From assembly GCF_021134715.1 (NCBI RefSeq), contig NC_060021.1, positions 2,356,001 to 2,420,000 on the forward strand: 64,000 nt of DNA, in the 5' to 3' direction. Made by a program: the position numbers and the translations under genes. The notes under the pieces are model-generated. The model saw only the letters and a list, made by a program, of their open reading frames with translations, searched no databases and had not been told where the DNA came from. The number at the start of each line of letters is the position of its first letter. Positions within the stretch are counted from its first letter, which is position 1. Origin of the DNA: Daphnia pulex. Its lineage: Eukaryota > Arthropoda > Branchiopoda > Diplostraca > Daphniidae. This document shows positions 1 through 64,000 of this stretch, one piece after another.

Positions 1-1218
1 TGTTCCTGGCACCCGAGAGTGTTGAAGTAATTCAAACAAGTCGTGCCTCAAAGAAATCTCCGCTGCCAACTAAGTTGCCGAACCCCAGCGAAGGCATGAT
101 TCCTGAAAGGTTGCTGTTTAACCCTAATCCCCTTGTCTGTCAGCTGAAAGCCTCGTTTTCATGTTCCAAGACTCTCTTACTTTCCTGACTTGTTCAAGAG
201 AAGACTATCTCTGTTTCGTTAACTGAATTAGTGCATTATTCCACACACTTGATAAAGGTAACTTGTCCTTCCATCCATGTGTTAAATACAATGCATTTAT
301 TTCTGACCACAATCTGACAGTCATTTTACATCAACAGAGAGAACCTACGAAAAAATGTTCATTCAAATCGAATGAAAATTTGACCACTTTTCGCCTTGCG
401 AAAACATTGGTTTCCTATAAGGTTCTCTTGGATGTCCGGACACTTTCGGTGCCTACTGTATAAAAAATAGTACAAAAAACTTGACGTCGACAAAAATGAT
501 GCAAAACAGGTGACTAAGGTGACTACACTTGGACTCCGATACGATAACGGTAAGAAATAAATTTCCATGGTAACCACCAAGATAATAAAGACCTAATTAA
601 GAGATATATTGACGTAACAACAATAGCGACCGCAACATCAATATGTTTTTTAGGCTTTTAAAATTCCGTGGAATTCCACTATGGTAGGGGCAGCGTTCGA
701 AAGATCAATTGCGATTTAAATCGAAAATGATTTAAATCGCGATTTAAATCAACTGGTCTGTGATTTTGATTTTGATCTAAGTCACTTTTTTTAATTTTTT
801 TGTGTGATTTTATGATTTTAAATCACATTTTCACAAATTAAAATCATTTTTTAGATTTCTGCCGACAGGCAGAGCTATAGTTGACATCTATAACTCTGCG
901 ACAGGTGACAGATAACAAAGATTTTGTCAAATTGGCAATATTGCACAATAATTTTTTTCCATATTAAACATCGGCTACTTATAAATCCTGTCACTTCTGT
1001 TACTGTCTTGTCAATTCTGTCATATCCGTGTGTCAGATTCAGATAGTGATGCTACTGTTAATCAAGCTACGGTTGTTCAGTGGTTTCAGATAGGGATATT
1101 AAGCAAGCAGCTTCAAGCAGCTACTTCAAATTGGCAGCGCCACTTTAAGGTTTATAGTTATAAAACTAAACTTATTAATATTTAAGTCACGCATTAATGT
1201 TACATCTGTCATTAAATT
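1..1218. other. Gene-free stretch with an AT-rich palindromic patch
   Basis: I see no supported gene here. Around 705-760 there are several copies of the palindrome GATTTAAATC in both orientations, followed by T-rich sequence, as in decayed non-autonomous DNA transposons. A start resembling a hAT terminus (CAGCGTTCGAAAG near 690) is visible, but I found no matching far end. Short open frames at 263-580 have no recognisable content. Confidence 0.4.
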
Positions 1219-1430
1219 AGATCCATAAAAAGGAATATATTAAGTATTTAGAAGAACTAGCCATCTTAAATCAAGCCAAAGCTCAGAAGAGCAAGAGAGT
1301 TGAGACACCATCCAAGACGCGATTGTGTGATGAGCAGAAACAAGCTCTTAAGATTAAAAAAAAGAAGAATTCTTCGCACGAAAATCAACCAAATTACCAA
1401 AAACTGTACAAGACTGTTTACACCAATCTA
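1219..1430 (+). pseudogene. Lysine-rich coding-like remnant, unrecognised
   Basis: An open plus-strand frame of about 65 codons has no ATG and reads as a charged, lysine- and glutamate-rich peptide (for example KEYIKYLEELAILNQ near its start). It runs directly into the left inverted repeat of the MITE at 1431, so it may be a transposon or exon remnant interrupted by that insertion. I do not recognise a family. A non-coding chance frame is also possible. Confidence 0.2.
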
Positions 1431-2130
1431 GGGGAGGGGGGGTTAGTTGTCAGGTGCATTTTTCCTGAATTTTTTTGAATATTTTGAATACTACTGGTAA
1501 AATGAATGAATGAATCAGATTCAGATTTAAATTCTCTATGAATTGATCGTATTTGTTTACAATGTTCAATTACACGAAATTGTGAAATTGAGAAAAACTG
1601 CAAAAAAAAAGTCTGCCAACTTGCCCCACCTACGGGGTAAGTTGGCTGCTGACGATTCTCCATTGCTCCAACATTTCTAGTTCGAATTTTGAAAACTTGC
1701 AACTCAGCACCTGGTGAGAAATCCGTATGGCAACATGCCCCTCAAAATTTCTGACAACTAACCCCACAGGGTGCTTTTCGAACAAATAAATTGACAACTA
1801 AATAACTTTTAAATGTATAAATGTCGGGTTTCTTTTAAAAATAAGACAAATATTAATTCTATTTGGCTAATGGGTTTTCTGACACTCTTAGAGTTTTATA
1901 CTATGAGAAAAATAAAAAGTGCTGAGAGGCCCAATAAAACTTTTTGCCGTTTTCTTTTCTTCTTGCTATAACTCCTGTTGGGGAAGTCGTATACTTTTGA
2001 AATTTTGTATGAGCAATCTGGGTGTTGTCTTTCATATTTCGTGTAAAAGGCTTGATTGGTTTTGGTCTGTAAGGGGTCTAATTAGCAATATGCAAACTTA
2101 CCCCACCTGCCAACTAGCCCCCCTCTCCCC
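1431..2130. mobile_element. MITE-like element with imperfect terminal inverted repeats
   Basis: The left end at 1431-1456 (ggggagggggggttagttg...) is the imperfect reverse complement of the right end at 2104-2130. The trinucleotide CTA lies immediately outside both ends and could be the target duplication. Inside, 1613-1645 forms a further hairpin (GCCAACTTGCCCC...GGGGTAAGTTGGC). There is no transposase frame, so it would be non-autonomous. The superfamily is not assigned. Confidence 0.55.
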
Positions 2131-2160
2131 CTATCATCCATATATAATAAGAGAACAAGC

Positions 2161-2253
2161 TTTTGGGGGAGGAGCCTGTGTCTGTCACGAACATTTTGGG
2201 GGAGGAGCTTATTCATGTCACGGGCATTTGGGGGAGGAGCTTATTCATGTCAC
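2161..2253. repeat. Three tandem ~31-bp GGGGGAGGAG units
   Basis: Three imperfect head-to-tail units each contain TTTGGGGGAGGAGC followed by a segment ending TGTCAC. Units 2 and 3 are nearly identical and unit 1 is more diverged. The array lies just right of the MITE at 1431-2130. Its function is unknown. Confidence 0.7.
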
Positions 2254-2340
2254 ATTGCGAACACGCTGTGATTGGTCAGTCGCAAATCACCACCAGATGT
2301 CTATAGCATCGCCGTGATGACGCAATCTTCAAGTAAGGCA

Positions 2341-3163
2341 GGGGAGAGTGGGGCGATCTGGCGTTCGGGTCAGATGGCTCAATTGATTTCTTGATGGGTT
2401 AGAATTGCAATAAGATATTGAAAAAATCAGGAGATGTAGATGTTAGTAATGCGCATCTTAAAACCAAATTTCATGGTAGTACGACGAACGGTTGAGGAAT
2501 GAAAAATGGAAAAAAATTTCGTCTTAAAATTGGGTCGTCCTACCTTGACTTTTGAATGAAATATCGGCTTTCCCGATTACTTTAAAATTATAAAAAAAAT
2601 ATGGAAAATATTCTACCTTATCTTCTCTTTAATCCTGTTTATTTTTTTTTATTTACAATAGTTTAAATAAGATATATTCAATAATATACCAAGACCCCTT
2701 TGTTGGGGGCGCATCGGCCACACAGCGTCGGGGCTTTTTGGCTTACATAAAATTGCATATGATAGCAGTAAAATTATTTTTGGTCAACTTTTTTCGTGTT
2801 TTTAGTCAACTACCATACTTATTTAAGCTTTTTTATTGATATTCCGTTGGTGGGTTGCATTATTTGGTTATTTTTTTTAATTTTGAGTTTCTACTGTCAG
2901 TCAACGGTTTTTCCGTAAGAAATACAGGGGCCGAGACACCCCGGCGGTGTGAGCAAGTGACCCCGTATCTGGGGCGGGTTTGCTCTCTTTTTTTTTATCG
3001 GTAATAACCTAGTCTTAATTTATTTAGATCGGATTGAAAAAATCACCATTTAAAGTAGGAAGGATTCATTTTCTTTTAAGATTTGGTGGATCTAAATACG
3101 TTGGAAAATAAGGGAATGGGAGCTAAGAGAAAAAAAAAGTGAGCCAGTCACCCCACTCTCCCC
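2341..3163. mobile_element. MITE-like element with GGGGAGAGTGGGG inverted repeats
   Basis: The left terminus GGGGAGAGTGGGGCGATCTG is matched by the reverse complement of the right terminus at about 3142-3163 (GCCAGTCACCCCACTCTCCC), giving inverted repeats of about 22 bp around 823 bp of non-coding sequence. The interior holds GC-rich blocks (2690-2740, 2925-2985) in an AT-rich background. No clear target duplication is visible. The termini resemble those of the neighbouring element at 1431-2130, suggesting related families. Confidence 0.6.
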
Positions 3164-3204
3164 TACTGACTGGGCAGATTTCCCACGATAAAATTTATTA
3201 TGGG

Positions 3205-3400
3205 CAGCTGATCCACGTGGTATTAAGCTACAAGCGAATAGCAAAAGATTCTGACTTTACGCTAGACCAAAGTTTCCCGGATTTGACCAGTGCTCACAGG
3301 TTACTCGTTGATTATATAATTGCGGATGCTTTACCTCTTTCTACGGCTGAGTCATTGTTTTTTCGGGCAATGCTGTTAAAGCAGAGTTGCAGAGCAGCTT
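3205..3400 (+). pseudogene. Possible hAT-type transposase remnant
   Basis: A plus-strand frame contains the stretch LLVDYIIADALPLSTAES followed by FFRAML. That arrangement (hydrophobic helix, 'LPLS.VES..FR') is typical of the region before the catalytic core in BED-finger hAT transposases. The fragment is short, has no clear start and no catalytic residues, so it is a relic at most. The match rests on pattern recognition alone. Confidence 0.3.
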
Positions 3401-3477
3401 TTTTAAAAATACTGAAAAGGAATTTCCCACTAGGCCTACATGCTACAAACACGCTTGGGCTTTTATTCAAATTTTAA

Positions 3478-4521
3478 TGCTTTTTTTATGAAACTCGTCG
3501 GACCAGTTTTTACTTTCGATTGCCCAATAGTGGCCGCCAGTTTGCCTAAGAATGATAATAAATGACTAAGAATTCGTCAAGTTTCAATACTTATTGGAAG
3601 CTTTAAAAAGTGAAAGATGTGAGCAAGATAAGCAGATTTAATCCGCCGCGATGGAGTTCTTCAAGATGAATAAACTATTAGATCAAAGTTGCGCTTTACT
3701 CGTTGGAATGATCAGTCTAGTGGTCCATTGAAAATCGAAATTAACAATCAACGTAGCTCGCCAACTTGACATTGATCAACGGGAATACATTTACGCTATT
3801 CAAGGCCGTTAGAATAATGTGATCTGCATCAATCTGTCTACGTCAACCTATAAATGGAGAAAATAATGAAAAAGAAATAATCGAAATGATCTTACTCTCA
3901 AATATTTCATGTTGCTGGCAGGTTAATATGAACGATATAATGGAAGTATACTTGACGAACCCTTTCAGCTGACTAATAACGGTAAAGTGTTTCATTTGAA
4001 AAACTTGACTACTGATCACATTGACTTTGAAGCTATTTCCTTGGATTATAAAGCAGCTGTAAAACAGCTGCCGCAAACATTTTTTTCAAAACAGTTGTGA
4101 TGACGTACATGGGGTACATGCAGGTTCAAATTTAAAGGACATGTTCTAGTTGTGGTCCATTTGGAAAATGTTGGTAAATGGTTTATGTTCAGCAAATTTT
4201 TTTGTTGAACTCAACTTAATAATGATACAGCACAGAAAGATGAGTCATATTGTCGTGTTTGTAGCAAAAGATAAGGGGACCAAAGATCTGTCACGGTGTA
4301 TGGTGTAACACGTAGACGTGCCTACCCTTATCGCGGGCTTATCACAACTTGGGCATTTTTGAGGCGCTGGACAATTTTGTTATCGCTTTAAAAATCCAGG
4401 GCAATTTCAGTATGACTCGTCTTTTGCTCTGTTCTCGTTGCTTCATTATTCAATTTCCTTAAAAGTTATACAAAGCTGGTAATTCATTTGAATTGTAAAT
4501 CAACCCACATCACCTCCAGCT
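3478..4521. other. No gene recognised
   Basis: AT-rich sequence with scattered short frames. I see no repeat, RNA gene or coding signature that I can support. Confidence 0.4.
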
Positions 4522-4790
4522 ATGAAAGTGCAGTACGACGAAGATAACATTCTAGGCCGTGGGTTCTACGTACTCCATCGTCTTCCGCGGGAATTTTAAT
4601 CTTCAACCGGTGGCCGTCAAGAGAATCCAGTTGATTGACGCCAGAGGTTAACGGAGAGGATGAAGCCGATTTGGCCAGTCTTCATCACCCGAACGTCGCC
4701 AACTCTTACATTCAGAAAGCGACACGCATTTCAAGTACTACGCCCTGGAATTATGCGCCGCCTCGTTTGTCCTTTTTGTTTGCCAAATTA
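4522..4790 (+). pseudogene. Broken protein-kinase N-lobe fragment (IRE1-like)
   Basis: Short pieces of a kinase N-lobe appear in three successive frames: a glycine-loop-like ILGRG near 4552, then VFRGNFNLQPVAVKRIQLID with the VAVK lysine motif near 4580-4640, then DEADLASLHHPNV near 4656-4697. A further piece reads YYALELCAASF. Two frameshifts and at least one in-frame stop separate them. The order (Gly loop, Lys, alpha-C region with 'LxxLxHPNV') is that of a Ser/Thr kinase. Resemblance to the IRE1-like kinases common in Daphnia is an inference. It is a non-functional fragment. Confidence 0.6.
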
Positions 4791-5154
4791 AAATTTTTTT
4801 CGAAATTCCCGTGTCGTTATTCAAAATACGATAGGAAAAAATCAGTCAATTCTATATGAATCGCATACTATAACAATGATAGCATCACATAACATTATCG
4901 GTAACAGATAGAATTAAATATAAAATAAAAAAGAAAAGAAGAATATGTCGGATTCTATGCATTGGTCCTTATTTGAAATAAGGACCACATATGCCATAAC
5001 AACTGAAAAAAATCGGTAATTGCTAGCTTTTACTGCAAGAATAAGCGTTTCGTGTTGTTGAGTGAGTTTTTGTTGGACGCCCTTTGGCTTTGTACGTTTT
5101 GGAAAAAAATTCCGTTGCGATCCGGTTATCATCCTTTAATAATACCGTTCGTTG
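4791..5154. other. Left flank of the retrotransposon, no gene seen
   Basis: AT-rich sequence with no supported gene. It ends at the insertion site of the LTR element; the same flank resumes at 19287. Confidence 0.4.
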
Positions 5155-5158
5155 TTAG
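5155..5158. repeat. Target-site duplication TTAG, left copy
   Basis: TTAG immediately precedes the TG...CA-bounded LTR at 5159 and is repeated at 19283-19286 just after the other LTR. Four-base duplications are usual for Ty3/gypsy integration. Confidence 0.85.
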
Positions 5159-5441
5159 TGTGATGATGAGTCACAAGAGTCAAAACACGAGAGGTGCGGT
5201 TAAAGGTGTATTGAGAAACAACCAAGACAACTGTAACACGATTACAAGCATAAGCTAGTGACCGTATACAACGAGACCTCAAATAGATCGAATGTCCGAT
5301 TTATATACGGGATGATGAGCGATGGCTTGTCTGATGGTAGCCATGCCTGTTAAAGTAATTAAGAAGGTGCGTATGGTAAACGCATCAACAAGTGTGAGAA
5401 CTTGTCAATGGCTTTGCCATATGCTGTGAATTAACATTACA
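5159..5441 (-). repeat. 3' LTR
   Basis: The plus strand starts TGTGATGATGAG and ends AACATTACA, giving TG...CA termini. By eye it is identical to 19000-19282. The sense strand contains a TATATAAAT box at 5299-5308. Confidence 0.95.
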
Positions 5442-5452
5442 CTCCTCCCCTG
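5442..5452 (-). promoter_or_regulatory. Polypurine tract (plus-strand primer site)
   Basis: On the sense strand CAGGGGAGGAG directly abuts the first base of the 3' LTR (TGTAATG...). This is the position and composition expected of the polypurine tract that primes plus-strand DNA synthesis. Confidence 0.85.
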
Positions 5453-5660
5453 CTTGGAGATGTTCCAAACTGGGAAGGGGCGTGATCTTCTAACATTGGC
5501 AAAGCACAGCATCACTACATGTAAGATTAAAAGCACAACATTGCTACATATAAGGTCACTAAAACAGGCAAGAATGGTAAAAATCACTAAACAGGCAAGA
5601 GTGGCAAAAATCTGCATAAAGGTAAATGGTCAATGCTACTGGTGATTATTGTTATGTTTT

Positions 5661-5681
5661 CCTCCCCCTTTTTTTTTTTTT
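5661..5681 (-). repeat. A13-G5 purine tract after the last ORF
   Basis: The sense strand reads thirteen A residues followed by GGGGGAGG, starting 12 nt after the stop of the 208-residue ORF. It is the shortest of the four A-tracts that follow the 3' reading frames, and it could also act as an additional polypurine primer site. Confidence 0.7.
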
Positions 5682-5693
5682 AAAAGTTTGTAA

Positions 5694-6320
5694 TCAACGA
5701 TCGTCTCCATATCGACGGTTGAGGCTGCGGAGAGCGGAAAAATACCGCTGTTTCAGTTCCTCCTGGTCGATTATGAATTGTTTGATTAAATTCAGTTGTT
5801 CCAGCGCAAGGGCCGGATTGTTCTCGGGCGTCGGACGAGTGTTAGTCTGGGGAGCTGCTGGGCCGGCAGGGGCGGCAGGCTGTTGCTCCGGCGTCTGGAC
5901 GGTGGTGGAAACGGGTCGTGGAGCCTGCGGTCTTATGGAGGGGACCACTGCTATGACCTGTCGAGTCCTATTTTTCGAAATCGGAACCGGGGAAGGTTCA
6001 TCGTCGTCGTCTGATGAATAGGGGGGAGGCGAAAATACAACGCGGTTGTATTTAATTTTAGAAGAGCGTGCTGTAGACGGCCGCTTAACGCCCCGTGTTT
6101 TCTGGTCGTCAGGAGAAGTGTACGAAGTCGATGTCCCAGGTTCCGGCTCCGGCTCGTTCGATGGAGACGGTGAAGTTTGTAAGTCATCAGACGGATAACT
6201 CCGGTATTCGGTCCTAGGAAGAGGCCATTCAATTACTCGGCCAACTACTGGTGGCGTAGTGAGTTCCACTTCGTCGTGGATGAAGTCAGGTCCAAGAAGA
6301 AGTCGACCACGTCCGGCCAT
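5694..6320 (-). CDS. Accessory protein of the retroelement, 208 aa, unknown
   Basis: This is the last reading frame before the 3' LTR. The start MAGRGRLLLG is basic and glycine-rich. The middle is disordered, rich in Pro, Ser and Asp, with a SPPPYSSDDDD segment that contains a PPxY motif, the type of short motif that recruits Nedd4-family ligases in retroviral budding. The last 35 residues form a charged helix (LIKQFIIDQEELKQRYF) that resembles the C-terminus of the neighbouring 189-residue protein. I recognise no known family. Intact length without stops in a recent element suggests it is used. The PPxY role is inference; the same sequence could be incidental in a proline-rich region. Confidence 0.7.
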   Translation of the reverse strand: MAGRGRLLLGPDFIHDEVELTTPPVVGRVIEWPLPRTEYRSYPSDDLQTSPSPSNEPEPEPGTSTSYTSPDDQKTRGVKRPSTARSSKIKYNRVVFSPPPYSSDDDDEPSPVPISKNRTRQVIAVVPSIRPQAPRPVSTTVQTPEQQPAAPAGPAAPQTNTRPTPENNPALALEQLNLIKQFIIDQEELKQRYFSALRSLNRRYGDDR

Positions 6321-6474
6321 GATGAACAGGATAAAATATGTGGTAGCGAAGTGAAGAAAGAAAAGATTTTACAGCGATATTTATAGTAGATAGTCGAAAA
6401 AGATCGCAAGAGAGAAGTTGGGGTGGTAACTAACTTAAAGAAGGTGCAGACAAGATGAATCTATATATTATTAT

Positions 6475-6476
<2 letters not shown>

Positions 6477-6509
<33 letters not shown>
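6477..6509 (-). repeat. A33 tract between accessory ORFs (sense strand)
   Basis: Thirty-three uninterrupted T on the plus strand, that is A33 in the element's sense, 60 nt downstream of the 189-residue ORF stop. It belongs to a set of A-tracts following each 3' ORF. Confidence 0.9.
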
Positions 6510-6512
<3 letters not shown>

Positions 6513-6569
6513 GACGTCAAAGTCATTAATCACTGTCAAAGACAGTAGCTAAGTCGAAGAGTAAAGTAG

Positions 6570-7139
6570 CTAAGATGAATAAATTCTTTTTCGTGCTTGC
6601 TTCAGTTGCTGGGCCTGGGAGTAAAAACGTCGATATAGTTCACGGCTGTCGCGGTTGTATTGGTTAATGAGGTCCTTCCTGTTTTGCTGATACTCCTCCT
6701 CGCTTCGGAGAAGAATTGGGGGAGCGTACATCTGCTCAGCTTCTCCGCTGCAGTCGTTGTTGGGGAGTCCTGGTGGAAGGGGGGAAACTGCTTTTTCGTC
6801 CGAGGCGAAGTTTAGTGGTAGATCAGGGTTCGGCTCCGTCGATCCGCTATCGATTGAACTTACGTCGTCGTAGTAAAGATCGTCGCTGTGTAGTGGATCT
6901 TCGTCTTCCGGATCCGCTTCGTGAAGTGTTATTAGTGAATCTGCTTCAAGGTCGATTTGTTCTTTGTTGTTAATAAATCTCCTTTCTGTTTGAAACACTA
7001 CAGTTTCGCTGCTGCTGCTAATTACTTCCGCTGGTATTTTCCTTACTCTTGCTTCTACGTCCAGGAGTACCACGGTCTTTTCTTTTCTATCAGCTACTAA
7101 CGCGAACGTTCTCTTTAGCACTTTTGCGTTGGCGTCCAT
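6570..7139 (-). CDS. Accessory protein of the retroelement, 189 aa, unknown
   Basis: The N-terminal ~60 residues look folded (MDANAKVLKRTFALVADR then KEKTVVLLDVEARVRKIP). An acidic, disordered middle follows (DPEDEDPLHSDDLYYDD), and the C-terminal ~40 residues form a strongly charged helix (LINQYNRDSRELYRRF). That helix aligns with the C-terminus of the 208-residue protein at roughly one-third identity, suggesting the two share an ancestral module or partner. A plausible splice acceptor, ACCCAAGCAG, lies just upstream of the start (about 7145). I do not recognise the family. Neighbours are the ankyrin ORF upstream and an A33 tract downstream. Confidence 0.7.
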   Translation of the reverse strand: MDANAKVLKRTFALVADRKEKTVVLLDVEARVRKIPAEVISSSSETVVFQTERRFINNKEQIDLEADSLITLHEADPEDEDPLHSDDLYYDDVSSIDSGSTEPNPDLPLNFASDEKAVSPLPPGLPNNDCSGEAEQMYAPPILLRSEEEYQQNRKDLINQYNRDSRELYRRFYSQAQQLKQARKRIYSS

Positions 7140-7237
7140 GTAAGCTGCTTGGGTAAAATCGATTCATTAGTGATGCTATGTCAAGGCAATGACTAAAAAG
7201 GCGGTAACTACGATTTATTGGCTAATTAGCATCTTTC

Positions 7238-7287
7238 TTTTTTTTTTTTTTTTTTTTAGCATTAAATGTTATTGGCTTTTTTTTTTT
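7238..7287 (-). repeat. Two A-tracts after the ankyrin ORF (sense strand)
   Basis: Plus-strand T runs at 7238-7257 (20) and 7277-7287 (11). In the sense direction these A-tracts lie 110-160 nt downstream of the ankyrin ORF stop and upstream of the 189-residue ORF. Confidence 0.85.
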
Positions 7288-7398
7288 AGGTTTTTCTTTT
7301 TGTTGTTTGTAAACAACTATTAGCTGCTACTGGTGATTACTACAACGCTTTGCTACCATTGTATCTTTTTATTATTATTATTATTATTTTTAATTCCT

Positions 7399-8838
7399 TT
7401 ATTCTAATTCGTTTAGATCGTCGTCATCTTCATTCTCGGAAGGCGTTATTTTGTTGTCGGCAATAATGTTTTTCTCGACGTCGCTGTCTGATTCGCTTGT
7501 TATCAAAGAATAGTCCCGTCGGTATCCAGGTGGTGGGGGTAGTTTTGATTTCGCTTTGTCTATTAGGCGTTTAAAATTTCGTAATTTGAGACTTGGTGCA
7601 CCGTCGTCTAGGCGTGACATTTCGGTTCTTGTAGGGTAGATGTTCTCGTTGATTTTTCGTGGCGGAATAGGGATGTGCTTAATTGGCGGTCCTTCTTCCA
7701 AGTCTGGCATATCCTCGTAGTTTCCTTTTTGGGAGGTCTCGTCCGACATTATGTTCATGGCTGCTATCGCTTTCTCGATTCTGTCAGAATTATTGTAATA
7801 AAATCTAGTGTCGAGTGTTTTATAGGCCTTTTTCCTATTTTCATGGTTGTAGAGGCGTAAATATTGATAGACGGCATTCCTGCCATCTTTTTCTGCGGCC
7901 ATGATTGGAGTTTCGTGGTTACGATTTCCAAGTTCCAGGCGGGCTCCGTGAGAAATCAATACCCTTAACGTAGGTATATCATTCACGAAGTGTGCGGGCG
8001 TGTTTCCATTATTGTCCTGTAGATTTACGTGTGCTCCGTGGTATAGTAGGATGTCGGCAATTTCATGGCGGTTTTTTTCCACTGCTAGATGGATATAAGA
8101 AAGAGATTTATGCACTTTTGTGTTGACAATGTGCTGGAATCTGTCTAGCTCTACTAGAGCCCTTATGGTTTCGATGTCGTTTCTTCTTATAGCCACTGAA
8201 ATGGGGCAGCTGAATTTTCTGTTGATTAGAAATGACTCGACTTTTGGGTTTTGGCTGAGGATGTAATCGATACAATTCCTAGCCTGATGGCTTATTGCCA
8301 AAGTCAAAGGAAATTCCTGATTAACCAGATCGTGCTCTAAAAGGTTTTTCTTGTAAATATGGACGAACCGTATACTATTTACGTCATCCCGTGAGATGAG
8401 TATTTCTGTGATTGTTCTAGCCAATCGATCTCCGCTGTAGATTGTGGCGCCCTTGTAGATCAAGTCTTCAATCATGTTAATTCGGTGTAATCGTACCGCG
8501 GTCACTAACGCCGTTTCATTCTTTGAGTTACTTTTTTCGACGTCTGCATCGTGTTCTAGGAGAATCTTGAAACATTTGTACGAATTATGTTTGATAGCTA
8601 CCAGAAGAGGCGTTTTTTGTCGATAGCTGTTCTCAATGTCCTCTGGGTGTCGCGTAAGCCAATACTTCAGCTCGGTGTGACTGTCCATCAAAACCAGTTC
8701 GTGAATTTTCGGGGTGGTTTTTTCAATTCCATGTTTCCGGTTGGGAGGAAAAGCATTTCTCCTACTCATGTGGGTAGTGCTAAAGGTCCAAATCCGTTGA
8801 CGTTCCGAGGGGGTCGTTGCAAAATCCTCTTGGTTCAT
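7399..8838 (-). CDS. Ankyrin-repeat protein encoded inside the retroelement, 479 aa
   Basis: From about residue 43 to 330 the protein is built of ankyrin repeats. Clear examples are TPLLVAIKHNSYKCFKILLE, a HLAVEKNRHEIADILLYHGA unit, and NLQDNNGNTPAHFVN followed by ISHGARLELGNRNHETPI. Ankyrin repeats bind other proteins. The ~150-residue tail is disordered and charged, ending in an acidic cluster (SENEDDDDLNELE). There is no signal peptide, so a cytosolic or nuclear place is likely. It lies between env and the small ORFs in the same orientation, inside intact LTRs, and has no introns. A captured host or viral gene is the simplest explanation; ankyrin proteins in large DNA viruses often target ubiquitin ligases or NF-kB signalling, but that role here is only inference. 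Confidence 0.88.
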   Translation of the reverse strand: MNQEDFATTPSERQRIWTFSTTHMSRRNAFPPNRKHGIEKTTPKIHELVLMDSHTELKYWLTRHPEDIENSYRQKTPLLVAIKHNSYKCFKILLEHDADVEKSNSKNETALVTAVRLHRINMIEDLIYKGATIYSGDRLARTITEILISRDDVNSIRFVHIYKKNLLEHDLVNQEFPLTLAISHQARNCIDYILSQNPKVESFLINRKFSCPISVAIRRNDIETIRALVELDRFQHIVNTKVHKSLSYIHLAVEKNRHEIADILLYHGAHVNLQDNNGNTPAHFVNDIPTLRVLISHGARLELGNRNHETPIMAAEKDGRNAVYQYLRLYNHENRKKAYKTLDTRFYYNNSDRIEKAIAAMNIMSDETSQKGNYEDMPDLEEGPPIKHIPIPPRKINENIYPTRTEMSRLDDGAPSLKLRNFKRLIDKAKSKLPPPPGYRRDYSLITSESDSDVEKNIIADNKITPSENEDDDDLNELE

Positions 8839-8890
8839 TTTTTTCTTTTCTTTTCTATGATGATATGGTTTTTTGGATATTAGAAGGTGG

Positions 8891-8905
8891 TTTTTTTTTT
8901 TTTTT
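8891..8905 (-). repeat. A15 tract after env (sense strand)
   Basis: Fifteen T on the plus strand, about 80 nt downstream of the env stop in the sense direction and about 50 nt upstream of the ankyrin ORF start. Confidence 0.85.
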
Positions 8906-8986
8906 AAACATATTTTTGTATATAGTTATTCAAAACATTTCTACTCTACTCCATGCTGCGATAAGTATGTTGTCAATTGTCAGCAG

Positions 8987-11900
8987 TTACAGATGAATTT
9001 GATTAAGGAAACTATTTGCTCGGCTTATTGATTCGACAGGCGCACTTGGTGGCATAACATATGGATACATATTTCCTGGCATTATAACTGGATGGTTTGT
9101 GGCATATGCCATGTGATGACTCTGCTCTATTGGTATTTCTACTGCTGCACGGCGATTTCGGCGTTGTTGAAACGAATCTATCATGGCTGGTATAGGGTTG
9201 ACTCGTGCAAAAATATACGCGACTAGGATAAACATTATAAATCCTATCGTAGTAAAAACGATTATTTTTAGATAATCTGTCCAAGAGTACATGTCTCCAA
9301 TTTTCGTATCCTGTTTCTCTGACATTATCATTCCAGCTAACGAATTGTCGTGCGTTTCCTCTATCCTACCTATCAATTCGTTTAAAACATTGAGTCGTTC
9401 TAAGTCTGTTACTGAATGAGCTGGGTGTCCTTTTAAAGCGTAGTTAAAATCGTTAAGGGAGAGCTCTTCAAACTGCGATACAAGATTTAAATTTGGTGTG
9501 TGTATATTCGGCGTTTGCTCCGTCCAATCGGCGTGGGTTGTATTGTGTTCCCAGTGAAATGTTTTTCCGTTTAGATTGACAAGGTTTGTTTTCCAAAAAC
9601 AATTGGAAAATGGGTGGATTGACCATCCATCTGTTCCAATTGTATAGTTGTTATTTTTGTAAACCGTGTATGGCTGGAATCCACATTTCGTTTCTATTGC
9701 TCCGACTGTAACTTGTTTCTTCTCGCATTCCTGTAGAAGTAAAGATTGTCCGAGTCCTTGAAGTCGTGAACAAGTTGGTAATTCCAATGCTGCTGCGGCT
9801 AGAATTCCATTTGTTTGAGACAGTGTCATGGCTTGCAATCTTCTCAGCACAGACACCTGGCAGTATATTTGTCGTATCTCTCTTGCCAGCTCATTTTCGT
9901 GTTGAATCTCGATGCTCTGCTTATATTGCTCGTGGAAGGATTGGATAATGGGTTTGATGATCTCGCTGATTTCTTCTTTGTTTGCTGTTGTTGGTTTATT
10001 TTGTGTGGTGTTTTTGCTTTTGTCGGTTGAGTCGTTCAGGTAAGGTAATGTGGCTTTTGTTGGTATAGGTATAGTTTTGGAATCGTTCTGGTGAGGTATG
10101 ATGGTTCTGGTGGGATGAGGTAAGGGTAAGGGTTGTTTTGTAACTTTTTGGTTGGGACTTGTTGTTTTTGTTTGGGGTGGAGTGTTGCTTTGTGTAGAAT
10201 TACGTGGGCGTGGTACAGGTGGTTTTGTTGGTTCGGTTAAAGATATGGGTTTTGAAGTTGTTGTCGATGTCGTTGTCGTTGTTGTTGTGGTTGTTGCTGT
10301 GGTTGTTGTTGTTGATGTCACTTTTGGTGCAGGTTTTGTCGGTGCAGGTACTGGAGGATCTGTAGGTCTTGTTTGGTTCATCGTTGGCGGGTTGCTTGAA
10401 TTATAATTGCTTCCTGCATCTGGCCTCGCTATTTCGCCTGCGAAGACTGTTGTTAGATTTTTCTGTTGATTATTCCCTAGATTTTGTTGTTTGATTTGTG
10501 ACGCTGCTGCAACTTTAGTTTCATTTATGATCGGTGTTTCTACGGCTTTTATCTCCAATATTTCAGGGTACTCTTCTTTGTTGGTCTCTGTTTTTGTATC
10601 TGGGACTGGCGTTGTTTCTTCTTTGTTGGTCTCCGTTGTTGTATCTGGAACTGGCGTTGTTTCTGGTAACGTTTCATCTTCAATGAGGCTCATGTTATTT
10701 CGATTCTGGAAGATTGGCGGCATCGTCGGGAATGGCATATCATGAATGGAAAAGTTTTTATGCCACTCGAGAATCCTGGAAGGTATTAAGGTGGGATGCT
10801 CTTCGGAATTTATTAGATTAGGGTTGTATGCTTCGAATTTCCATTTCTGATGTCTGGGTTTCTGGTCATCGTTGCATAATCCTAATCTTAACTTTCCTTG
10901 GTGAAATTCAATGCATTTGATTGAGTTTACATCCATTAATTGTCCAGTTATCTCGTTGGCTCCCCATCTCATACTATCTGGGTTGCATTGCTCGAGAACT
11001 GCGTTCTTTTCGTTTATTCTTAAACAATGATTGGTGTCGAACTTCCTGATGGTATAGTCGATGTCGTATTCAAACAGCTGATCTGGAAACTGCATCGGGT
11101 CTCCTGGTGATTGACATGGCTCCATAGAGATGTTTAATTTTCCTTGTATATTGTTCATACACATCGGCGTTTTTCCATTTTTGTTTTTGTTCATAAGTTG
11201 TCCCCAATTAAATATATGGTCTATATTTAATAGGTTTTCCGCAGGGCTGCTTCTGAATTCTTCGTGGACGAATTCCCATTCTTCTATTGTGATGTTTGGA
11301 TATGCTTGACGTAGGTTGTAGTCCGTATTACGTTGATCAAATCTCCACATCTGCTTGATTGAATGGGGCTCCATTTCACAAGGTTCAAGTGACACCTGGT
11401 CCTTGACTGCTGTAAGACATCCTTTCGATTGTGTTTCCATGATGTACATTCGGTAGTCATCATAAATCCAAGTCGAGTGGGGAATCGAGCAATCTTTGAA
11501 GAGCAGGTGGTTTGGGTTGTTTACTGTCAGACAGTAACTGGTTCCATTTGTTGTAAAACGAATTGAATAGTCCGTGGAAAATTCGAAAAGCTGCTGTGTT
11601 TTCGGCCAAATTCCTAGCTCGCTCCATGTAGTTTTGTTGATCGGAACTCGAGGCATCAGGAACAGATGATTTTCGATGTCGGAAGTTGTTACCACGTATC
11701 TTTTGTCTTCATATTTCTCGTCGAACTCGGTGGGTGGAAATGATGCAAGGGGATTGAGGTGTCCCCATGCAAACACGTGGCTATTTTCGTTGTTAATTTG
11801 TTTAAGCTGTCTTGTGTGTCGAGTTTTTGATGTTGGGTTTGTTAAGAAGAATTTTTCGATCTCGTCTTCAAAAACTATGTGGGTATCCGGTATGCCAATT

Positions 11901-12271
11901 ATTTTGTAAGAATTAGACATACCGGCGCAAAGGTTGACTTTTTCGGGACCAAATAAAATTTCAACTTGTTTTTCGGTATCTAATATTCTACCTGTCTTTA
12001 TCTGTTTTAATCTTGGGTTTCTGTCTATTTTAATGAGAGATATTTTACCTGTTCCCTTAAATTGTTTCTTTTCTTGACATTTTACCTCGACTGTTGTAGG
12101 AACGTTTGGTATGCGCCACACAATAGTATTGTGGTTAACGATAAGGTGTTCGTTTTTCAACGATACGTTATGCGATCCAAATGGTGATAGAAGTGGTCCA
12201 TCGGTGGACTCTTGTCTAATCTCAATGTCTTGGGCTAAACAATTCACTACTGAATATTCTTTTATTGACAT
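8987..12271 (-). CDS. env: Env-like membrane glycoprotein, main frame, 1094 aa
   Basis: A large type-I membrane glycoprotein-like frame. Residues about 225-490 hold two ricin-B-like stretches with QxW-type motifs (STWIY, QMWRF near 307, QKWKF near 475) and regularly spaced Cys, suggesting a beta-trefoil sugar-binding region. Residues about 535-770 are a Thr/Pro-rich mucin-like stalk with a long Thr run. A Cys-rich ectodomain follows (about 800-920), then a single membrane segment (about 1001-1022) and a ~70-residue tail. Many N-glycosylation sequons are present. The frame begins without a signal peptide; that lies in the upstream frame at 12286-12723, offset by -1. The membrane-proximal region recalls glycoproteins of arthropod negative-strand RNA viruses (chuvirus type), a low-certainty impression. 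No frame repair is attempted here. Confidence 0.82.
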   Translation of the reverse strand: MSIKEYSVVNCLAQDIEIRQESTDGPLLSPFGSHNVSLKNEHLIVNHNTIVWRIPNVPTTVEVKCQEKKQFKGTGKISLIKIDRNPRLKQIKTGRILDTEKQVEILFGPEKVNLCAGMSNSYKIIGIPDTHIVFEDEIEKFFLTNPTSKTRHTRQLKQINNENSHVFAWGHLNPLASFPPTEFDEKYEDKRYVVTTSDIENHLFLMPRVPINKTTWSELGIWPKTQQLFEFSTDYSIRFTTNGTSYCLTVNNPNHLLFKDCSIPHSTWIYDDYRMYIMETQSKGCLTAVKDQVSLEPCEMEPHSIKQMWRFDQRNTDYNLRQAYPNITIEEWEFVHEEFRSSPAENLLNIDHIFNWGQLMNKNKNGKTPMCMNNIQGKLNISMEPCQSPGDPMQFPDQLFEYDIDYTIRKFDTNHCLRINEKNAVLEQCNPDSMRWGANEITGQLMDVNSIKCIEFHQGKLRLGLCNDDQKPRHQKWKFEAYNPNLINSEEHPTLIPSRILEWHKNFSIHDMPFPTMPPIFQNRNNMSLIEDETLPETTPVPDTTTETNKEETTPVPDTKTETNKEEYPEILEIKAVETPIINETKVAAASQIKQQNLGNNQQKNLTTVFAGEIARPDAGSNYNSSNPPTMNQTRPTDPPVPAPTKPAPKVTSTTTTTATTTTTTTTTSTTTSKPISLTEPTKPPVPRPRNSTQSNTPPQTKTTSPNQKVTKQPLPLPHPTRTIIPHQNDSKTIPIPTKATLPYLNDSTDKSKNTTQNKPTTANKEEISEIIKPIIQSFHEQYKQSIEIQHENELAREIRQIYCQVSVLRRLQAMTLSQTNGILAAAALELPTCSRLQGLGQSLLLQECEKKQVTVGAIETKCGFQPYTVYKNNNYTIGTDGWSIHPFSNCFWKTNLVNLNGKTFHWEHNTTHADWTEQTPNIHTPNLNLVSQFEELSLNDFNYALKGHPAHSVTDLERLNVLNELIGRIEETHDNSLAGMIMSEKQDTKIGDMYSWTDYLKIIVFTTIGFIMFILVAYIFARVNPIPAMIDSFQQRRNRRAAVEIPIEQSHHMAYATNHPVIMPGNMYPYVMPPSAPVESISRANSFLNQIHL

Positions 12272-12285
12272 CCATTTTCCCTCAC

Positions 12286-12723
12286 CTACTGGTTTTGTCT
12301 ATAACTATATGTTTTGCCGTTAACTATATTCTTATTTCCTGCGCAGTTTAATAGCGATTTCATTTCCCAACATTCTTGGGGACTGACTTCTTTCGTCGTG
12401 TGAAAATGCTCTGTGTCATATGATCCTACCCAAAATGATCCTGTGATCTTTTTCGTTTCTATCCATTGCGAGCATACGAGTCCTTCTACTCGCAGGTCTG
12501 TTTGTATTTTAGTAGCCACATAATAGGTTACTAATTTGCTCATAACTTTCTGTTCATCCTCTTTATCAGTGTGATTTTTGAAACAATAATCTGGGTCTGT
12601 AAGGTCAAGCAGACCTCTCGTGACTGGTTTCGAGCAGTCGCAAATTTGTATATTAAGCGTCAAAATAGGCGTAAAGACAATCGACAAGTAGCATGCTGTG
12701 ATAAGAACAGCGTTGTTTCCCAT
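12286..12723 (-). CDS. Env N-terminal frame with signal peptide, 145 aa
   Basis: The protein begins with a hydrophobic leader (VLITACYLSIVFTPILTL) followed by a Cys-rich ectodomain start (QICDCSKP, CSQW, ECWEM, LNCAG). It ends at a TAG 12 nt upstream of the first ATG of the 1094-residue env frame; that second frame (-1 relative) is already open across this stop. The two therefore look like one glycoprotein gene interrupted by a one-base offset, or two parts joined by ribosomal slippage. No canonical slippery heptamer is seen; the overlap reads ACAAAACCAG. A good splice acceptor abuts the ATG (see 12724), supporting this as the true env start. Confidence 0.72.
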   Translation of the reverse strand: MGNNAVLITACYLSIVFTPILTLNIQICDCSKPVTRGLLDLTDPDYCFKNHTDKEDEQKVMSKLVTYYVATKIQTDLRVEGLVCSQWIETKKITGSFWVGSYDTEHFHTTKEVSPQECWEMKSLLNCAGNKNIVNGKTYSYRQNQ

Positions 12724-12742
12724 CTAATTTGGAAAAACAAAA
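12724..12742 (-). promoter_or_regulatory. Splice acceptor abutting the env start codon
   Basis: The sense strand reads TTTTGTTTTTCCAAATTAG directly followed by ATG. A pyrimidine-rich tract and terminal AG touching the start codon make a strong acceptor for a spliced env mRNA, paired with the donor at 18836-18844. Confidence 0.65.
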
Positions 12743-12764
12743 TACGATTACTGTTTGTTAAGCT

Positions 12765-15700
12765 TTAATTTCTATTTCTAAGGGGGTATCTATGTGACAC
12801 ACGTATTTGTGTCGGTGGAATTACGGGGTTGTTATTAGGTAATTCCTGATCTGTAACTCTTGGTTGGTTTGGGGGTCTACCTCCACGTTTTGGTTGTGGG
12901 GGAATTACAACCCCTGTTATCTTCGGAGGTCTACCTCTTCTTTTTGTCGCTGTTACGACTTCTTTTACTTTTGGAGGCCTACCTCTTTTCTTTCCTACTT
13001 TAATTTGTATCTTCTTAATGGTTTTACGTCTTTTCTTAATAATTATTGGGTTAGGGCTAGTTATATTATTGGGAGTGCTGGTCACTAATTTTAACCTATT
13101 TACATGTACTATATATTTCCCTTCGTCCTCAGTGTTATTTATTTCATCTGTTATTTTGATAATTTCATAGTTAAGGTCCGATATTTTTCTATTTATTTTA
13201 TACGGTCCTAACCATCTATTATTAAATTTTCCTGGGGTAGAATGGGCTTTTAAGAGTACGTGATCGTTTACGTTATACTTAACTAATTTACTACCTTTGT
13301 CATATAGTCGTTTTTGCTTTGATTGAACTTTCTCTAATCGTTCTTTCGAACGTTTTAGAGCTCTTTTCCATTGTTTATCGTATTCATCTGCATCATCTTC
13401 AAAAACGTCTATGTCATCATTGATAGAAATATCGCTTGGCACTACTGCTTCGCGTTTAAAAAATAGATAGAAAGGGCAACAGTCTGTACTAGTTTGCTTT
13501 GCAGTGTTATATGCGAAAGTTACAAAGTCGAGATATTTATCCCATGACTCTGGTTCATCGTTCACATAACATGCGAGCATATCGCACAGAGTCCTGTTGA
13601 ATCTTTCCACTAGTCCATCCGTCTGCGGGTGGTAACTTGTAGTTTTAATTTGCTTAATTTTAAAAAGAATGCATATTTTTGAAATGAGTTTTGAAAGAAA
13701 ATTAGTTCCTTTATCTGTCAATACTCTTGCTGGAGGACCGAATTTTGTATAGACTTTTTTGACTAAATGTTCTGCTATCGTATGCGCTTTCTGGTCTTTC
13801 ATTGGTATGGTCATTACATATCTACTTGCGTAATCAGACAAAACTAAAATATATTTGTTTCCTTCACTACTTTCCGTAACCGGCCCTACTATGTCCATTG
13901 CGACTTGTTCCCAAATGTTTGCTACTAAAGGCAATGGCTTAAGTGGGGCTTTAGTCGACCCATAGGCCTTACGTTTTGCACATGCAATACAATTGTTTAC
14001 ATATTCAGTAACGTCTTTGCCTAGTCCGGGCCAAACGAATTGGCGTTTTACTCTCGCTAGCGTCTTTGCTATCCCTAAATGCCCTGCTAAAATATGATCA
14101 TGATTCAATTCTAAAATTTCATTAATTTTCTCTTTTGGCACAACTATTTTTCCTTCATTTGTTATTAAAATGCCTTCATTATTGAAACGGAATTCATTAT
14201 ATTCTTTCTTATTGCTTTCTTCTAGTTTCTGTATTATTTCTTTACAATAATTATCATTTCTCTGTGCTAATATTATATCATTTTGAACCTTTTCTTCTTT
14301 TACTAATATTATCGATCCTATTGATGGTAATGGAGTCCTACTTAATGCATCGGCATTTTGATTTTCCTGGCCAGGACGATGTAGGACTATCATATCGTAT
14401 GATTGCATTTCATACGACCAACGAGCTAATCTGCCATGCGGATCTTTTTTCTTCATTAATGTCTCCAATGGTTTGTGATCTGTGTATACTTTAAAACTTC
14501 TTCCGTATAAGTATGGTCTAAACTGCTCTAATGCATAAACAATCGCTAAACATTCTTTTTCTGATACATTCCAATTTCGTTCTCTTTCATTTAAATGTCT
14601 TGACGCATAAGCTATAACTACTTCCTGTTCTCCGTGGGCCTGTGTTGGATCTGATTCTGAGGGGGGTATGTTCTGTATCTGTGCTAACACAGCTCCAATC
14701 CCGTATCCTGAGGCATCTGTGTATACTAAAAATTCCCTGGTGAAATCTGGATACCTTAAGAGTGGATTGTTGGTTAGCGAATTCTTGATACGTCGAAAGG
14801 CGTCCCTTTCGTTTTCTTCCCAAATCCAAGTCGATGACTTCTTTGTCAGTTCTGTTAAATAATGCGCTATCTCTGCGTAACTTCGAACGAATTTTCGATA
14901 ATAATTAACTAATCCTAAAAACGAGAGTAGTTGCTTTACGTTTTGTGGTTCGGGGTAGTTTAGAATTGATGTAATTTTCTTATTGTCTGGATGAAAACCA
15001 TTTACTGTAATCACGTGACCTAAGTATTTAATTTTTGTTTTGAAAAAATCGCACTTACTTAATTTTAATTTTAATCCTTCATTTGCCAGAAGCTTAAAAA
15101 TAATTTTCAAATGTTTTATGTGGTCATCAAGCGTTTTACTGAAAACGATGATGTCGTCAAGGTAAACAAGTGTAAATTCGTACAGCACGTCCTTTAATAC
15201 ATTGTTCATTTCTCTTTGGAATGTGCCTGGTGCGTTGCACAAACCAAATGGCATACAGTTAAATTCATACAAGCCATACTCACAAATAAAAGCTGTTTTA
15301 TATTTATGTTTTTCTTCGATCTCGATTTGCCAGTATCCACTGAGCAAATCCAGAGTCGAGAAATACCTGGCACCGTGTAGACTATCAATAATTAGCTGAA
15401 TGTTTGGTATGGGGTACCTGTCTTTTATGGTTACACTGTTTAACTCACGATAATCCACGCAAAATCTCATCTGTCCTTCTTCTTTTTTAGCTACTAAAAG
15501 AATAGGTGATGCAAAAGGGCTTGTACTGGGCCTAATTATATTATGTTTTAACATGTCTTCTATTTGTTTTTTTACAACAAGTCGTAGCCTTTCAGGCGTT
15601 CTCCTCATAGGCATAACGTTCGGAAGCTTGGTTGTACGTATAAGGTGCTTGACTGATTTTGCTTTTCCTAGCTCATTTAAATTCTCAGTAAAAAGCGAAA

Positions 15701-16328
15701 AATTTGAAATTAAAAGGTTCTTTAAATTTTCCCTGTGTGTTGTTGGTATGCCTTCTAAATTAAATTGGGGTGGATCAACTATGCTAATTGAGTTAATCTG
15801 TAATGGCGGTATTATAAGTTTCTTTAACTCGTTGTCTTGTTTATAGCTAATCGATCGTTCGCTAGGATTTATTATTATTTCGTTAGTTGCCAAGAAATCG
15901 TAACCTAAAATACATCCTTCTTCTAACTCTGACATTACATAAAATGGATGTTTAAACGAGTGTCTACGAGCTAGTCTAATATTTAGCTCGTAGCATCCTC
16001 GTGGTTTGACTAACTCTCCTGATACTGTTCTAAAAAGCTGTGTGCTATCGTTGGCGGTATTTATTTCTTTAACTTCTCCATAGGGTACATTTATAAGTAG
16101 TCGATGTGCAAGGAAACTAGCTGAGGCACCTGTATCTACTAAAGCTTGTGTCTTTAGACCAGAAAAACTCACAGGTATACGCATTAACTGCGTAACGCTA
16201 CATATTACGGGTATATTTATATTTACAACACTGTTACTCGATAAACCTACTGCTGTTCTGTTGACGGGGGCGGGGGCACGCTGCGACATTCTCGCGCGTA
16301 GTGGCCTCGCTTTCCACAAGCATAACAC
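12765..16328 (-). CDS. pol: Pol polyprotein: protease, reverse transcriptase, RNase H, integrase
   Basis: Domains in order: aspartic protease with DTGA at residues 65-68; reverse transcriptase with the VDYREL region near 291 and the catalytic YLDD at 389-392; RNase H with TDAS at 537-540; integrase with an HHCC zinc-binding region (H746/H750, C780/C783) and the catalytic triad D812, D872, E908 with 35 residues between the last two. The C-terminal ~90 residues carry three AT-hook-like cores, GRPPK near 1116 and 1132 and GGRPP near 1149, in a lysine/arginine-rich tail. The frame overlaps gag by 82 nt in the -1 register, so translation by -1 frameshifting is expected and the annotated ATG is probably not used. 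No stops or frameshifts are seen, so the enzyme set looks intact. Confidence 0.95.
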   Translation of the reverse strand: MLCLWKARPLRARMSQRAPAPVNRTAVGLSSNSVVNINIPVICSVTQLMRIPVSFSGLKTQALVDTGASASFLAHRLLINVPYGEVKEINTANDSTQLFRTVSGELVKPRGCYELNIRLARRHSFKHPFYVMSELEEGCILGYDFLATNEIIINPSERSISYKQDNELKKLIIPPLQINSISIVDPPQFNLEGIPTTHRENLKNLLISNFSLFTENLNELGKAKSVKHLIRTTKLPNVMPMRRTPERLRLVVKKQIEDMLKHNIIRPSTSPFASPILLVAKKEEGQMRFCVDYRELNSVTIKDRYPIPNIQLIIDSLHGARYFSTLDLLSGYWQIEIEEKHKYKTAFICEYGLYEFNCMPFGLCNAPGTFQREMNNVLKDVLYEFTLVYLDDIIVFSKTLDDHIKHLKIIFKLLANEGLKLKLSKCDFFKTKIKYLGHVITVNGFHPDNKKITSILNYPEPQNVKQLLSFLGLVNYYRKFVRSYAEIAHYLTELTKKSSTWIWEENERDAFRRIKNSLTNNPLLRYPDFTREFLVYTDASGYGIGAVLAQIQNIPPSESDPTQAHGEQEVVIAYASRHLNERERNWNVSEKECLAIVYALEQFRPYLYGRSFKVYTDHKPLETLMKKKDPHGRLARWSYEMQSYDMIVLHRPGQENQNADALSRTPLPSIGSIILVKEEKVQNDIILAQRNDNYCKEIIQKLEESNKKEYNEFRFNNEGILITNEGKIVVPKEKINEILELNHDHILAGHLGIAKTLARVKRQFVWPGLGKDVTEYVNNCIACAKRKAYGSTKAPLKPLPLVANIWEQVAMDIVGPVTESSEGNKYILVLSDYASRYVMTIPMKDQKAHTIAEHLVKKVYTKFGPPARVLTDKGTNFLSKLISKICILFKIKQIKTTSYHPQTDGLVERFNRTLCDMLACYVNDEPESWDKYLDFVTFAYNTAKQTSTDCCPFYLFFKREAVVPSDISINDDIDVFEDDADEYDKQWKRALKRSKERLEKVQSKQKRLYDKGSKLVKYNVNDHVLLKAHSTPGKFNNRWLGPYKINRKISDLNYEIIKITDEINNTEDEGKYIVHVNRLKLVTSTPNNITSPNPIIIKKRRKTIKKIQIKVGKKRGRPPKVKEVVTATKRRGRPPKITGVVIPPQPKRGGRPPNQPRVTDQELPNNNPVIPPTQIRVSHRYPLRNRN

Positions 16329-18835
16329 TCTATATGTCTCTTATTTCTAAATCCTTGGGCTGGGTTATACCAAGCGTTATGCTGTGGCCTAGCTCCAGGG
16401 GGACCTGAGGTAACGAAGTTATTCTGGCGCGGTACCTGATGGGCACGAAACGTTTGGTTTCGAAAATGCTGGGGATATTCACTTAAATTCTGAAATCTAC
16501 GACGAGGATTAAACATAGGATTAAAATTTTGGGGACGCTGAAATTGTCCTTGTGATCTGTTTGAATAATTTTGTGGTGGTGGAGTTGGCTCTCTTCTCGG
16601 ACGGTTATCTAGTGTATCATTATATCTGTTACCACTAGAACTACGTGATCTATGGTGTTGATTATTCGTACCTCTAGATCGAGGAATATTTCTATCCGCG
16701 CTGTGTTGGCGGCTTGGGGGGTGCTGAAAACGGATCCGATTTTCCGAATTGGACCGTCTACGATCGCCGGAAGGTGATCTGTGTCTGTTAAAGGCGTCGG
16801 CAACTGCTATTGAGGGAAAATCAATCTCGTTGTTTTCCTGTGGAGCATTTTTACCGATAGTTAGACCGGCTAACTGTTTCTCTAAATGAACAATCTTTGT
16901 TTTCTGCCGCAAGATCTCTATATCTTGCTCGTTATCGTGTGCAGAGATACCTGCTATAGTGGCCTTTAAACTCTTATCTTCATTCTGTTCCATTCTATTA
17001 ACTAAAGTTTCTGCGGCGTAGGCGTTTTCGCATACGTCTTCGTAAGCACTATCAACATCCATGCGGCTCCAAACTATTTTCAATATTTTAGGCAAGAGAC
17101 CCTTTAAAAGAATTTTTTGTTTAGCTTCGCCTCTCATTTGACTCAGAGATATTGCTAATGCCTTAGCTTCGTTCGTCGCTTTGTCACCTAATGTAATTTC
17201 TTTTCCATGAATGATGTCATATAACTGATTAATTCTACTAACGAAAGTTTGTGTGCTTTGATCGGGGGTCTGCCGAAGCTCGTTTAATTGTTTTCTTAAA
17301 TTTTCTAACTCTGTTTCTGTAAGAAATCTATTTATTAAAGCTTTTTCCCATGCATCGTAATCTTCCTCATCTTGTGCTCTTTCCATATAATCACTATGCC
17401 AATCCGCAGCATCTCCTCTTAGTCTATCTGAAAAATATTTTATTTTATCTTTCTTCTCCCACCCTGCGCTTTGTGCGACTCTTTCCGCATCTTTTAACCA
17501 ATTATTAACTAACTGCTCTCCTCTTTTGCCTTTAAAAATCGGAATAGATTTCCGTTCGTCCTGTGAATATAATTCACGTAAATGGCTCTTAGTTATTGGT
17601 GCATCTTCATTACTATTGCCTAACGTCATGGTTATAATATTAGTTGTTTGAGTGGGCTTTGAATGGGTTTGCGTATCTGCTACTAAAGTCGATTTCAAAT
17701 GTTTTTGAATGTATAAATCTTTAGCTTTAATTTCTTGTTCGAGGTCAGAGATTTTATTGGATAAGTCTCGTTTGGTTGTTTTCAAAATTTTTACGCTTGC
17801 TTCTTTGGAGTTGGCTTCAATTTGCAATGTGTCTAGCTTCTGAGATAGTTCTTGGTTTTTATTTGTAAGTGTTGTTACGTCGTCTTCTGTTAATTTACTT
17901 GCGTTCTTCAAAGCTTCGTGTGCGTTGTCTAATAGATTGTAGCTATGGTTTAGTTGTTTTATTTTATCTTCAGTATCTTCTTTAAGTTGTGATAGAGAAT
18001 TCCTTAAATCATTTATGCAGTCGTTCTGTCCTATGATTTCGCTCTTAGCTTTTTCTAGATCGGTTTTAGCTGTCTCGTATTCTGTCAAAAATGTTTTACT
18101 CTCATCGCTTGCCTGACTTTCTTTGGGTCTATTATTAAAATCTGCTATTAAAGTTGCTTGTTTAAAATTTGTTCGGGTTAATGTTTCTACTTCTGCTGTT
18201 AAACGGGTGTTTTCTAGATAAGAATCGGCTACTTTCTTTGAAAATTCTCTCCTTACTTTATCTACCTCTTTTTCAGTCTTTTTCGTTTCGTTCGCTACGT
18301 CTTGTTCAAGATTCTTTGCATACTCATCTAATGCTAATTGTTTGAAAAGAAGTTCCCTCTTAAATATTTTAAATGCTTTATTCCGAAAATCTACTTCTCG
18401 ACTATGAGCTTCTCTAACATTTTGTAACAAAGGGTTAAATTTATTGGGGTCTGCTTTTAATTCTACGAAATATGTCCCTAATTTTTCTAAAACTTTTTCT
18501 TTAGCCTCACCGGTAAGATAGACTGAACTTCCAAACTCCTTCTTATGCAATTCAAATGTATACTGTTTCAAAAAATGATAAACTTGACCTGTGACTTCCT
18601 TTCTTTTTGCAATATAACTACTTCGTGTTAAGCGTTTATCTGAGGTTTCATCTATATTACTTTTACAAAGACTTATTAAATTTGACCAATGGGTAACAAA
18701 ATTGTTTCTAACTTTTAGTACACTATCAGCTAAGGAATTTACGTACGCGTCTTCTTCTAGGTCTATCTCATCAATTAAAGACTCATTAATAGCTGTAAAC
18801 GAAGTGTCGCTAATTGTTGTTTGAGGATTCGTCAT
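16247..18835 (-). CDS. gag: Gag polyprotein, 862 aa, with N-terminal coiled coil
   Basis: Residues about 1-160 are helical and charged. About 165-380 form a long coiled coil rich in Glu, Lys and Leu (DLEKAKSEIIGQ, NKISDLEQEIKAKDL). About 410-560 is the retrotransposon capsid-type region (IPIFKGKRGEQLVNNWLKDA, DRLRGDAADWHSDY, EKALINRFL). About 690-835 is Arg/Gln-rich nucleocapsid sequence, and one CCHC zinc knuckle sits at 837-850 (CYACGKRGHYAREC). Ordinary gypsy Gag proteins are about half this length; the extra part is the coiled-coil N-terminal half. An internal Met at about residue 403 lies just before the capsid region and might give a shorter product. The start is favoured because a splice donor and short leader precede it. 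Confidence 0.92.
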   Translation of the reverse strand: MTNPQTTISDTSFTAINESLIDEIDLEEDAYVNSLADSVLKVRNNFVTHWSNLISLCKSNIDETSDKRLTRSSYIAKRKEVTGQVYHFLKQYTFELHKKEFGSSVYLTGEAKEKVLEKLGTYFVELKADPNKFNPLLQNVREAHSREVDFRNKAFKIFKRELLFKQLALDEYAKNLEQDVANETKKTEKEVDKVRREFSKKVADSYLENTRLTAEVETLTRTNFKQATLIADFNNRPKESQASDESKTFLTEYETAKTDLEKAKSEIIGQNDCINDLRNSLSQLKEDTEDKIKQLNHSYNLLDNAHEALKNASKLTEDDVTTLTNKNQELSQKLDTLQIEANSKEASVKILKTTKRDLSNKISDLEQEIKAKDLYIQKHLKSTLVADTQTHSKPTQTTNIITMTLGNSNEDAPITKSHLRELYSQDERKSIPIFKGKRGEQLVNNWLKDAERVAQSAGWEKKDKIKYFSDRLRGDAADWHSDYMERAQDEEDYDAWEKALINRFLTETELENLRKQLNELRQTPDQSTQTFVSRINQLYDIIHGKEITLGDKATNEAKALAISLSQMRGEAKQKILLKGLLPKILKIVWSRMDVDSAYEDVCENAYAAETLVNRMEQNEDKSLKATIAGISAHDNEQDIEILRQKTKIVHLEKQLAGLTIGKNAPQENNEIDFPSIAVADAFNRHRSPSGDRRRSNSENRIRFQHPPSRQHSADRNIPRSRGTNNQHHRSRSSSGNRYNDTLDNRPRREPTPPPQNYSNRSQGQFQRPQNFNPMFNPRRRFQNLSEYPQHFRNQTFRAHQVPRQNNFVTSGPPGARPQHNAWYNPAQGFRNKRHIECYACGKRGHYARECRSVPPPPSTEQQ

Positions 18836-18844
18836 TCACTTACA
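18836..18844 (-). promoter_or_regulatory. Splice donor just upstream of gag
   Basis: The sense strand reads T|GTAAGTGA followed directly by the gag ATG. It matches the donor consensus and sits in the 5' leader, where retroviruses place the donor for env mRNA. Splicing to 12723 would remove gag-pol. Confidence 0.7.
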
Positions 18845-18981
18845 GTTTTGAGAAAATTGATGTTTCCTTCCTCGATGTAGATGATCTCGTTGTGGGTTGT
18901 CTGGTCGTCTGGTCCTAGGTGGTGTGGCAGATAGGGGCGATGTTCCTTCTCGTTGACTCACGGCAGGTCTTGAAGTCCAAA

Positions 18982-18996
18982 CTGGCACGTTCACCA
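18982..18996 (-). promoter_or_regulatory. Primer-binding site
   Basis: The sense strand reads TGGTGAACGTGCCAG four bases inside the 5' LTR. Starting with TGG, it would pair with the CCA end of a host tRNA. I could not assign the tRNA species from memory. Confidence 0.6.
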
Positions 18997-18999
18997 ATT

Positions 19000-19282
19000 T
19001 GTGATGATGAGTCACAAGAGTCAAAACACGAGAGGTGCGGTTAAAGGTGTATTGAGAAACAACCAAGACAACTGTAACACGATTACAAGCATAAGCTAGT
19101 GACCGTATACAACGAGACCTCAAATAGATCGAATGTCCGATTTATATACGGGATGATGAGCGATGGCTTGTCTGATGGTAGCCATGCCTGTTAAAGTAAT
19201 TAAGAAGGTGCGTATGGTAAACGCATCAACAAGTGTGAGAACTTGTCAATGGCTTTGCCATATGCTGTGAATTAACATTACA
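19000..19282 (-). repeat. 5' LTR
   Basis: By eye identical to 5159-5441, with TG...CA ends. On the sense strand it begins TGTAATGTTAATTC and ends at the primer-binding site. Confidence 0.95.
19140..19149 (-). promoter_or_regulatory. TATA box in the 5' LTR
   Basis: GTATATAAAT on the sense strand inside the 5' LTR is the likely core promoter for the element. It lies about 140 nt before the end of the LTR. Confidence 0.5.
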
Positions 19283-19286
19283 TTAG
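19283..19286. repeat. Target-site duplication TTAG, right copy
   Basis: TTAG follows the LTR directly and matches 5155-5158. Confidence 0.85.
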
Positions 19287-20727
19287 TATTATTTCCCACC
19301 CAGAGAATCATTTTCTTTGGTAAATTTGAAATCTGCTATTTTTGAACTGTGGACTTTGTGCCCGAAGATTTTGCTGTGGCTTCATGAACCTCGGTAAATC
19401 AAATTTCTCGAACGGGATTGGTATAGGCCTAATCAAGATCTCCTCCCGCCACCATTTGAATCCGTGCCTCATATAAAATACCGGACGGCATGCCGTGGCT
19501 TTTACATCTTCCCACGCACTAATAGAATAACGATGCGGCGAATGCAATGAAATCTATAACAAATAACCCGTTTACGATTTGGATATTATTTTTGCTATTA
19601 ATCTTACACGAAGAAACCTCTATATGTAAATATTTAATATGTTGTGGCGTATTTATGTATATATGACGTTGGATTTAACGACACAAATGTATAATCATTT
19701 GCACCAACTCAAGTGAAAACATTTGACAAGGTGTGAGGGAGGGACGGGGGGGATGTAAACTGGACGTTCAATGTAAGTAAACACATCACTGGCTTTCTTA
19801 ATAGAATGAAATGTTTCCTATTCATTTTGCGGTAATTCCGTTCGTCGAAATTTCCATTACCACCCAATAGCCCGTGTCCATAGCATCCGCCATGCAACAA
19901 AAGAGAAGCAGCATGCGATATAGGAAAAACAAACTCAGCAGGGTATTACTCACACACATAATAGGTTTTCTTAATAACATGTAACGTTTCACACGACTGG
20001 TTTTTTCAGTCGTTATTTCGCTTTTTATATTACGTCGTCGTACCCAAGCAACCCAACCGATGTCGTAAAATTCCAGTAATGTCTGGTAACATAGTACACG
20101 CACCAGACTATTTTTTTTAGGCGCATCTAAGTAACAAAATGCGCAGCAGCCGTTATTTGTTGTCCAGTGTAACGTACTAATAAAAGGGATAAAGACGGCT
20201 TGATAAAGGCCATTATTTTTTTTTTTTGGGGGGGGGGGGGGGGAAGACGTGCGTGTTATGTAATCATCATCTTGAATGTTGTGAGGACATTTGTTGGAAT
20301 TATAGCCCTTTTTTGTGTTGCAAAAAGAAACAGATATACGGCTGCTGTAATAAAAATTTCGTTTTGTGTAATTTATTGTTCCAGCAAATGTGGCCGCAAG
20401 ATATTTATATATTCATAAATGCTTAATTCCAGCTTTTTAATGGGGGGGGGAGGAGGGGATTTAAAAACATGTAGTAGAAAGGCTGTAGGCCTACATAGAA
20501 TAAGATTTTATTTGTAAGCACAAATGCAACGTTTTTTTATTTCCGTTGTACTCTACAAACTCATTACGTAATATATGGCCATTAAGAATTATTATATAAC
20601 ATAACCGTTATATTTTACAACAAAAAATTTGTAAATAATATTATTGGCGAAAATTACTAAACAGCACTTTGTTACTTTCGCTCGAAAAAAAAAGAACTGT
20701 CGTCTGGGAAAAATATTTTTAGCATTT
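19287..20727. other. No gene recognised; G-run and low-complexity
   Basis: Right flank of the insertion. There is an uninterrupted run of 16 G at 20228-20243 after a T-run, and a second G-rich patch near 20443. A loosely repeated motif (TTTCTTAAT.GAAATG, near 19793, 19967 and 23052) hints at shared ancient sequence. Minus-strand frames at 19308-19547 and 19822-20103 have no recognisable content. Confidence 0.4.
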
Positions 20728-22144
20728 CTACGTTGTCGACCAAGTGCAGCAGAGTACGTCAGAATTAGCACTACTGGCGAGTGATTTGATCAGCAACGTG
20801 TTGTCCACCGAAGTGTACGCCACATTGACGGTGGGCGGGTTGGCGATGATCGAAGTTCCGCTCGAATCGAGGATCTGCGATAGTCAAAGTTGTAATTACA
20901 GTTCAATTCGATCCTGTAAACTAGTATATATAAAATAGCCTATAGCGGGTAGGCTAAAAGTATAAATGATATCTATTTACCGTAACGTAAGTTCCACCTG
21001 CCGTGTAGACGGACGTGCAAATCATTGTGACGTGGCTACCGGCAGTTACAGTGATGGACAGACACTGTTCCACCTGGATGCCAGGATTGCGGACTGTTTT
21101 GTAGCTTCCCGTTGCAGTCGTTGTTGTAGTACTACAAGTCACTGTGGCGATCAAAGATAAAGGGAAAAAAATCAACAATTATACTTGCTACATATACACT
21201 AAAAAATCCTGCTGGCTTATTTAGTTGTTTTTAGGTTATTACTAGGCATCATTGTCGTCGTTGTCGTCGATGTCGTCGTCGACGTCGTCGACGTTGTTGA
21301 AGTGGTAGATGTCGTTGAAGTTGTTGATGTTGAAGTTGACGTCGATGTGGATGTAGATGTTGATGTTGACGTCGACGTTGACGTGGATGTCGATGTTGAG
21401 GTTGTAGTCGTGTCCTCGACCACCAGAAGGGATGAGATAGAGATTAGGCCTAATTTGCCGAGAGCTAACCCGACCGACCCCAAAATGAGACTGGCCTTCA
21501 AAACCTTCTTCTTCTTCTTGCCTGTATACAAAAGATGCAAGCCCATCATTAAAGCTACCGAGTAAAAAAGAAAGGCCTAAATGTAAAAAATGGTTGCCTT
21601 TTCTACAGGCTATATTTTTATTAAATCAAACCTTTATTGCATTCCAGATAAGGCATATCCTCCGGGTAGAGATAAGGATCGGCTTGGTTGGAATAATAAT
21701 CGGCATCGTAAGAACTAATCTGGTAAACTGGGTCTTTATTAATGACTTGCAGTTGCGAATATGAGGAGCTTCCGTATCGACTCTTTTGGCTGGGGACGCG
21801 GCTGTTTGCTACCTTTTCACGTAGGCGATTTGTGTAAACGATTTGATTTCCGGGCTTGATTTTGTCGTCCAGCCCCACTCCGTTGACATCATTTATCCTC
21901 TGAACATTTTTCATTCGCTTATTGGTCATCCACAGCGACGACACCAGTAAACTAGGCAACAGAACCTTATAATTATGAATCAACAAAATTACGTCAGAGT
22001 GGTAGGCCTATTAGTACTATAAAATATTCCGTAAATGATCTGAAATGTGATATAAATGAGACGGAAAAACAAGGAGAGGGAATGGATTCGTACCATGGCA
22101 GTGATGACAAGAATGCGACGGTTCCTGTTCATAAATTTTTCCAT
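20728..22144 (-). CDS. Secreted Thr/Ser-rich protein of unknown function, paralogue A (323 aa)
   Basis: Five exons by splice signals and frame: 22094-22144, 21632-21965, 21243-21521, 20981-21141, 20728-20874. They sum to 972 nt with no internal stop. The N-terminus is a signal peptide or anchor (RRILVITAM joined across intron 1 to VLLPSLLVSSLW). Exon 2 encodes a disordered Tyr/Pro-rich stretch, exon 3 a hydrophobic segment (LILGSVGLALGKLGLISI) followed by a long Thr/Ser mucin-like run, and exons 4-5 a Cys-containing C-terminal domain ending SLASSANSDVLCCTW. It matches paralogue B (23974-25443) exon for exon: exons 1, 2 and 5 have equal lengths. I do not recognise the family. Extracellular localisation and O-glycosylation are inferences. 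Confidence 0.75.
21244..21415. repeat. GTCGAT/GTCGAC hexanucleotide array within a coding exon
   Basis: Imperfect GTC-GAT, GTT-GAC and GTC-GTC units on the plus strand encode, on the minus strand, the alternating Thr/Ser run in exon 3 of paralogue A. Confidence 0.8.
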
Positions 22145-23973
22145 CGCCACTTTTCACGTGAAACAAAATAAACACGTCCGTACGTAGTGTTGAACAGAAA
22201 AGCTATGCATAATATGTCGCCTTGCAAAATGTTGACTGTAAAATCAGCACGGTATTATAAAAACCATCACGCAGTATAACCAGGCCCTTGTTGTTATTGT
22301 TGCCTGTCCCTTTAGGAGTGCTTACCGGCGACGTCGAAGAACGTGACTGAATCCAAATATGGTCTCGTCGCCTTACATCAGAGGAGATCAGTCCCGGGGA
22401 ACAGAACACAGCAGATGGTTCTTCCGTATATTATGTAAGAAGATAGGACGTTATGAGACGGAACTCATTGTCGCTCTTTGTATACTGGCATCATTGCAAT
22501 GGTTTTGGTTATTACGAAATTCCCACTTTCGTGCAGCGTAACGGCATGTGTATATTCCCAACATTTTCCTATATTCCCCTTCATAATGAATGCCAAGCGT
22601 GATAACTAAAAGGCCGCCTGTACAGCATATGATTATAGGCCTATGCATTCGTGAACGTATGTGGTAAACAACCAATTCGCTCACGCCTGTATCTATACCA
22701 CGTATTTAACAGCGCGTATAGGTAGAGAGTCTCACAGTGCGTGCTGATGCCCAGCGTTGAAATGGGGAAGGCCATCAGCATGGGAAATGTTTCGTTTCTC
22801 ATCTCAATAGCGCAGAGATATTTTGGAATCAAACAATCAACGTCAAACACTTTATAAAAAGCCCACGGGGCCAATAGAACACACACAGCACACACACACA
22901 CTATCCAATTCGTATAACGTGTGTGTCCATTATCGTAAATTCCATGCTGGGCGATTATTCCGTGTCCGTCTGGGAAGAAACTCTACTATTCGACGAAGCC
23001 TCCTCGTCCAGCAACCACAGCTGGCGACCATAGGGTACGTTGGGTATAATACGTTTCTTAATGAAATGAAACGCTTTCCCCCACTTTGCGGTGGTTCGGC
23101 TATTCATTCGCTCGCTTGTTTTTATACGGCGTGGCCCGGCGTCACCACAGTCCAGCGCCCGAGTCTGCTCTGCCCAGACGATCAAAATCCGCATCTTCAG
23201 TACTGTATATACACAAGGCGTCCTAGTTGGACCGTATTAGTATTGAGCGCAAAGTGTACGGTAGCCATAGCAATATAACAGGAAACATTTTGTTTACTGT
23301 TATCAAGAAATTGCCAAAAAGTGCCATCTTCAAGATTGAGGCGGCTGATTATGGTTGGCTGGACGAACGAGATCCTTAAATAAGTCTTTGTGATATTAGG
23401 CTATATATTCGTCATTTTAGATTGGCCGTGTCCCTATACAGAATTTTCTAGAGTATACAGAGCAAAGTCGTTGCCTGGTCGTTGCCCTACATTCGGAGAG
23501 GTGCTGGTTTATTACAGCTTAGTCCGTGATGTTGTGATTGCTATAGTCTTGAATGGGGAGTGTGCGGTTTAGGGTTTATCTGAACTCTCATGGTTTAGTG
23601 TAGCAACCAGCAGGAGCTATATTGTTGGAAATAGATTTCCCTGTCATAAACGGGAGAACTAAACTTGGGAAAAGGAAAATAGAATAAAGCTATATATAAA
23701 TATTTGCCTACTATTACTGATCTATCATCCTCCGTATTAGGAAATAAACTGACCGCAGCTACCACGAAGGCGGCGATTGCATTGATTGCCAGCGGTAACT
23801 GCATCGCTATAGATGTACAAATGTTTTAAAATTTTCCCTTCCATTTTTGTGCTGTAGAGTACTTTATGTATATTCATGTGGTTTGATATGGCGATAATAT
23901 AGATTTTTTATTTCCTTTTAATTATAAATTTTTCTATACACCAAAAGGCGTAAAAAATAGTTTGTAGACTAAT
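22145..23973. other. Intergenic region between the secreted paralogues
   Basis: About 1.8 kb with no supported gene. It should contain the promoter of paralogue A at its left end, although I see no clear TATA element. A short CA repeat lies near 22880-22905. Confidence 0.4.
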
Positions 23974-25443
23974 CTAAATTGTAACCCAATTGCAGCAAAG
24001 TTGATCAGCATTAGCACTACTAGCGAGTGATATAATAGTCAGCGTGTTGTCAATCGAAGTGTACGTTACGGCTGTGACCGGCCCGTCCACGATTAACGCA
24101 GTTCCACTCAAACTGTAAAACTGTGATAGATATAAACAGCAATTAGCTATATTGTGCAATGCGTTATTTCTAAATTATAGCTCAAATATTAATTCGCGTT
24201 AATTACCATAGCGTAAGTTCCGGATGTGGAATAGACGGACGTGCAAGTAATTTGGATTTTGCTCCCGGTAGGTACGGTGATGGCCAGACACTGTTCCACC
24301 TGAGTGCCAGGATTCCGGATTGTTTTGAACGTTCCAGTTAGCGCTGTCGATGTGTCAGTAGTGCACGCCACTGTGGCGATCAAGCCGAGAACAAATTAAA
24401 CTTGATAAAAGCACCATATTATTAAAAAATGTAAAATATTATTTGGTCGATATCCAATTGTCTTACTTCGAAGCAGTGTGGTAACCTGTTGCCTTAACAG
24501 CCAATCAGCTGACGTAGTCAAATATACACACAGCGCGATCATTACCTGGCTTTATTGTCGTTGTGGTTGTCGACGTTGTCGTCGTACTCGGAGTCGTTGT
24601 CGTCGATGTCGTCGATGTTGTCGATGTCGTCGAGGTTGTCGATGTCGTCGATGTCGTCGATGTCGTAGAAGTGCTGGTCGATGTCGATGTCGACGTCGAG
24701 GATGTAGTCGATGTCGTTGTCGTGTCTTCCGCAATCAGGAGAGATGTCAAAGACGAAAGTAGGTTTAACTTGCCCAGAGCCAGGCCGATCGATCCCAAAA
24801 TGATACTAGCCTTGGTCTTCTTCGAGAAATCCTTCCACCTTGTCGGCTTCTTATTATTACCTTCATTCAAGACAAAATGAGAGGGAAACATTAAAAACCA
24901 CAAATGTGAAAATATTTCGCGCCTAGAAATATTGAAAATATATCAGCAATTGGAAATGAAGTTATTCTTACAGTCAGCTGGCGACTCTTCCGGGTAGTAC
25001 GGATCAACTTCATTCTCGTTGTACGACAATTCGACGTCGTAGAAATATTCGGAATTGGCCGCCGGTTTGTCGACGTGCTGCTGATCCGAGTATGCCGTTC
25101 CGTATCGATTGGGTCTCATGTTCGAAACTTTAGTTTCCTCTCGACTCAGTTTGCTTGCAAAACTGTCAAGGTAAACAACCTGCTGCTCTCCCAGCTCGTA
25201 GGCGTCCGTCAAGCTGAAGACGTCGTTTTTGATCTTCTGCTGGACATTTTTCTCTGCCGGCTCTTTTATTGGTTTCCACGCGCAGAGAAGAGTGGGCAGG
25301 ATAAACTTCAATAGAAATTAAAATTCCAATCATTAATGAATGTGATTTTCTTTCAAACATATTCTGTGGAACCAGAAGGAAAAATCAAATACCAATGAAG
25401 TGATAACAAATAAAACACGGTTCTCTGTGATGAAGTTTAGCAT
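23974..25443 (-). CDS. Secreted Thr/Ser-rich protein of unknown function, paralogue B (336 aa)
   Basis: Five exons: 25393-25443, 24972-25305, 24546-24860, 24207-24370, 23974-24120, totalling 1,011 nt with an open frame. The signal peptide spans the first intron (ENRVLFVITSL then FILPTLLCAW). Exon 3 holds the hydrophobic segment (IILGSIGLALGKLNLLSS) and a Thr/Ser run. Exons 4-5 encode the domain shared with paralogue A (NPGTQVEQCLAITVPTGS; SLASSANADQLCCNW). Intron phases match paralogue A (phase 0 after exon 1, phase 1 after exon 2). Both genes read in the same direction about 1.8 kb apart, so a tandem duplication is likely. Function is unknown; surface or cuticle/mucus roles would fit the composition but are not shown. 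Confidence 0.75.
24560..24722. repeat. GTCGAT-type array in paralogue B exon 3
   Basis: The same type of GTCGAT/GTCGTC repeat as in paralogue A, again encoding Thr/Ser on the minus strand, with a different unit order and length. Confidence 0.8.
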
Positions 25444-28400
25444 GGCGATGATCAGAGAGGCCGACGTAATGAAGTTTGCATATGTATCATCCAACTTTGA
25501 GCACTGCGCTATAGGCCTAATACTTGTGAGTAATGATTGAAAAAAAAAAACAAAAAAAAAAAGAAACAGGCGCACAAACTTTATATAATTTACTAGTCTA
25601 GTCAGCTTGCAAGCTATAATGACAGAAATCTTGGGGTAGTCAACTCTTATTTCTAGGCTTGTTGACAGACGAAGTGGTGAAGAGAGACTGATTCAAATGC
25701 GACCTCGCCATCTCACCAGACCGCTTATGTATGGACCAATATCGCGCTCCTTATGGAAGTATAAGAGTGTGTAATGAGACGAAACTTAATGCTGCGACGG
25801 TCACGGAGATCTAAGCCGCATTTTTTTTTTTTTTTTTTTTTTGTCTGGAGCATATGTTCAATAACGCACATTTATCTCTATCGCTATTTCCCCCATCACT
25901 ATATGTAGTGCGAGTTGGAGACTTTGTAGTTTATACGTGCAAATATGTTCTCCTTCTATTTCTCGTATATCCCACACAATACGTTTATAGCAGAAGGTAA
26001 GGGCGGCACCTGATCGTATCGCAGAGGTAGTCGAGTACGTACTGTGTAACGCCACCTTAATTTTGGATTTACGACAATAACCGACTAGCGGTGTAGTATA
26101 TGTGCTGTGTATAGCCTTATATAGCAGAGTGCTCCATCCTTTAGCTGACACCTGCTGCTGCGTATATATCTGGTTAAATACTTTCCAATCTATGTATTTT
26201 ATTGCTCCTTTTTTTTCGTTCCAGTGCAGTTTACTTCCTTCTTATTTCCATTCGCAATTTCTACTTTTTTCCTCGGTGATCACGATGATGCGCTGTAAGG
26301 CCTAGATGTCTGATAATGATATAATTCCTAACAGTTGAACATACAAATAGAACAGTGAATTATATTAGTCGGCTTTATTGTACATTATACTCGGCATATT
26401 AGTGTCTTAATGTGTGAACGTCCTGCTCGATAGCTAATAAAGTAATAAGCGTCGTCTACATAGTAGTAACGGAATTAAGCTTCGTTACCATTCAAACATA
26501 GTTTAATTATGCTACTAAACATTTTAATTGACTTAGTTTTTAGCTTTAATTTGTAATTTGTATTTTTTTTTTATTATTGGCAAACTGCTGATTGACGAAA
26601 TATGGAACAATAATAAAAACCAACTTGGTCATTGTTGGGGGCCGTTTTTTTTTACCTCCGAAAATTAAACTGCCCTGTACAATTCATTTGTTGGTGCCGA
26701 AAGCTGTGTTGAATTGCTACTGCTGCTCTTCCGTGAATTCGGACCTTACCACATCCTTGTGTATCGTAAAAGGGACACCAAAAGTTTGTTGTGTACATTG
26801 GCTTTTTTATGGGGCGGAATTTGCAGTCAGCATGGGACTATGTAGTCGACAAAACAGAAAACAATTTGGAACACTTTTGTGAAGGCAATTGCTGTCTGTC
26901 GTCGTTTTAAAGAGGGACAATATTATTTTCCTTCAATTTTATTTTTTATTTTTGCCATACATTTCTCATTTCACTTAACAATAAACAATAAGCGGAACAC
27001 CTTAAAAATAATTGAATTATTCTTCGCTATAACTTCTGATTTCATTTTCGTGTGGATTTGGTAAGAAGGACAAAATATTTTCAGTCCCGGCTCCTCCTTC
27101 CCCAGCACCCTTAGCTGGTCCTTGTAAATTATAGGGCTATATAGCTACTGCTAAGGTTTCGTAGATTCTTGCTGAAATTCCAAAGTGCTTCATTTCCTGG
27201 AATCGGGATGCTGTCCAACTAGATCGCGTAGTATTAGCGGGAGTTGTGCAAACCAGTAGGTGGGAGCTTCTAATACCGTACAATAAAAAAAAAATTGAAT
27301 AAAAGATTCACCAGGGAATTTGATAATTATTCAATAGCCGTTTTCACGGTTTGTAATTATACCGATAAGTAATAACACAATCGTAGAAACGGTATCATGC
27401 TATATATTCTTTGATCTACGCGGTAAACACACTCGCCATTCCACAGCGGTCCCCACAATAAGACGATACAAAATCATGATTTGGCGTTATTCATTTCTGC
27501 GATATAATACAGCGGATTCTTGTTATTTATTGCTCCAAGTTATCCTTGAAGGAATCGGATTGCAATACAACTGAAGCTCAAAACGCGCTTGAAACTACGA
27601 CACTTTTCCGATTTCCTTAACCATTTTCGGCTCTCGTCTCGCTATACAAAGTCGACGATCATTGCACGAGTTTTTTTGAAGAATATTTACCATATTGTAC
27701 GGTCGTTGATATTGCTATTATCCCACGTGGGTATATACGTTAGATATAAATACCGCTATTGTTACTATGCATTTGAAACAACCACATAGTTAGGACGGCC
27801 CTGATTGCAAATGAAATGGATTGTGACTTACTCGACTATTCAACGCGACCGGCCCACCCAGGTATTTCGGCCCATAAGCGCAACGGGGAGTGTCATCACT
27901 AGTTGAATTGAATTCTCCATTTCTCCTCATAAGTCAGCATCTTTAACCTTTAAGTTCTGCATTTCCTTATTTGGAACATTAGAGAACCAAATAAAAACTA
28001 CTTGGCGTCAATTCGATATTACAGCGTTTTGTATTTAAGTGACATTGCGATATTAGATTTTACCGTTTGATTTGAACATGTTCCGGAGACTAACGGCTCC
28101 TCACTGTGGACTCTTTGACCGCTTGCTTGCTGTAATAAGGTGAAATTCAATTGCCCGTTTCCGCTTTTGGGTATATAACATGATACGGCACAATGTGCTG
28201 AATACAAATTTGAAACAATACCCAGAACAAATTCGAAAACAAAGCACCAGCGAGTAGTAAATTTTGAAAATCAACTTAAGAAATACTTTATAGAGCGACA
28301 ACCAACTCAAACCTTAATTAGATAAACAAACGAAATTTATTTAATAAAAGTAACCGCTCAGAGCGACAACAGCACATGCATCCGGCAGATGTAATCGTTA

Positions 28401-31029
28401 ATTATTTGTGCTTTTATCGTCTCTCGAGACGACGGGATTTTTTATTAATTTCATTAATAAAATTCACTTCCAAAAAGAAAGATTTATTTAAAAAAGAAAA
28501 TTTAATAAAATAAAAAACATGGAACAACAGATGACAGCAGATGGTTTGTTCGGACATTGCCTTCTTTTGCAAACCTTTTTACACTTCTTGGCTTTCAGAT
28601 TTGCACTTTGTCTTTTCCAACTCGTTGACGCTTTCCTCCACCAAGAATTTTACGCTAACCAAGAGGTTGGTGGGGACATCACGGTTTGGGGTTTTTATTC
28701 CTTTTATGAGCCATCACACTTATTTTCAAGGTATTAGTCGCGATGATGTCAGGATACGTCTGATTCTTCATTGACAACGGCGGTATATTCCGTATATTCT
28801 TCGATGGTCTAGCTTATTTTCGTCTCGGTGTTCGCTTCTTCGCCTCGTTTAGCTGATTCTTCGATTGTGGTCAGAGCTATACGGAGTCTCGTTTGGTGAT
28901 TGTGCTGTAACCTACTCTCCAGCAAATTGTCCCGCTCTTCGCGCAGAAACCGTAACAGTCAACCGGCTCCCCCGCAACTGTTTGTTTTCCCTTTCCATAG
29001 CAACCGACATCCCTTTGCAAATCATTGTTAGTCCATGGATGTGTTTCCCTTTTTCTCTATTACGTCAGGTTTGGAGTTCTAATTTTTCCAATCAGGGTTG
29101 ACTTCGCTTAAGTCTTGGGTTGTTGTCCAAAAAAAAAAGGATGAATCATTTTGCCAATTCGGTACCTTGGACTGATGCAGATAAATTGATATGAGGAGTC
29201 AAGATCTGATGGAAGAGCATTTAATGCAATGTCATGCTCGTTTTTAAATTAATTGCGACACGGCAGCAGTTCCTTTTTCAAATCTCTGAGACTGGTTTCA
29301 CTGCCGAGTCGCATTTCTTTTGATCGCCAATCCGATTCCTTTTCTTCATGATGGATTTGGTCATATCTCTACTTCTACATCTCGAGAGTCCAGCATCACC
29401 TCCTGCTTCCTGCGACGAGAACTATATATGATATCCGTTAAACAAAAAAAAATAAAAAATAAAAATAAAGATTCCCATACATCTGCTGTTGTTAGTTGAA
29501 TGGCTGTTGGCGTCTTTCAAAACTGATATGTGAATCAATGATATTTTCTGCTTTACGAGAAACCATATGAACATTACAGTCGTTTACTTTAATAGTTCGT
29601 CCTTTCAAGCGCATAATTTCGGTTGCTCCCTTCCGTCGTATTATCCTCGTTTGTTTTTGGGGCGGGCAAAGAAAAAGAAGTGTGAATCGACAAATCAACA
29701 AGCAATCTATGTGCCCTGGAAAACCGCAAAGCGACATGGGAAATTGTTTTTCTTCTTTTTGTTTTTCGTAGGAAAAAGAAAATCAGTGTTTGCGGTAACA
29801 ATTAATTCGACCGCATTCAGACACTCAAATTGTGATCCCTCTCGGTTAGACGGTTACGTATTAAATCGTTTCATGTGGAACGTGTGGTTTTTAAAGAAAG
29901 AAGCCGATCTCGTAAAAGTGAGCAAAAATGTGATCATTTCTCAACACACCTTCCACTATCAATCAAACGTCCGTATTCTAAATGTTCCATTTTATTTTTG
30001 GCCTCCCTCACTCTCTCCACTCCCCGCCCTGGTCCAGTCAGCTTTTGGCTACTTTCGAGTTACTCAAATACTGCCAAACGAGCCATAAATGAGTACGCGT
30101 GGTTAATGCGGTGACGGTTATTCTTTTTCTTTTGGTTTTTAAAAACCTTTTTTAAAAGCCAGTAACAAGCATCACTTGATTTTGGAGCAATTTGGCTGTT
30201 GGACAACACTCAATTTATTGTGCGCACATGTCGGTGCTCGGCCGTAACAAAGTTTCAGTTGGCAGGGTATCGACGACATTTTAAGTAGGACACCACCTCT
30301 CCTACTGTGTACTGTTTTTTCTAGAACAATTTTTACAAGTATCAGGGGTAGAAGCGTAGCAATCGTAACAGCCATCAGCTATTAACAGTACAAACAAATA
30401 AATGTGGTATACCATAACAACTCCCGACTATTTGTTCACCTTCTTACTGTATAACTACGAGCATAACCAAAAAGTGTGAAATTTGTAAACCATCAGTTGA
30501 GTAAATTTACGATAGGGAAATACCTTCATCTGTAAACCGCAAAAGAAAAGATGTCTTCGTTCGAGGCGGGTATAAATGGAGCAATGGAGTACTTGGAAAG
30601 TTGTGCCAGCGTTTCAATAAAGACATCACAGGCGTAAGCGCGGGAAATTTGTGCTTAATGAAAGACTATAACCACAAGTCCACAACCAGCAGCAGGGTAA
30701 ATTCGATCGAAAATACACGGCAATTATGATGTCTTGCTCGCCTTTAACGACATGGAGGTAGACTTAATAGAAAGAAAATCTTGGTTTGACATCTAAGAAA
30801 TCTTTGTCTAAAATTCTAAACATAAAATAATTAAATACTAATCTCTCGGGTAACGGGTAATAGCGGTGAACAATGCGTGGGAAGAGCATAAGTTGTTGCC
30901 TAAACTACAGACGATGATTTGAAAACAAACAAAATATTGTATTAAAGCAGATAACGCCTTGTACGGCCATCAGCAATCACAGTTTTGTGTTCCCATCACT
31001 CATTCAAAAGTGGCAAATAAGTAGATCTA
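25444..31029. other. Long gene-free interval
   Basis: I find no supported gene in 5.6 kb. A T22 run lies at 25821-25842. Minus-strand sequence at about 28520-29080 shows coding-like patches (for example VKFLVEESVNELEKTKCKSE and MERENKQLRGSRLTVTV) broken by stops, which may be a decayed exon. The 173-codon plus-strand frame at 29567-30088 has no recognisable domain and looks like chance. Confidence 0.4.
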
Positions 31030-32699
31030 TTAAGGATTAGTGATTCGTTTAGTGAGAGCGGTCCAGCCTTCAGAGCGATAGTTCTCCGCGGTAGCCACCA
31101 CGTCGGAGCTCTTGATCAGCCCCCTGCCGACGATGATGATATCGGCGCCACGTTCCAGCACCGCTTCAGCCGGTGAACAGTACTGCTGCCCTTTGGAATC
31201 GCCAGACTTGGATGCGGAATTGACACCGGGTGTAAATTGGATCCAGCCAGAGAAGTCAGCATCTGGTGGAGACTGTCCAACGAAACCAGCAACAATATCG
31301 GAAGCAATCAAGCCCCACTTAGCGGCTTCTGTAATTGACACATTAAGATTGATAAATGGTGTAAAAATTAATGAAATGGAGGTTATTGTCTAAACCTTTC
31401 GAGTAGTCTTGGCTGGTGAGAGCATTTTTGGTGCTCATTTCTAGAATGAGAACACAACCACAAGTTCGACGGCTATCGGATGAAGAATCACCAAACAAGT
31501 GAGTAATCATCTCTGGTCCTGCAAGTGGATGAGCAGTAATCAGATCGGCCCATTCACTAATTTTGTAAACGCCTCCGTGAAACTGCTGCTGCACTGTGTT
31601 AGCAATATCAGCAAATTTTCTGAAATGAAAACGATAAATCAGTTAACGTGAACAAAGTAAGTTACAACAATTTCATCTACCGATCTTCCATGATGAGAAA
31701 TTCGTGAGCTTTGGCGACCTTTCTTAGTTGCTTCATTTTAGCCAAAGAAAAATCTTCTAGAATGTCGACATGAATCTTGAGAACAACAATCTTTGGGCCA
31801 ATGGATTCTGCCAACTTGATAACTTCATCCAAACTTGTCAAATCAGCAGCAACGCATAGATTTGACTTCTTTGCCATCATCAATTCGAACAGACGCGTTG
31901 CTACAGGATGTTTAGAACTGGATCTACGTTCCTCAAGCGACTCATGCAGGCGAGGATTTCGAGACACTATAGACTGCTGGTGGCCTCTAATGAAGTCCAT
32001 AACTTCTTCAGCAACTTTGTGATCCACTTTGCTTTGTTTTTCCAAGGATGCCATGATCTGAAACAAAAAGAGAGAATGTCACATGAATTCTTAGCCTAAT
32101 GATCAATAACATGATGTTACCTCTTCTACATGAAACACAGCACTCAATTCAATGCCATGCTTTGCCAAATTTTCCTTCCCACCTTGTCTACGGTCAAGCA
32201 ACACAATTGCATGTGTAACTAAAATGCCAAGTTTTCTCAACTCAACTGCTGTTTCAAGGACACTGGTTCCTGTAGTAACAACGTCTTCCACAATGATGCA
32301 ATTCATTCCCGGTCTGAAATCACCTTCAATCAATTTCTTTGTGCCGTAATCTTTGGCTTCTTTTCGCCTCAGAAGCATTGGTACTCGATTGGTAACCGAG
32401 ATGAGAGTGGCTATCGGCAGAGCAGTATATGGAACACCACATATAAGATCAACATTTGCATTGTATGCACATTTTTTCCACAGTAACCCTGCCACTTTTT
32501 CCTAATCAAATTGACACATGCAAAAACATATTAGTAGGTTATAGTTTTTTAACTTGAAATTGTTGCCTACCAAAATAGCGGGATAAGAAATAATCAGTCG
32601 AAAGTCGAAATAGATAGGTGATACTTGTCCACCTTTCAATGTGAAGGAACCAAATTTGACGGCCTGGATGTCAAACAGCTTGGTAGCTAATTCATCCAT
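31030..32699 (-). CDS. UMPS: UMP synthase (orotate phosphoribosyltransferase + OMP decarboxylase), 469 aa
   Basis: Catalyses the last two steps of de novo pyrimidine synthesis: orotate plus PRPP to OMP, then decarboxylation to UMP, in the cytosol. Five exons (32571-32699, 32121-32501, 31681-32057, 31396-31619, 31030-31328) sum to 1,410 nt and join in frame. The N-terminal half has the OPRT start ([19 protein letters not shown]) and the PRPP-binding motif [14 protein letters not shown] near residues 115-130. The C-terminal half has the OMP decarboxylase catalytic region [10 protein letters not shown] and [11 protein letters not shown], and the end motif IIIVGRGL. Length is close to the ~480 residues of animal UMPS. 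No damage is seen. The Drosophila orthologue is rudimentary-like. Confidence 0.95.
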
Positions 32700-33382
32700 T
32701 TCTACTAAAAAATTGGATATGAGAAGGGAAAGGAATAATAAATTATAAACAATAATTACCCGGGGTTTGTTAATGACAATTACTCAATGAATAAATAAAA
32801 AAGGGAGGTTTAAAGCTATTAATCTTCTTGGCGTTTGAATAGCGACTCGAAAGACAAACGTAAATGTGCCGAGTTACACTACACAAGATACAAATAGCGG
32901 GACAACCAGCTACGAATAAAACTGCGGAATTCGTCTGCAAGATTTCATTCAATACCAACGAATGGCGCCTCTAGGGTGACAAGTTGTAAACGCGGTTTTT
33001 TCAAACACTTGAAATAAAAAATAACTCATTAGTCGCAGCAAAATTTTCAAATAAGAAATAGAAGTTGTTAGTTAAAATATTCTTTTATGCTATAGCGTAA
33101 TGAAAATGAATGCCTAGTTGCCTACATATGAAAACCCAATTTTGAGGGGTTGCGTTTTTTTAAAATTCAGGATGACTTTGGATTAAGGAATAGTTGTGAT
33201 TAATAATTGTTGTGTAATTTTCTCTAGGTTTCTTTTTCTAAAATTAATGAACTCATATCCCAGTTATAAGTAAAGTTTTTCTTATCTAAATAAACTAGAA
33301 AGAAGAGGAGTGGTTTTTAATCAACCCCACCCCAACAAATTTCCTGAAATTTTATAAAATTTAATTGTACTTATAATAATAT
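32700..33382. other. Intergenic region upstream of UMPS and the tRNA
   Basis: AT-rich, no supported gene. It should hold the UMPS promoter at its left side. Confidence 0.4.
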
Positions 33383-33455
33383 GGTCCTGTGGCCCAATGG
33401 ATAAGGCGCTTGCCTACGGAGCAAGAGATTCCAGGTTCGATCCCTGGCAGGATCG
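33383..33455 (+). tRNA. tRNA-Arg (anticodon ACG)
   Basis: A 73-nt cloverleaf without intron. The acceptor stem GGTCCTG pairs with CAGGATC (one G-T), followed by discriminator G. The anticodon stem CTTGC/GCAAG encloses the seven-base loop CTACGGA, giving ACG. The T arm is CCAGG-TTCGATC-CCTGG. The A box TGGCCCAATGG and B box GGTTCGATCC are intact. A TTTT run at 33477-33480 can serve as the Pol III terminator. Confidence 0.95.
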
Positions 33456-33476
33456 ATGAAACTGGTAAAAAAATAC

Positions 33477-33480
33477 TTTT
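33477..33480 (+). terminator. Pol III terminator of the tRNA gene
   Basis: The first run of four T after the tRNA, 21 nt past its 3' end. Confidence 0.5.
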
Positions 33481-34374
33481 GTTTATGGTTATGGTAAACT
33501 TTAAAGAGTAGGATTTTATTCAATCAAAACAGATGGCTCAAATACTGATCACCCGTTAATATCACACGAGATCATCTGTTGAGTTCTCTTTTCATACTGT
33601 TTAGGACTGTCTTCTATGCAATGAAAATTATTTTACCATCACTGTATGATAAACCATGATAGCCATGCCGCCTTCACACAATTTACAAATCATCAACTTG
33701 TCCTTCAATTCCGAGTGCTTCCTTCCTTTAAAAGGCTCGATGTCATGAATCATGATCCCACTTGATACATCCGTTTGAAGCTGCGTCGTTCCTCCGCTGT
33801 GTCCCACTTTCTCTCCGAGTTTTTCATCACAGCAGAGATCTAGCGAATGTGTTGTGACTATATCTATTCTACACTGTGGTGGATGGCACAGCAGTCTTCA
33901 CATTTTTGTTGTACTGTATTGTAATGCGTTAAGGTATTTTTTAAAGGCTCGGTCTCAAGGATATGACTGTGCATCTGACCTGGAAAAAAAATTAGAGGGC
34001 AATAATTTATTTTAATTCAGGGAAATAAAATCTATTTGATTTTTGCTTTTTCCACATTTCTGGCTGGATTCATTTATTTTTCTTATCGTATCTCATATAG
34101 CCTAGTAACTATCAAATTTTAGATAAAAAGTTCCCAAAGCGGCAACAGGCCAACAGCTATCGCTCAAATCTGAAAGTTCTTATCTTTTTAAAATACAGAA
34201 ACTGTATATTTATTTAAAATAATACAGAAACAACGATTTTTGGAACGAAAACGAGCAAATTTAGTAAAGTTGTGTGCCGTCCGTCCTTGATCCACGCAAC
34301 AGATGGCCGTCACGTTTGCAACAAAATTATTTTCCCCCGCCATCCTTTCAGTTTGGTTTGCCTTTCGTCCTTGA
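33481..34374. other. Intergenic region before the P450
   Basis: No supported gene. It includes the presumed P450 promoter close to 34374. Confidence 0.4.
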
Positions 34375-36823
34375 ATGGATGCGTTGGAAATTCTCTCTTC
34401 GCCCATCACTTGGGCGGTAACAGTCGGCACTCTGTACATCTTTTACAGGCATGTTTTTTTCCCCGTTAATTTCATCGTTTAATTTTCATTACACTGACAT
34501 GTATGTTCGTACTAATTCGTAATTCACAGGTATGTCACGTCTACCTTCAATTACTTTTCTGATCAAGGAATTCCTGGCCCCAAACCAATGCCCTTTTTCG
34601 GCAATATGTGGGGCATCTGGAAATTGGTAAGGTGACCCCCGTGGAATATTATCAACTCTTTTCACATTACAATTATTATTATGATTACAGAGTATTTCAG
34701 AGTACGACATGTCATTGGTGAAAAAGCACGGCAAAGTGTTCGGTTATTATGACGGACCGCAACCGAACCTGTGGATAACAGACTTGGAATTGATCAAGGC
34801 CATCTTTGTCAAAGATTTTGATCATTTTGTTGACCGCAGAGTAATTATTAATGTTTGGATAATAAGTTAATGTTGCCTCACAGCTGTAAAGGAGACATTT
34901 TCTTTTTTTCAATCTTATTGATTAGACTCTTAACTTCAAAACGAAAATTGTCCGGAAATGGTTGACAGTCGTGAAGGGCAAAGAGTGGAAGGATATCAGG
35001 TCGTCAGTTACTCCAGCGTTCACTACTGGGAAAATCAAGCGCGTAAATTTAAAACATTTACAACCAAAATGCTGTTTTGAAGATTGTCGAATTAATTTTT
35101 AACAGATGTCGCTGCTGATTAAAGAATGCGTTGAAATATTGAGTAATAGAATTAGCGCTGTCGCCCAAAGTGAAGGAAAGATGAACGCCAAACTGTAAAT
35201 TTAAAAAAAAAAAACACGCATGTCCATTTTGTAACTCGTTTAACTAATTCCTGGGCTTTCACGGTCCTTTTTCCTTTATTGATTTATGGCAGGATTTATG
35301 GCGCTTTCACGATGGACGTAATTGCTAGGTGCGCTTTTGGCCTTAAAATCGACAGTCTTGGTAACAAAGACGACCCGTTTATTAAAAATGCTCAGTTCAT
35401 TTTCAACCCTCCAACTAATAAAACACCACTCATCTTACTACCCTGTAAGTCTCAAGTGTTCATTTATTATGATTTACTCATTCTTGTTTATTTTCCGGCA
35501 GTCATGTACCCCAAGTTGTTTTCCTTGGTTGGCGAAAGTATGTTTGTTACCAAACAGTTGAAATTCTTTTTCGAACTATTGGAGAATATTCTCCGAGAGC
35601 GAGCGCAATCGGAACAGGTATTACATATTTAGATTTTCATAAATTAATTCTTGGTTTTAGTCCCTTTTGTATTTATTTTTGCACGCCTATAGAAATACCA
35701 CGACTTTATTGAAATGGCCCAAGAGGCCATCTCCGAATTCACGAAGGTAGTCGATGGCAAAACGGTGCCGATGTGGTCACCCGAGGAGATAAAAGAAATT
35801 GTGATAGGCCAGGTAATGAATAATAAATTTTCTATCTTTGTGTTGCCTGTAATAAATGTTGTTACGTTTCAAAAGTCGACGCTGTTCTTGTTAGCCGGGT
35901 TCGATCAGACGGCCACCACCTTGACCAACACCTGCTTCCAACTGGCCAGGAATCCGGATATTCAGGAAAAGCTGCACGAAACCATCTTGCAGAAACTGGA
36001 AGATTATGTCTGTCGTCTATTTATAAGGTTCAGCACTTATCATTTCGCATTCGTTAATGGAGTATATTTCCCTTTTTCAGGAAGATGTATGTCACGAAAT
36101 GGTCCAAGATATGCCCTATCTCGAACAGATTATCCAAGAGGTTTTGCGCTTTTATCCTGCAGCTCTACGGTGCGTAATTTAATAGCATTTAAAATTAATA
36201 ATACAAAAAATACTTAGTTGCCTTTAAATAATGGTTTCTGTTGAATCAATAATTTATTGGCTCTCGTATTAAGAACTGAGCGCCTGTGTACGAAAGATAT
36301 CTCTTACGATCATGGCGGTGGTCGTGTTCACATAAAAAAAGGAGTTTTAGTTACCGTTCCAATCTATGCCGTTCACCACTCAGAGGAATACTACCCTGAC
36401 CCAGAAACGTTTGATCCAGAAAGGTAATTCAATTGAATACGCAACGGATTTATATTACGTCGTCGTAAATATCATGAAAAAATGTTTTTACGCGTATTTC
36501 CAGGTGGAGCCCCGAGAACAAAGCCAAGCGCAACCCGTACAGTTTCATGGCGTTCGGGGCGGGTCCGCGCAACTGCATTGGGATGCGCTTTGCCATGGAA
36601 GAGCTCAAATTTGCTATCACCGCACTGGTCAAGCAATTTCGGTTCTTTCCAGTTGAAGAAACTCCGGTACGAATTTTCAGATATTTCAGCGCTGTGAAAT
36701 AAATGAGCACTGATGACGTTATTTTTCACTCGACAGGAAAAACTCCGTTTTGATGTTGGATTCCAGCCAGCTTTACAGCCTATGAACGCCATATTGGGCA
36801 TTGAACTCCGTCAACCCAACTAA
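34375..36823 (+). CDS. Microsomal cytochrome P450, CYP3-clan-like, 511 aa
   Basis: Haem-thiolate mono-oxygenase of the endoplasmic reticulum. Thirteen exons: 34375-34448, 34530-34626, 34691-34840, 34926-35042, 35106-35194, 35293-35444, 35502-35617, 35693-35812, 35876-36007, 36081-36169, 36274-36423, 36504-36666, 36737-36823; total 1,536 nt, open throughout. Motifs: N-terminal anchor (ITWAVTVGTLYIFY), Pro-rich hinge GIPGPKP, I-helix AGFDQTATT, K-helix EVLR, PERF-like DPETFDPERW, and haem loop FGAGPRNCIG with its Cys ligand. Intron 1 has a GC donor (CAG|GCATGT), chosen because it alone keeps frame. Substrate is unknown; CYP3-clan members of arthropods usually act on xenobiotics or hormones. The clan call is by look of the sequence. 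Confidence 0.92.
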
Positions 36824-36864
36824 AGCAAAAAAATTAATAAATAATAAAAAAAAATAATAATAAT

Positions 36865-36890
36865 ATTATCGTGGCAAATGCCACGATAAT
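36865..36890. other. Perfect 11-bp stem hairpin after the P450 gene
   Basis: ATTATCGTGGC and GCCACGATAAT flank a four-base AAAT loop, about 40 nt after the P450 stop, amid A-rich sequence with AATAAA signals (36836, 36895). It may be a 3'-end or mRNA structure element, or a small repeat. Confidence 0.6.
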
Positions 36891-37412
36891 TTATGAATAA
36901 ATAGCCGATTAATTTTTTTCTTTGAAAAATAACCTGCGCTTTCCTTTTCCTGTACTCTCTAAAGTCTCTATGTTTATCTATTATACGACCTTCAACAGGT
37001 CGTTATCGTTTTTTCCCGCTACAAGCGCCACTTGAGTAGTCATTTCCAGTTGGATTAGATTGGGGTGGAAGTGGAATATACCGTTTGTGTCCGCTCAGTG
37101 GTTGACAGTTGTCAGCTAAGAGCCTGAGACTCAATAGCTTGGTCTAATAGATGCAATATTGACATTGTAAAACAAAGCAACAGGTGCCCCAGTGTTTTGG
37201 TTTTCGAACTAGGCCTACTGTTTGTTTTGGTCCTTTTTGAAATTTCTTTCTGACTTCTGTGCAATTAGCGTCGTTGTAAAATTATCGTTTTTTTATTACC
37301 TGTAATAATTTTAAAAAAAGGTAAACAGCAATTAAACACTTCTGATTGCTTTCGTTTAAAGAAAATGTTTTGTAACGCCAATAGGGTCGAAAATTACATA
37401 TCAAATTAGAAA
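36891..37412. other. Intergenic region upstream of the first ABCG gene
   Basis: No supported gene. It likely contains the promoter and 5' UTR of the ABCG gene starting at 37413. Confidence 0.4.
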
Positions 37413-40050
37413 ATGGACACCGAAATTAAACTAAGTGGATGGAGCCCAGCACTGATGGCAGGCAAAACCAAACTCCAAGAGGGAGGTTCACTGGATCTCA
37501 CATTCTGTGATCTGAGCTATTGTGTGGGAAAAGGTAAATTTTGTCACTTCACAATAATAAATTGTCCAGCAATAATCATAAAAAAGCATTTTATATTTTT
37601 TATAACTGGAAACTCACTCAAGTTGTTGTGCTGTTTTGACAGTGTCAAATGTATATCCCTTGTTTAATCTTTATGGCTGGGTGAAAAAACTGACCCAAAT
37701 TTATTGTTTTTTTAGGCAAGAAATTAAAAACAATTTTACACCAAATCAGCGGCTCCTTCAAGTCGGGCCAGCTCACCGCTATTTTAGGGCCGTCTGGAGC
37801 AGGGAAAACATCGCTAATGAACATTCTAGCCGGCTTGAAGTGAGTTTTATAGTTTCCAACTTTATTAAATTAATCAAAATAATTTTTTGAAACAGGAAAA
37901 GTGGAACACAGGGCAAAGTTTATGTCAATGGGGCGGAACGAGATTTCAAAACCTTCCGCAAAAAGTCTGCCTACATCACTCAAAAGGATCACCTTTTGAG
38001 GAACCTAACTGTTGACGAGTACATGATCTCCGCCGCCCATCTCAAACTGGGCAACGCCGTTTCCAACAAAGAAAAGATTTCGACAGTAGGTGCTAAACTT
38101 GTCGTAATAAAGCCCACCGTAATTAAGTGTGAAATTTTTTTGTTTGTAGATAGAACTCGTTATGAAGACGCTGGGATTGACAAATAGCCAACACACACGA
38201 ATTTCGCGCTTATCCGGCGGTGAATGCAAGCGGCTGTCTATCGCACTAGAACTAATTGACAATCCATCCGTCTTGTTTTTGGACGAACCAACCAGGTGAA
38301 ATATTATACTAAAATTAAGTTTTAAGTAAGTGATGTTAATCATTCATTTTTATACCTGGCTAGTGGATTGGACAGCTCGTCTAGTTTGCAGTGCGTTGCC
38401 CTGTTACGTGAAATTGCCAGGAGTGGCAGAACGGTAAACATTTTATTTACGAGCCTAAAATAATCTTGTTGATTGCAGAAAATTAATATTTTGTTTCGTT
38501 AGGTGATCGCTACTATCCATCAGCCAAGTTTTCGGATGCTGAACCACTTTGATCATCTCTACATTGTAGCCAGTGGATCATGCATCTACCAAGGACCTGT
38601 TGGGTCTCTGATTTCTTACTTCAAATCCATGAATTTGAATTGTCCGAGTTTTCACAATCCAGCTGATTTTGGTATTTATTTAAGAACAGTGTTATTCAAT
38701 TAAAAAAAAAATGTTGAATATAACTTTTGTGATCTCTTTTTCAGCACTGGATGTTGCCTCTGGAGAATATGGCGACGTGCTGGAAAGGCTGGTCTCCGGT
38801 GTGGAAAACGGGCGCAAGGTTTACCAAGATACTTCAATGGAGACGACGACATCAGCTGTGGTAAGCAGTAGCCAGAATAGTAAGTGTCAATTTGATTATT
38901 TATTTCATCTTATTTAATTCGGTCTGTAACACATGCAATCGATGGAAATTTGTAATTGCGACAGATACCGGAGATATTGACGCTGACGAAGAAGTTTCCA
39001 TGTTGAGCGGCCTTCCCAAGAAGAAGTTGGCGACTGGAAATCGACTGATGTACGCCACGCCATTTCATACGCAAGTGGCTGTTTTACTTGGGCGGACATG
39101 GCGAACGATATGGAGAGACAAAGTATATACCTCATTATTAAAGTATATTTCTCTTATTTATTATTTTAAACCGTTTTTAATTGTATTATTTCGAGTAATC
39201 AGATCCTGACGACGATGCGTCTGGGTGTTCATGTGGTCGTGGCCATCCTGGTGGGATTTCTTTACTGGCAGATCGGAGATGACGCCGCCTCCATCTTCAA
39301 CAACGTCGGGATGATCTTCTTCAACATGCTCTTCATCATGGCCGCGGCCATGATGCCAACCGTCCTCACTTGTTAGTAAAAAAAAAAAAAATCCACATAA
39401 AATTAAACCAGAAAAAAATTTCCTAATCAATTCTTTTCTTTATTACAGTTGCCTTGGACACGGAGGTACTGATTCGAGAGCATTTGAATCAATGGTACAG
39501 TCTCAAAGCCTACTACCTGGCCAGGACGTTGGCCGACATTCCGTTCCAGATTTTCTACCCGGTTGTTTATTTAGTACCCGTTTACCTGATGACCGACCAA
39601 CCGATGAGCCTTGAACGCTTCGGCCTCCTGCTGGCAATGATGATCTGGTTGTCGTTGGTGGGACAAGGTTTTGGTCTCTTTTTCGGCGCCGCCTTCGACA
39701 TCCAGGTGGCTTCGTTCTTTGCCCCGACGAGCATCGTCCCCATCTTCCTCCTGTCGGGATTCTTCGTCACTTTCGATTCCATCCCGAGGTACATCAGCTG
39801 GTTGACTTATTTCAGTTTTGCCCGCTACGGGTTCGAAGGATCCATGCTATCCGTTTACGGCTACGACCGGTCGCCTCTCAGCTGTTCGGAATCTTACTGC
39901 CATTTCCGCTTCCCCGAAAAGTTTCTAGAGCAATTTGACCTCACCAGGAGCTCCTACAGTTGGTCTGTGGTCGGTTTGTTGGTTAATTACATTCTGATCA
40001 GAACGGCTGGTTACTTGGCCTTGCGTTTCAAACTGAGGCACGTCCGTTGA
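37413..40050 (+). CDS. ABCG-type (white/WBC family) half-transporter 1, 627 aa
   Basis: ATP-driven exporter of lipids or other hydrophobic substrates, working as a dimer in a membrane. Ten exons: 37413-37533, 37716-37839, 37896-38085, 38150-38295, 38364-38433, 38503-38671, 38745-38879, 38965-39122, 39203-39371, 39449-40050; total 1,884 nt without stops. The N-terminal ATPase shows Walker [10 protein letters not shown], signature [10 protein letters not shown], Walker [13 protein letters not shown] and H-loop ATIHQP. The C-terminal half has six hydrophobic segments, the typical reverse (ATPase-first) ABCG layout. The end of exon 7 is the least certain junction. It faces a close paralogue at 40471-43396. 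The substrate cannot be told. Confidence 0.93.
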
Positions 40051-40470
40051 ATCGCTTTCACATTTTTTGTTCTCTGAGCATTTAAATTGCAACTCAAATT
40101 CCCAGTTTGAACCCATTTAAGAGATGTTCCATGACTTTATAGATCATTCGTGCCTTCCATGACTTAAAACACTGCCGCATTTGAGTGCTGTTCAATATTT
40201 GTCCTGCCAAACAGCAAGCAACAATATACCGGTAGCTATTAAATATTTCTAGGGATCTATTTTGGTTATTATTATATCAGATTTTGATTCAGTTTTGTAA
40301 CGACTATTTTATAACAATAAAATAAAATGTGGAAATTGCGTATATTTGATCACAAGTCGTAACTATGGGTACGGAATAATTAGATAAATACTGTCATGTC
40401 AAAATTGAGTATTTATAGTTCTTTAAATCTCTAACAAACCAGGGATTCGCCCTGTTAAAAAAACAAACAT
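40051..40470. other. Shared 3' intergenic region of the convergent ABCG genes
   Basis: 420 bp between two stop codons. AATAAA-like signals occur near 40315. The 3' UTRs of both genes may overlap here. Confidence 0.5.
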
Positions 40471-43396
40471 TCAACGCATATATTTCAGCTTGAAACTCAA
40501 GGCGAAATAACCGATAACGCGCACGACAAGGAAAAACGTCAGCATACCAACGACGGACAAAAAGTAGGAGCTCTCCGCCATGTCGAACTGCTCCAGCAGC
40601 TTGTGGGGATAGCGTAAATGGCAGTACATTTTCGAGCAGGCGAGAAGCGGCCGGTCGAAACTGTAAATGGACAGCATGGATCCTTCGAAAGCGTAGCGCA
40701 TAAAACTGAAATAAGTCATCCACGACATGTAGTAAGGGACCGAGTTGAGATTGACCAGGAAGCCGGCGAATAAAACGAACGGAATGCAGCCCGTCGGAGC
40801 GAGGAAAACGGCGACTTGAATGTCGAAACAAGCGCCCAGCAGCAGTCCGATTCCCTGGCCGCACAGCGCCAGGGAGATGGTGATGCCCATGAGCATAGCG
40901 AAACGGTCGGCGCTCATCGGCTGACCGGACATCAAGTAGACGATCGACACGTAAATGCCCGGGAAGAGGACTTGAAACGGAATGTCGGCGATCGTTTTTG
41001 CGATATAATACGCCTTGAGACTGTACCAGTGATTCAAGTGCTCTCGAACCAGCACTTTTCTCTCCAGCGGAACTGTTTTGTCGAACGGAGAACAAAGAGA
41101 TTGTTAGAACTGGGCAAATGTTGATTGTTTTGGCTAAACTTACAGGTGACGACAGTGGGCATCGTCGAGGCGAATAAAATGACGAGGAGATTGAAAAAAA
41201 GCATCGAGGCGTTGTTAAGGATCACTGCCGCGTCGTTTCCGCCCAGCCAGTACATCGTTCCCACCAGGAGCCCCAGAAAAACGTGAGTGAAGAAACGGAC
41301 TTTGGTCAGCATCTGTTTTTTAATAAGGTAATAAAATATCGGTAAAATATGAAAATTGAATTCAAAGTAGCAGATATTAAGTATACCTTGTCTCTCCAAA
41401 TAATTCTCCAGGTTCGTTCGAGTAGAACGGCAACTTGCGTGTGGAATGGCGCAGAGTAAGTTGGTTTCTCTTTCTTCCTCGAGCCACCACCGCCCATCAA
41501 AGTGACGGTGACATCCTTGGTGTCATCCATTTGACTTTCAAATATGGGAGCTGTGCGAAAGAACATTCTCTGAAGTGTCAGAACTGAGAAATTGACAAAG
41601 TAATTCTTCGATTATTATACCAGGAACAGGAGATTGCATCGCCATCTCTGACGCGGAATTTTCCTGGTAAACGAGACGGCCGTTCTCGATACCGGACACC
41701 AAGCCGGGTAGTACGTCGCCGTATTCTCCACAAGCCACGTCCATTACTACGCAAGAATTATTATTTTTAATAAATTAGTCATTTCAAGGTAAATGAAAGG
41801 GGCTGTCAAGGAAAATAGTCACCAAAATCGGCCGGATTGTGGTAACTGGGACAATTCAAATTGGCTCTCTGTAAATAAGGCACTAACGACCCGATCGGCC
41901 CTTGGTAGATGCACGAACCACAAGCTACAATGTATAGGTGGTCAAAGTAATCCAGCAATCGAGAGCTCGGCTGATGAATGGTCGCAACAACCTTTTTCAA
42001 TCACAAAACAAAAAAAGAACAATTAAAAAAAGAAGTTTAATTTCGAGATTTATTTTTAGAATTCTCATTACCGTTCGGCCGCTCCTGGCAATTTCCCTCA
42101 ATAATCCAACGCATTGTAAACTCGCCGAACTGTCCAATCCGCTATCAGGAAAATTCAGTTGTTAAAATTAGACCTCAACATTCGTCCGGGTCTTATTGAC
42201 TTTACCCACTAATAAGTCAACATTTGACTGACGCACACTATTTTTAAGGTTAGAGTAGGCCAGAAAGGTAAACAAATAGTATCAAAGTCTAACACGGTCT
42301 AACACAACATATAGCATATCACCATTCTTTTTTTTTAGATCTTGTACTATACCAGCAGAGTGCTGGTAACTCGTATACGTAAATTAAAGGTTATACTGGT
42401 TGATATCGATCGAAAGATACCGAAAAAGTAAATAAACTCTGTCTTGTGTGTTCTCCAGTCACAGATTTTTATCATCGGTCATGAGATAAAGTTGCATGTT
42501 TACCTGGTTGGTTCGTCAAGAAAGAGGATGTCTGGATTGTCCAGCAACTCCAGTCCGATCGAAAGCCTTTTGCATTCGCCACCCGACAAGCAGCCGATTT
42601 GCGTCCGTCTGCTTTCCGTTAACCCCAGCGTTTTCATTACATGTTCAATCTAGAAAAAAAAAAAAAAATCCAATTTCACTGTCAAGTTCCTGACGAAATG
42701 AAGATGAGAGGCATACCATCGATAATTTGTCATTGATAGGAACACGGTTGCCCAGTTTAAGATGAGCAGCGGAGATCATGTACTCGTCAACGGTTAGATT
42801 CGTCAAAAGGTGATCCTGTTGGCTGATGTAGACGGAATGTTTCCGGAAGGATTTCAGCTCTCGATCGACGCCATTCACGTAGACCTGACCTTCAACTCCG
42901 CTCGTCCTGTAAACATGCCACGATTTTCACTCTAGCGTAACTGTCAACTCAAATTTGGACATCAACTCACTTCAAACCGGCTAGAATGTTCATTAGGGAA
43001 GACTTTCCAGCTCCGGACGGCCCCAATATGACAGTCAACTGGCCGGACTTGAAGGCGCCGCTCATTTGATTTAAGATTCTTTTGGCGTTTTTCCCTACAA
43101 ACAGGTATCGTTATTAAATGGTTGAATTACATAACAAAGAATCTGATTCGATTGGGGGTTGCCGCTGCATATACGTAGCAAAAACCTAACGGTAAAATGC
43201 ACTTCCTTTGCATCGTCAGTAACGGTGTACTATTAGCCGCATTCAAGATTGAATAGCACAAAGAAGCACAAGAAAATGGCTTACCTTTGCCCGTCGTGAA
43301 AGATAAATCACGAAAGGTGAGATCCAAGGACTCGTCGTCGTGGATTTTCGCTGCTGTTTTTAGGTCCGAACTTGCCACCTGCATTTCGAATTCCAT
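40471..43396 (-). CDS. ABCG-type half-transporter 2, 623 aa
   Basis: Convergent paralogue of the gene at 37413. Ten exons: 43285-43396, 42971-43094, 42717-42906, 42504-42649, 42072-42141, 41823-41991, 41621-41746, 41387-41550, 41144-41312, 40471-41072; total 1,872 nt, open. Exons 2-6, 9 and 10 have exactly the same length as in paralogue 1; only exons 1, 7 and 8 differ. Motifs: Walker [10 protein letters not shown], signature [10 protein letters not shown], Walker B LFLDEPTSGLD, H-loop ATIHQPS, and a six-segment membrane half. Inverted local duplication explains the pair. ABCG half-transporters dimerise, so the two could pair with each other or with other partners; that is inference. Confidence 0.93.
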
Positions 43397-44388
43397 TCAA
43401 TTCTTTTGTATTTGGATAATTGGAAAACTGAAATTTCGAATGACACGAAAAAAAATAACAAACACAGCTTGAATAAATATGCTTCCTTCTTTCTGTCCCG
43501 ACCAGCTGTCAAGTGACTTTTCATTTCAACAAAACAAAAATAGTCGAATAACGAATAAACAGGTGTCTGTTGTTAGGATTAAACAGCGTTGCCAGATAAA
43601 CGCGTAGCAACGCAAGCGCCAATTTTAAAAGAGTCGAATAGACTCTTCAATCTTCAAACAAAACTACACAATCTAGAGGCTTGTATTTTTATAGAGGAGT
43701 TACATTCACAAGACATATTGAAATGAAATGCTGGAATTTGGAGGTGGCCCAGTTTGAAGGGATTCAGTTTGCGACAACTTAAAAAAAAAGGCCGTCAACG
43801 CACGATGCGGTTGCTTTGTATCTCATTTGCTATTGAGATACAGAAATTTAAATATGACTACCTCTGAACTTTTTGTCCCCTGTTAAAAAAACCAAGAATA
43901 AAAATCTCATGAAATGAAAATTTCTTGAGAAATAGAACTAGACCAGTTTTCTTAAATTACATATTAGGGACCGGTTTGATTTCACTGATTCCGAAATTCA
44001 CCCTAAAAACCAACATCTCCCAAAATTGGGAAAAATGGAGAGAAATACACAGGTTCTACTCAAGGACCTAATTTGTAATCGATTGTTACTAATTTATATT
44101 CGATTGTTTTCGGTATCAAAAGTCATTCATCAATCAAACCCAAAATTTATTATTGTTTGTATAAAAGCGATCGACAGTTTGGGCACAGCGGCGATAATCA
44201 TATTTGTATTATAATGGACTAATGGAGCAGTTATACATCCTGCGTTGCGCATTCTCCGCAAATCCGCAAATTTCATTTGTGTCCAAGTTGGTCTCTGTCG
44301 CCTACAGCGTCTTATGGGAAAACCAACTTCTCCTCGGTAAAAAAATTGTTTTCTATAAATTCTTTATCTTTAAAATCTTAATCTCTAT
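43397..44388. other. No gene recognised
   Basis: AT-rich region, presumably with the promoter of ABCG-2 at its left end. Short frames only. Confidence 0.4.
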
Positions 44389-44620
44389 TATTTAAATTTT
44401 TTGCGATTATTTGAACAGTATTTAATTTGAAAATAAGAATAAAAGAAACTAAAAAGAAAAAACAAAATTTAGTAGAAAAACGTGTGTTGCTTTATTTGCT
44501 TTTATGTAACTTGCTAATTTTTTGAATTTAGCTAATCTATAAATATTTCTCACACAAAAAAACGAAATATATATTTTTTTCAAATTAAATACTGTTCAAA
44601 TAATCGCAAAAATTTAAATA
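44389..44620. mobile_element. Small MITE with ~40-bp terminal inverted repeats
   Basis: The left end at 44389-44430 (TATTTAAATTTTTTGCGATT...) is the near-perfect reverse complement of the right end at 44580-44620. Both carry TTTGAACAGTATTTAATTTG. Flanking TA and ~230-bp size suit a Tc1/mariner-type MITE. There is no coding content. Confidence 0.75.
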
Positions 44621-44861
44621 CTTTAATATAATTTTTTACATACTTTACCTCGCTCCAGTTGCAGAGCACTCTAAAATTCACGCAAGAATGTCTTTCCATG
44701 CTCTTTTACGCTATCAGCCTCTGTACTCCACCAACGTTTCGAACGAAACGAGCCTAAATGAAATAAACAATAAAACGCAGAAGTAGACTTTGACAAACGG
44801 ATAATTCGGACGACAAAATGGATAATTATGGCTGTTTACCAACGCTTCACACTTTTTTTTT

Positions 44862-45300
44862 CGACAAAGAGCGCATTTTCGAATGCCACTAAATCTTCTA
44901 AGGTGCTAAGAGGCAACTCTTTCAAAGGATCCAATTCCTCTCTTGCTTCAGGGTGATATGGATAAATCCGGCAAGAAATTCGAGAAACTTATCGTTGAAT
45001 ATTGTCAACGTTCTCATTTATTTCCTAAACAACCCATAGTACAGCGTCAGCAGGTACCTCACAGCGACAATTTTTTACACCAGACGGGCGTTGATTAATT
45101 AATCCTTCGGGAACACGTCGTACATTAGTAATGACATTTGCAATTGAACCACGTTGACTACCGCTAGCAATAAGGTGTTCAACAGAAGGCCGTCGAAGAG
45201 ATTTGCCAACCGGTAGAGCTTCCTTTCTTCCGCCTTCCTTAGCACAGCTACCACTTGAAACAGGTTTTTTGACACAGGAGAAAGAACAACAGGAATGCAA
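44862..45300 (-). pseudogene. Possible DUF4806-like transposon-associated gene remnant (copy 1)
   Basis: The upstream part (45025-45300) is an open frame of 91 codons starting MHSCCSFSCVKK and ending ADAVLWVV. After two stops the frame continues with HPEAREELDPLKELPLST and LEDLVAFENALFVEK. The 'ELPLST.EDL..FE..L' pattern resembles the start of DUF4806 domains, which arthropod DNA transposons often carry in an accessory gene. The homology is a pattern impression. The identical arrangement exists at 56282-56720 with a few substitutions. Confidence 0.35.
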
Positions 45301-45411
45301 CGAGGTAGGACTTGATTGACGTAACCCTTTCTAGTGTGGCTATAGTTCGGCTAGTAGATTGTTCACTCGGAGCATGTCGATTAGAAATGACGACGAATGT
45401 AGCTTGATGAC

Positions 45412-46574
45412 GGGTCATTCCGCCGAGTTTCGAATTTTTTCGTCGCAAAAAAAAATCGATTTGCTTCATTTTTTTATCGCGTGTTCTTCATAACATTAAA
45501 AAACATTTTACCAAAGGATTTTTTTTTATCGTGAACGGGAAGCCTTCAATTAAATGTTAAAGTTTTGCGCTTTTTCACAAATTTTATGCGCGTTTTTTCA
45601 TTTAAATCACTGCGCAGGTCCTTTAAAATAATTTTGAAATTTTGAAAAAATAACGATAAAAAAGAGAATTTTTTTCTCTTTCTAATGATGTATTTGGAAC
45701 TTTAAAATTTTTTTGTCTTCATGGAGCAATCTCAGTTCAAAGATTTTTTTTAAAATAGTCAGCTGATTAAATCTCTTCTTTCGGATCGAACCCAAATTTG
45801 TACCAGTTATAGGTGGTAGTATGAAGAACATCTGGTAAAAGAATGAAACTTGTTCCGCAATCCGTTCAAGAGTTATGAATTTTTTAATTTCGTTTTTTTC
45901 CCTATGCCTTTAGTACGCGCGCACCATCCCTCCCTCTCCCTCTCCCTCCCTCCCTCCGCGGGGAAAGGGAGCGCGTGCATCATTTCGTTTTTTTCCCTAT
46001 GCCTTTAGTACGCGCGCACCATCCCTCCCTCTCCCTCTCCCTCCCTCCCTCCGCGGGGAAAGGGAGCGCGTGCATCAAAGGCATAGGGAATAAAAACGAA
46101 ATTAAAAAATTCATAACTCTTGAACGGATTGCGGAACAAGTTTCATTCTTTTACCAGATGTTCTTCATACTACCACCTATAACTGGTACAAATTTGGGTT
46201 CGATCCGAAAGAAGAGATTTGATCAGCTGACTATTTAAAAAAAAATCTTTGAACTGAGATTGCTCCATGAAGACAAAAAAATTTTAAAGTTCCAAATACA
46301 TCATTAGAAAGAGAAAAAAATTTTCTTTTTTATCGTTATTTTTTTAAATTTCAAAATTAACTTAAATGACCTGCGCAGTCATTTAAATGAAAAAACGCGC
46401 ATAAAATTTGTGAAAAAGCGCAAAACTTTAACATTTAATTGAAGGCTTCCCGTTCACGATAAAAAAAATCCTTTTGTACAATGTTTCTTAATGTTATGAA
46501 GAACACGCGATAAAAAAATGAAGCAAATCGATTTTTTTTGCGACGAAAAAATTCGAAACTCGGCGGAATGACCC
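45412..46574. mobile_element. 1,163-bp palindromic (foldback) element, absent from copy 2
   Basis: Starts GGGTCATTCCGCCGAG and ends CTCGGCGGAATGACCC. About 500-bp arms (45412-45910 and 46075-46574) are near-perfect reverse complements. A TGAC target duplication flanks it (45408-45411, 46575-46578). The orthologous site in copy 2 (near 56830) is empty and has a single TGAC, and 1,163 + 4 accounts exactly for the 1,167-base change in offset between copies. No protein is encoded. The superfamily is unassigned. Confidence 0.95.
45887..46076. repeat. Two tandem 95-bp units at the centre of the palindromic element
   Basis: Two direct copies (45887-45981 and 45982-46076) each contain a pyrimidine tract (CCCTCCCTCTCCC...) and the GC-rich GGGGAAAGGGAGCGCGTGC. 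They form the unpaired centre between the arms. Confidence 0.9.
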
Positions 46575-47124
46575 TGACCTATACTAGACTTGCTTCCACT
46601 ATTGGTAGATTTTTCAATAGTAGAACGTCTATTAGAGCTCAGGTCATGAGATTCTCAAGAGACTTAAATAAAAAATTGTCAACATGTTCTTAGTTTCATG
46701 GCTCATGGAGCTAATGGCTGTTTAGTTGATAAGTAATTCATTATTGAAGTTTCAGTAGGAAAAAATTTTGAAGTGTCAGTTATTTAACTTTCAGAATTCC
46801 GAGGTCACTTTAGTGCAGGATGCACGTATGTAAGAAAGAAAAAGGGTATTGTATTTCAAGGAAAATTGTAAATTAACAGAGGGATCACTCTGCGATCAAG
46901 ACCCTAATAAGGGTGTAGACAATAGATTAAGCTCTTTGAAGCTCTTTTTTGTCGCTACATATAACGCCCCCTTTTCCTCGGACTTTTGCCAAGGTGATTT
47001 AAGAACATAAGATAACGCGCCAAATACAACAACTGAAGCGAAAGAGCCCAACCCCCCAAAAAATATAGAAATTTGTGATAAATACCAACAGTAGAAACGA
47101 AAAAATTAGACACAACATAGGATT

Positions 47125-47562
47125 ATGATAGCTGCTGTTTGGAAAAAAACGGTATTCCGAAAAAACGGCTCCAAACACGAATATAACAAAGTTTTGCAAA
47201 TAAACAATGTTCTGCTTGGTAAAGGAAACAAAAAACGGGACTGGCATTCCGGCAAAGAGGTTCCGAACACGGACTATGTTAATGGCGTTGTGGCGAGAGC
47301 TGCTTTATTCTGGAACATTGCTCTTTCCTCGTCTAAATACGTAAATGAAATAAATAGTAACAAACGGACAATACGGGCGGGTTGGGTGGGATTGAGGGTC
47401 TCAATCCGTTATTTCTACTATATTTCAAATTACCTTTCGGCATCGCAGACGCAGAGCAATCCCTCTGTTGAGGGTAACGAAATAATTGTTTTAGTTATGA
47501 GAATGACGAATTCATTTATTTTGAACATAAAGAACCATAATACATTCTATGGATACCGTTAA
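47125..47562 (+). other. Open frame of 145 codons kept in both copies, unrecognised
   Basis: Starts MIAAVWKKTVFRKNGSKH. Copy 2 at 57378-57818 has the same frame with one extra AAA codon and one or two substitutions, so it stays open. High similarity of the copies makes that weak evidence for coding. No domain is recognised. Confidence 0.25.
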
Positions 47563-48082
47563 TATGACAACAAAGGTGCTCTTGGGGGCGAGTAACATTT
47601 CTCGATTTAAATGCTTCAAAGTGATTTTTTTCGTCAACGACGTAATTGTAATCATAATCACAAAAAGGCGTAAGATCTATTGTAGAGGACGTTTTTTAAG
47701 ACTCAGTTGATAACGTTCATATTGATTACATGCATTTAGTGTTTATTGGAACATACAAAAAATTATTGATTTGCTACTTCTACTGTCCTTTCGATAACAT
47801 TAGACTAAGTCCTGCAAGTTTGGTTGCAATTTGATTTTTTTGTTGCTTTGCAAAAGGATATTCCTTGTGACTTTGCTAGGATTCCTATAGAGAAGTTCAG
47901 CACCTAACTGAGTGTAACTGATGATGGTTGGAAAGCAAACGAACTTCGTTTTGACCTTCTCTTTTTAAATATTTAAGAGTTTTTTAAGTAGAACTAGTTA
48001 TCAAAACATGATGTTGCTACATATGTTGCTATGCCACTTTTATTAGAGAATGATTCTTGTCAAAGTAAAGGCCAACTAATAC

Positions 48083-48944
48083 TCCACTAGAATTATTTTT
48101 GTCCCGCAATTTGTTTCTTTTAATGTACACAGTCTATGTCATTTGGCAAGAGCTGTAACCGAAATTCTTGAAGAAACAAGTGCGTATCCGTTTGAAAATA
48201 AAATTCAAGTAGTTAAGAACTCTGTACATAATGGAAGAATAGACATGGAACAAGCTGTTTGTCGTGCTCAGGAAAAGAATGCAATTTGCAAGACTTTTGA
48301 AAACAAAATCAGGGGTAGCTGATGTGACAATAAATCATTATTAAGCCACCGAGATATTTTTCGCTAATAACTTAATCGTGAATAGAATTTTGTTCAATTC
48401 TTTCGCTTTTTAAAATTCCTTTTAAAATTTTAAAGCACCCAAAATAAATTGTTACCATTCAAATTGGCAGATGTCGCCTTATCTATAAATTTACGATAAG
48501 GCTTGCTGTTGTTATTTTCCTCAAAATTCACACTTTTTGTCGTGGATTTTTAAATTTCAACATGTTATTCTAGAGAGGCACAGTTTGTCAACTATGGTGC
48601 TGTCTTAATTTGCTGCCGGTTTGAACAAAAGAGAAACCGATGTAGTGGATCACTCGATTCTCTTAAATAAGTGGAGATCCCATCCGACAATTAGTATCTG
48701 TAACTCTTTTGTAACTCGCAAATAAGTTACAAAAGTTCAGGCAGATAGCGAAAAAGAAGATGAACTCTCTTGGCATTAAGTTAACTAGGGGAGATATTGA
48801 AAACTTTTCTTTTAGTTCTAAATATGGGAAACAAAACTAAGTGGACACGGTGATGATCAAGACGACAATGAGGAAGACGGACAGCCTGACATCGACCATT
48901 CTTATGAAGAAACTACATCTGACCAAGATCTCTGTGATGCTTAA
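48083..48944 (+). pseudogene. DNA-transposon ORF remnant ('NVHSLCHL...FPFEN' type), copy 1
   Basis: The first part reads FVPQFVSFNVHSLCHLARAV followed by TEILEETSAYPFENKIQVV up to a stop at 48320. The order 'NVH.L.HL... then S.FPFEN...K' is characteristic of a region found at the C-terminal side of transposase-like proteins of CACTA-related elements (DUF4218-like). A second open part at about 48817-48944 is acidic (GDDQDDNEEDGQPDID). The upstream catalytic part is missing or decayed. Family placement is from pattern memory. Confidence 0.5.
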
Positions 48945-49724
48945 GTCCCTTCAACAAGCTAATCTTCATGATTTCACTAACCATTTTAAAGATCCATCTT
49001 AAAATTTATTTTCCTTTGTACAATTAGTAGATGATGAAGGTAAATGCACGTTGTTAAAAAAAGAACATTCTGTTGGTTTTTAGAGGAGCAAACCAAAGAT
49101 TAGTAGTCACCGTAATTTGCGAGTCTGTCAATTGATGTAATTTCCTGACTCTCGAAAATAACTGATAGTGGAATCAGTTGAAAAAAGACCGATTGTGCGA
49201 ATCGGAGATTGGGGTCTATTTAAAACTCTTCCTGGTTCCCAAACAGGAATATTTATTCCTTCTAGGATGCGTTCGTCAGTTCCATTCTTGTATGGATAGC
49301 AAAAAATAGTCAATTTACGAATGGCGAAGCTCAAATGAGAAAAAAATGACGAAATAGGAGTGAACTGCATACATAACACATTTGAGGGACAAGTAAAAGG
49401 ATCTAATAATAACATTTCTACGATTGGAGATAAAAATTGGCAGTTTTTTCATGGATTTCATCCCTGAAAACTTATATTTGCAGTTTACCTCTGCCAATCA
49501 TCCCGTCTTGTCAAATGATTTCATATCCAGACAATGTTGTGTGTGATCCTTTTTTCCTTTTCCTGTCTCCTTTTTGTCAAAAGTGAAAATAATTCCAATT
49601 ATATGATTTGTTGATATTGTTTAAATCTTAAGAAACACCAGCAAAAAAAAGAAATCAAAGAAAATTAGCGAACATGAGGAAACACCGGAAATGTCAGGAA
49701 AATTTGTTTCTCAATTTTCCCATT

Positions 49725-50541
49725 TTTCGAAAATTGCACTTGCAAAAAAAGTGAGCAACCTCTCGGCCACGGCATTCAAAAAGGCTACCTCATAGTTGGA
49801 AATCATAATTTCTGGCTCAAGGGGACTATTGATTTCTAGATCCACAATATTAATTTGCACAAGGACTTGTTCATAAAGGGCGGTGGTCTTTGCATTGATT
49901 AGTGCATATCCAACATGGAAACACTTGGGGTCTAAAATAAAAAATTATTATAGCATCAAAAGGTTAATGACTAATGAGTTATAAGCAATAAGACTTATAA
50001 GTTGTCAAAAGCAATAACGTGGAGGGTCATAAGTTTATAAAATAAATCTGGAGTTATTTGAAAAGTGGCATCAATGCCAATTCCTCTAAGTCATCAAAGA
50101 AGGTAAAATACCCGAGCTGATGAATATTAGCGCACTTTTATTCTCTAGTTGATACTGTGCCTCGGAAAAAACAACGCGTTTCCTGACAACCAATGCCCGA
50201 ATAAAAAAATTAACCCTGAAAATAAAGAAAAGACTATATTAATTACCTGTTTTGAGGGTATTCGATAATCAAGTACCCCGCGTCAGCCACTAAAAGGGGT
50301 TTGGAGGTTTACGAGATCTGCGAATGAACTGTAGGCATGAACGAATTTTCATATATGGGACATCTCTTATATTCATCATAGGAAATAATCACATTTATAG
50401 ACAAAATTAAGAGAGAAAAGGTTCTTCTGCTGTATCGGATACCTTTCTACTTCTTCATCATAAATTTCCTTTACATTCAAAGTTTCATTCAGCAATCTTG
50501 CTTTTGGTACCCGATGATTTTTGAATCTGAACTGGAGGATA
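49725..50541 (-). pseudogene. MULE-like transposase gene remnant with introns, copy 1
   Basis: Three minus-strand coding patches, each preceded by an acceptor-like AG: about 50455-50541 (FRFKNHRVPKARLLNETL), about 50110-50213 (FIRALVVRKRVVFSEAQYQL), and about 49725-49931 (GYALINAKTTALYEQVLVQI, then PLEPEIMISNYEVAFLNAV). The last resembles the 'P..I.SDFE.A..NA' core of MULE transposases, with Asn-Tyr in place of the usual Asp-Phe, so probably inactive. The N-terminal FLYWCH-type part is not seen. Confidence 0.4.
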
Positions 50542-50789
50542 TCTGAAATTTTTTTATAGAAAATTGGTCGATTAATCGATTTTTATTTCTTCCAATCGAA
50601 TGGATAATATTAAAAAAAGCTAATCGATTATGCGTCGATTGGATAATTTTTCCTCTTATTACAATAGATTGATTAATTATCGATTATATTGAATCGATTA
50701 TCAGGCAATCGAGTGGGAGTCCTAGTTACTACCCAGTCAACTATGAAAAGCTGTCTCGAAGAAACGAATTTTAGAATAAAGACTGGAAT

Positions 50790-51345
50790 AAATGTGTATT
50801 GATATTTAGTCCACCCTCCGTTACTATCTGTAACATATCGAAGTCTAGTATCCATGGAATGGGCCAGTTTTCTCCAGTAATTTGGATTGCCGATATACCC
50901 ATTCTAAATTGAGTGCGCCCTTTCGAAAACCTCTTCCGAAGTTGGAGGTCGAAAAAAATCCAAATCTTTAATAAATTATTAAAGATTCGGATTTTAATAA
51001 TAATATTAATAATTATATCCCCCAATACATTCTCTATCGGATTCCAATCCGCCCCTTTTGCTGGCCAGGGAAGTAACTCAATTTCTCCTTATTACACAAA
51101 CCAATGTTTAATAACATTGGCTTCGTGGATGGAGGATTTATCCTGTATAAATTTAATGCGAAATTTGATATATTTATCAGCGTTCAGCTTTCCTTTAATA
51201 CGGACGAAATCAGTGGTACCGCTGGCAGCAATCCATGCCCAAACAGGGAAAATTTTTCTCCCACTTCGGTCTTGAACTTTTTTCTTCGAAACAACTTCTG
51301 TTACGACGATAGAAAAATCCGCATTCGTCAGATATGAAAGATGCT
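50790..51345 (-). pseudogene. Tc1/mariner-type transposase pseudogene, copy 1
   Basis: Minus-strand pieces in sequence: PVWAWIAASGTTDFVRIKG, then FIQDKSSIHEANVIKHWF, then PWPAKGADWNPIENVLGDI, then ANYWRKL-like NYWRKLAHSMDTRLRYV and GGWTKY at the end. The 'QD...H' and 'DWNPIEN' motifs are the second and third catalytic regions of Tc1-like transposases. Stops, a frameshift and a ~45-bp palindromic insertion (about 50951-50995) break it, and the N-terminal DNA-binding part is absent. It is a dead copy. Confidence 0.75.
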
Positions 51346-52744
51346 AATAGCAGAGAAACTAAATTAACTGACACAAAATAAATGTATTACCTTATATCCC
51401 ATCCGCCCAATTAGCAATGAATTGTATTTTGTCTAATTTTCCCTTTTGTGATTTTTACGGACAGACACGCTCAATACTCAGGAGATCTCGGATATAGAAA
51501 GAGCATTAGAGGATGGATACATACGATAGATAAAAGAATCTGATTATATAAAAAGGACGTTCACAACAAGTGTCTGCTCCCCATTTTTTGTTGCTTAAAA
51601 ACAGCTGAAATACAAAAGTCGAAACACAGTTATTGTTGAACAATTACGGACAATTATGGTGCTGCCGCTGCCGTCACAAAACGCATCGTCCCAGAACTAG
51701 GCAAGAAGAAGAGGCGTTTTGGATTTCATTACCGTTAATTTGTTTACTGGTGGTTGTTTTGGTAATTTCCCAAGATTGGTTGGAAAGTCCCATTTCAGTC
51801 CTGTGAAATCAAAATCAGTGAAAAATTTTATGTTTTCGTTTACAGTTCTGTATAAGACGAAAACCACACAGTCAAAAATTTTATTTCCTATCTGGAAATT
51901 GATTATACCGGAACTCTAGGAAATATTTAGGCTGTGACATCTATTTTGATGAATCTGATGTATCAAAGGGAACAAAAGTTGTCCAAAATGTGCATCCTTA
52001 AGAAAGGTGGAGATTAATTGATCTGCTATTACAAAACATTTCTGAGAGTAATGTTACGAAATTTGCTTCTCAAACTTATTTGTTGTCCAGCAACTTGTTA
52101 ACTATATATTTTAAACAGTTTGTAAACAGCAGACTAAGTTGAAGATAGCAATATGAAACTTGAACATTTGAATCAAATAGAAACAATTTCTGACCCACAG
52201 AGTTATTTGACAAATTGCGATGAATTTTTATTGTAAAGTTTAAGAACTTCTGTCGTCTTGCTTCGGTTTTTTATTTCTATTTTAATCGCATTCTTGATAC
52301 AAAATAAAAAATAAATTTTATTTTATATCATAACGTTGCATCGATAGTTTGAATTTGGCCGTATTCATAAAAACACATTAATGAAGTAGTGCGACGTGCA
52401 TAAATGATAATCGCTACTACAGTTTAAAATGAATAAATACCAAAAAAATCCAAGAAATTGTGTTGCCCAGCTGTTTCCATCATTTTTTTATTTTCATCAT
52501 TTGTTTGTTACTTTGTTTTCATAATATTTTCCCACCTCCACGCTTAAGTATCAGATATTCATTATAAGTCGTTATAACGTAGCTCATAAATAAGACATAA
52601 ATCAGTACGTAAAATCTAGCAAAATTGTTTTGTTTATGTTATATTGCCCTCTTTTATTTACTTTCTGTATTGGAGATTCTGTTGAAAAATATTACTCATT
52701 TTAATCATATCACGGGAGATGCTAATAATTGTCGATACAGTTCT

Positions 52745-53383
52745 TATTTGGATTTCTTGGCCAGCCACTTTTTAAAGACATTTTCCACTTTTGTACTGTA
52801 AAGAAAAATGTTTAATTTTTAGCGTAATAGAAATATATAATTGAGTTAAATTAAACTTACCTATTATCGCATCACATAAGTTGAGATATCTGGAAGAAAT
52901 AGTAGTATCAGGTAGTATTCAGTATCATTTTCCAAATGTTGGCGTTACTCAGATCAAACGGCCGATAACAATTTGCAATGAGCTCCTTTTTCTAGAATTT
53001 CAAAATTAAGTCAATTAAAATTTTCTATGAGCACTGATACTAAAAAAAATCAATTGAAAAAATAGGGGAGACCTGGGCGAAATGGAACATTTTTGTTTGT
53101 CTCCCGTATTTGGATGATGTGGATGATGATGATATGTCAAATAATTCATACTCCTGTATTTTGAATACTGTTGCATTTGTAGGTGGCAACTTTTTAAGCA
53201 TTACTTTGCATTCCATTGATAGTTTTTTGTCTTTTGATGATGATGCAGGTTGAATCTAAAATAGCCAGATGATTCACTGTCATATGGAAAGGCAAGCTGA
53301 AAATTTGTCGAAGCAGCAGGTGATAACGAAGTAGACGGTTTGGCCATGAGAGATAAGGGATGATTGAATGGGGGCGGAGACAA
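52745..53383 (-). other. Possible decayed multi-exon gene remnant, copy 1
   Basis: Minus-strand patches look coding: MAKPSTSLSPAASTNFQLAF from 53347, KELIANCYRPFDLSNANIW near 53000, and TKVENVFKKWLAKKSK with a stop near 52747. Splice-like signals separate some of them (GTAAG after 52861). I cannot assign a family or a consistent model. Confidence 0.2.
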
Positions 53384-53747
53384 TGGCGGAGAACGAGCAG
53401 AAGGGGATCCTGGATGATCTACTAAGGAGCCTTCCTCTCTTGCCTCTCTATATTTCCTGTCCCTTTTCTTTCACCTTTTTTTCTTTTCCTTTCCTTGCCT
53501 TTCTCGAGATAACTTTTTTTTTCTTTCTTCCTTTTGATTTCTATGAATTAAAACCAATCGTTAGTTTCGGTATCATCGTCAGCGAGAGAAAAATAATTTG
53601 AATACTTTTTTATCAACATCGTTTTCGTATGATCGCCCGTCATTCTCTTCTAGATTCCAGTATTCTTCTGTTTCACCTGTAGGTCTTTTTTCTCAAAACT
53701 TTGTCCGTATTTCTTTTTCACATATTTTCTAAACAAAACAGTTGAAA

Positions 53748-54614
53748 TATTTAGTGTTGGAACCGAAGACAGAATCAAAAGAAATAAATTATTGTCATGT
53801 AATTATTTTGTTCTTTTTACTTTTCCTTGCGAGCCACACTCCCTTTTTTTTACAAAGTTTCATCCTTTTTCCTGATAAAAATAAATGTCAAATAGCTGAA
53901 CTGCATTTGATTCTATAGATAATTCTACCTTGAACCTTGTCCCAGTGATGTTCCCATAAATGTTGAGTAAGCGTACCATCTTCCCCTTTGCAGTAGTCTG
54001 CTTGTCAAAACAAATTGTGTGCTGCGTTCCGCGTATACCCACGACACGCCATAAGAAGCTTTTTCTGTAAATAGTTTGGGAGGGTTTCTTATAACTAACT
54101 CAAATATTTCATTTTAATTAAGAATTTAAAACTTTTGCAAATGTTTTTCAAATAATTTGGCGTTTGGAAACTGGGTCCTAGAAGTTTTTTTCTCAATCGG
54201 TTTTATTCCCTATACGAGACCTACGGGAATTTCCACTTTGCAATCTAAGCTTGTAAATCCAAAGCTTTTATTTAAAAATCATTTTAAAAAGTTTGTTTTT
54301 TCATTTACAAGAAATATTTGAGCTGTTGTAAGGAATATTTAAAGATATTTAAGATTCTCTTTTTAGATAAGAAAACGCTACTTTTTGGGATAGCTTGTTC
54401 TTTACATTGGCCCACATCGATAAGCCACAGCAAAACCACATGGCAGCAAACAATCAGGATTATAATTTCAGAAAAACTACAGAATGTTCGAAATATAAAT
54501 CTGTACTATTGGATTCGTATGTGGTGTGTGTATGACAGCAATAGCGGTGTTCGCTTTTTTTTAAAGAATAAGTCCTAAGAATAATAAGTTCTAAGTCGTA
54601 AGAATAAGTCCGTA
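53748..54614. other. Segment between the visible copies, no gene
   Basis: AT-rich; it may be the continuation of the duplicated unit, which cannot be checked because copy 2 ends with the window. The 86-codon frame at 54318 is unrecognised. Confidence 0.4.
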
Positions 54615-54960
54615 ATGGTGTGTGCAACTGAAGTACGTCGACTACCACTAGCAATAGTTTGTTCAACAGAAGGACGTCGCAGAGATTTGCCAACCAGTAG
54701 AGCTTATTTCTTCCACTTTCCTTAGCTCAGCTTCCTCTTGAATTAGGTTGTTTGACAGTAATAAGAACACCAGGATTGCAACGAGGTAGGGCTGGATTGA
54801 CGTAAACTTTTCTAGTGTTGCTAGTCCCACTTTTAACCTGCAGACAATTGTTCACTTGGAGCATGTGGATTAGAATTGACGACGATCGTAGCTTTAAAAA
54901 TTACCTTTACTAGAATTGCTTCCACTACTGGTAGGTTTTTCAACAGTAGAACGTCGACAT
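54615..54960. repeat. Diverged third copy of part of the duplicated unit
   Basis: Matches about 45128-45411 plus 46579-46640 (and 56548-56885) in order, at clearly lower identity, for example GACTACCACTAGCAATAG against GACTACCGCTAGCAATAAG. It lacks the palindromic element at the equivalent site, so the empty site is ancestral. Confidence 0.8.
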
Positions 54961-56156
54961 TACTGCTTTAGTGTGAAGGTTACTCATTAAACATATTTCA
55001 TTCCCCTTCGTGAAACCAAGAAATTGTTATCTCAATAAGCCGCTGTGATGTTAACTTCTGCCTTTGTGTAATCTTAAAAAAATTAATATGCGATATGTTT
55101 TAGTGGAACAATATAATCATGAAAAATTTATGCACTTTACGGATTATTTATTCGAAAATTGTAACGGTAAGCAGCAAAGGACAATACTGCATTTTAATTT
55201 TTTAAATATTGATTTAGTTCACTACAAATGAAATAAATTGACCTCTTTCACAAACTGGAAAGGAATTTTATGTTCACTCTTGTTCGTGAACTCTTCACGC
55301 ACTGAGGGCAGCAATAGGGAGGACATATACACTCTCTGTGAGTGAACATTGTTCATGAACGGAGAGTTATTGTTCACTGTATGTTAAAGAACTGTGGTAA
55401 ATTTTTCTATTGGGGTTGCCATCTGCCATCTCTAACAAACCAACTATGGCTACCGCTACCCCTTTGTATTTTTATAAAAGTAAATTTAATTATACAGAAA
55501 AAAGATTGTAACAGTGGTAAGAACATTTATTATTTTTTTGTCGATGCATATCCAGCAACAAGATGAAATCTGGGATACAGCTCAGTACCCTTCATTTTTA
55601 AAGCTTCGAATCCCAGGTTGTAGCAATATTCTATCAAACATATCTTTGACACAATAATCGAATATTTTAAAATTATTTTATTTTATTTTTCAAAGCCAGT
55701 TCTAATTCTATACCTATTCTATTCTGTTGTATAGGTAGGCCTATGTCGGCATTCTCTCAGTCTACAAACTGAGTTGTTTTACGGAAGCTAAATATATGAA
55801 GGTGAAGTGTTCCTAGTACTTAATATGTTGAACATACTGTCTCTTTATCGCTTAGTCTTATTGTGTAATCCATATGTGTTGTCGAAAAGGGTGTCAGTAG
55901 TGTAGGCGATTATCATATCTGAATATTTTAAAATCTCGTTTCACCCAAAATATCCGTGAAAAGCCGTCACGACTCCTCATCGTGGATAAACTTAAAAATA
56001 GATCAACTATAGTTGATCTCATAGGCAGAATATGTTATTGTATATCATGTATTATGTATCAGGGAAAAGCCAGAAAATCAATGGGTGACAAAAATTTAGT
56101 CTCACCGACTGTTATAAATTCTAACCAATCGGAAGGAAAGTTTATTTTTTAAAATT
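54961..56156. other. No gene recognised
   Basis: AT-rich, with short inverted motifs built on GTTCATGAAC near 55280-55385 that may belong to a decayed element. Confidence 0.35.
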
Positions 56157-56281
56157 GTTTCGAACGAAACGAGCCTAAATGAAATAAACAATAAAACGCA
56201 GAAGTAGACTTTGACAAACGGATAATTCGGACGACAAAATGGATAATTATGGCTGTTTACCAACGCTTCACACTTTTTTTT

Positions 56282-56720
56282 TGACAAAGAGCGCATTTTC
56301 GAATGCCACTAAATCTTCTAAGGTGCTAAGAGGCAACTCTTTCAAAGGATCCAATTCCTCTCTTGCTTCAGGGTGATATGGATAAATCCGGCAAGAAATT
56401 CGAGAAACTTGTCGTTGAATATTGTCAACGTTCTCATTTATTTCCTAAACAACCCATAGTACAGCGTCAGCAGGTACCTCACAGCGACAATTTTTTACAC
56501 CAGACGGGCGTTGATTAATTAATCCTTCGGGGACACGTCGTACAGTAGTAATGACATTTGCAATTGAACCACGTTGACTACCGCTAGCAATAAGTTGTTC
56601 AACAGAAGGCCGTCGAAGAGATTTGCCAACCGGTAGAGCTTCCTTTCTTCCGCCTTCCTTAGCACAGCTACCACTTGAAACAGGTTTTTTGACACAGGAG
56701 AAAGAACAACAGGAATGCAA
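56282..56720 (-). pseudogene. Possible DUF4806-like remnant (copy 2)
   Basis: Counterpart of 44862-45300; differences include His to Gln at the 'VEHLIAS' position and Asn to Thr in 'ITNVRR'. Confidence 0.35.
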
Positions 56721-57377
56721 CGAGGTAGGACTTGATTGACGTAACCCTTTCTAGTGTGGCTATAGTTCGGCTAGTAGATTGTTCACTCGGAGCATGTCGA
56801 TTAGAAATGACGACGAATGTAGCTTGATGACCTATACTAGACTTGCTTCCACTATTGGTAGATTTTTCAATAGTAGAACGTCTATTAGAGCTCAGGTCAT
56901 GAGATTCTCAAGAGACTTAAATAAAAAATTGTCAACATGTTCTTAGTTTCATGGCTCATGGAGCTAATGGCTGTTTAGTTGATAAGTAATTCATTATTGA
57001 AGTTTCAGTAGGAAAAAATTTTGAAGTGTCAGTTATTTAACTTTCAGAATTCCGAGGTCACTTTAGTGCAGGATGCACGTATGTAAGAAAGAAAAAGGGT
57101 ATTGTATTTCAAGGAAAATTGTAAATTAACAGAGGGATCACTCTGCGATCAAGACCCTAATAAGGGTGTAGACAATAGATTAAGCTCTTTGAAGCTCTTT
57201 TTTGTCGCTACATATAACGCCCCCTTTTCCTCGGACTTTTGCCAAGGTGATTTAAGAACATAAGATAACGCGCCAAATACAACAACTGAAGCGAAAGAGC
57301 CCAACCCCCCAAAAAATATAGAAATTTGTGATAAATACCAACAGTAGAAACGAAAAAATTAGACACAACATAGGATT

Positions 57378-57818
57378 ATGATAGCTGCTGTTTGGAAAAA
57401 AAAAACGGTATTCCGAAAAAACGGCTCCAAACACGAATATAACAAAGTTTTGCAAATAAACAATGTTCTGCTTGGTAAAGGAAACAAAAAACGGGACTGG
57501 CATTCCGGCAAAGAGGTTCCGAACACGGACTATGTTAATGGCGTTGTGGCGAGAGCTGCTTTATTCTGGAACATTGCTCTTTCCTCGTCTAAATACGTAA
57601 ATGAAATAAATAGTAACAAACGGACAATACGGGCGGGTTGGGTGGGATTGAGGGTCTCAATCCGTTATTTCTACTATATTTCAAATTACCTTTCGGGATC
57701 GCAGACGCAGAGCAATCCCTCTGTTGAGGGTAACGAAATAATTGTTTTAGTTATGAGAATGACGAATTCATTTATTTTGAACATAAAGAACCATAATACA
57801 TTCTATGGATACCGTTAA
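57378..57818 (+). other. Unrecognised open frame (copy 2, 146 codons)
   Basis: Counterpart of 47125-47562 with one additional Lys codon and one Ala-to-Gly change. Confidence 0.25.
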
Positions 57819-58336
57819 TATGACAACAAAGGTGCTCTTGGGGGCGAGTAACATTTCTCGATTTAAATGCTTCAAAGTGATTTTTTTTCGTCAACGACGT
57901 AATTGTAATCATAATCACAAAAAGGCGTAAGATCTATTGTAGAGGACGTTTTTTAAGACTCAGTTGATAACGTTCATATTGATTACATGCATTTAGTGTT
58001 TATTGGAACATACAAAAAATTATTGATTTGCTACTTCTACTGTCCTTTCGATAACATTAGACTAAGTCCTGCAAGTTTGGTTGCAATTTGATTTTTTTGT
58101 TGCTTTGCAAAAGGATATTCCTTGTGACTTTGCTAGGATTCCTATAGAGAAGTTCAGCACCTAACTGAGTGTAACTGATGGTTGGAAAGCAAACGAACTT
58201 CGTTTTGACCTTCTCTTTTTAAATATTTAAGAGTTTTTTAAGTAGAACTAGTTATCAAAACATGATGTTGCTACATATGTTGCTATGCCACTTTTATTAG
58301 AGAATGATTCTTGTCAAAGTAAAGGCCAACTAATAC

Positions 58337-59198
58337 TCCACTAGAATTATTTTTGTCCCGCAATTTGTTTCTTTTAATGTACACAGTCTATGTCATTTGG
58401 CAAGAGCTGTAACCGAAATTCTTGAAGAAACAAGTGCGTATCCGTTTGAAAATAAAATTCAAGTAGTTAAGAACTCTGTACATAATGGAAGAATAGACAT
58501 GGAACAAGCTGTTTGTCGTGCTCAGGAAAAGAATGCAATTTGCAAGACTTTTGAAAACAAAATCAGGGGTAGCTGATGTGTCAATAAATCATTATTAAGC
58601 CACCGAGATATTTTTCGCTAATAACTTAATCGTGAATAGAATTTTGTTCAATTCTTTCGCTTTTTAAAATTCCTTTTAAAATTTTAAAGCACCCAAAATA
58701 AATTGTTACCATTCAAATTGGCAGATGTCGCCTTATCTATAAAATTACGATAAGGCTTGCTGTTGTTATTTTCCTCAAAATTCACACTTTTTGTCGTGGA
58801 TTTTTAGATTTCAACATGTTATTCTAGAGAGGCACAGTTTGTCAACTATGGTGCTGTCTTAATTTACTGCCGGTTTGAACAAAAGAGAAACCGATGTAGT
58901 GGATCACTCGATTCTCTTAAATAAGTGGAGATCCCATCCGACGATTAGTATCTGTAACTCTTTTGTAACTCGCAAATAAGTTACAAAAGTTCAGGCAGAT
59001 AGCGAAAAAGAAGATGAACTCTCTTGGCATTAAGTTAACTAGGGGAGATATTGAAAACTTTTCTTTTAGTTCTAAATATGGGAAACAAAACTAAGTGGAC
59101 ACGGTGATGATCAAGACGACAATGAGGAAGACGGACAGCCTGACATCGACCATTCTTATGAAGAAACTACATCTGACCAAGATCTCTGTGATGCTTAA
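58337..59198 (+). pseudogene. DNA-transposon ORF remnant (copy 2)
   Basis: Counterpart of 48083-48944, with the same stop after the 'FPFEN'-type region (58574-58576) and the same acidic second part. Confidence 0.5.
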
Positions 59199-59978
59199 GT
59201 CCCTTCAACAAGCTAATCTTCATGATTTCACTAACCATTTTAAAGATCCATCTTAAAATTTATTTTCCTTTGTACAATTAGTAGATGATGAAGGTAAATG
59301 CACGTTGTTAAAAAAAGAACATTCTGTTGGTTTTTAGAGGAGCAAACCAAAGATTAGTAGTCACCGTAATTTGCGAGTCTGTCAATTGATGTAATTTCCT
59401 GACTCTCGAAAATAACTGATAGTGGAATCAGTTGAAAAAAGACCGATTGTGCGAATCGGAGATTGGGGTCTATTTAAAACTCTTCCTGGTTCCCAAACAG
59501 GAATATTTATTCCTTCTAGGATGCGTTCGTCAGTTCCATTCTTGTATGGATAGCAAAAAATAGTCAATTTACGAATGGCGAAGCTCAAATGAGAAAAAAA
59601 TGACGAAATAGGAGTGAACTGCATACATAACACATTTGAGGGACAAGTTAAAGGATCTAATAATAACATTTCTACGATTGGAGATAAAAATTGGCAGTTT
59701 TTTCATGGATTTCATCCCTGAAAACTTATATTTGCAGTTTACCTCTGCCAATCATCCCGTCTTGTCAAATGATTTCATATCCAGACAATGTTGTGTGTGA
59801 TCCTTTTTTCCTTTTCCTGTCTCCTTTTTGTCAAAAGTGAAAATAATTCCAATTATATGATTTGTTGATATTGTTTAAATCTTAAGAAACACCAGCAAAA
59901 AAAAGAAATCAAAGAAAATTAGCGAACATGAGGAAACACCGGAAATGTCAGGAAAATTTGTTTCTCAATTTTCCCATT

Positions 59979-60794
59979 TTTCGAAAATTGCACTTGCAAA
60001 AAAAGTGAGCAACCTCTCGGCCACGGCATTCAAAAAGGCTACCTCATAGTTGGAAATCATAATTTCTGGCTCAAGGGGACTATTGATTTCTAGATCCACA
60101 ATATTAATTTGCACAAGGACTTGTTCATAAAGGGCGGTGGTCTTTGCATTGATTAGTGCATATCCAACATGGAAACACTTGGGGTCTAAAATAAAAAATT
60201 ATTATAGCATCAAAAGGTTAATGACTAATGAGTTATAAGCAATAAGACTTATAAGTTGTCAAAAGCAATAACGTGGAGGGTCATAAGTTTATAAAATAAA
60301 TCTGGAGTTATTTGAAAAGTGGCATCAATGCCAATTCCTCTAAGTCATCAAAGAAGGTAAAATACCCGAGCTGATGAATATTAGCGCACTTTTATTCTCT
60401 AGTTGATACTGTGCCTCGGAAAAAACAACGCGTTTCCTGACAACCAATGCCCGAATAAAAAAATTAACCCTGAAAATAAAGAAAAGACTATATTAATTAC
60501 CTGTTTTGAGGGTATTCGATAATCAAGTACCCCGCGTCAGCCACTAAAAGGGGTTTGGAGGTTTACGAGATCTGCGAATGAACTGTAGGCATGAACGAAT
60601 TTTCATATATGGGACATCTCTTATATTCATCATAGGAAATAATCACATTTATAGACAAAATTAAGAGAGAAAAGGTTCTTCTGCTGTATCGGATACCTTT
60701 CTACTTCTTCATCATAAATTTCCTTTACATTCAAAGTTTCATTCAGCAATCTTGCTTTTGGTACCTGATGATTTTTGAATCTGAACTGGAGGAT
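59979..60794 (-). pseudogene. MULE-like transposase remnant (copy 2)
   Basis: Counterpart of 49725-50541; nearly identical. Confidence 0.4.
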
Positions 60795-61042
60795 ATCTGA
60801 AATTTTTTATAGAAAATTGGTCGATTAATCGATTTTTATTTCTTCCAAACGAATGGATAATATTAAAAAAAGCTAATCGATTATGCGTCGATTGGATAAT
60901 TTTTCCTCTTATTACAATAGATTGATTAATTATCGATTATATTGAATCGATTATCAGGCAATCGAGTGGGAGTCCTAGTTACTACCCAGTCAACTATGAA
61001 AAGCTGTCTCGAAGAAACGAATTTTAGAATAAAGACTGGAAT

Positions 61043-61598
61043 AAATGTGTATTGATATTTAGTCCACCCTCCGTTACTATCTATAACATATCGAAGTCTA
61101 GTATCCATGGAATGGGCCAGTTTTCTCCAGTAATTTGGATTGCCGATATACCCATTCTAAATTGAGTGCGCCCTTTCGAAAACCTCTTCCGAAGTTGGAG
61201 GTCGAAAAAAATCCAAATCTTTAATAAATTATTAAAGATTCGGATTTTAATAATAATATTAATAATTATATCCCCCAATACATTCTCTATCGGATTCCAA
61301 TCCGCCCCTTTTGCTGGCCAGGGAAGTAACTCAATTTCTCCTTATTACACAAACCAATGTTTAATAACATTGGCTTCGTGGATGGAGGATTTATCCTGTA
61401 TAAATTTAATGCGAAATTTGATATATTTATCAGCGTTCAGCTTTCCTTTAATACGGAAGAAATCAGTGGTACCGCTGGCAGCAATCCATGCCCAAACAGG
61501 GAAAATTTTTCTCCCACTTCGGTCTTGAACTTTTTTCTTCGAAACAACTTCTGTTACGACGATAGAAAAATCCGCATTCGTCAGATATGAAAGATGCT
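61043..61598 (-). pseudogene. Tc1/mariner-type transposase pseudogene (copy 2)
   Basis: Counterpart of 50790-51345 with the same breaks, including the palindromic insertion, so the damage predates the duplication. Confidence 0.75.
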
Positions 61599-64000
61599 AA
61601 TAGCAGAGAAACTAAATTAACTGACACAAAATAAATGTATTACCTTATATCCCATCCGCCCAATTAGCAATGAATTGTATTTTGTCTAATTTTCCCTTTT
61701 GTGATTTTTATGGACAGACACGCTCAATACTCAGGAGATCTCGGATATAGAAAGAGCATTAGAGGATGGATACATACGATAGATAAAAGAATCTGATTAT
61801 ATAAAAAGGACGTTCACAACAAGTGTCTGCTCCCCATTTTTTTTTGCTTAAAAACAGCTGAAATACAAAAGTCGAAACACAGTTATTGTTGAACAATTAC
61901 GGACAATTATGGTGCTGCCGCTGCCATCACAAAACGCATCGTCCCAGAACTAGGCAAGAAGAAGAGGCGTTTTGGATTTCATTACCGTTAATTTGTTTAC
62001 TGGTGGTTTTTTTGGTAATTTCCCAAGATTGGTTGGAAAGTCCCATTTCAGTCCTGTGAAATCAAAATCAGTGAAAAATTTGATGTTTTCGTTTACAGTT
62101 CTGTATAAGACGAAAACCACACAGTCAAAAATTTTATTTCCTATCTGGAAATTGATTATACCGGAACTCTAGGAAATATTTAGGCTGTGACATCTATTTT
62201 GATGAATCTGATGTATCAAAGGGAACAAAAGTTGTCCAAAATGTGCATCCTTAAGAAAGGTGGAGATTAATTGATCTGCTATTACAAAACATTTCTGAGA
62301 GTAATGTTACGAAATTTGCTTCTCAAACTTATTTGTTGTCCAGCAACTTGTTAACTATATATTTTAAACAGTTTGTAAACAGCAGACTAAGTTGAAGATA
62401 GCAATATGAAACTTGAACATTTGAATCAAATAGAAACAATTTCTGACCCACAGAGTTATTTGACAAATTGCGATGAATTTTTATTGTAAAGTTTAAGAAC
62501 TTCTGTCGTCTTGCTTCAGTTTTTTATTTCTATTTTAATCGCATTCTTGATACAAAATAAAAAATAAATTTTATTTTATATCATAACGTTGCATCGATAG
62601 TTTGAATTTGGCCGTATTCATAAAAACACATTAATGAAGTAGTGCGACGTGCATAAATGATAATCGCTACTACAGTTTAAAATGAATAAATACCAAAAAA
62701 ATCCAAGAAATTGTGTTGCCCAGCTGTTTCCATCATTTTTTTATTTTCATCATTTGTTTGTTACTTTGTTTTCATAATATTTTCCCACCTCCACGCTTAA
62801 GTATCAGATATTCATTATAAGTCGTTATAACGTAGCTCATAAATAAGACATAAATCAGTACGTAAAATCTAGCAAAATTGTTTTGTTTATGTTATATTGC
62901 CCTCTTTTATTTACTTTCTGTATTGGAGATTCTGTTGAAAAATATTACTCATTTTAATCATATCACGGGAGATGCTAATAATTGTCGATACAGTTCTTAT
63001 TTGGATTTCTTGGCCAGCCACTTTTTAAAGACATTTTCCACTTTTGTACTGTAAAGAAAAATGTTTAATTTTTAGCGTAATAGAAATATATAATTGAGTT
63101 AAATTAAACTTACCTATTATCGCATCACATAAGTTGAGATATCTGGAAGAAATAGTAGTATCAGGTAGTATTCAGTATCATTTTCCAAATGTTGGCGTTA
63201 CTCAGATCAAACGGCCGATAACAATTTGCAATGAGCTCCTTTTTCTAGAATTTCAAAATTAAGCCAATTAAAATTTTCTATGAGCACTGATACTAAAAAA
63301 AATCAATTGAAAAAATAGGGGAGACCTGGGCGAAATGGAACATTTTTGTTTGTCTCCCGTATTTGGATGATGTGGATGATGATGATATGTCAAAAAAATC
63401 CTCCTCCTGTATTTTGAATACTGTTGCATTTGTAGGTGGCAACTTTTTAAGCATTACTTTGCATTCCATTGATAGTTTTTTGTCTTTTGATGATGATGCA
63501 GGTTGAATCTAAAATAGCCAGATGATTCACTGTCATATGGAAAGACAAGCTGAAAATTTGTCGAAGCAGCAGGTGATAACGAAGTAGACGGTTTGGCCAT
63601 GAGAGGTAAGGGATGATTGAATAGGGGCGGAGACAATGGCGGAGAACGAGCAGAAGGGGATCCTGGATGATCTACTAAGGAGCCTTCCTCTCTTGCCTCT
63701 CTATATTTCCTGTCCCTTTTCTTTCACCTTTTTTTCTTTTCCTTTCCTTGCCTTTCTCGAGATAACTTTTTTTTTCTTTCTTCCTTTTGATTTCTATGAA
63801 TTAAAACCAATCGTTAGTTTCGGTATCATCGTCAGCGAGAGAAAAATAATTTGAATACTTTTTTATCAACATCGTTTTCGTATGATCGCCCGTCATTCTC
63901 TTCTAGATTCCAGTATTCTTCTGTTTCACCTGTAGGTCTTTTTTTCTCAAAACTTTGTCCGTATTTCTTTTTCACATATTTTCTAAACAAAACAGTTGAA

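What the first reader, a model, noticed from the sequence alone, without database searches (positions are those of the whole stretch)
5694..8838. Retrotransposon carrying an ankyrin-repeat gene and two small accessory genes after env
Three intact, same-strand reading frames lie between env and the 3' LTR of a complete Ty3/gypsy-like element. Ankyrin repeats are visible directly. I know of no described gypsy family with this set; it resembles the accessory-gene region of complex retroviruses or the host-interaction genes of large DNA viruses. It is open in an element with identical LTRs, so it has not decayed since insertion.
Basis: partly seen in the sequence, partly recalled or inferred. Interest (0 to 1): 0.88.

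Follow-up and report, generated by a model that had tools for sequence, protein, structure and literature searches.

The report
Virus-like jumping gene with ankyrin extras
A virus-like jumping element in the water flea genome carries three extra genes behind its envelope gene, one coding for an ankyrin-repeat protein; the extras are kept by selection and one has been swapped between distant element families, much as complex retroviruses carry helper genes.

Summary
A 14.1-kb Ty3/gypsy-type element (minus strand, 19282-5159; LTRs 283/283 identical, 4-bp TSD) has three open frames after env: ANK (479 aa), ORF2 (189 aa), ORF3 (208 aa). It is not fully intact: its env frame is interrupted, while near-identical copies have env open. 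The extras belong to the element: 6 of 6 LTR pairs of the family contain ANK, 5 of 6 ORF2 and ORF3. ANK follows env in 17 of 20 post-env pieces fetched by env rank, across RT lineages down to about 51% identity; none was seen in 5 pieces of outer lineages. pS exceeds pN in 46 of 47 comparisons. ORF3 is a mobile block: its DNA is 83% identical to a locus whose RT is 50% identical and 90% to a locus of the same type; in the closer match its ends fall at sense-strand poly(A) runs; its upstream region holds a TATA core 47/48 identical, against 72% at fourfold sites (core picked by eye). Best reading: an invertebrate counterpart of complex retroviruses, with exchangeable accessory genes and an ankyrin adaptor aimed at an unknown host protein. 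Planarian Burro elements are a published precedent for ankyrin in a gypsy-like element. The biochemical role is inferred, not shown.

The parts
5159..19282 (-). whole Ty3/gypsy-type element, family A, 14124 bases, TTAG duplication on both sides
   Evidence: LTR pair and flanks
19000..19282 (-). 5' LTR (TATATAAA motif at LTR position 135)
16247..18835 (-). gag, 862 aa, Retrotrans_gag and a CCHC knuckle; no PPxY
12765..16328 (-). pol: aspartyl protease, RT, RNase H, integrase (frame start as listed by the tool; it overlaps gag)
12286..12723 (-). N-terminal piece of env (145 aa), cut from the rest by an interruption of the frame in this copy
8987..12271 (-). main part of env, 1094 aa, two Ricin_B_lectin stretches; PSAP at residue 1075; TM segment near the C-terminus read by eye
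7399..8838 (-). ANK accessory gene, 479 aa, ankyrin repeats then a tail with PPxY and an acidic end
6570..7139 (-). ORF2 accessory gene, 189 aa, acidic (pI 4.7), conserved N- and C-terminal blocks
5694..6320 (-). ORF3 accessory gene, 208 aa, Pro-rich, PPPY motif
6321..6487 (-). upstream region of ORF3 with a TATAAATA box 65 bases before the ATG; 141/165 identical to lineage-E locus L029, core 47/48
5680..6487 (-). ORF3 exchange block shared with L029 (6487-6022, 83% over 471 aligned bases) and L026 (6470-5680, 90% over 793)
6477..6509 (-). poly(A) run of 33 at the upstream end of the ORF3 block
5669..5681 (-). poly(A) run of 13 at the downstream end of the block shared with L026
5159..5441 (-). 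3' LTR

Best explanation
This is a young insertion, in the Daphnia pulex genome, of an envelope-bearing Ty3/gypsy element belonging to a lineage of 'complex' retrovirus-like elements. Behind env it carries accessory genes that serve the element. Shown: the genes travel inside the LTR pair, are kept by purifying selection, and ANK recurs right behind env in related lineages; ORF3 has moved between lineages as a block whose ends, in the closer match, fall at poly(A) runs and which includes a conserved TATA-containing upstream core. Inferred: ORF3 is transcribed from that internal promoter, and ANK and ORF2 from spliced or similar short mRNAs; blocks are exchanged when reverse transcriptase switches between two co-packaged RNAs at A runs; ANK is a soluble adaptor whose repeats grip a host protein and whose tail (PPxY in families A and D) may bring it to a Nedd4-type ubiquitin ligase or to the budding machinery, so countering a host defence or helping release; ORF2 and ORF3 are small regulatory or budding helpers.
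For: Element boundaries and identical LTRs. ANK inside 6 of 6 LTR pairs, ORF2 and ORF3 inside 5 of 6. ANK behind env in 17 of 20 post-env pieces (16 with an ORF-level hit, weakest E 5.9e-6; L046), with RT identity to the window from 100% down to about 51%. No ANK seen in 5 pieces of outer lineages E/F (frames of 80 aa or more). Selection: pS exceeds pN in 46 of 47 pairs printed; finite omega for ANK 0.05-0.24, ORF2 0.22-0.36. Gradient A versus B: RT 81-85%, env 54% (N-terminal half) and 69% (C-terminal part), ANK 45-55%, ORF2 41-45%. ORF3 block: 83% DNA identity to L029, whose RT is 50% identical, and 90% to L026, which shares its upstream side with L029. Upstream region 141/165 identical, core 47/48, against 38/53 at fourfold sites (Fisher 0.038 for the whole region). 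TATAWA upstream of 8 of 16 accessory frames against 2.7 in shuffles, 0 of 500 reaching 8. PPxY in 8 of 18 accessory proteins against 1.0 expected from shuffled residues.
Against: No RNA or protein evidence was available. The 48-base core was picked by eye; outside it identity is 94/117, and when matches are shuffled along the region 73 of 2000 shuffles give as good a 48-base window. TATAWA is also present in 5 of the same 16 regions on the opposite strand. PPxY is absent from lineage C, from the B and C' ANK proteins tested, from the window's ORF2 and from the two E ORF3 proteins tested, and the 18 proteins are not independent. Two D pieces (L049, L050) and one with stops in env (L048) have no ANK behind env. 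Several of the 20 pieces are near-identical copies. ANK is frame-broken in 3 of the 6 family-A copies, ORF3 in one of the 5 that have it. Unity of the ANK-bearing lineages on the RT tree has only 74/73 support. ORF3 between the window and the C8:5.77M copy has pN above pS (Fisher 0.26). Sense-strand A runs are common in the noncoding parts of these elements, so their place at the block ends could partly be chance; the L029 match ends inside ORF3 (6022), not at an A run.
Confidence: 0.6

Rival explanations
1. The three genes are host sequences picked up by chance (transduced passengers) and persist only because the insertion is young.
For: LTRs identical; poly(A) runs behind each gene are what captured polyadenylated mRNAs would leave.
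Against: pS above pN between copies and lineages in 46 of 47 pairs; ANK at the same position in lineages whose RT is 51-85% identical; no close host donor seen: the weak ankyrin matches (E above 1e-10, not each placed) are 23-39% identical; the ORF3 block includes sequence upstream of its presumed start of transcription, so it was not taken from that mRNA.
Confidence: 0.05
2. ANK and partners are ordinary extra frames like those of other LTR elements (bdelloid ORF3, plant aORFs), expressed by splicing only; the TATA core and the poly(A) boundaries are incidental.
For: Extra frames are widespread in LTR elements (PMC5408684 abstract, section 10 and passages; PMC7264820 search listing only); acceptor-like YAG triplets sit 1-3 bases before the ANK ATG in B and one C type (read by eye, no control); TATAWA also on the opposite strand in 5 of 16; the clustering of identity into the core is only moderately unusual (73 of 2000).
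Against: The region upstream of ORF3 is 141/165 identical while fourfold sites in the same block are 38/53 identical.
Confidence: 0.3
3. ANK is a host-gene mimic of the I-kappa-B type (like the vankyrins of polydnaviruses) that blocks Rel/NF-kappa-B immune signalling.
For: Ankyrin-only architecture by Pfam, separate gene, faster change than RT and env.
Against: The profile's best solved-structure matches are generic ankyrins and designed ankyrin proteins; no chain named I-kappa-B is among the 60 shown of 320. No specific test of Rel binding was possible.
Confidence: 0.1
4. ANK is a virion or Gag partner that acts in assembly and not on host defence.
For: PPxY motifs in accessory proteins while gag, pol and env of the window have none.
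Against: Variable presence of the motif between lineages.
Confidence: 0.15

Closest known systems
Burro giant gypsy-like LTR elements of planarians (PMC6431247 section 7)
   Same: gypsy-type pol, env-like region, ankyrin repeats and other host-interaction domains
   Different: Burro has the ankyrin repeats inside a 4873-aa gag-led polyprotein, total above 30 kb, env in frame between gag and pol; here ANK is a separate gene after env in a 14-kb element
Bdelloid rotifer LTR elements with captured ORF3 (PMC5408684)
   Same: extra genes behind pol, shared between unrelated element lineages
   Different: those include GDSL esterase and DEDDy exonuclease, mostly in place of env; here genes of no known enzyme family are added behind env, with evidence on the exchanged block and its boundaries
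Errantiviruses and other env-bearing gypsy elements of metazoans (Chary and Hayashi 2025, cited in PMC13172572; not read, not held)
   Same: gag-pol-env gypsy order
   Different: the words ankyrin and accessory do not occur in the main texts of PMC12992720 and PMC13172572; the 2025 survey itself could not be read
Complex retroviruses, above all spumaviruses (recalled)
   Same: accessory genes between env and 3' LTR; an internal promoter in spumaviruses
   Different: no sequence relation tested; the promoter here is inferred from conservation only; here the core lies between genes, not inside env
Ankyrin genes of poxviruses and polydnaviruses (recalled)
   Same: virus-carried ankyrin proteins
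   Different: no F-box or PRANC domain reported by Pfam at E 1 for ANK; no sequence comparison made

Membership tests
Ty3/gypsy LTR elements | two LTRs with target-site duplication | tested here: met
   283/283 identical LTRs, TTAG on both sides
Ty3/gypsy LTR elements | pol order protease-RT-RNase H-integrase | tested here: met
   Pfam order in the 1187-aa frame
Env-bearing gypsy (errantivirus-like) | env gene after pol | tested here: met
   53 env matches in the genome; frame open in C2, C9 and C8:770k, interrupted in the window copy
Env-bearing gypsy (errantivirus-like) | branching with Errantivirus on an RT tree | not tested
   the tree holds elements of this genome only
Complex retrovirus (as a way of working) | conserved accessory genes besides gag, pol, env inside the LTRs | tested here: met
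Complex retrovirus (as a way of working) | expression of accessory genes from spliced or internal-promoter mRNAs | tested here: inconclusive
   conserved TATA core upstream of ORF3; no RNA data
Spumaretrovirinae | membership of Retroviridae by RT | not tested
   no retroviral RT was put in a tree
Burro-type elements | ankyrin within a gag-led giant polyprotein, env between gag and pol | tested here: not met
   ANK is its own frame after env; definition
Poxvirus ANK/F-box proteins | C-terminal F-box or PRANC domain | tested here: not met
   no such match at E 1 for the window ANK or at 0.1 for three other ANK proteins
I-kappa-B-like vankyrins | binding to Rel/NF-kappa-B factors | not testable with these tools
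   needs a binding assay

The most novel reading that the evidence does not exclude
Daphnia harbours a clade of complex, envelope-bearing Ty3/gypsy retroviruses that evolved, independently of vertebrate retroviruses, a pool of accessory genes arranged as blocks flanked by poly(A) runs, at least one with its own internal promoter; blocks are swapped between lineages by template switching at the A runs, and an ankyrin adaptor antagonises a host protein.
Probability: 0.32. Interest if true: 0.87.

Novelty: new variant of a known kind. Interest (0 to 1): 0.74.

Why it matters
Accessory genes that manage the host are best known from vertebrate retroviruses (recalled). Finding several of them under selection, behind env, in an invertebrate Ty3/gypsy lineage would mean that this way of living evolved more than once. 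It offers a tractable animal (Daphnia) in which to ask what such genes fight against, and the ORF3 block gives a concrete and testable route by which retroelements trade genes.

Tried and rejected
ORF2 and ORF3 as relatives of each other: profile comparison gave probability 0.3%, no support. A viral-contig scan for ANK found no relative. Sequence search of env against solved structures gave one match at E 0.027 to a glycosyl transferase, over the lectin region, so the type of fusion protein is not settled. The structure model of ANK was queued and had not returned at 11 collecting attempts; the ORF2 model could not be queued. Common origin of all ANK genes: tried through searches with the C' and C proteins. 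Outside its own group the C' ANK finds two D-type ANKs and two further loci (C5:4162582, C8:5747870) before the rest, but the C ANK finds the A-type ones only level with other ankyrins, so one origin rests mainly on position. PPxY as a fixed hallmark was rejected: it is missing from lineage C and varies within B. Primer-binding site: TGG starts 3 bases after the 5' LTR, tRNA not identified. Rows dropped: one search printed only pairs with at least 30% amino-acid identity (ANK 16 of 66, ORF2 21 of 21, ORF3 10 of 15); the pairs are not independent. Where dS is infinite, omega is printed as 0.00 and means nothing. In some searches the B ANK start was taken at the second Met (L038:222), not the first (180).

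Literature: ten searches, each listing only its best rows, listed no paper whose title or abstract start described an ankyrin gene as a separate frame behind env of an LTR element; the Burro passage is the nearest seen. Seen: PMC2996953 passages by term search (the words ankyrin, accessory and envelope absent); PMC5408684 abstract, section 10 and passages; PMC6431247 section 7; PMC12440569 abstract and one passage; PMC12992720 term search with no hits; PMC13172572 passages; PMC7264820 search listing only. Chary and Hayashi 2025 (eLife 108449) is not held and may report such elements. Spumavirus, poxvirus and polydnavirus comparisons, late-domain and ligase meanings of PPxY and PSAP, and template switching at homopolymers are recalled.
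Full report
WHAT IS THERE. The window comes from a 133-Mb assembly of 13 contigs, at C5:2356001-2420000. A database protein named for Daphnia pulex lies on a contig of 14,242,098 bases, the length of this assembly's C8, so the species is taken to be D. pulex. The element lies on the minus strand, 19282 down to 5159, with LTRs of 283 bases that are identical and TTAG on both flanks. In sense order: gag 18835-16247 (Retrotrans_gag, zinc knuckle), pol 16328-12765 (protease, RT, RNase H, integrase), env 12723-12286 plus 12271-8987, ANK 8838-7399, ORF2 7139-6570, ORF3 6320-5694, 3' LTR. Pfam sees ankyrin repeats in ANK, nothing above a curated cut-off in ORF2 and nothing in ORF3.

NOT WHOLLY INTACT. 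The env frame is interrupted in the window copy: the two env pieces are in different frames and the main open frame is 1103 aa long, while the C2, C9 and C8:770k copies are open over 1243-1245 aa.

THE GENES BELONG TO THE ELEMENT. The LTR was searched in the whole genome: 18 matches, of which 12 form six pairs (C5, C2, C9, C8:766k, C8:5768k, C8:7039k); one further full-length LTR (C12:3122k) stands alone, and five are partial and diverged. Comparing with the gene searches, ANK lies inside 6 of 6 pairs and ORF2 and ORF3 inside 5 of 6. The exception is the most diverged pair (C8:7.04M, LTRs 87-89% identical to the window's), where the LTR follows about 400 bases after ANK and neither ORF2 nor ORF3 was found. 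ANK is open at full length in 3 of the 6 copies and frame-broken in the other 3; ORF3 is frame-broken in the C8:766k copy.

ANK IS OLDER THAN THE FAMILY. The RT search gave 99 matches: family A 99-100%, B 81-85%, C 58-60%, C' 56-57%, D and E about 47-53%, the rest lower. The env search gave 53. Twenty pieces behind env, the window apart, were fetched following the env ranking. Sixteen hold a frame that matches ANK (weakest E 5.9e-6), and one more (L046) holds a broken ANK seen; L048, L049 and L050 hold none. Some of the 20 are near-identical copies. Further ANK frames lie behind env in L073 and L074, which were fetched because of their ANK matches. In five pieces from the outer lineages E and F no ankyrin frame was seen (frames of 80 aa or more, read by eye) and none of the searches, which give lower bounds, lists a match there; in one piece (L080) a stretch nearer env was not covered. 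On an RT tree of 21 rows, A and B join at 100/100, C joins them at 87/93, C' and D join at 99/99, and E and F form their own group at 100/99. All ANK bearers plus the ANK-less D_C5 element form one side of a branch with modest support, 74/73. The simplest history is one gain of ANK and one loss in D_C5, but the ankyrin sequences alone do not prove one origin.

SELECTION. Pairwise codon comparison (Nei-Gojobori) printed 47 pairs (those with at least 30% amino-acid identity; not independent): pS exceeds pN in 46. Finite omega values: ANK 0.05, 0.14, 0.19, 0.24; ORF2 0.22, 0.28, 0.35, 0.36; ORF3 0.15, 0.16, 0.46, 0.47, 0.52, 0.53 and one of 2.48 (window versus C8:5.77M; Fisher P 0.26). The longest distances are saturated at silent sites. 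From A to B, RT is 81-85% identical, env 54% in its N-terminal half and 69% in its C-terminal part, ANK 45-55%, ORF2 41-45%: the accessory genes change faster than RT but stay open.

ORF3 IS A MOBILE BLOCK. ORF3 relatives also occur in lineage E, where the order is pol, a small gene with a TM-like C-terminus, ORF3, env. The RT of the L029 element is 50% identical to the window's, yet the DNA is 83% identical over 471 aligned bases, window 6487-6022. L026 is 90% identical over 793 aligned bases, window 6470-5680. No RT was seen for L026; it is counted as E-type because its sequence just upstream of the block is 84% identical to L029 over 545 bases. Seen from the window, the shared block starts at the end of a run of 33 A (6509-6477), and the L026 match ends at 5680, where a run of 13 A (5681-5669) begins; the L029 match ends inside ORF3. 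The element has five homopolymer runs of 10 or more, all A on the sense strand and all in the gaps between env and the 3' LTR; the 49,876 bases of window outside it hold 13 (A 9, T 3, G 1). No ORF3 match was listed at the family-B loci, so family A probably received it from an E-type element (inference).

A PROMOTER-LIKE CORE. The noncoding 167 bases upstream of ORF3 are 141/165 identical between the window and L029, against 38/53 at fourfold-degenerate sites in the first 101 codons (Fisher 0.038). A core of 48 bases around the TATAAATA box and a CACTTC motif, picked by eye, is 47/48 identical; outside it identity is 94/117, and 73 of 2000 shuffles of the matches along the region give as good a window. 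That suggests constraint beyond the protein, with moderate strength. The LTR has TATATAAA at position 135. Across 16 upstream regions, 8 have TATAWA against a shuffle mean of 2.7 (0 of 500 shuffles reach 8), but the opposite strand also has 5 of 16, so the general claim is weak and the ORF3 case the better one.

HOW IT PROBABLY WORKS. Ankyrin repeats bind proteins (general knowledge). Pfam shows no enzyme domain in ANK; its tail has PPxY in A and D and an acidic SEESD-like motif in A, B and relatives. PPxY occurs in 8 of 18 accessory proteins against 1.0 expected from shuffling, but not in lineage C; gag, pol and env of the window have none, env has one PSAP in its tail. I infer an adaptor that captures a host protein and may deliver it to a ubiquitin ligase or to the budding machinery; this is the least certain step. 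ORF2 is acidic (pI 4.7; B relatives 4.3-4.6, one old copy 6.1) with conserved ends; a regulatory role is a guess.

WHAT IS KNOWN. Extra frames are common in LTR elements (PMC5408684; PMC7264820 listing). Ankyrin repeats have been reported in planarian Burro elements inside a polyprotein (PMC6431247 section 7). In ten literature searches no listed title or abstract start described a separate ANK gene behind env, but the most relevant survey of env-bearing gypsy elements (Chary and Hayashi 2025) is not held. I therefore rate it a new variant of a known kind.

Noticed in passing
window 12271-8987 (-): Env carries two Ricin_B_lectin stretches; 12 of 14 database relatives bear the same domain, among them a Daphnia magna protein. 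A sugar-binding domain in a retroelement envelope looks unusual.
   Followed up: partly
window 12723-12271 (-): The env frame is interrupted in this copy but open in the C2, C9 and C8:770k copies.
   Followed up: partly
L037 (G000:C8:7052200-7058000): The most diverged family-A copy has ANK followed within about 400 bases by the LTR, with no ORF2 or ORF3 match.
   Followed up: partly
L041 (G000:C12:2816000-2824000): A second ANK frame (L041:5221-6624; 83% aa identity to the first) lies downstream of a first ANK-ORF2 pair; between them a frame with PPPY looks ORF2-like by eye.
   Followed up: no
L029 and L032 (reverse strand), L030: Lineage-E elements have another accessory frame between pol and ORF3, with a TM-like C-terminus by eye; not searched in any family library.
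   Followed up: no
L049 and L050: D-type elements on C5 show no ANK but a 252-353-aa frame behind env; the L050 frame matches no Pfam family at 0.1.
   Followed up: partly
window 24903-24505 (-): Thr/Ser-rich repetitive frame of 132 aa, outside the element.
   Followed up: no
P0001, P0005, P0006: These ANK relatives stand for 54, 82 and 85 member sequences in JGI or ENA data; what samples they come from was not seen.
   Followed up: no
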